A DNA stretch of 32,610 nucleotides from an uncultured Saprospiraceae bacterium (GTDB taxonomy: Bacteria > Bacteroidota > Bacteroidia > Chitinophagales > Saprospiraceae): assembly GCA_938010715.1 (NCBI GenBank), contig CALLVG010000144.1:1-32610 (forward strand), written 5' to 3'. The translations under genes and the position numbers were made by a program. The stretch's first letter is position 1. Every line of letters starts with the position of its first letter. The notes under the pieces were generated by a model. That model did no database searches. It worked only from the letters and a program-made list of their open reading frames with translations, and was not told where the DNA came from. This document shows positions 1 to 32,610 of the stretch, piece after piece.

Positions 1-2
1 CC

Positions 3-338
3 AACTATTCAGACAATCGATTTTTAGATTTGAAAATCAAATACTTTTTAGAAATTGATAGAAAAGAAAAACAACCGCTTATCATCTGGGGAGCAGGAAA
101 AAAAGGGAAAGCAATCGCCCAAACTTTAGTAGAAAAAGAAATTGAATTCAATTGGCTGACCAATAATTCAAAAAAGATAGGAAAAGAAATTTATGGAAAA
201 CAACTCCAATCAGAAGAGGATCTTCAAAATTTTAAAAATCCTCAACTAATTATTCTGGTTGCAAATGAAGAAGAACAGAAAGCCATTCTTCAAGTTTTAT
301 CGGACAAAGAAATGAAGGATTATTTCTTTTTTTGCTGA
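3..338 (+). CDS. C-terminal part of a glycosyltransferase family 2-like protein, truncated at the left edge
   Basis: The frame is open to the window edge (..NYSDNRFLDLKIKYFLEID..) and contains an IIWGAGKKGKAIAQ nucleotide-binding-like motif, as in the C-terminal part of Bacteroidota GT2 proteins. The listed start at 30 is an internal TTG. Confidence 0.55.
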   Translation, partial: NYSDNRFLDLKIKYFLEIDRKEKQPLIIWGAGKKGKAIAQTLVEKEIEFNWLTNNSKKIGKEIYGKQLQSEEDLQNFKNPQLIILVANEEEQKAILQVLSDKEMKDYFFFC

Positions 339-1609
339 TAGCTTCGATTACCTCCTTTGTTGGAAGAACCGTTTCTTCTGTTATTATTGTTTCGACCACC
401 ATGTCCTCGACCTCCGCCACCTCTGTAATTTCCTCTTTTTCCACCTCCACCTCGACTGTCTTGTGATGGTCTTCCTGGTCCACCAAAGCCTTCAGGTAAA
501 GGCATCAATCTAATCTTTTGTTCGATTAGCTTTTCGATGGCGTCCATTTTTCTTTTGTCTTTGGAACTGACCAAAGTTAAGGCCATTCCTTTCGTATCGG
601 CACGAGCAGTACGGCCAATTCTATGGACGTAATCGGCTGGTTCGCGTGGCACATCTACGTTAATAACTAAATCAATTCCTTTCACATCAATTCCCCTTGA
701 GAGAATATCTGTTGCCACTAAAACTTTGAGGGTTCCGTTTTTATATTGTCTTAAAACTTCTTCCCGCTTATCCTGAGATTGGTCTGAATGAATTTCTTCG
801 ACTGCCAATTTAATCTCTCGAAGTTCGGCAGCGACTTTTTTACATCCCAGTTTAGTTGAAGAGAAAATTAAAACTAATTTATCCTTCTGAGTGTAAAGTA
901 AACTACGAACTAACTTTGCTTTTTTCTCATCTTCCACTTCATACTTCGCTTGCAAAATTCCGGCAGCAGGTTTAGCAATCGCTAAATTAATTTGCTTTGG
1001 ATTTTTCAAAATAGACAAAGAAAACTTTCGAATATTGGGTGCCATCGTCGCCGAAAACATCAAGTTTTGTCTATTTTTTGGAAGGTGACTCACGATTTCT
1101 TTTATATCGTTTACGAATCCCATATCCAGCATTCTATCTGCTTCATCCAAAATAAAAAACTCTAACTTATCCGTTTTAACATAACCCATTTGGAGGTGGG
1201 CTTTGAGTCGGCCAGGTGTGGCAACAACGATGTTCGCACCTTTTGTTAATGCCTTTTTTTCTTGCGCAAAAGATTTACCGTCTCTTCCTCCATAAATAGG
1301 AATAGAACTAACATTGCAAAAATAAGCCAACCCCATTATTTGTTGATCTATCTGGATTGCCAACTCTCGCGTTGGAACTAAAATCAAACCATCAATGGAT
1401 TGTGAGGCCGGTTTATTGGTCAGTAAATCCAAAACTGGCAAAAGAAATGCGGCCGTTTTTCCAGTTCCTGTTTGGGCACAGGCTAAGATATCATCCCCTT
1501 TTATAACGATAGGGATAGCTTCTTCTTGAATCGGTGTAGGTGTATGAAAACCCATTGCATCTAATCCATCCAACACTTCGTCGTTAAGACCTAAATCGTA
1601 AAAATTCAA
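320..1609 (-). CDS. DEAD/DEAH box RNA helicase, RhlE-like, with Gly/Arg/Asn-rich C-terminal tail
   Basis: Motifs AQTGTGKT, PTRELA, DEAD, SAT and HRIGRTAR; C-terminal RGGGGKRGNYRGGGGRGHGG tail. Confidence 0.95.
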   Translation of the reverse strand: MNFYDLGLNDEVLDGLDAMGFHTPTPIQEEAIPIVIKGDDILACAQTGTGKTAAFLLPVLDLLTNKPASQSIDGLILVPTRELAIQIDQQIMGLAYFCNVSSIPIYGGRDGKSFAQEKKALTKGANIVVATPGRLKAHLQMGYVKTDKLEFFILDEADRMLDMGFVNDIKEIVSHLPKNRQNLMFSATMAPNIRKFSLSILKNPKQINLAIAKPAAGILQAKYEVEDEKKAKLVRSLLYTQKDKLVLIFSSTKLGCKKVAAELREIKLAVEEIHSDQSQDKREEVLRQYKNGTLKVLVATDILSRGIDVKGIDLVINVDVPREPADYVHRIGRTARADTKGMALTLVSSKDKRKMDAIEKLIEQKIRLMPLPEGFGGPGRPSQDSRGGGGKRGNYRGGGGRGHGGRNNNNRRNGSSNKGGNRSYQQKKK

Positions 1610-1690
1610 AATTCTATATTTTTTGTCCTGAAATTATACTTTTTAATTTAAGGACTTGTTTTGTTGCAAAGTGCATTTGCAAATTTTCGT

Positions 1691-2935
1691 CTAATTGTCT
1701 AATTCAATTAAACCTGCACTTGATACCTTTGACTTTTCTTCTCTAATCGTTTCCAAAGGAGTATTCAACGGCTGTAAATCAGTTTCTTTAAATCTGACAA
1801 CTAATTTATAAGCACCATTCAATTGACTAACGACTGGCATCAATAAGAGTTCCATTAACTCGGTAACTTGTGCTTTGGATTTATCAAAAATATCACTCTC
1901 GAACGCATCTTCACGAAAAGCTGCACGCAAGGCATTTATATTATTATTCAATTCAATATTTTCAACTTCCCTTAGCCAACCCACATCCAGCTTATCAAAT
2001 TTGGGATAAACCTCATGACTCAAAATTTCTGGTTCGGACAAAGTTACAATTACTTGCTTCCTTTTTTCGCTTAACGAAACATCAAAATATCTATCTAATT
2101 TAAAACCAACTTTCATCATACTTATTGCAGAAACTTCCATGTCAGTAGAAGATACGGCAAATCCGAAAACTTTGGTTTGTAATTGTTTGGTTAAACCTTT
2201 TCTATCTCTTACTTCCATGGTGGCCAATTCTGCAACCGCTTTCTCTACTTTTTCCTCCATCATCCCTTTGCTATTCGTAAAATCATCAATGGCTGCCCTC
2301 TTTTTCATCCGTTCTATCATTGGTCCTAAGGCTTCCGTCAAGGCAATGCCGCAAGGCGTATCAATCTTTTTTCCTTTTATAAAAACGGTTCCTTCTTTTG
2401 TTCTTAAAACTGTATCAAAAATCTTATTAATAAAAAAGCAAGTGTACTTCGATGCAACAATGTTCATTGCATCTGTTGCGTTTTTCAATTCATTGTTATA
2501 CCATTGCTGATACAATTGTGAGGTAGTATCTTTTAGGGTAACAAAGTCTTTAAAATAAAGGTCTTTGATAGACGGATGAATGGATTTATACTCTGCCAAC
2601 GCCTTACGTTTTAGCGTATCTGGAAGTCCCATTCGGTTAGCAGTATGCTTTACCAACTGAGAGTTTATTTGAAAAACTAAGTCATTAAATTCTCTCTCAT
2701 AACGACGTGGATTGGAGATGATCGCCAAAGCATTTTCATCATCAATATTGACTTTAAAATCACTATCGACATATCTCAGGGTCACCTCCTCTGGGTCAAT
2801 CGTATATCCTTGTACATTTTTCACATAATAGTTGTACACAATTGCTCCTGCAATCGCCATCACAAGCATATACAACATTAGTGTGCCGATACTAAAACCT
2901 GATTTTTTTGGATATGGTGGTGGATTTTGCGCCAT
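1691..2935 (-). CDS. Membrane-anchored hypothetical protein, possibly DUF4230-like
   Basis: 414-aa ORF with one N-terminal TM segment (IGTLMLYMLVMAIAGAIVYNYYV). Family assignment is from recall and tentative. Confidence 0.75.
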   Translation of the reverse strand: MAQNPPPYPKKSGFSIGTLMLYMLVMAIAGAIVYNYYVKNVQGYTIDPEEVTLRYVDSDFKVNIDDENALAIISNPRRYEREFNDLVFQINSQLVKHTANRMGLPDTLKRKALAEYKSIHPSIKDLYFKDFVTLKDTTSQLYQQWYNNELKNATDAMNIVASKYTCFFINKIFDTVLRTKEGTVFIKGKKIDTPCGIALTEALGPMIERMKKRAAIDDFTNSKGMMEEKVEKAVAELATMEVRDRKGLTKQLQTKVFGFAVSSTDMEVSAISMMKVGFKLDRYFDVSLSEKRKQVIVTLSEPEILSHEVYPKFDKLDVGWLREVENIELNNNINALRAAFREDAFESDIFDKSKAQVTELMELLLMPVVSQLNGAYKLVVRFKETDLQPLNTPLETIREEKSKVSSAGLIELDN

Positions 2936-3125
2936 TAAGAATTGTTATTTTAAAGTCAAAAGAGTTGTTCAAACCACAATAAAGACGAAATGTAGAGCTA
3001 CCCGTAACATTTTAACATTTTGAGCAGACAGCATTTTATAGTTTATTTACGTTTATACAAAAGTCTATATAAATGGATTTATTTTTAAAAATCCATTACT
3101 CATTGTTTGAAGGTTTGAAATATTG

Positions 3126-3163
3126 AAAAGCTACTTCGTAGAGTTACGGAGTAGCTTTTTTTA
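3126..3163 (-). terminator. Rho-independent terminator-like hairpin
   Basis: AAAAGCTACTTCGTA / TACGGAGTAGCTTTT stem with one wobble pair, flanked by A/T runs, directly after the 3161..3784 minus-strand ORF. Confidence 0.75.
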
Positions 3164-3784
3164 TAGTATTGAGAATATTATAAAGAATGCTATAATTGCA
3201 ACAATGATGTAAATAATATATTGATACAACTCCGAGTTATCTCGATATTTATTGAAAAGCAACTCAACCGCATCTCTCCATTCCAAACCTCTTGTTGCTG
3301 GTTCGTAACCCAAAACAAAATATTTGGCCATTCCTTTTCGCGTTTGATTGCCGTGTTTTTTTAAAATAAAAAAGTAATCATCCATAAAAGCTAAATCAAA
3401 AAGTTCGCTTTTTATTGCTGCTCCTCCTGCCAATTGATCAATCATTAATTTATTGGTACCTGGCATATATCGCCAGATTCCTTTGTGGACATTTCCATCG
3501 ACTGATTGTAGATACTCTCCTTCTGGATTGAAAAAATGGAGTACCGCTTCGTGAAAGTCATCTTGGTCTCTTATTTCTAACCAAGCCTTTCCAAGAAAAA
3601 ATTCTTCTTCTCTTAAGTCTTCGCTTTGCTGACGAATGGCAGGTAAAATTACGTCTAAATATTCCTCCATATTGGCTCGAAGCGGGAGCTCAACATTGAA
3701 AGCGCGGGCTATTTTATCTATTAGAATATTATCTTCCACAGTATGTTTGCTTAAATTTTGTGTCGAAGTTGTAAATTTATACAA
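3161..3784 (-). CDS. Hypothetical protein with C-terminal transmembrane anchor
   Basis: 207-aa ORF; C-terminus YQYIIYIIVAIIAFFIIFSIL looks like a tail anchor. Confidence 0.7.
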   Translation of the reverse strand: MYKFTTSTQNLSKHTVEDNILIDKIARAFNVELPLRANMEEYLDVILPAIRQQSEDLREEEFFLGKAWLEIRDQDDFHEAVLHFFNPEGEYLQSVDGNVHKGIWRYMPGTNKLMIDQLAGGAAIKSELFDLAFMDDYFFILKKHGNQTRKGMAKYFVLGYEPATRGLEWRDAVELLFNKYRDNSELYQYIIYIIVAIIAFFIIFSIL

Positions 3785-3828
3785 TTGAGACCAAACAAAC
3801 TGTAATTTAGCGTTTCTAAAATATTACG

Positions 3829-4233
3829 ATGAATAAAATCACCTATTTTTTCTTTTTTCTAATGGCTTTTTTTGTTTTGGAATCCTGTACAGAAAAACAG
3901 GCTGTTCTACCAATTGAAGATGATAAATTGAAGAAAATCCTGTTGGATGTACATATAGCGGAAGCGGCTATGCAGCCTATTGTAGGATTGAAAAAGGATT
4001 CTTTAAAGGAGTTATATTTTGCTCAGATTTTTGAAATTCACCAAGTGCATCCTGTTGATTTTGAGGCGACTATGGATATTTTACGAACTGACCCAAAACG
4101 AATAAAAAAAATCTATAAGGAGCTAACCGAAGATGTAAAAAACAAAAAGAAGGCCTACAGTGAAAAGTTAAAAATCAAAACAGACTCTATTAAGTCAGTG
4201 TCAAAATCACAGCAGGATACTCTTTTCCAATAG
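3829..4233 (+). CDS. DUF4296-like lipoprotein
   Basis: Lipoprotein signal (FFFFLMAFFVLESC), then KLKKILLDVHIAEAAMQ, typical of the Bacteroidota DUF4296 family. Confidence 0.75.
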   Translation: MNKITYFFFFLMAFFVLESCTEKQAVLPIEDDKLKKILLDVHIAEAAMQPIVGLKKDSLKELYFAQIFEIHQVHPVDFEATMDILRTDPKRIKKIYKELTEDVKNKKKAYSEKLKIKTDSIKSVSKSQQDTLFQ

Positions 4234-5617
4234 TTAATTGAAAATCTTTTTGTTGGGCATCTGATAACATCCATGGTTTGTGCACCAACTCTGCGGGAAT
4301 AGCCTTTAAAGATGGAATCCAATGTTTTACAAACGCACCTTCTTCATCATATCGCATCGCTTGAGATAGCACATTGAATTTTCGATTTTCACGCGGATCG
4401 CTTCCGATTCCAGCAATATAATTCCAATTTCCATAATTGCTGCATGGGTCGTAATCAATTAGTTGAGATTCGAAATATTCGGCTCCCATTTGCCAGTTCA
4501 GATTCAAATCATGGCAAAGAAAACTGGCAACATTTTGTCGCCCTCGGTTGGACATAAATCCAGTTTCATTCAACTCAATCATATTGGCGTCAATGAATGG
4601 AATCCCAGTGCGTCCTTCTGCCCAAATTCTAAACCGTTTCATATCTTCTGAAGGGTTTAAATCAACTTCTTTTGGCCCTCCTTTCTTAAAAATATTATTC
4701 TCATGCTTCTTCCCCATTAATCGGAAAAAATCTCGCCACATCAATTCAAAAAATATCCAATAAGTAGATTCATTTGCGCCTTTTTCGTTTTCGAATTTTT
4801 TCAATTCCCAATAAATAGCTTTTGGGGAAATACACCCGTGTGCCAGCCATGGTGAAAATTTGGTTGAAAAATCTGTTCCAACCATCCCGTTTCGAGATTT
4901 TTTATAAGTTTTTGCTAATTCCTTTTCCCAGAAGTAATTTTTCAAATGTGCTAACCCTTGGTTTTCACCACCTTTGAAAGGGAAAGATGTTTTTGGATTT
5001 CGATTATAATTATTTTCAAAACCAAAATCGGACAATTTAGGAACAGTTCCTGTTTCTACCCGCAAATCTAAAGTAGGTAGTTCACTATTTTCAGTATCTA
5101 AGGTTTTGCGAATTGGAATAAACTTTTCAACTTCCTTTCTAAAATGAGTAAAATTGTCGGGCGTATGCGTTACTGGAAAAGGTAAATCCGCGGTGTAAAA
5201 AAGCATTTTTCCTCTCGAAAAACGGACTTCTTGACCAACAGACCAAAGTTTCTTTTCCAAATCATCTTGGACTTTTACCTCTTCGTGGGTTCTCTCTCTA
5301 TTACAAAAAACCCAACTGGTCTTTTCAACCCTTGCAATCTTAAAAATCTCCTCTTCTGGTTTTCCGATTCGGATGATTAAGTCACTGCCTTTTGATTGTA
5401 AATTTTGTTTTAGTTCAGCGATACTTTCAATAATGAAATTAGTTCGATGAACACCAGTTTTGGGAAAGCCAAATTTGGTCTTTCCTTTAAAAACTCTTTC
5501 ATCAAAAACGTAAACTGGAATAATCTCTTCGCAATGCATTAATGCATCATGTAACGCTTCGTTGTCATGCAACCTCAAATCTTGCCGAAACCAAACGATG
5601 CCTTTTTTCCCCTTCAT
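4190..5617 (-). CDS. DASH-family cryptochrome / deoxyribodipyrimidine photolyase
   Basis: N-terminal VWFRQDLRLHDNEAL; FAD-domain YGNWNYIAGIGSDPRENRKFNVLSQAMRYD. Confidence 0.93.
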   Translation of the reverse strand: MKGKKGIVWFRQDLRLHDNEALHDALMHCEEIIPVYVFDERVFKGKTKFGFPKTGVHRTNFIIESIAELKQNLQSKGSDLIIRIGKPEEEIFKIARVEKTSWVFCNRERTHEEVKVQDDLEKKLWSVGQEVRFSRGKMLFYTADLPFPVTHTPDNFTHFRKEVEKFIPIRKTLDTENSELPTLDLRVETGTVPKLSDFGFENNYNRNPKTSFPFKGGENQGLAHLKNYFWEKELAKTYKKSRNGMVGTDFSTKFSPWLAHGCISPKAIYWELKKFENEKGANESTYWIFFELMWRDFFRLMGKKHENNIFKKGGPKEVDLNPSEDMKRFRIWAEGRTGIPFIDANMIELNETGFMSNRGRQNVASFLCHDLNLNWQMGAEYFESQLIDYDPCSNYGNWNYIAGIGSDPRENRKFNVLSQAMRYDEEGAFVKHWIPSLKAIPAELVHKPWMLSDAQQKDFQLTIGKEYPAVILTLT

Positions 5618-5735
5618 AATTCAGAATTTTTCAGAGTTGGACAATTGGTTGTTAAAACAAGTCTTTCATTTGCAAATAAGACAAATCATCTTCAAAATTG
5701 TTTAGAATAAAAATAGTATGCGAATCAGGAGTTAA

Positions 5736-5854
5736 GGAACGCTCAAAAAATAAGTTCCCGATTTCAAAAAATTAGTGAAGGAAAAGTGATTGATAATGAG
5801 ATTTTTCGAGCTAATTTTTTGAATTGAAGAGGGAAGTTATTTTTTGAGTAATAC
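5736..5854 (-). repeat. MITE-like palindromic element, copy A
   Basis: Reverse complement of copies B and C. Outer IR CTCAAAAAATAA/TTATTTTTTGAG, inner IR TTCAAAAAATTAG/CTAATTTTTTGAA; flanked by TAA (5733-5735, 5855-5857). Confidence 0.85.
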
Positions 5855-6094
5855 TAAAGATAAAAATGATTTAGAGTTTCAGAATTTTTTGTTTTTTGGC
5901 GCGTAACGACGACAACATTATACAACAAATGTTGATGCCGCTAAGGGCCAAAGAAACTTTTTTCTACTTACAACTACCAATATTTTTGTGGCTACGCGCC
6001 ACCATGGAAAATTTCAACCCCAGATTCGCATAATAGTGTAAAAAAATTATCCCATGTTGAATTGAATCGAAAGTGAATCAACTTCCAAAAGTTC

Positions 6095-7705
6095 TTAAAA
6101 CTTCTTCATCACTCCTCTTTTCAATCTTGTCTTGTAGTCATCAACGGCCCACTTGAAGAAATTTTTGGTGGATTTACTCAACTGGTAAGTATATCGCCTT
6201 ACGCGGTCGTCAATGTCATCACTCAACAATCTAATAAGCACCAATGAGTGAGCAAAATCAGTTGCATTTTCTTTAATCATTTGAACATGTTGCTCAATTG
6301 AGCGATCAATTACGACCTCGGTTTTCAAACCTGCCTTTGCCACTTCTGTTGCGACCTCTTCAATGTCAAACTTTACATTTTCTGTTTTCGAAAATTCTTT
6401 TCGAATTGAATCTGGCATCTCATATCTTATGCCTCTTTCGATATCATCATCAGAAATAATCGAATCCAAATAATATTGAGGTGAACGGAAAATTTTCTGC
6501 CAGTTGACATCAGCTTCCCATAAACCAAATCGAGCAACATTATTACCCAAGTCGATTACATCAAATGTAGATTTGTTTTTAAAAATACGAGAGCCACGAC
6601 CAATCATCTGGTAATAAAGCGTTGGCGATTTGGTCGCCCGATTCATGATAATCGTATTGATACTTGGCTCATCAAAACCAGTAGTCAAAATCCCAACCGA
6701 AGTCAAAATTGCATCTGGCGTTGCTTTGAACCAAAGCAAAATATCTTTTCTCGCTTGCTTTGGTGTGTTACTATCAAGATGGCGAATTTTATAACCTTTG
6801 GAAGCAAAAGTTACAAATACCTGTTTGGAAGTATTAATACCATTATTGAATATAAGGACTTTTTTTCCTTTCGCACGTTCCTCATAAGCACCCAAAAGTT
6901 TTCCTTGCATCACGTTGCTTGAGTAAAAAACCTCAGAGGAAGAAACTGTATAATCACCATTGATTCCTACTTTCAAACTCGTCAAACCATTTACACTATA
7001 GACATAAGTGTTTGCTCTCGCAAGAAATCCTTTTTCTATCAGACCCGTAATAGTTGTACCAGTGATAAGTTCATCATAAATGTCCTTCATCGGAAGTTTT
7101 ATGTTAGAACTCAACGGAGTTGCAGTTACCCCCAAAATAAAGCAGTGTTCAAAATATTTGAAAAGCTTTCTGAAGGAATTGTAATGTGCCTCATCCACAA
7201 TCATCAACCCAATTTCTTCCAAGTCCATCTTCCCGTCCTGAATCCGATTATTGAGGGTCTCCACCATGGCAACAAAGCACATATAATCGCCTTGATCTTC
7301 TAATTCTTTAACCTGACTATTGATCACTTTATTGGTGACACCAAACTCACTTAGCATACCAGATGTCTGGCGTAGTAGCTCAATTCTGTGTGTAAGAATT
7401 AATACTTTTTTCTTCTTTTGTTTGATGTAACGACGAGCAATTTCGGAGAAAATTACTGTTTTACCACCTCCCGTAGGAAGTTGGTAAATTAAATTATAAT
7501 TAGCAGGACAGTTTTCGAATCGTTCGAAAATCTGAATCATATCCGCTTCCTGATAATCGTAGAGTTTTTTCCCAATTTCAATATCTACCTTGGACTCTTC
7601 TTCTTTCAGAATTTTGTTTTCTTCCAGTTCTCGCTGAATCGTTTCTAAATCCTTCTCTGGTTCAGAAGGATTAATATCTACACTTTTTCCTGATTTCTTG
7701 CTCAT
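6095..7705 (-). CDS. DEAD/DEAH box helicase family protein (SF2, SSL2/type III restriction-like fold)
   Basis: YQLPTGGGKTVIF (Walker A), VDEAHY (DEAH-like), GVTATP, YYQMIGRGSRI motif VI. Confidence 0.9.
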   Translation of the reverse strand: MSKKSGKSVDINPSEPEKDLETIQRELEENKILKEEESKVDIEIGKKLYDYQEADMIQIFERFENCPANYNLIYQLPTGGGKTVIFSEIARRYIKQKKKKVLILTHRIELLRQTSGMLSEFGVTNKVINSQVKELEDQGDYMCFVAMVETLNNRIQDGKMDLEEIGLMIVDEAHYNSFRKLFKYFEHCFILGVTATPLSSNIKLPMKDIYDELITGTTITGLIEKGFLARANTYVYSVNGLTSLKVGINGDYTVSSSEVFYSSNVMQGKLLGAYEERAKGKKVLIFNNGINTSKQVFVTFASKGYKIRHLDSNTPKQARKDILLWFKATPDAILTSVGILTTGFDEPSINTIIMNRATKSPTLYYQMIGRGSRIFKNKSTFDVIDLGNNVARFGLWEADVNWQKIFRSPQYYLDSIISDDDIERGIRYEMPDSIRKEFSKTENVKFDIEEVATEVAKAGLKTEVVIDRSIEQHVQMIKENATDFAHSLVLIRLLSDDIDDRVRRYTYQLSKSTKNFFKWAVDDYKTRLKRGVMKKF

Positions 7706-8283
7706 ATATTTGTTTTGAGAATCGGCAAATATACGAGTAAGAAAAGGTTTGCAAAGAAGAAGCCTTGATGTTTTTTTAATTTAAATGCCTAAATAGACCA
7801 TAGACTTGGTCTGAAATAGTTTGTTTGTAATGCAAAAATTTCTTTTTCCTCTTTGATAATGCGAGCCTTTCAGTTCCATTGTTATTAGGTTCCTCCGTAA
7901 TTCTGACCATAGTCACATGGTGTTAAAACGATTATTTCAAAGTAGAAAACTTGCCATTTTTAGGTTTTATAAAATGTTGAGTTTATAAAATTCTGATTAA
8001 TCGAGGCGCGAAAAATAGAGTTTATCGAGTTAAAATCAGCTTTTTCGCAGCGAAGAATAATCGAAAAAATACCACTCAAAAATAATTACTTTTTATTTTA
8101 TCCATCCTAAACAGATTAGAAACTGTTTGAATTTAGATATTTTAATATATTGGAGCGCCTTTTGCAAAAACTCGCAATTTTTGAAGAATTGCGTTAAAAA
8201 TCCTCATCGACGCTAAGGCATCGCCTGTGGTTTTTAGCCTTATTCAGCCAATTGTAGCCAATTGATAGAAATTTAAACAAGCT

Positions 8284-8351
8284 CTTAGACAAATCCTGTG
8301 GATTAAGTCAGTCCAAAGTTCACTTCGACCTGACCACAGAATTTGTCTAAG
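8284..8351 (+). other. Stem-loop upstream of the rhodanese gene
   Basis: CTTAGACAAATCCTGTGG (8284-8301) pairs with CCACAGAATTTGTCTAAG (8334-8351), one mismatch in 18. Confidence 0.7.
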
Positions 8352-8372
8352 AACTATAAAAAATTTAAAAAC

Positions 8373-8675
8373 ATGACCATCACAGTACAAGAACTCAAAC
8401 AAAAATTAGATAACAACGAAGATTTCGTGCTCGTGGATGTGCGAGAACAAAACGAATTTGATGACTACAATATCGGAGCAAAGCTTATTCCTTTGAGCCA
8501 ATTTGGAGAACGAGTAAGTGAGTTAGATGCATTTAAATCCAAAGAAATAATATTACACTGTCGCTCTGGTGCTCGCAGCGGTCGAGCTCAACAATACATG
8601 CTTGCCAATGGTTTTGAAAATGTATTGAACTTAGTTGGTGGTGTTTTAGCTTGGCGCGAAATGGTGGGGGAATAG
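8373..8675 (+). CDS. Rhodanese-like domain protein
   Basis: MTITVQELKQKLDNNEDFVLVDVREQNEFDDYNIGAKLIPL... with active-site CRSGARSGRA. ATG at 8373 preferred over the ORF-track start. Confidence 0.92.
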   Translation: MTITVQELKQKLDNNEDFVLVDVREQNEFDDYNIGAKLIPLSQFGERVSELDAFKSKEIILHCRSGARSGRAQQYMLANGFENVLNLVGGVLAWREMVGE

Positions 8676-8742
8676 TTTGTAAACGGCTATTTTTTTGATT
8701 GTTAAATGATTGTTGCAAAATGACCAATTGAATAACAATTTA

Positions 8743-8859
8743 GTATTACTCAAAAAATAACTTCCCTCTTCAATTCAAAAAATTAGCTCGAAAAACCTCA
8801 CTATCAATCACTTTTCCTTCACTAATTTTTTGAAATCGGGTTTATTTTTTGAGCGTTCC
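8743..8859 (+). repeat. MITE-like palindromic element, copy B
   Basis: GTATTACTCAAAAAATAACTTCCC...GTTTATTTTTTGAGCGTTCC with nested inverted repeats; flanked by TTA (8740-8742, 8860-8862). Confidence 0.85.
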
Positions 8860-8863
8860 TTAA

Positions 8864-9029
8864 TAGAGTTTATTCTGAAATGAGTTGTAGAGCAATCAGT
8901 GCTTATTTTTTCGCTAATTGAGGCAAAAAATTTAAGCATCCGCCGCCGCGGACGGTTCAATTTTTTAACAAAAAGTAGCAAAAAAAGAAGTGTCTGCATT
9001 TCGTACAAATTATTTTAGAATAAACTCTA
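8864..9029. repeat. Second type of terminal-inverted-repeat element
   Basis: TAGAGTTTATTCTGAAAT (8864-8881) and ATTTTAGAATAAACTCTA (9012-9029): 18-bp terminal inverted repeats with one mismatch. Confidence 0.65.
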
Positions 9030-9084
9030 AATTTTTTTTTTAGAGATGACATTTCTAATTGAAATCTAAAAGTGGCTCAAATAG

Positions 9085-9723
9085 TCACCCTAACTTTCTA
9101 ACCATGGTCAATCCATCTCTCAGGGGTAAAATGACGGTCTCTACCCTCTTGTCAGCTGCAACTTTTTTATTAAATGCCATGATAAGTTGAGTTGCATTGT
9201 CCTGCTCATTTCTGACTACTTTTCCACTCCAAAGTACATTGTCAACCATAATCAATCCTCCTGTTCTTAATTTCGAGAGTACCATTTCGTAATAAAGGTC
9301 ATTGTCAAATTTGGCGGCATCAATAAATACAATATCAAATTCAACTTCAATAGTTGGAATGATTTCACGAGCATCACCAATTTGGAAACTTATTTTATCG
9401 GAAAGATTCGCTTTTTCAAAATACTTTCTTGAAATCCACTCTAATTCAGGGTTTACCTCAATCGTATGCAGGATGCCACCTTGCGCCAAACCGCGCGCTA
9501 AACATATCGCCGCATAACCTGTGAATGTTCCAATTTCTAAAATATTTTTTGGTTGCATTAGAACACTGACCATTTCCAAAAACTTACCTTGGACTGGTCC
9601 AGAAATCATTTGAGGAGAAAGTATTTTCAAATACGTTTCTCGTTCCAACTCGTACAAAACCGAATCTGGTCTGCTTGTATGCTTTTCACAATATTGATAA
9701 ACGTCTTTATAAATAGAATTCAT
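9085..9723 (-). CDS. O-methyltransferase, class I SAM-dependent (COMT/CCoAOMT-like)
   Basis: NILEIGTFTGYAAICLARGL SAM motif; FDIVFIDAAKFDNDLYYE; GGLIMVDNVLWSGKV. Confidence 0.93.
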   Translation of the reverse strand: MNSIYKDVYQYCEKHTSRPDSVLYELERETYLKILSPQMISGPVQGKFLEMVSVLMQPKNILEIGTFTGYAAICLARGLAQGGILHTIEVNPELEWISRKYFEKANLSDKISFQIGDAREIIPTIEVEFDIVFIDAAKFDNDLYYEMVLSKLRTGGLIMVDNVLWSGKVVRNEQDNATQLIMAFNKKVAADKRVETVILPLRDGLTMVRKLG

Positions 9724-9766
9724 TTCGATTTGCTAATTTGTGCGCAAATCTATCAAAATATTAAAC

Positions 9767-11050
9767 ATGCGCATCCTAATCTTCATTCTGAGTCTATTCA
9801 ATTTTTGCAATGTAAACGCCCAATTCATTTTGGCTGACATGCCCGAAGCGGTGAGTAACAACGCGGTCACTGGCGCCTATGTTAATGGAGTACCACACGT
9901 CTATTCGTTTTCAGGAATTGACTCGACCAAACAATGGAATGGCATCCACAAAAGAGCTTTTAGATATAATACAGAAACCGATAGCTGGGAAACGATTGCC
10001 GAATTACCCTCAGGGACAGGAAGAATCGCAGCGGGCGCAAGCACCGTAAAAAATAAAATCTACATCATTGGCGGTTACGAAGTTTTCGCCAATGGAAATG
10101 AACGGACACTCGATGAAGTTCACATTTACAACCCAGAAACCAACGAATATGAGCCAAACGGGAAACCAATGCCAGTCCCAGTGGATGATCATGTGCAGGT
10201 GGTTTGGAAAGATAGTTTAATAATTTGTGTAACAGGTTGGAGTCAGAATACTAATGTCCGAGATGTTCAAATTTACAATCCAACTACCGATGAATGGTCT
10301 ATAGGTACCTCCGTTCCGAATAGTTCTACTTTCAAAGCATTTGGCGCATCTGGAATCATTTCTGAAGATACACTTTATTATATCGGCGGTGCAAGAATTG
10401 GTTCAAGTTTTCCAGCTTCAACTTTTCTAAGAAAAGGATACATCAATCCAAATGACCCAACAGATATTACTTGGAGTGCCGAGTCCAATCCGTTGTCGAT
10501 CAGATATAGATCTGCTGCTTCCTTATTAGATAACAAGCCAATTTGGTTTGGTGGCTCGAAAACTACTTACAATTACGATGGAATCGCCTACAATAACAGC
10601 GGAGGTGTTGAACCAACCGAATCCTTCATTACCTATGATTTAGTCTCTGGAAAATTGAATGAGTCCTTGCCCAATTCATTTTATGCTCAGATGGACTATC
10701 GAGGAGTTGCTACCTTTCCAAGAAATTTCTATTATTTCTGCGGAGGTATGGAATCTGGCCAAAAAGTTTCAAAGAAAACCTTCGTCAGCAACATCCTAAC
10801 CGTAAATACAAATGATTTTTCAAAAGAAAAAATTGAAGTTTATCCCAACCCCACCTCAAGTGTTCTTAACGTAAAAACAAAAGGAAAATTCAAAACAGAA
10901 CTCTACGATTTTTATGGAGGTCTCATCATTAAAAATGAGTTTTTAGAAAGAGGAACAATATATCTTTCAAAATTAGTATCAGGGCTTTATATTCTAAAAA
11001 TTACTAAACATGATGCGGTAATTGATAGTCAGATCATAATCGTAAAGTAG
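9767..11050 (+). CDS. Kelch-repeat secreted protein with T9SS C-terminal sorting domain
   Basis: Signal peptide MRILIFILSLFNFCNVNAQ; kelch-like YIIGGY/YYIGGA/YYFCGG repeats; C-terminal VYPNPTSSVLNVKTKG...GLYILKI. ATG at 9767 preferred over GTG at 9740. Confidence 0.87.
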   Translation: MRILIFILSLFNFCNVNAQFILADMPEAVSNNAVTGAYVNGVPHVYSFSGIDSTKQWNGIHKRAFRYNTETDSWETIAELPSGTGRIAAGASTVKNKIYIIGGYEVFANGNERTLDEVHIYNPETNEYEPNGKPMPVPVDDHVQVVWKDSLIICVTGWSQNTNVRDVQIYNPTTDEWSIGTSVPNSSTFKAFGASGIISEDTLYYIGGARIGSSFPASTFLRKGYINPNDPTDITWSAESNPLSIRYRSAASLLDNKPIWFGGSKTTYNYDGIAYNNSGGVEPTESFITYDLVSGKLNESLPNSFYAQMDYRGVATFPRNFYYFCGGMESGQKVSKKTFVSNILTVNTNDFSKEKIEVYPNPTSSVLNVKTKGKFKTELYDFYGGLIIKNEFLERGTIYLSKLVSGLYILKITKHDAVIDSQIIIVK

Positions 11051-11113
11051 AAAAGGCATTATTTTTGGTTTAAAGAAATCCTACCCCTCATGGTCTCGTA
11101 ATTAGATTACACT

Positions 11114-11938
11114 ATGAGTGATAATACACTTTTACCTTTATTCCTTTTTTTCCTATTCCTTTCTAATACTGCTTTTGGTCAATTGCACCTGAAACTTGAA
11201 TTGATGTCAGACTCAACCAAGTGGGGAGTTTACGTAAAACCACAAAACAATATCAATCCATCTCCAAACACAATAACTGGTTCTGGACAAATTACTTTAG
11301 TCATTCCAACTGGTTATGAAATTGGGCAAATGGAAAATGTCCATGGCACTTGGGATGCGAATGCTCGTATTTTTGCGCCCATCGAAAATCCTACAAAAGA
11401 TTACTTAAGTTTTGGTTTGGTGCAAGATTTTCCAAAAATCACCTTAAAAAACGAGGAAGAGACCCTTTTATTTACAATTGAAAGAATTTCTGATTGCCCT
11501 TCAGAACTTTACTTAATCGAAAATCAAACAGATCCTTTTGCCAACCTTCCAAATTCAATCGGGGTTAACCCCGGAAATGATTTAGGAATTTTTGATTCTA
11601 ATGTTAACTTGATTTATAATTGGGTCGGAAATTATGACATGTGCGCATGGAGTTGTTTACCATGTAATGACATATCCAGTAATACTGAAATCGAATTGAC
11701 TGATTTAGAAATTTTTCCAAATCCGTCTAACGGAACATTCAAAATTGATCTTGGCAAACATGTTAAAACAATAGATAAAATTAAAATATTCAATACTATC
11801 GGAAATCAGATTTATCAAAATGATAAAATTGAGGTATTGATGAAAATGGATTTAGATCTTGCAAAAGGTCTTTATTTTGTTGCTTTTGAAAAAGAAAATC
11901 AGGTTCTTCGAACGCAGCGAATTATTATTTCAAAGTGA
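11114..11938 (+). CDS. Secreted protein with T9SS C-terminal sorting domain, N-terminal domain unassigned
   Basis: Signal peptide LLPLFLFFLFLSNTAFGQ; C-terminal IFPNPSNGTFKIDLGK...GLYFVAFEKENQVLRTQRIIISK; CAWSCLPC cysteine cluster. Confidence 0.82.
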   Translation: MSDNTLLPLFLFFLFLSNTAFGQLHLKLELMSDSTKWGVYVKPQNNINPSPNTITGSGQITLVIPTGYEIGQMENVHGTWDANARIFAPIENPTKDYLSFGLVQDFPKITLKNEEETLLFTIERISDCPSELYLIENQTDPFANLPNSIGVNPGNDLGIFDSNVNLIYNWVGNYDMCAWSCLPCNDISSNTEIELTDLEIFPNPSNGTFKIDLGKHVKTIDKIKIFNTIGNQIYQNDKIEVLMKMDLDLAKGLYFVAFEKENQVLRTQRIIISK

Positions 11939-12012
11939 TAGACTTTACTATAAAAGTGGTGAAAAAAGAGTAAGTAAAACCGAAAAAACAACCTTTCGAT
12001 TTGAGTTTTTTA

Positions 12013-12064
12013 AAAAAAATGCGTTGTAGAGGAAATTTAAAAAAGTTCCTACAGCGCATTTTTA
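12013..12064. terminator. Bidirectional terminator-like hairpin between convergent genes
   Basis: AAAAATGCGTTGTAGAGGAA...TTCCTACAGCGCATTTTT imperfect stem with A/T flanks between 11938 (+) and 12084 (-). Confidence 0.65.
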
Positions 12065-12083
12065 TTGATTAATATTTCAAGAC

Positions 12084-13286
12084 TTATTCAGCTACTTTCT
12101 TTTCTAAAAGTGCCATGTAAAAGCCATCAAATCCTTCATCTTGCGGTAAAATGGATTTATCTTTTACGAAAGTCCATTGATCATTTTGGCTCAAAAACCA
12201 ATCGACTTGTTCGCGATTTTCAGAAGGTAAAATGGAGCAAGTTGCATAAACCATTTTCCCACCTGGCTTTACCATTCTTGAATAGCTGGAGATGATTTCT
12301 CGTTGCGTCTTTTTGATGTTTTCTAAAAACTCAGGAGTGAGTTTCCATTTCGCGTCTGGGTTCCGACGAAGGACTCCTAAGCCCGAACATGGAGCATCTA
12401 ACAACAATCTATCCGCCGATTCTTTTAATCGTTTGATGACTTTTGTAGAATCAATCCAACGGCGTTCTATGATGTGTGCACCTGCACGTTTAGCACGTTT
12501 TTTAAGTTCTAACAATTTCCATTCTACATTATCGAGGGCAATGATCTGACCTTTATTTTGCATCAAAGCTGCCAAGTGAAGCGTCTTCCCACCTGCCCCT
12601 GCGCATGCATCAAAAACGCGCATTCCAGGTTCTACCTCTAAATATTCAGAAACCTGTTGGGAGGAATAATCTTGAACTTCAAAAAATCCATTTTGAAATA
12701 GTTTAGTACGAAAAACACTCGCTCGTTTTTTTAGCGTAACCGAATTTTCACCTAATTTATCTCCTTCAATACCTTCTTTATTTAAACCTTTTATGAGTCC
12801 AGATTGGTCACCTTTTAAGGTATTAACACGCAAAACAACTTTGGCTCTTTTGTTTAGATGATGCAGCGTATCCTCCCATTTGTCACCCAGTTCTTTTTCA
12901 CCAATTTCATCTATCCAATCAGGAATAGATTCTCTCAGTTTTCGAATGTTTCTCAATTCACCTGCTCGCTTTTTCCAAAGACCATATTTATTATTTTGAA
13001 ATACGTCCCAAGAGGGCATTTCATAATCTTTCAAATAAAGATAGCACCCGAGTAGCTCCCACCAATCCGTTAAAGAATCACGAGGGTCACCCGCAATCTC
13101 AACATGCCAACGAAAATATCGGACAATATCATAGGTTGTTTCGGCAATAAAGCCTCGATCACGAGAGCCCCACCGATTATCGGTTTTCAAAACTCGCTCG
13201 ATAGCTTTATCTGCATATTCTCCTTCATGGAAAATCTTTTCTAAAGTTCTAACGACCGCCAAACAAAGATTAAAGTGTAAACGCAT
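12084..13286 (-). CDS. RsmB/NOP2/Sun-family RNA (cytosine-5) methyltransferase
   Basis: VFDACAGAGGKTLHLAAL, LLDAPCSGLGVLRRNPDAKW, VYATCSILPSENREQV. Start at 13286 (MRLHFNLCLAVVRTLEKIF) preferred; the track's extra N-terminus translates through a hairpin. Confidence 0.93.
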   Translation of the reverse strand: MRLHFNLCLAVVRTLEKIFHEGEYADKAIERVLKTDNRWGSRDRGFIAETTYDIVRYFRWHVEIAGDPRDSLTDWWELLGCYLYLKDYEMPSWDVFQNNKYGLWKKRAGELRNIRKLRESIPDWIDEIGEKELGDKWEDTLHHLNKRAKVVLRVNTLKGDQSGLIKGLNKEGIEGDKLGENSVTLKKRASVFRTKLFQNGFFEVQDYSSQQVSEYLEVEPGMRVFDACAGAGGKTLHLAALMQNKGQIIALDNVEWKLLELKKRAKRAGAHIIERRWIDSTKVIKRLKESADRLLLDAPCSGLGVLRRNPDAKWKLTPEFLENIKKTQREIISSYSRMVKPGGKMVYATCSILPSENREQVDWFLSQNDQWTFVKDKSILPQDEGFDGFYMALLEKKVAE

Positions 13287-13322
13287 TTGTAATTTTCTCG
13301 TAGAAAAAATGCAAAGAAACGA

Positions 13323-13356
13323 AAAATGGGCTGTCTCCCACGAGACAGCCCATTTT
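13323..13356. terminator. Perfect 15-bp stem, 4-nt loop hairpin
   Basis: AAAATGGGCTGTCTC-CCAC-GAGACAGCCCATTTT with A/T flanks, between the small ORF (13444-13581) and the RsmB-like start. Confidence 0.8.
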
Positions 13357-13443
13357 ATATTCAATCAAATTTTAAAACGATTAACGAGGGTTAAAAATTG
13401 GTGCTATATTGAATCAAATGGGTGCAATCAATTAAGGAATGGT

Positions 13444-13581
13444 TCAAAAATAAATATGCGCCAATAGTTCTGGATCTACTTCTGTTTCACTGTCTGAAAT
13501 ATTAGCCATTGAAATTGCGGAAGCGGCCATTACGATGATGGCGATTGCACCTACTGTGCGAAAATTTCTAAGCTTTTTCAT
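13444..13581 (-). CDS. Small (45 aa) putative secreted or membrane peptide, not in the ORF track
   Basis: Minus strand reads MKKLRNFRTVGAIAIIVMAASAISMANISDSETEVDPELLAHIYF*. Basic N-terminus, hydrophobic core, acidic tail, followed by a terminator-like hairpin. Confidence 0.5.
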   Translation of the reverse strand: MKKLRNFRTVGAIAIIVMAASAISMANISDSETEVDPELLAHIYF

Positions 13582-13710
13582 AACTAAAAATTTAAAGGGT
13601 TAAGTAATTTGGTTTTGTAACTTTCCCTTAAAATAAAGTATTATTTCATCGTTTAAAACATTAATAATAATTTTAATTTGAAATTAACTGAAATGTGAAT
13701 ATTATCTTTA

Positions 13711-13917
13711 AGAGTTTGTTTAAAATTCCATGATTGAGCGAAAGCGAGGAAACTTTATTTTGAATGAGGCAAAAAACGTAGGCAGTGCCTAACCATCATG
13801 GGTTTACTTGATGCCAGAGCACAAAGGCTTTTTAACGCGTGTCCCGATTTTACATCGGGAAAATTCAGAATGAAATTTACCGCTTGCAACTAATTAATGG
13901 AAATTTAAACAAGCTCT
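13711..13917. repeat. Third type of terminal-inverted-repeat element, about 207 bp
   Basis: AGAGTTTGTTTAAAATTCCA (13711-13730) versus TGGAAATTTAAACAAGCTCT (13898-13917): 20-bp inverted ends, two mismatches. Confidence 0.65.
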
Positions 13918-14008
13918 AAAGTATGATCCATATACTCACCATAAACCAAAAAGTGTTGGACAACTTAAAGCTGCCCAACACCTAATTTATATTTTTCTAA
14001 TTATGAAT

Positions 14009-15064
14009 TTACAAAACCCAATTCCACTTATCCATTTCAATCAAAGACATAGTAAGTAATTTGGTGCAAGCTAAAATGTCTTCTTTGTTTGCCATTTCAA
14101 TCACTTGATGCAGGTTTCTGGTAGGAATTGAAATTGCTCCAGCAATAGACCCATCTTTTCCATATCGCTGTAAACCTGCCGTATCAGTTCCACCTGCAGT
14201 TAAGATTTCTGGCTGCCATGGTATATCATGACGATTGGCAACATCTTTTAAAAAAGCAACCATTCGAGTATCACAAATAGTAGAGGCATCCATGATTTTT
14301 ATAGCAGCTCCTTTTCCGAGAGAGGTTATTTTTTCGAATGATTGTGCCCCTGGCAAATCATAGGCAATGGTCGTGTCCAAACCTAATCCAAAATCTGGAT
14401 TGATGTGACCGGCAGCATTGATAGCCCCCCGAAGTCCAATTTCCTCTTGAACGGTGAAAACACCGTAAATATCATAAGGAACTTCTTTGTCTTTCAGAGC
14501 TCTCAATGTTTCTAAAAGAATATAAACCGAAACTCGATTGTCAATAGATTTTGAATTGACGCAATTTCCCATTTCAATTAAATCACGTTCGCGTGTTACT
14601 GGATCTCCTACTGAAACGTATTTTTCAACCTCTTCTTTATCCATTCCTAAATCAATGAAATAATCAACGATTTTCGCAGGTTTATTTCGCTCGTCTGGCT
14701 GCATGACATGTATTGGTTTCGCACCCATCACACCTACCAAATCCTTTTTCCCGTGAACGATGACTCTTTGGGCAGTGAGTGTTTTTGGGTCAAAACCTCC
14801 TAATGTATGGAATTTCAAAAATCCATCATCATCGATATGCGTTGTAATAAATCCAATCTCATCAAGGTGAGCGGCAACCATGACTCTTTTCTTAGATTTT
14901 CCTTTTTTGATGGCAATCAAATTGCCCATGGAGTCAATCTCGACCTTATCAACCAGAGGGGTTGCTTCTTCTTTTATAAAGTCACGAATTCGTGTTTCAA
15001 AACCTGGAGCGCCAGGCAGTTTACATATTTTTTTTAATAATGGAATATTTATAATTAGTGCGAT
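14009..15064 (-). CDS. M42-family metallopeptidase (aminopeptidase/glucanase), start codon unclear
   Basis: VMVAAHLDEIGFITTHID, KSIDNRVSVYILLE, GVFTVQEEIGLRGA, GGTDTAGLQ. In-frame conserved N-terminus IALIINIPLLKKICKLPGAPGFETRIRDFIKEEATPLVDKVEIDSMGN extends upstream of the track start at 14929. Confidence 0.85.
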   Translation of the reverse strand: MALIINIPLLKKICKLPGAPGFETRIRDFIKEEATPLVDKVEIDSMGNLIAIKKGKSKKRVMVAAHLDEIGFITTHIDDDGFLKFHTLGGFDPKTLTAQRVIVHGKKDLVGVMGAKPIHVMQPDERNKPAKIVDYFIDLGMDKEEVEKYVSVGDPVTRERDLIEMGNCVNSKSIDNRVSVYILLETLRALKDKEVPYDIYGVFTVQEEIGLRGAINAAGHINPDFGLGLDTTIAYDLPGAQSFEKITSLGKGAAIKIMDASTICDTRMVAFLKDVANRHDIPWQPEILTAGGTDTAGLQRYGKDGSIAGAISIPTRNLHQVIEMANKEDILACTKLLTMSLIEMDKWNWVL

Positions 15065-15190
15065 TTCATTTTTATCGGATGTGCGAAGTTAGTTTTTTGA
15101 CAGTACATTTTGAAAATTTAAAATGAGTAAATAATAAAATGAATAAATAACTATTCAGTTAGATTTTCTGATTTGGTAAATGAACCATAC

Positions 15191-15198
15191 TATCTTTG
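15191..15198 (+). promoter_or_regulatory. Bacteroidota-type -7 box (TAnnTTTG) upstream of the flippase
   Basis: TATCTTTG 30 bp upstream of the ATG, with TTTGG further upstream. Confidence 0.55.
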
Positions 15199-15227
15199 CC
15201 AAAATTTTCTAATAAAGAGAAAACAAA

Positions 15228-16730
15228 ATGTCCTTAAAAAAACTGGCTGGCGAGACTGCAATTTATGGCGTGAGTTCTATTTTGGGGCGCATTTTAGGAT
15301 TTGTTTTAGTTCCTTATTATACCAACATTTTTTCGCCTTCGGAATATGGCGTTGTAACCTTACTTTTTTCTGGAATTGCCTTCGCGATGGTGATTTACAC
15401 TTATCGCATGGAGCTGGCCTATTTTCGATTTGGTACAGATAAATCATTGAATCGAGGAGATGTTTTTAATGTTAGCCTTTCGTCGATTGTCATTACTACC
15501 CTATTTTTTACAAGCCTATTCTTTTTTTTGGCACCTTATTACGCCGATTTTCAAGAAATTCCAGATCGATTAAATTTGGTTTATTTCGCACTTGGTATTC
15601 TTTCTTTGGATGTTTTAAATGAAATTCCGAAAGCAAAACTAAGATTGGATGGAAGGCCGATTCGATTTGCAATCGTTCAGCTTTCGAATATTTTTGTCAT
15701 GCTTGGTTTGGTTTTCTTTTTTCTAAAATATTGCCCCATAATTTTGGAAACAGAAAGGTTATCTGTAATGCATAATTTCATCAATGAAATCTATGATCCT
15801 AACTTTGGAATTGGTTATATTTTCTTGGCAAACATCATCGCAAGTTTAGTCGTTTTCATTCTTTTACTTCCTGAATGGTCTAACTTTAAACTACTGATAA
15901 ACAGAACTTTATGGTCAAAAATGATGGGTTATTCTTTACCCATGGTTATTGTTGGAATCTCTTTTGTTATTAATGAAATGTTCGATAGAAATTTCATGGT
16001 AAAATTGCTTCCTGGAACTATAGAAGAAAATCAAACTCAATTGGGAGTCTATGGTGCAAATTATAAATTAGCCATGATTTTGGCCCTTTTTACTCAAGCC
16101 TTTCGCTTTGGTGCCGAGCCGTTCTTTTTCAAACAAAAAGACAAAAAAGAAGCCTACCAATCTTATGCTGATGTAGCCAAATACTTTTTCATTATTGGCA
16201 TTGTTGGTTTTCTCTTCATCACCTTATATCTCGATTTTTTTAAACAGATTTTTTTAAGACAAGAGACCTATTGGGTAGGAATTTCAGTCGTCCCAATTTT
16301 ATTGATTGCTAATCTGTTTTCAGGTATGTATTACAATTTTTCTGTTTGTTATAAAATTTCAGATAGAACCATGTTTGGAGCTTACATTTCAGTAACAGGA
16401 GCTATCGTCACCATTTTATTGAATCTCTGGTGGATTCCAATATTTGGCTATCATGGTTCTGCTTGGGCTACAGTTATATGCTATGGCCTAATGATGATTT
16501 TGAGTTATCTGTTTGGCAGAAAATATTTACCAATGCCTTATCAAATCGGAAAAATGCTTGGTTTCTTAATTTTAGGAATTGGAACTTATTTACTTTCCGT
16601 TTGGATAAATAATATTTTACAAACCAATCAATTTACCTATTTTGGAATAAATACGATTCTATTCTTTCTTTTTATTGGAATCATTTGGATGATTGAAGGT
16701 GACGAATTGAAAAAAGCGTTAAGGAATTGA
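15228..16730 (+). CDS. Polysaccharide/oligosaccharide flippase, Wzx-like MOP superfamily
   Basis: 500 aa, multi-TM; N-terminal KKLAGETAIYGVSSILGRILGFVLVPYYTNIFSPSEYGVVTLLFSG. Confidence 0.9.
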   Translation: MSLKKLAGETAIYGVSSILGRILGFVLVPYYTNIFSPSEYGVVTLLFSGIAFAMVIYTYRMELAYFRFGTDKSLNRGDVFNVSLSSIVITTLFFTSLFFFLAPYYADFQEIPDRLNLVYFALGILSLDVLNEIPKAKLRLDGRPIRFAIVQLSNIFVMLGLVFFFLKYCPIILETERLSVMHNFINEIYDPNFGIGYIFLANIIASLVVFILLLPEWSNFKLLINRTLWSKMMGYSLPMVIVGISFVINEMFDRNFMVKLLPGTIEENQTQLGVYGANYKLAMILALFTQAFRFGAEPFFFKQKDKKEAYQSYADVAKYFFIIGIVGFLFITLYLDFFKQIFLRQETYWVGISVVPILLIANLFSGMYYNFSVCYKISDRTMFGAYISVTGAIVTILLNLWWIPIFGYHGSAWATVICYGLMMILSYLFGRKYLPMPYQIGKMLGFLILGIGTYLLSVWINNILQTNQFTYFGINTILFFLFIGIIWMIEGDELKKALRN

Positions 16731-16771
16731 GTTGCCAAGTTGTCAGAAAATCTACGATTTTTCAGCCAAAT

Positions 16772-16808
16772 AAAAAAGACATTTGAGGAAACCTCAAATG
16801 TCTTTTTT
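16772..16808 (+). terminator. Rho-independent terminator
   Basis: AAAAAAGACATTTGAGG-AAA-CCTCAAATGTCTTTTTT: perfect 17-bp stem 42 bp after the flippase stop. Confidence 0.9.
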
Positions 16809-16852
16809 ATTTGCGAAACAACGGCAACAATGGCAACCCGACAGCCACCCTT

Positions 16853-16922
16853 TAGAGTTTGTTTAAATTTCTCGTACTTCGTTTCAAGTGGTAAATTTCA
16901 TTCTGAATTTTAAAGAAACTCT
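16853..16922. repeat. Shortened relative of the 13711-13917 element
   Basis: AGAGTTTGTTTAAATTTC...CAAGTGGTAAATTTCATTCTGAATTTTAAAGAAACTCT shares end and internal motif with the reverse complement of the 13711-13917 element. Confidence 0.6.
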
Positions 16923-16987
16923 TAGTGATTAGTGATGAATAAATTGTTTGTTTTCGGATAGGTTATTTTTTCTTTACATGTTCCTAA

Positions 16988-17106
16988 GTATTACTCAAAA
17001 AATAACTTCCCTCTTCAATTCAAAAAATTAGCTCGAAAAACCTCATTATCAATCGCTTTTCCTTCACTTATTTTTTGAAATCGGAAACTTATTTTTTGAG
17101 CGTTCC
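16988..17106 (+). repeat. MITE-like palindromic element, copy C
   Basis: Nearly identical to copy B; flanked by TAA (16985-16987, 17107-17109). It abuts the stop codon of the downstream minus-strand gene. Confidence 0.85.
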
Positions 17107-18971
17107 TAAGTCTTAAACATCTTTATCACCCGTTTTCCACTTTTTCCCTTTACTGCAAGAAAGTATAAGCCAGAAGCTAATCCAGCTACATCCAGAGGGA
17201 CAACAGTTTTTCCAATATAGACAGGTTTATCATTAAGGATTTCTAATATTACTTTTCCATTTACATCAATCAAACTTGCGGATAACTCTTCGTCAATATC
17301 AGTTTGAATTTCGATGGAGAAATTATCTTTAAATGGATTAGGCATTGCTTTCAAAACAAAACCTGAGGAGCAATTAAATTCAGAAGAGGTATTAGGCACT
17401 AAAAAAACAGGGCTTCCGTTTAGAAAAACATTATTTGCAGAAATACAATCAACTGCGCCTGTAATTGAAAAATCCCAATTAAACTTTTTCATTTCAGAGA
17501 AATTAAAAGTCGATGGAAATGAGTAATTTATTTCAGCATTCTCGGATAAATCATCTAAAGTGGTAGCCCACATCACGAAAATTTCATCACCTGAAATGTT
17601 TTTAAAAGCTACGCCTTGAACCGCCAAAGTTGTATTTAGAGCTTTGGTTGATGCCTCATCATAGGTGTATCCTTTCAATGCAGCGGCTACAGATTTGAAA
17701 GCAATACCAGCATCAAAAATCTTTCCATTGGGCGGTGTTTTTCCAGACAAATTTTCAAACAAACCCATGAAGTCAAAATCGCTATTTGCCTGATCAGCTG
17801 GTAGATTATCAGCCAAAGAGTAAAAATGAACTTGGCTGATTCCTTTCTCTTGTGATTTGGCCATCAATTTTATGACATAGTTTTTTTGGGATTCATTCCC
17901 ACCCAAAAATTCATCTGTAATGGAAACTCTTGCCAGGTTTGTTTCTGTACAAATGATGTTTTTTTCTGGAAATTCGCTATCCGCTCCTGTGTAACCATAA
18001 CCATGCAAATTATCTATCATTCCATCCAATCGTTTCATAAATCCTTCAACTCCTTTATCAGAGTTTCGAGTCCATTGAAAACCACCAAAAATATCACTCC
18101 AATAGCGCATACTTCCATCAAAATGCGGATAAGCATGGATACTCAAACAATCGAAATATGCTCCTCCTTTTAGTGGAAATTGAGATGTAACCTGCCCTTC
18201 ATCTGGATTATCCGTATTTCGCATAATAGCATCAAGGAAGGTGACATTTCCAAGACCTCCAACAGCAATATATGCTGCTGGATCGAGGGATTTCACAACT
18301 TCATACGCAATCCTTAAAGTACGAACATAATGTTGGATGGGTGCGCCAAATTTCGTTTCGCAAGGTGGTGGATCATTTTCCCACCAATTATTAGGAAAAC
18401 CTCTTTCCATGGTTGCATTGCCTCCCATATCTGTGTCAGGTTCGTTCGTGATTTCCCAATATTTTGTATTTTCTCCATAAGTCAAAACCAGATTATACAT
18501 ATAAGTAGCATATACATTTTCTTCGTTGACTGGTGTTCCATTCTCACCATTATCCCAAATTGGTTCATAAATATTTTTGAAAGATTCGGATAATCTACCT
18601 GGGCAATAATAAACCGAATCTCGATTGTGAGGTGCAGCATCTCCTACAAAAACGACATTATTTTTCATACCCACACTTGCGTAATGGTCAAATACATCCT
18701 TGCGGATTTCATAACCCCACTCTTGGGTAAACCAGTCAGGAAGCCAAACTCTTACCGAATTTGCAGCCAAACCAGTTACTTGTAATGCAGGATTACCTGC
18801 TGCAATATTGGCTAATTGATCATCTGTCCAGCCATTGTAAGCGCCCATATTCACACCATAACCAAAATCATGAGTATAAGGAGGCACAAAATCATTCGCC
18901 GAAAATGTGATCTGCGAAAATATTGATGTACAAAGTAACATCAGCAAAAATGCTAAAGGAGATTTCTTCAT
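17106..18971 (-). CDS. Secreted glycoside hydrolase-like TIM-barrel protein (clan GH-A-like) with T9SS sorting domain
   Basis: Signal peptide MKKSPLAFLLMLLCTSIFSQ; KYWEITNEPDTD (acid/base-like), NIICTETNLARV (nucleophile-like); C-terminal AMPNPFKDNFSIEI...GLYFLAVKGKSGKRVIKMFKT. Confidence 0.8.
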   Translation of the reverse strand: MKKSPLAFLLMLLCTSIFSQITFSANDFVPPYTHDFGYGVNMGAYNGWTDDQLANIAAGNPALQVTGLAANSVRVWLPDWFTQEWGYEIRKDVFDHYASVGMKNNVVFVGDAAPHNRDSVYYCPGRLSESFKNIYEPIWDNGENGTPVNEENVYATYMYNLVLTYGENTKYWEITNEPDTDMGGNATMERGFPNNWWENDPPPCETKFGAPIQHYVRTLRIAYEVVKSLDPAAYIAVGGLGNVTFLDAIMRNTDNPDEGQVTSQFPLKGGAYFDCLSIHAYPHFDGSMRYWSDIFGGFQWTRNSDKGVEGFMKRLDGMIDNLHGYGYTGADSEFPEKNIICTETNLARVSITDEFLGGNESQKNYVIKLMAKSQEKGISQVHFYSLADNLPADQANSDFDFMGLFENLSGKTPPNGKIFDAGIAFKSVAAALKGYTYDEASTKALNTTLAVQGVAFKNISGDEIFVMWATTLDDLSENAEINYSFPSTFNFSEMKKFNWDFSITGAVDCISANNVFLNGSPVFLVPNTSSEFNCSSGFVLKAMPNPFKDNFSIEIQTDIDEELSASLIDVNGKVILEILNDKPVYIGKTVVPLDVAGLASGLYFLAVKGKSGKRVIKMFKT

Positions 18972-19115
18972 AGTTTGTTTTATGTTATGGGAGGTTTGCA
19001 TCACAAAATTAAATAAAATGTATCGAAAACCAACTGGTATATTTCATCTGATATTGTCATGTAATTTGAAATTGCTATTTTTTAAGAAAGAGGTCACTCC
19101 GTTATTACATTTTAC

Positions 19116-19123
19116 TACCTTTG
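19116..19123 (+). promoter_or_regulatory. Bacteroidota-type -7 box (TAnnTTTG) upstream of purM
   Basis: TACCTTTG 32 bp upstream of the purM ATG. Confidence 0.6.
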
Positions 19124-19154
19124 CAGCCAATTCTAAATTCCTGAAACACACTAC

Positions 19155-20330
19155 ATGAGTTCAAAATATAAATACGATTTAAGAGGCGTCTCGGCTACAA
19201 AAGACGAAGTGCACAAGGCTATCAAAAACTTAGACAAAGGCGAATACCCTTTAGCTTTTTGTAAAATCTTACCAGATGTCGCAGGTGGCAAAGAAAACTG
19301 GGTAAACCTCATGCACGCCGATACCGCAGGTACAAAAACCAGCTTAGCCTACATGTATTGGAAAGAAACAGGCGACCTATCTGTTTGGGAAGGAATTGCG
19401 CAAGATGCAATCGTCATGAACCTCGACGACATGGCTTGTGTGGGTTGTACTAATGGAATTTTACTGTCCTCCACAATCGGTCGAAATAAAAATTTAATCA
19501 ACGGAGATGTCATTTCAAAAATCATCAATAGTACTGTTGATTTTATTAATAAAATGAAAGAATACGATGTCGATATTCACTCTGCTGGAGGCGAAACTGC
19601 CGACGTTGGAGACATCGTAAGAACTATTGATGTTGGTTATACCGCTTTTGCCAGAATGAAACGTAAAGACCTGATAATCAATGATATAAAAGCAGGAGAC
19701 GTCATCGTCGGATTAGCATCGTACGGTCAATCAACTTATGAAACTGAGTACAACGGCGGCATGGGAAGTAATGGTTTGACTTCTGCTCGACATGATATTT
19801 TCCATAAATCTTATGCAAAAAAATACCCAGATACTTTTGACTCAAATACCCCCAATGAGGTGGTTTACATTGGTAGCAAAAAACTAACAGATACAATTGA
19901 AGTTGAGGGTCAAAAAATTCCAATTGGAAAATTAGTCCTCTCTCCTACTCGTACTTTTTTACCAGTTTTGAAAAAGGTTCTGGATAAATATCGCAAACAC
20001 ATCAACGGCATCATTCACAACACAGGTGGTGGGCAAGCGAAGGTTTCAAAATTCATTGAAAACAAGCGAATTATTAAAGATAATTTATTGCCGATTCCTC
20101 CGCTTTTTCAAATGATTCAAAAAGAATCTGGAACGAGTTGGGAAGAAATGTATCGGGTTTTCAATATCGGAACAAGGCTTGATATTTACCTTCCAGAAAA
20201 ATACGCGCAGAAAGTGATAGACATTTCAAATTCATTTAATATTGACGCGCAAATCGTTGGCCGAGTCGAGGAAGCAAAAGGACAAGAAGTAATAGTCAAG
20301 GGCCCACACGGGACTTTTTCTTACAAATAA
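19155..20330 (+). CDS. purM: Phosphoribosylformylglycinamidine cyclo-ligase-like (AIR synthase)
   Basis: AIR synthase-like: HADTAGTKTSLAYMYW, VMNLDDMACVG, IHSAGGETADVGDIVRT, GLASYGQSTYETEYNGGMGSNGLTSARHD, IHNTGGGQAKVSKF. Confidence 0.88.
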   Translation: MSSKYKYDLRGVSATKDEVHKAIKNLDKGEYPLAFCKILPDVAGGKENWVNLMHADTAGTKTSLAYMYWKETGDLSVWEGIAQDAIVMNLDDMACVGCTNGILLSSTIGRNKNLINGDVISKIINSTVDFINKMKEYDVDIHSAGGETADVGDIVRTIDVGYTAFARMKRKDLIINDIKAGDVIVGLASYGQSTYETEYNGGMGSNGLTSARHDIFHKSYAKKYPDTFDSNTPNEVVYIGSKKLTDTIEVEGQKIPIGKLVLSPTRTFLPVLKKVLDKYRKHINGIIHNTGGGQAKVSKFIENKRIIKDNLLPIPPLFQMIQKESGTSWEEMYRVFNIGTRLDIYLPEKYAQKVIDISNSFNIDAQIVGRVEEAKGQEVIVKGPHGTFSYK

Positions 20331-20401
20331 TACTTTTCTCACAAAATTGAAAAACAACAATCAAGTTCGACTGTTTTTTAATTTTAATCTTAAAAATTTT
20401 C

Positions 20402-20941
20402 ATGATAACAGTAATCAGCGGTACAAACCGCAAGGACAACAAAACACAAATTTTCGCAAAAGCGATAACTGATATTTTAAAATCAAAAACAGTCAAAGAA
20501 GTCAAATATTTGGACTTAGAAGATTTGAATGGAGATATGCTACATGCGTTAATGTATCAAGCTGATCAACAGTCGCCTAAGATAGCAAAACTTCAAGATG
20601 AATACATCATGTATGCCTCCAAAATTGTATTTGTGATGCCTGAATATAATGGAGGAATACCAGGCATTTTAAAGTTATTCATTGATGCGATCTCTGTTCG
20701 AGAATACGGAAAAACTTTCTCTGGAAAAAAGGTTGGAATGATTGGAACCGCTTCTGGTCGAGCTGGAAACTTGAGAGGAATCGACCATTTAATCGGAATT
20801 TGTAACCACGTTGGAATGATTGCTTATCCCAAAAATTTACCGATTTCCTCAATTGGAAGTTTGGTTGATGATAATGGGAAAATCAATAAAGAAACAACTG
20901 AGGCAATGACCAAATTTGTTGATGGGTTTTTGGAATTTTAA
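20402..20941 (+). CDS. NAD(P)H-dependent FMN reductase-like oxidoreductase
   Basis: MITVISGTNRKDNKTQIFAKAI flavodoxin-like; VFVMPEYNGGIPGILKLFIDAIS. Confidence 0.88.
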   Translation: MITVISGTNRKDNKTQIFAKAITDILKSKTVKEVKYLDLEDLNGDMLHALMYQADQQSPKIAKLQDEYIMYASKIVFVMPEYNGGIPGILKLFIDAISVREYGKTFSGKKVGMIGTASGRAGNLRGIDHLIGICNHVGMIAYPKNLPISSIGSLVDDNGKINKETTEAMTKFVDGFLEF

Positions 20942-20950
20942 AGAAATTTA

Positions 20951-21400
20951 ATGAAGATCCAGGTAGATCTATTGCAATTTCAAAATCGGTTAACGACCAA
21001 GACGGTAGAAGGTAAGCCTTTTGTTTGGGATCCAATTCGTAAGAAATACTTAGTCAATCAACCAGAAGAGATGGTGAGGCAGTTACTCATTATTTATTTG
21101 CAAGAAGTTGAAGGCATTTCAAAAAATTACATTGCGGTAGAAAAATCAATAAAGGTCAATGATCGCTTAAAGCGATTTGATCTTTTGATTTTTGATGAAA
21201 ATCATAAACCAATTATGCTGATTGAATGCAAATCTCCAAAAGTAAAAGTCAGTCAGGACACTTTTGAGCAAATCGCTTGGTATAATTCGACCTTAAAAGT
21301 ACCTTATCTTTTGGTCTCAAATGGCATTACAACTTATTGCTGTTCAGTTAGTTATGAAGATTCATCCTTTTCCTTCCTTGAAAAAATACCTAAAATTTAG
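20951..21400 (+). CDS. Small HsdR N-terminal-like (restriction-nuclease fold) domain protein
   Basis: 149 aa: VWDPIRKKYLVNQPEEMVRQLLIIYL...RFDLLIFDENHKPIMLIECKSPKV, with a PD-(D/E)xK-like D...ECK motif. Confidence 0.82.
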   Translation: MKIQVDLLQFQNRLTTKTVEGKPFVWDPIRKKYLVNQPEEMVRQLLIIYLQEVEGISKNYIAVEKSIKVNDRLKRFDLLIFDENHKPIMLIECKSPKVKVSQDTFEQIAWYNSTLKVPYLLVSNGITTYCCSVSYEDSSFSFLEKIPKI

Positions 21401-21490
21401 CGATACATTATTGAATGGACTAAGTCCAAATGATTACTTTTACCTCAGCGTCTCTAAGCATACACAATCAAACATAAATTGGGAAATATA

Positions 21491-22453
21491 ATGAGAAAAG
21501 AGTCTATCCTTATCACAGGTGCAGGAGGCCAAATCGGAACGGTACTTACCAAAGCTTTGCAGGAAAAACATGGTGCAGAAAATGTACTCGCTACTGATTT
21601 GAGGGAAATCGATCTTCCCAAAACCCGAACCGACACGTTGAATGTTTTGGACAAAGAAAAAATGACCAAATTGGTCGTTGAAAACCGAGTTACGCAAATT
21701 TATCACCTCGCCGCTATCCTTTCTGCTAAAGGAGAAGAAAAACCGAGATTCACTTGGAATATCAATATGGAAGGTCTTTTCAATGTGCTTGATGTGGCGA
21801 AAGATCACGATGTTTCTAAAGTATTTCATCCAAGTTCGATAGCTGCTTTTGGCCCAGATACGCCTCGTGAAAACACGCCACAAGTTACACCTGCTACGCC
21901 AACTACGGTTTATGGAATTAGCAAAATGGCAGGTGAATTTTGGGGAAATTATTACTTCCTGAGATACGGTTTAGACATTCGTTCACTCAGATACCCTGGC
22001 ATTATTGGGCATCGCTCTTTGCCTGGTGGCGGAACGACTGACTATGCAGTTCACATTTACCACAGTGCTTTAAAAGGCGAATCATTTGAAGTATTTTTAA
22101 AAGAAAGTACAGCGCTTCCAATGATATATATGGATGATGCGATACGAGCGACGCTTGAATTAATGGATGCACCGAAAGAGAAAATAAAGGTACGAGACGC
22201 TTATAATTTGGCTGGAATGACTTTTACACCTGCTGAAATTGTAGCTGCAATTAAAGCGGAAATTCCAGAATTCAAAGCAACTTACAAGGTGAATCCATTA
22301 CGTCAATCCATCGCCGAAAGTTGGCCAATGAGCATCGACGACTCTAAAGCAACCGAAGATTGGGGGTGGAAACCAACCTATGATTTGAAAGGAATGACGA
22401 AGGATATGATAAAAAACCTTCGTAAGAAATATAGTTTCAAAAAAAGTGCATAA
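21491..22453 (+). CDS. NAD-dependent epimerase/dehydratase, L-threonine 3-dehydrogenase-like
   Basis: ILITGAGGQIGTVLTKAL Rossmann motif; YGISKMAGE (YxxxK); SLRYPGIIGHRSLPGGGTTDYAVHIY. Confidence 0.88.
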   Translation: MRKESILITGAGGQIGTVLTKALQEKHGAENVLATDLREIDLPKTRTDTLNVLDKEKMTKLVVENRVTQIYHLAAILSAKGEEKPRFTWNINMEGLFNVLDVAKDHDVSKVFHPSSIAAFGPDTPRENTPQVTPATPTTVYGISKMAGEFWGNYYFLRYGLDIRSLRYPGIIGHRSLPGGGTTDYAVHIYHSALKGESFEVFLKESTALPMIYMDDAIRATLELMDAPKEKIKVRDAYNLAGMTFTPAEIVAAIKAEIPEFKATYKVNPLRQSIAESWPMSIDDSKATEDWGWKPTYDLKGMTKDMIKNLRKKYSFKKSA

Positions 22454-22469
22454 TTAAATTCGCTCTCAC

Positions 22470-22775
22470 ATGCTAAAAAACAATTCACTCATAGAAGGTC
22501 TAATCTGGGGAATCTTTGTTCCATTGGTAAGCTACATCGTTTTAACTGCTGCTATGCAAGGATTAGAGTCTTTGCGCGATGAAATCAGCGGTCAATTATT
22601 TTCGGAAGGATTCCGTCGTCGGACTTTTGCGATTGTGGCGATTGGTATCAATTCAATACCTATGAATATTGCTTTCAAACGAAGACAAACGGATACGATG
22701 AGAGGAATTGTGCTGCCGACTTTTGCCTATGTGGCGGCTTGGTTGTATGTTTTTGGAAATTATATTTTTGCTTAG
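22470..22775 (+). CDS. Small conserved-looking membrane protein, unknown function
   Basis: 101 aa with about three hydrophobic segments, 16 nt after the epimerase gene on the same strand. Confidence 0.65.
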   Translation: MLKNNSLIEGLIWGIFVPLVSYIVLTAAMQGLESLRDEISGQLFSEGFRRRTFAIVAIGINSIPMNIAFKRRQTDTMRGIVLPTFAYVAAWLYVFGNYIFA

Positions 22776-22876
22776 TATTCATCTCAAAAATGCGTTGGCT
22801 GAGCGAAGCCGAAGTCAACAAAGGTGGAAATTTGATCTTCGCGCCTATTGCCCTCGACTTCGCTCAGGACTCGCTA

Positions 22877-24187
22877 TCAATTAAACCGAATGGCCTTTAC
22901 TGGATTAATCCTTGTAACCAACCAAGTCGGCAGTACCAAGCAAAACAAAGTCAACACAAAGGTTCCTAAATTCAATAAAAGAACCGTCCAAAGATTAAGG
23001 TCGATTGGAGCAACAGAAAGATAATAATCCGCTTCTGAAAGTTTGATCAAGCCAAAATATTTTTGTGCTAAACACAAACCAACGCCAATTAGATTACCCC
23101 AAAACAGTCCATTCAAAATAATAAATCCAGCATAGTTGAGGAATATCTTTCGAACTGACCAATCGGAGGCGCCCATTGACTTTAAGACACCAATCATCTT
23201 GGTTCTTTCCAAAATTAAAATCAATAATGCCGTTATCATATTGATGATGCAAACAATAAGCATCAAAGCCAAAATGACAATTTCGTTTAGGTCTTGAAGG
23301 TTAAGCCATTCAAAAATTGGTGGAAATTTTTGACGTATCGTTTCCGCATATAAATGATTTGGTAGCTCTTTAACATCAAGATCAATGTAGTTTGAAAGAA
23401 CATCTAAATCATCAATATTTTCGACAAAAATTTCATAGCCGCCAACTTGATTTTCAGTCCAACCGACCAATTCTTGAATGACAGAAATATTGACCATCGC
23501 AAACTTCTTGTCGTATTCTTCCAAACCTGTTTTATAAATTCCAGCCACCTCAAATCGCAGTGGGACGGTCTCTCCATTATCAACAAAATGAACCAAAAAT
23601 TTCTTTCCTACTTCCGTTTCTAATCTATCTGCAGTATATCTTGAAATCAATATTTGACGCGTATCAGAAGTTGATTTTGCATTCAAAATTTTGCCCTCTT
23701 GCAAGTAGTCATCAAAAAATTTCCAATCATAATCCTGCCCTGCTCCTTTCAAAATTATTCCTTCAATTTGATTTTTGGTTTGAATAATTCGAGGACGCAT
23801 CGCGAAGGTTTGAACATGACTAATACCGCCTTTCGTTTCTCGATCAACCATCATATTAGGAAACTCAAAACCTAAAAACCTTCCAAAATCAGGATATTCA
23901 ACTGATTTAATATTTTCAACTGCTGCTATAAATTTTTCATCCTTTTTGAGTGGATACGCTTCCACCAATGACCGATTAGAGTTCACATCGGTAATATGAA
24001 TATGCCCCCAAAAACCAAAAATTTTATCTGTAATTTCTTTTTTAAAACCAGAAATCAAAGCACTCGTCGCTATCATCACGGTGAGACTCAAGGCTACCGC
24101 CATCGTTGCGATCACAACAATCAGTCTGGTAAAAGATTTTTTACCTGCTTCTACTGCTCGCTTAGCTATAAATCGTTCTAAATTCAT
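22877..24187 (-). CDS. ABC transporter permease, LolC/E / FtsX-like
   Basis: N-terminal FIAKRAVEAGKKSFTRLIVVIATMAVALSLTVMIATSALISGF; C-terminal ALLILILERTKMIGVLKSMGASDWSVRKIFL. Confidence 0.9.
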   Translation of the reverse strand: MNLERFIAKRAVEAGKKSFTRLIVVIATMAVALSLTVMIATSALISGFKKEITDKIFGFWGHIHITDVNSNRSLVEAYPLKKDEKFIAAVENIKSVEYPDFGRFLGFEFPNMMVDRETKGGISHVQTFAMRPRIIQTKNQIEGIILKGAGQDYDWKFFDDYLQEGKILNAKSTSDTRQILISRYTADRLETEVGKKFLVHFVDNGETVPLRFEVAGIYKTGLEEYDKKFAMVNISVIQELVGWTENQVGGYEIFVENIDDLDVLSNYIDLDVKELPNHLYAETIRQKFPPIFEWLNLQDLNEIVILALMLIVCIINMITALLILILERTKMIGVLKSMGASDWSVRKIFLNYAGFIILNGLFWGNLIGVGLCLAQKYFGLIKLSEADYYLSVAPIDLNLWTVLLLNLGTFVLTLFCLVLPTWLVTRINPVKAIRFN

Positions 24188-24210
24188 TGTGGCGTGAAGG
24201 TAGAAAAGTT

Positions 24211-24843
24211 TTAAATTTCAATTATCCCTTTAACGCTTTTTATCAAAAGCTTTATTTGTGATACATTTCCTTTAACGACTTTTGTATCAAAAGAAAATTG
24301 CTCAAAAATACTGGAAACCAATTGAGGCTTGGGAGTCCTAAATTCTAAGCCAACCAATTCGCAATCATCTGGCAAATTATCGGTTGGATGTGCCTCAGAT
24401 TTTTGCCAATCAATCAGAAATGGAACCAATTCCACTGTTGGTTTTGGCAATGGCATGGTCAATTGCCATTTTAGCATTTTGCCTTTTGGCGTTTTTCGTT
24501 GACCTCCTGTGATATTAGCCAATTGTGGGTTGTATGCTTTTAAAATTTCATTTTCTCTTTCTAAATCAGACGACTTTAATGCCCATCGAGTCATGGTCGG
24601 TTTCTCAATCAAATCTATTCCCATCCATCGACTATCAGTGATATTTTTGTTATCTCTATCGATTGCCAAAAATTCCAAATAGCATTGATTTCCTAAATTT
24701 ATCAAAGCGTTCTTTGTGCCTTGAGTAGTGTGATACCCCCCAAAAACTGGACGACATCCAGTTTTGTTTTCAAAAGAATCCATTGCTGTTTCCAATTTTG
24801 GAACGCAATAAACAAAGTGATCGATTTCCCTTTTCATTGACAT
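24211..24843 (-). CDS. VOC/glyoxalase-like domain protein
   Basis: REIDHFVYCVPKLETAMDSFENKTGCRPVFGGYHTTQGTKNALINLGNQCYLEFLAID. Confidence 0.82.
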   Translation of the reverse strand: MSMKREIDHFVYCVPKLETAMDSFENKTGCRPVFGGYHTTQGTKNALINLGNQCYLEFLAIDRDNKNITDSRWMGIDLIEKPTMTRWALKSSDLERENEILKAYNPQLANITGGQRKTPKGKMLKWQLTMPLPKPTVELVPFLIDWQKSEAHPTDNLPDDCELVGLEFRTPKPQLVSSIFEQFSFDTKVVKGNVSQIKLLIKSVKGIIEI

Positions 24844-24925
24844 GAAATTACTTTTTTGTAAAAATAATTAATCATTAGACTTCATTCTAAAATATAAATC
24901 GATACAACTTCTTATTAAAGTTCAA

Positions 24926-24933
24926 TACATTTG
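24926..24933 (+). promoter_or_regulatory. Bacteroidota-type -7 box (TAnnTTTG) upstream of tyrS
   Basis: TACATTTG 21 bp upstream of the tyrS ATG. Confidence 0.55.
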
Positions 24934-24953
24934 CAGCTCAAAATTTTAGGAAT

Positions 24954-26228
24954 ATGAATTTTATAGAAGAATTGAAATGGAGAGGGATGATGCACCAAAG
25001 CACTCCTGACGTTGAAAAACATTTATCGGAAGGAATCCGATCTGGTTATATTGGATTTGACCCAACAGCTCCTTCTTTGACCATCGGGAACTTCGTACAA
25101 GTGCAATTGCTGACGCTATTTCAAAGAAGCGGACATCAACCGATTGCTTTGATGGGCGGTGCAACTGGCCGAGTTGGAGACCCTTCCGGAAAAGACAAAG
25201 AACGGATTTTGAAAACTTATGATGAGTTAGATTCTAACCTTGCCTTTCAGGTGAAGCAGATGGAAAAATTCCTCGATTTTGGCTCTGGAAAAACAGGTGC
25301 AAAACTCGTAAACAATTACGATTTTTATAAAAATATGAATGTCCTCGATTTCCTACGTGATGTAGGTAAAACGTTGACAATCAACTACATGACGAGCAAA
25401 GAGTCCGTTAAGAAACGCGTTGAAACGGGTCTTTCCTTTACCGAATTTAGTTACCAATTATTGCAGGCATACGACTTCCAATGTCTGTTCAAAGACCACG
25501 GCGTAACCCTTCAAATGGGTGGCTCTGATCAGTGGGGTAATATCACTTCTGGAACAGAGTTTATTCGTAAAAACTTAGGTGAACATGCCTACGCTGTCAC
25601 TACTCCATTATTGACAAAAGCAGATGGTTCTAAATTTGGAAAATCTGAACAAGGCAATCTTTGGATGGATGGCAACATGACTTCGCCTTACAAATTTTAT
25701 CAGTTTTGGATCAATGCATCTGATGCGGATCTACCAAAATATATCAGATACTTCACCTTGAAATCTCATGCAGAGGTTGAACAAATGGAAAGTGATTTGG
25801 CAGACAACCCACGAGAGCTCAAAAAGCTTTTAGCGGAAGAGTTGACGCGCCGTTGTCACTCCAATGATGATTTTGATAGTGTTTTGAAAGTGAGCGATTT
25901 ACTTTTTTCTAATAAGGCATCACGTGATTCTCTTTTGAGTTTGAATGAGTCGGCTTTAAAAACAGTTGCGGGTGAGGTGGACAGCTTTTCAATCAAAAAA
26001 GAAACCCTTGCAAGTGGTATCAACATCATGGATTTGTTGGCAGCGGAAACCACTATTGCTTCTTCCAAATCTGACGCGAGAAGAGCCATTCAAGGAAATT
26101 CCATTTCTGTAAACAAGGAAAAAATTAGCGATTTAGATTTGTCGATTACGCCTGAGCACTTACTTCAAGGGAAGTATATCATGCTCGAAAAAGGGAAGAA
26201 AAATAAATTTATGATTGAGATCAGTTAA
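24954..26228 (+). CDS. tyrS: Tyrosyl-tRNA synthetase
   Basis: YIGFDPTAPSLTIGNFVQ, GGATGRVGDPSGKDKER, QMGGSDQWGNITSGTE, KADGSKFGKSEQGNLWM (KFGKS); C-terminal S4-like domain. Confidence 0.97.
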   Translation: MNFIEELKWRGMMHQSTPDVEKHLSEGIRSGYIGFDPTAPSLTIGNFVQVQLLTLFQRSGHQPIALMGGATGRVGDPSGKDKERILKTYDELDSNLAFQVKQMEKFLDFGSGKTGAKLVNNYDFYKNMNVLDFLRDVGKTLTINYMTSKESVKKRVETGLSFTEFSYQLLQAYDFQCLFKDHGVTLQMGGSDQWGNITSGTEFIRKNLGEHAYAVTTPLLTKADGSKFGKSEQGNLWMDGNMTSPYKFYQFWINASDADLPKYIRYFTLKSHAEVEQMESDLADNPRELKKLLAEELTRRCHSNDDFDSVLKVSDLLFSNKASRDSLLSLNESALKTVAGEVDSFSIKKETLASGINIMDLLAAETTIASSKSDARRAIQGNSISVNKEKISDLDLSITPEHLLQGKYIMLEKGKKNKFMIEIS

Positions 26229-26318
26229 AAGTTTTTCAGTCGGCAGTCCGCAATATTCAGTACGCGATCCGTGTCTGCCATATTGGAGACTGCCGATTGC
26301 AGACTGAAGACTGCCGAC

Positions 26319-27134
26319 TTATCCAAATTTCTCCTCCAACAATTCAGCCATCTCCAATTGTACTTTTTGGGCTGCTGCTCTTGCTTTTTTAGCAAAATCT
26401 TTTCCATTGCCAGCGTAGATGATTCCTCTTGAGGAATTGACAAGCAAACCACATTTATCATTCATTCCATTTCGGCTAACTCCCTGTAAATCACCACCTT
26501 GCGCGCCAATACCGGGCACTAAAAGAAAATGATCTGGTACGTGTTTTCTTATCGTTTTAAACATTTCTGGGTGCGTCGCGCCTACTACATACATCAAATT
26601 ATCAGAAGTTCCCCACTCTTTGGAAGTATTTAAAACTTTCTCAAAAAGTTGTTCCCCATTCTCTTTCATAAATTGGAAATCAGCGCTTCCTTTATTGGAA
26701 GTCAAAGCCAGTAAAATGACCCACTTCTTCTTAAATTCTAAAAATGGAGAAACGGAATCCACACCCATATATGGTGCAACGGTTACTGAATCTACTCCCA
26801 AGGTTTCAAAAAATGCCTTTGCGTAAAGACGAGAAGTATTACCTATATCACCTCGTTTTGCGTCTGCAATAGTGAAGTGTTCATCGCCGATGTACTCGAT
26901 TGTTTTTTCCAAAGAAGTCATCCCTTTTGCGCCCAATGCTTCGTAAAAAGCAACATTCGGTTTATATGCCACACATAAATCGCGGGTCGCATCTATAATC
27001 CTTTTATTGAATTGAAAAATCGGATCTCGATAACGAAGCAGGTGCTCAGGAATTCGAGTCAGGTCTGTATCTAATCCAACACTGAGATAAGATTTTCTTT
27101 TTTTGATAAGTTTGAAAAGTTGATTTCGATTCAT
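26319..27134 (-). CDS. pyrF: Orotidine 5'-phosphate decarboxylase
   Basis: [48 protein letters not shown] (DAKRxD), [12 protein letters not shown]. Confidence 0.95.
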
Positions 27135-27146
27135 TTTTCTGTGTAG

Positions 27147-27209
27147 GCGGAACTTAAGTTCCGCGAGTGGTTAAGATTGATTTTTTTAGACGCGGAAGTT
27201 AAGTTCCGC
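27147..27209. repeat. Tandem pair of short REP-like palindromes
   Basis: GCGGAACTTAAGTTCCGC (27147-27164, perfect) and GCGGAAGTTAAGTTCCGC (27192-27209, near-perfect), just upstream of pyrF. Confidence 0.7.
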
Positions 27210-27223
27210 ATACTTAAAATAGA

Positions 27224-27259
27224 AATCCCGAATTTTCACAAAAGCGAAAATTCGGGATT
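27224..27259 (-). terminator. Rho-independent terminator-like hairpin
   Basis: AATCCCGAATTTTC / GAAAATTCGGGATT perfect 14-bp stem, downstream of the NifU-like gene on the minus strand. Confidence 0.8.
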
Positions 27260-27278
27260 CGTATGAGCAAATATATTT

Positions 27279-27542
27279 TTAAACTTTAATTTCAATTCCA
27301 TTAATTGCTTCAACACCTTTGATTTCAGGAACTTTTGATTTTATCGCTTCTTCAATTCCTGCTTTCATGGTCATGATGGACATAAAACAATTTTCGCAAT
27401 TGCCTAACCATTTCACTTTCACAATCATCTCTTCCGTCACTTCCACCACCTCTACATCACCACCATCAGCAGCCAAATGAGGTCTGACACTTTCCAGTGC
27501 AGCTTCAATTCTTTCAATCAATTCGTCTTTTGAATCTGACAT
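27279..27542 (-). CDS. NifU C-terminal domain Fe-S scaffold-like protein
   Basis: RIEAALESVRPHLAADGGDVEVVEV...KWLGNCENCFMSIMTMKAGIEEAIKSKVPEI with CxxC. Confidence 0.93.
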   Translation of the reverse strand: MSDSKDELIERIEAALESVRPHLAADGGDVEVVEVTEEMIVKVKWLGNCENCFMSIMTMKAGIEEAIKSKVPEIKGVEAINGIEIKV

Positions 27543-27596
27543 TTATTAATTTTAATATTTCAGTTGAATGCGAATTTACAAATTTGTTCTTGAACT

Positions 27597-28691
27597 TTAT
27601 TTAACATGAACGATATTAGTCGGCTCAAGGTTTTCATTTCTATTCGCTACACTTGCGACAAGCGAATCTGCGATGTCCAAAAATGCCTTTGAAGATGGAT
27701 GCCCTGCTTGCAAAACAATTGGTTTTCCACCATCCCCAGCTTCTCTAATCCCTTGAACCAAAGGCACTTGTCCCAATAATTTAGAGTCGCATTTCTTTGC
27801 TAAAGTTTCGCCACCACCTTTTCCAAATATAAAATATTTGTTGTCGGGCAACTCCTCAGGCGTGAACCATGACATATTTTCTACGACTCCTAAAATTGGC
27901 ACATTTACGTTAGGCAGCAAAAACATATTGACTGCTTTGATAGCATCCGCAATCGCAACATCTTGTGGAGTTGTCACTGCAACAACCCCCGTCAAAGGAA
28001 CTGTTTGCACCAAAGTCAATTGTACATCACCTGTCCCTGGAGGCAAATCGACAATCAAATAATCTAACTCAGGCCAGATCACATCATTGAAAAATTGTTT
28101 GATAATGCCCGCCAACCTCGGCCCACGCAAAACAACCGCCTGATCTGGTTCGACAATAAAACCAATCGAAATTACAGGTATGTCATAAGCTACTAATGGA
28201 ATAATTTTCGGCTTACCGTAAAGTTCCTGAACCTTTGGACGTTGGCCTTGCAAGCCCAACATAGTAGGCAATGATGGTCCATAAACATCCGCATCAACGA
28301 TTCCTACTTTGAACCCTTTTGCTTTTAGTGCCAAAGCGAGATTGACCGAAACAGTACTCTTTCCCACGCCACCTTTTCCACTCGCAACTGCGATTATATT
28401 TTTCACATGCGGCATTGGAGTACTTGCTTTTGGCGCACCTGCATCTTTTCCACCTGCAACGACATGCACATCCACATTGGCATTAGGATATAATTTTCCA
28501 ATAATTCCTTGTGAGTTAAAAATCAACTCCGATTTGGAAGGATGATTTAAGGAAGGTAAAACCAAAGTAAAATTGACATTGTTTCCGTCAATTTTTAAGT
28601 CTTGTACCATTTTCATGGAAATAATATCCTGCCCTGTCCCTGGGTCACGAATGGTACTTAATGCCTCTGTAATTGTCTTTTGATCCATCAT
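27597..28691 (-). CDS. Mrp/NBP35-family ATP-binding Fe-S carrier
   Basis: N-terminal MIP18-like IRDPGTGQDIISMKMVQDL; ASGKGGVGKSTVSVNLALAL (deviant Walker A); DYLIVDLPPGTGDVQLTL. Confidence 0.94.
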   Translation of the reverse strand: MMDQKTITEALSTIRDPGTGQDIISMKMVQDLKIDGNNVNFTLVLPSLNHPSKSELIFNSQGIIGKLYPNANVDVHVVAGGKDAGAPKASTPMPHVKNIIAVASGKGGVGKSTVSVNLALALKAKGFKVGIVDADVYGPSLPTMLGLQGQRPKVQELYGKPKIIPLVAYDIPVISIGFIVEPDQAVVLRGPRLAGIIKQFFNDVIWPELDYLIVDLPPGTGDVQLTLVQTVPLTGVVAVTTPQDVAIADAIKAVNMFLLPNVNVPILGVVENMSWFTPEELPDNKYFIFGKGGGETLAKKCDSKLLGQVPLVQGIREAGDGGKPIVLQAGHPSSKAFLDIADSLVASVANRNENLEPTNIVHVK

Positions 28692-28877
28692 TATGTGTTT
28701 TCTGACTGCAAACGTAAGTTAAAAAATGGCTTAATTGTTAAATTGTTGGATGGTTATTTTTAGTAAAAAAAAACTATTTCTCCTTCATCTTTAAGCTATT
28801 TCGGATTTAAACAACCTGCAAAATCAATTGTTTTCATTTTAATTTTTCATTTTAATTTTGATTTTAAAACGGTTAGT

Positions 28878-28885
28878 TACTTTTG
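28878..28885 (+). promoter_or_regulatory. Bacteroidota-type -7 box (TAnnTTTG) upstream of the ribF-GT2 ORF
   Basis: TACTTTTG 8 bp before the ATG at 28893, implying a very short leader or start near the ATG. Confidence 0.45.
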
Positions 28886-28892
28886 CGTCGAA

Positions 28893-30920
28893 ATGCGAGT
28901 ATTTAGAAACATAAATGATTTACCCGAATTCGAAAATGCGGTCTTGACCATCGGGTCATTTGACGGTGTACACAATGGACATCGGGCACTTTTGAAGAAG
29001 GTCAAGTCTTTGGCACAAAAGGTTGATGGTGAGGTAGTTATCATCACATTTCATCCTCATCCACGTCAAATCATCTATCCAAAAGATAATACTTTAAGGC
29101 TACTCAACTCGATTGAGGAAAAGATTCAATTATTTGAAAAAATTGGGGTGGACAATCTGGTGATTGTTCCGTTCTCCATCCAATTTTCTCAACAACCCGC
29201 AGATGAATATGTAGAGAAATTTTTAGTAGAAAAATTCCACCCGAAAATTGTGGTGGTCGGTTTTGATCATAAATTTGGATTGAATCGCCAAGGTGATATA
29301 AATTACCTCAAACATCATGGAAAAATTCATGGATTTGAAGTTGAAGAAATTCAGAAACAAACGCTTTCTGATTTAAAAATAAGTTCTACCCGAGTTCGTA
29401 ACGCACTTTTAGAAAAGAATATTGAGGAAGCGAATTCTTCATTGGGTTACAATTACATGTTGACAGGCGAAGTAATTCGCGGTTTAGAGTTGGGTTCCAA
29501 ATTAGGTTTTCCAACAGCTAATTTAAAAATATCCACTAAGCATAAATTGATTCCTCCAAATGGCGTTTATGCCGCTTATGTTTGGTATAAAAATGAACGA
29601 TATCAATCCATGTTTTATATTGGGAATCGCATGACTTTGGAGGGTCATCCTCAGCTGACTATGGAGGCCAATATTTTTGATTTTGATGATTCGATTTATG
29701 GTGAAAATATTCAGATTGAACTGGTTGAATTCATAAGAGAAGGAAAGAAATTTGATGACTTAAATGCACTCAAATCTCAACTCAAAAAAGATAAATCGAC
29801 GACTCAAAAAGCGCTCAAAACATTAGAAGAAAAACAAATAGCTGATTCAAAAAAAAAATCTGTCGCAGTCGTAATTTTAAATTATAATGGAAAGAATTAT
29901 CTCGAACAATTCTTGCCTTCTGTAGTGACAACTTCCTATTCAAAATCAAAAATAATTGTTGCAGATAATTCATCAACAGATGATTCTATTTCTTTTTTAA
30001 AAGAAAATTATCCGCAAATAGAATTACTACAACTCACTGATAATCAAGGGTATGCAGGTGGATATAATCAAGCATTAACTTTAATAGAAGGTGAATACGA
30101 TTATTATGTTTTACTAAATTCGGATATAGAGGTTACTCCAAATTGGTTGAAGCCTTTGGAGCAATTGATGTCTTCAGATTCTTCTATAGCGGCTTGCCAA
30201 CCAAAGATTCTTGCTTATCATAAAAAGACGCATTTTGAGTACGCTGGAGCGGCTGGAGGATGGATGGATTCACTCGGCTATCCATTTTGTAAAGGACGCG
30301 TTTTTGACGTAGCGGAAGAGGACAATAATCAGTACGATGAAGCCGAAGAAATCTTTTGGGCATCAGGTGCTTGTTTGGTCGTTCGAGCAGATTTATTTCA
30401 TGCTTTAGGTGGGCTTGACAATGGGTATTTTGCCCACATGGAAGAGATTGATTTTTGTTGGCGTTTGAAAAATGCGGGCTACAAAATCATGTCTTGTCCT
30501 GAGTCCATTGTTTATCATGTTGGGGGTGGAACTTTGGACTACGAAAGTCCTCGAAAAACCTATCTCAATTTCAGAAACAACCTTTACACTTTAGTGAAAA
30601 ATCAAAAGAAAAGAAAGTTACTTTGGCTCATTCCATTGCGTTTGGTTTTGGATGGATTGGCTGGAATGAAGTTTTTGATAGATGGAAAATGGAGAAATAC
30701 AATGGCCGTTATAAAAGCGCACTTTAGATTTTATGCAGCCATTCCATTGTTGTTTGCGAAACGCGCAAAGAATAGACAACGCATAAATGCAAACGTCAAT
30801 GGAACCAAATTTAACCTAACAGGTGTTTACGAGGGAAGTATCGTTTGGGATTTTTTTATAAAAAAGAAGAAAACGTTTAAAGAAATAAACCCTACTGGGA
30901 ATGAAAACCCGCCTGAATGA
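28893..30920 (+). CDS. ribF: RibF (riboflavin kinase/FAD synthetase) fused in frame to a family 2 glycosyltransferase
   Basis: RibF: LTIGSFDGVHNGHRALL, VVVGFDHKFGLNRQGD, ISSTRVRNALL, LGSKLGFPTANL, NGVYAAYV. GT2: VAVVILNYNGKNYLEQFLPSVV, ADNSSTDDSISFL, LNSDIEVTPNWL, WASGACLVVRADLF, GGLDNGYFAHMEEIDFCWRLKNAGYK. One continuous 675-codon frame. Confidence 0.9.
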   Translation: MRVFRNINDLPEFENAVLTIGSFDGVHNGHRALLKKVKSLAQKVDGEVVIITFHPHPRQIIYPKDNTLRLLNSIEEKIQLFEKIGVDNLVIVPFSIQFSQQPADEYVEKFLVEKFHPKIVVVGFDHKFGLNRQGDINYLKHHGKIHGFEVEEIQKQTLSDLKISSTRVRNALLEKNIEEANSSLGYNYMLTGEVIRGLELGSKLGFPTANLKISTKHKLIPPNGVYAAYVWYKNERYQSMFYIGNRMTLEGHPQLTMEANIFDFDDSIYGENIQIELVEFIREGKKFDDLNALKSQLKKDKSTTQKALKTLEEKQIADSKKKSVAVVILNYNGKNYLEQFLPSVVTTSYSKSKIIVADNSSTDDSISFLKENYPQIELLQLTDNQGYAGGYNQALTLIEGEYDYYVLLNSDIEVTPNWLKPLEQLMSSDSSIAACQPKILAYHKKTHFEYAGAAGGWMDSLGYPFCKGRVFDVAEEDNNQYDEAEEIFWASGACLVVRADLFHALGGLDNGYFAHMEEIDFCWRLKNAGYKIMSCPESIVYHVGGGTLDYESPRKTYLNFRNNLYTLVKNQKKRKLLWLIPLRLVLDGLAGMKFLIDGKWRNTMAVIKAHFRFYAAIPLLFAKRAKNRQRINANVNGTKFNLTGVYEGSIVWDFFIKKKKTFKEINPTGNENPPE

Positions 30921-31003
30921 TAACGGGCAGGTTAAAATGAGAAATTAAAATTAAAACGCGCAGGTAATCAGTTCATTCAACTAATTTTCTAATCAACCAA
31001 TTC

Positions 31004-31858
31004 ATGGCAAATAAAAAACAGAAACCACAAATCATATTTGAAGATGAGGCCTTAGTGGTTTTAAATAAACCGCCATTCCTTCGTGCGCTTCCAGACAGAT
31101 ATCGAGCAGACTTGCCCAATATATTGGACATGATGCGCGAAAAATATGGTGAAATTTTCATGGTTCATCGACTGGACATGGAAACGAGTGGAGCGATTAT
31201 TTTAGCTAAAACGAAAGAAGCACATAAACACCTAAATGAGCAATTCGAAGCCAGAACGGTTGATAAAAAGTATTTGACTTTGGTCGAGGGTTCTAACTTT
31301 CCAGAAGAAGGAGAAATTGATGCAGCTATCGGTTCGCACCCTACCATGAAGCGACAACGCGTAACTAAAAAAGGAAAAAAATCTGTTACGCAATATAAAT
31401 TAGTAGAAGCCTTTCAAGGGTTTGCCTTGGTGGAAGCAAAAATTCTAACTGGGAGAATGCACCAAATCAGAGTTCATTTCGAAAGTATTGGTTATCCACT
31501 CGCTGTAGATGCCGTTTATGGTCGCCGAGAAACTTTGAGCATTTCCGATATTAAAAAGGCAAAAATAAGATTTGCAAAAGGAGAAGAATCTGCCAATCCA
31601 TTAATTGAGCGCTCTACCCTACATAGTTGGAAAATTGGTTTCAAACATCCCGTTACTGGCGCTCGATTGAATTTTGAAGCGGAATTGCCGAAGGATTTTA
31701 GAGCGACGGTGAATCAGATGCGAAAGTGGAGAGGTATTGAATGTGTGAATTTTGGAATGATGGAATGTGTGAATTGGCGATCACTTATTCTTTGCAATTC
31801 GTTTTCTGAAGTATGGTCTCCAATGTTTGTAAATGTAACCTTCTTCGTTCTTTTTTAA
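31004..31858 (+). CDS. RluA-family RNA pseudouridine synthase
   Basis: MVHRLDMETSGAIILAKT (HRLDxxTSG), KKYLTLVEG, GRMHQIRVHFESIGYPLAVDAVYG. Last ~45 residues look like acquired spacer sequence. Confidence 0.92.
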   Translation: MANKKQKPQIIFEDEALVVLNKPPFLRALPDRYRADLPNILDMMREKYGEIFMVHRLDMETSGAIILAKTKEAHKHLNEQFEARTVDKKYLTLVEGSNFPEEGEIDAAIGSHPTMKRQRVTKKGKKSVTQYKLVEAFQGFALVEAKILTGRMHQIRVHFESIGYPLAVDAVYGRRETLSISDIKKAKIRFAKGEESANPLIERSTLHSWKIGFKHPVTGARLNFEAELPKDFRATVNQMRKWRGIECVNFGMMECVNWRSLILCNSFSEVWSPMFVNVTFFVLF

Positions 31859-32482
31859 ATTCCATTTCCAAAGGGAATCGCCCAAATGAATGACTAGCTC
31901 TTCTTTCGTATTTTTTTTTATATCGAAAATCTTTTCCATATTTGTAATTGTACGATCTGCTCCTTTTTTTAATTTAAAATAAACCTCATATTCACCAGGT
32001 TCCTTTATTGAAAAATAAATATTCTTATGGCCATAAGAATCATAGAAAGATAAATCTAATCTACTGTCGAAATAAATTACTTTATAGAGTTTCTTCTTTT
32101 TCCTGATATCATAATTTAATCGAAACCAAGATTCTTTAGAAGATCCATCAATTGTACAATATTTAAAAGAAGTATCTATCGGAATAAATTCAATAGAAAT
32201 CGAATCAGCAAGTTCTTTCTTTTTTATAAAATAAATGGAATCTTTTTGATCACCATATTCATCAAATTGTAAATGCAATTTTTTATTTTTAACAAAATAT
32301 TCCCCGTACCCTTCACTTGCTCCTTTGTCATCTGCAAAAAAGTAATGAAATTCTCCCGACTTTTTTAAATTCAAACAAAGATTGGAATTTTGTGGTTCTG
32401 AGCAGTGGATTCCAACAAATTTATTGGAACAGTTTGACAGCACTACCATAATTGTAAAAAGGAAAAAGTATTTAGCTTTCAT
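31781..32482 (-). CDS. Hypothetical lipoprotein
   Basis: MKAKYFFLFTIMVVLSNCSNKF lipoprotein signal; 233 aa; convergent overlap with the pseudouridine synthase ORF. Confidence 0.75.
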   Translation of the reverse strand: MKAKYFFLFTIMVVLSNCSNKFVGIHCSEPQNSNLCLNLKKSGEFHYFFADDKGASEGYGEYFVKNKKLHLQFDEYGDQKDSIYFIKKKELADSISIEFIPIDTSFKYCTIDGSSKESWFRLNYDIRKKKKLYKVIYFDSRLDLSFYDSYGHKNIYFSIKEPGEYEVYFKLKKGADRTITNMEKIFDIKKNTKEELVIHLGDSLWKWNLKKNEEGYIYKHWRPYFRKRIAKNK

Positions 32483-32610
32483 AAGTAGCCTAACTTAAAT
32501 GATCGTTTGTGGGTCTATTTTGAAAGTAAGGGCGATTCATGAATCGCCCTTACTTTCAAAATAGACCCACAAACGATCATTTAAGTTAGGCTACTTATGA
32601 AAGCTAAATA
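32469..32610. repeat. Perfect 142-bp palindrome at the right edge of the window
   Basis: Arms 32469-32539 and 32540-32610 are exact reverse complements, 71 bp each with no spacer; core GGGCGATTCATGAATCGCCC. Confidence 0.95.

Follow-up and report, generated by a model that had tools for sequence, protein, structure and literature searches.

A putative adenine-tract slippage joint between RibF and a family 2 glycosyltransferase in Saprospiraceae

The 32,610-nucleotide stretch of Saprospiraceae DNA analysed here (the window) raises the question of why RibF, typically a free enzyme of about 310 aa, should be joined to a family 2 glycosyltransferase (GT2), and whether the joined protein is its only form. 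The sequence data show that neighbouring ribF and GT2 genes were joined in frame, and it is probable that, in part of the family, a joint of nine to eleven adenines (A9–A11) slips to give both RibF and RibF-GT2.

Organisation of the RibF-GT2 protein

A first-pass annotation of this DNA had proposed an in-frame fusion, and this was confirmed by the open frame at 28,893–30,920, which encodes 675 aa comprising a complete RibF, a linker of 17 residues and a complete GT2 (Table 1). Pfam placed FAD_syn at residues 13–167 (E 4e-49), Flavokinase at residues 184–307 (E 3e-38) and Glycos_transf_2 at residues 326–437 (E 3e-18). The protein scored 250.1 bits with TIGR00083 (ribF, cut-off 184.35) with its signature motifs intact, and 66.7 bits with PF00535 (cut-off 23.3) with the acidic motifs of family 2 glycosyltransferases conserved. 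Assignment of the GT2 as a rhamnosyltransferase (TIGR01556) was rejected at 54.9 bits, below the cut-off of 200.55. In an alignment of 29 fused relatives, the RibF motifs GSFDGVHxGH and GFPTANL were invariant or nearly so, the invariant residues being G21, F23, D24, G25, H27, H30, T208, A209 and N210 in RibF and N409, D411, E517, E518 and D520 in GT2.

Table 1. Features of the RibF-GT2 frame in the window
Feature	Position	Strand	Evidence
RibF part (residues 1–305), FMN adenylyltransferase and riboflavin kinase	28893..29807	+	Pfam/NCBIfam, motifs, PDB relatives 4uzf and 1mrz
Linker (residues 306–322), within predicted helix 290–319	29808..29858	+	Linker lengths, AlphaFold2 model
A10 tract, candidate slippage site	29849..29858	+	Sequence, A-run counts in fused genes, own-genome background
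TAA, 4 codons past the tract if the mRNA loses one A	29872..29874	+	Read from sequence
TAA, 9 codons past the tract if the mRNA gains one A	29885..29887	+	Read from sequence
GT2 part (residues 323–665), C-terminal helices 553–633	29859..30887	+	PF00535, Bacteroidia-wide ortholog, model

The RibF part shares with other members of its family (TIGR00083; structures 4uzf and 1mrz) the two complete domains and the conserved signature motifs, but differs in being joined to GT2 via its C-terminal helix; in the AlphaFold2 model (pLDDT 89, pTM 0.70) this predicted helix runs out of RibF into GT2. A search for a further close RibF was negative for the window's genome, and none turned up in any fused genome looked at. 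The first-pass annotation had also seen no separate start for GT2 in the linker, which likewise held, as the linker of the window contains no ATG, GTG or TTG.

Linkers in the first 96 fused genomes were 8–23 aa long. Two loci, L358 and L360 (genomes G711 and G714), have linkers of 42–78 aa, whose frame runs through DNA with repeats or inverted repeats (TVDGGRW repeats; DPTPDPSPEREGG).

Distribution and origin of the fusion

Where the first-pass annotation had left it unsettled whether related genomes carry the fusion, a homologue search across both domains found it in one frame in 90 of the 120 Saprospiraceae genomes sampled (112 genera), with no match spanning RibF and GT2 in approximately 324 Bacteroidia genomes outside the family (order and class samples). 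In the remaining Saprospiraceae genomes, ribF was followed by GT2 as a separate neighbour (22/120), the two lay apart or on different contigs (3/120) or the match was unclear (5/120). The nearest relative of the window protein in the search was from an uncultured Saprospiraceae MAG (80% identity). Literature searches gave no report of a RibF-GT2 fusion, and in a survey of gene fusions involving B vitamins, the text consulted brings up RibF solely on account of its own pair of domains (PMC4921024).

Among the separate pairs, several overlap by ATGA or a similar sequence, some are set apart by spacers reaching 1.3 kb and in one (L032) the two genes are in the same frame with a stop between them. 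As the fused or split label requires 12–14 changes on the trees, joining or splitting of ribF and GT2 has happened repeatedly. At the sequence level, ribF and a GT2 gene found phylum-wide became neighbours in Saprospiraceae and were joined in frame, giving a single polypeptide with FMN/FAD synthesis and a GT2; such juxtaposition and joining accounts for the architecture without a functional link. The link between flavin synthesis and envelope glycosylation suggested in the first-pass annotation could only be surmised from the fusion. Its suggestion of obligate co-expression fared less well, given that the genes are separate in part of the family and that the A9–A11 tracts suggest free RibF beside the fusion.

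That the A-run was miscounted during assembly and the genes are truly separate is exceedingly improbable, although homopolymers are error-prone and the genomes are largely MAGs. Most of the 185 genomes with the fusion have no long A-run, and a congener of the window (L004) is fused, at 80% identity to the window protein, with a tract of only A7; the fusion therefore did not arise from a miscount of adenines. An assembly artefact is thereby ruled out for the fusion itself.

Three further loci were noted. In L245 (G004), the ribF stop and GT2 overlap in the sequence CTGA; there is neither an ATG, GTG or TTG nor an A-run, and CTG is a possible start. Genome G560 carries two different RibF-GT2 copies (L343 and L364), which may be due to contamination. 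In another family of the order, a RibF lies within an open frame of 692 aa (G158:C20:91370-92329) and is possibly a different RibF fusion.

Adenine runs at the joint

Among the 185 fused genes, counts over which are inflated by related rows, runs of at least nine adenines were present in 31 linkers, with 32 runs over the 4,953 codons of all linkers, compared with 1 run in 117,460 codons of the RibF and GT2 domains. A shuffle of synonymous codons, in which the amino acids of each linker and the codon usage of each gene were kept, gave an expectation of 11.7 ± 2.6 linkers with such a run against the 31 observed, and of 13.8 runs in the domains against the one observed. The peptide KKK was written as at least nine adenines in 21 of 23 cases in linkers and in 0 of 26 in domains (Fisher p 6e-12), and the linker effect was also present in genes of 54–60% G+C. 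For the window's own genome, 21 contigs with 156 kb of coding sequence contained 2 runs of at least nine A or T where 29 ± 3.6 were expected, one of them being the A10 tract. A-runs at the joint are retained more than chance would predict, in coding sequence that otherwise avoids them, both across the family and in the window's own genome, which is the pattern by which slippage genes are recognised. The other run in the sampled coding sequence is an A9 near the C-terminal end of a putative lipoprotein gene (31,784–32,482, reverse strand).

A plain gene fusion, joined by chance or for dosage, with an unconstrained linker in which A-runs are harmless drift, is a rather unlikely but serious alternative. 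It is consistent with the 154 of 185 fused linkers that have no run of at least nine adenines, with the poor conservation of linker sequence and with the graded series of genes apart, adjacent, overlapping, separated by an in-frame stop and fused. It does not fit an excess of A-runs over what linker amino acids and codon usage predict in genes that avoid them elsewhere, nor GT2 genes that remain intact out of frame behind A10 (see below).

The presence of a run of at least nine adenines requires 13–19 changes on the tree, fewer than the 29 obtained with shuffled labels, indicating that the trait is both recurrent and inherited. It is kept in genera g16, g17, g21, g59 and g80, in most of g98 and in the split species of g64, and is absent from the window's congeners. 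As L004 has A7 and a further congener, L345, has no run, the A10 tract is of recent origin or unstable within this genus, and slippage may be incidental for the window's gene.

Out-of-frame species and shifted-frame stops

In six species, four of one genus (G063, G656, G641 and G485) together with G453 and G550, GT2 lies out of frame behind an A10 or A11 tract. In the five for which both parts were read (only the GT2 side was read for G641), RibF ends shortly past the tract and one additional A gives a single frame of 674–690 aa. Three of the six loci (L221, L355 and L356) have no ATG, GTG or TTG before GT2, while possible starts consist of one TTG each in L348 and L353 and a GTG in L351. The GT2 of these species is under purifying selection with dN/dS of about 0.07–0.10, and A10 persists between out-of-frame species sharing only 65% GT2 nucleotide identity. 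These sequences are largely from MAGs and can carry homopolymer errors, and the rejection of an assembly artefact does not extend to single out-of-frame cases.

A phase-variable switch was also considered, in which replication slippage would change the tract length in the DNA and so toggle GT2, with RibF made throughout. Genus g17 would suit such a switch, as one of its species carries a similar A-tract out of frame and three carry it in frame. It is nonetheless improbable, because the out-of-frame state, at one and the same length, is common to four species within a genus and tract lengths fall within a narrow range (9–11).

In eight related species (L018, L020, L246, L247, L249, L250, L252 and L260; genera g98, g21 and g2), a TGA, TAA or TAG lies directly 3′ of the tract in the frame reached by loss of one A. 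Four of them (L018, L020, L246 and L250) have an ATG at this spot, which could indicate that ribosomes load at the A-rich joint to start GT2 translation internally. The other four have ATA in its place and yet retain the shifted-frame stop; with the stop present in all eight, it is the stop that has been kept and not the possible start. Considering also that 82 of 96 linkers lack an ATG and 38 of 96 lack ATG, GTG and TTG altogether (first 96 fused genomes), and that such runs are rare at stand-alone GT2 genes, an internal start is very improbable. The A-run as a relic of a start region was also disfavoured, since at least nine adenines were seen upstream of just 2 of 111 stand-alone GT2 genes.

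Comparison with known slippage systems

Slippage is inferred here from the anatomy of the joint together with the signals of selection. RNA polymerase, or the ribosome, would slip on the A9–A11 tract in part of the Saprospiraceae, the window included. In the in-frame layout, this would give the full RibF-GT2 plus a RibF ending a few codons past the tract; in the out-of-frame layout, slippage would give the RibF-GT2 fusion instead.

Both layouts have precedents. In dnaX of Thermus, an A9 inside a single ORF, with a stop close by in each of the two alternative frames, yields full and short products at approximately 1:1 (PMC1088944, PMC5009743), and in mxiE of Shigella out-of-frame halves are joined by slippage (PMC1088944). 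The window has the anatomy of a slippage gene, with A10 in the coding frame and stops 4 and 9 codons on in the other frames, and shares with Thermus thermophilus dnaX (tau/gamma) the single ORF, a tract of A9–A10, near stops in both frames and the longer product in frame. The two differ in that dnaX encodes one replication protein, whereas here two different enzymes are joined, slippage is putative and the tract is not present in all members. The six out-of-frame species resemble mxiE in needing an extra or missing A for the long protein, although the upstream half here is a complete enzyme on its own. With the window in the dnaX layout and six species in that of mxiE, transcriptional slippage is the best explanation; sliding of ribosomes along A-runs (PMC4363877) would lead to a comparable result.

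In part of the family, the joint most likely determines how much RibF is made free and how much as RibF-GT2. The tether itself would only fix dosage and hold RibF near a membrane-associated GT2; the fusion might conceivably serve to set dosage or, via the C-terminal helices of GT2, to tether RibF at the membrane. The chances seem evenly balanced that an A-tract slippage joint, repeatedly gained and lost, makes an essential enzyme in both free and GT2-fused form, sister species doing so through in-frame and out-of-frame layouts. If true, programmed slippage would be tuning the output of a gene fusion and not of one protein, and dozens of natural replicates would be available within one family for comparison.

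The Bacteroidia-wide glycosyltransferase

The GT2 has one ortholog in nearly all Bacteroidia, with stand-alone copies aligning over their full length at approximately 45–58% identity. Unlike the fused GT2, these stand-alone copies (PF00535) are not beside ribF. No substrate assigned to this GT2 was found. It might conceivably act in a conserved envelope glycan. Enzymes building the shared O-glycan core of Bacteroidota are still unidentified (PMC12871550), with this GT2 being one candidate among others for synthesis of that core. For a GT2 that occurs almost universally in Bacteroidia, the fusion also provides a tagged handle. In Bacteroidales (L040–L112), a conserved gene order was observed, consisting of a GWxTD-type gene, an acyltransferase-like gene and the stand-alone GT2, followed by an AroQ-like gene on the other strand; these neighbour labels were read by eye, with one match annotated as a lysophospholipid acyltransferase.
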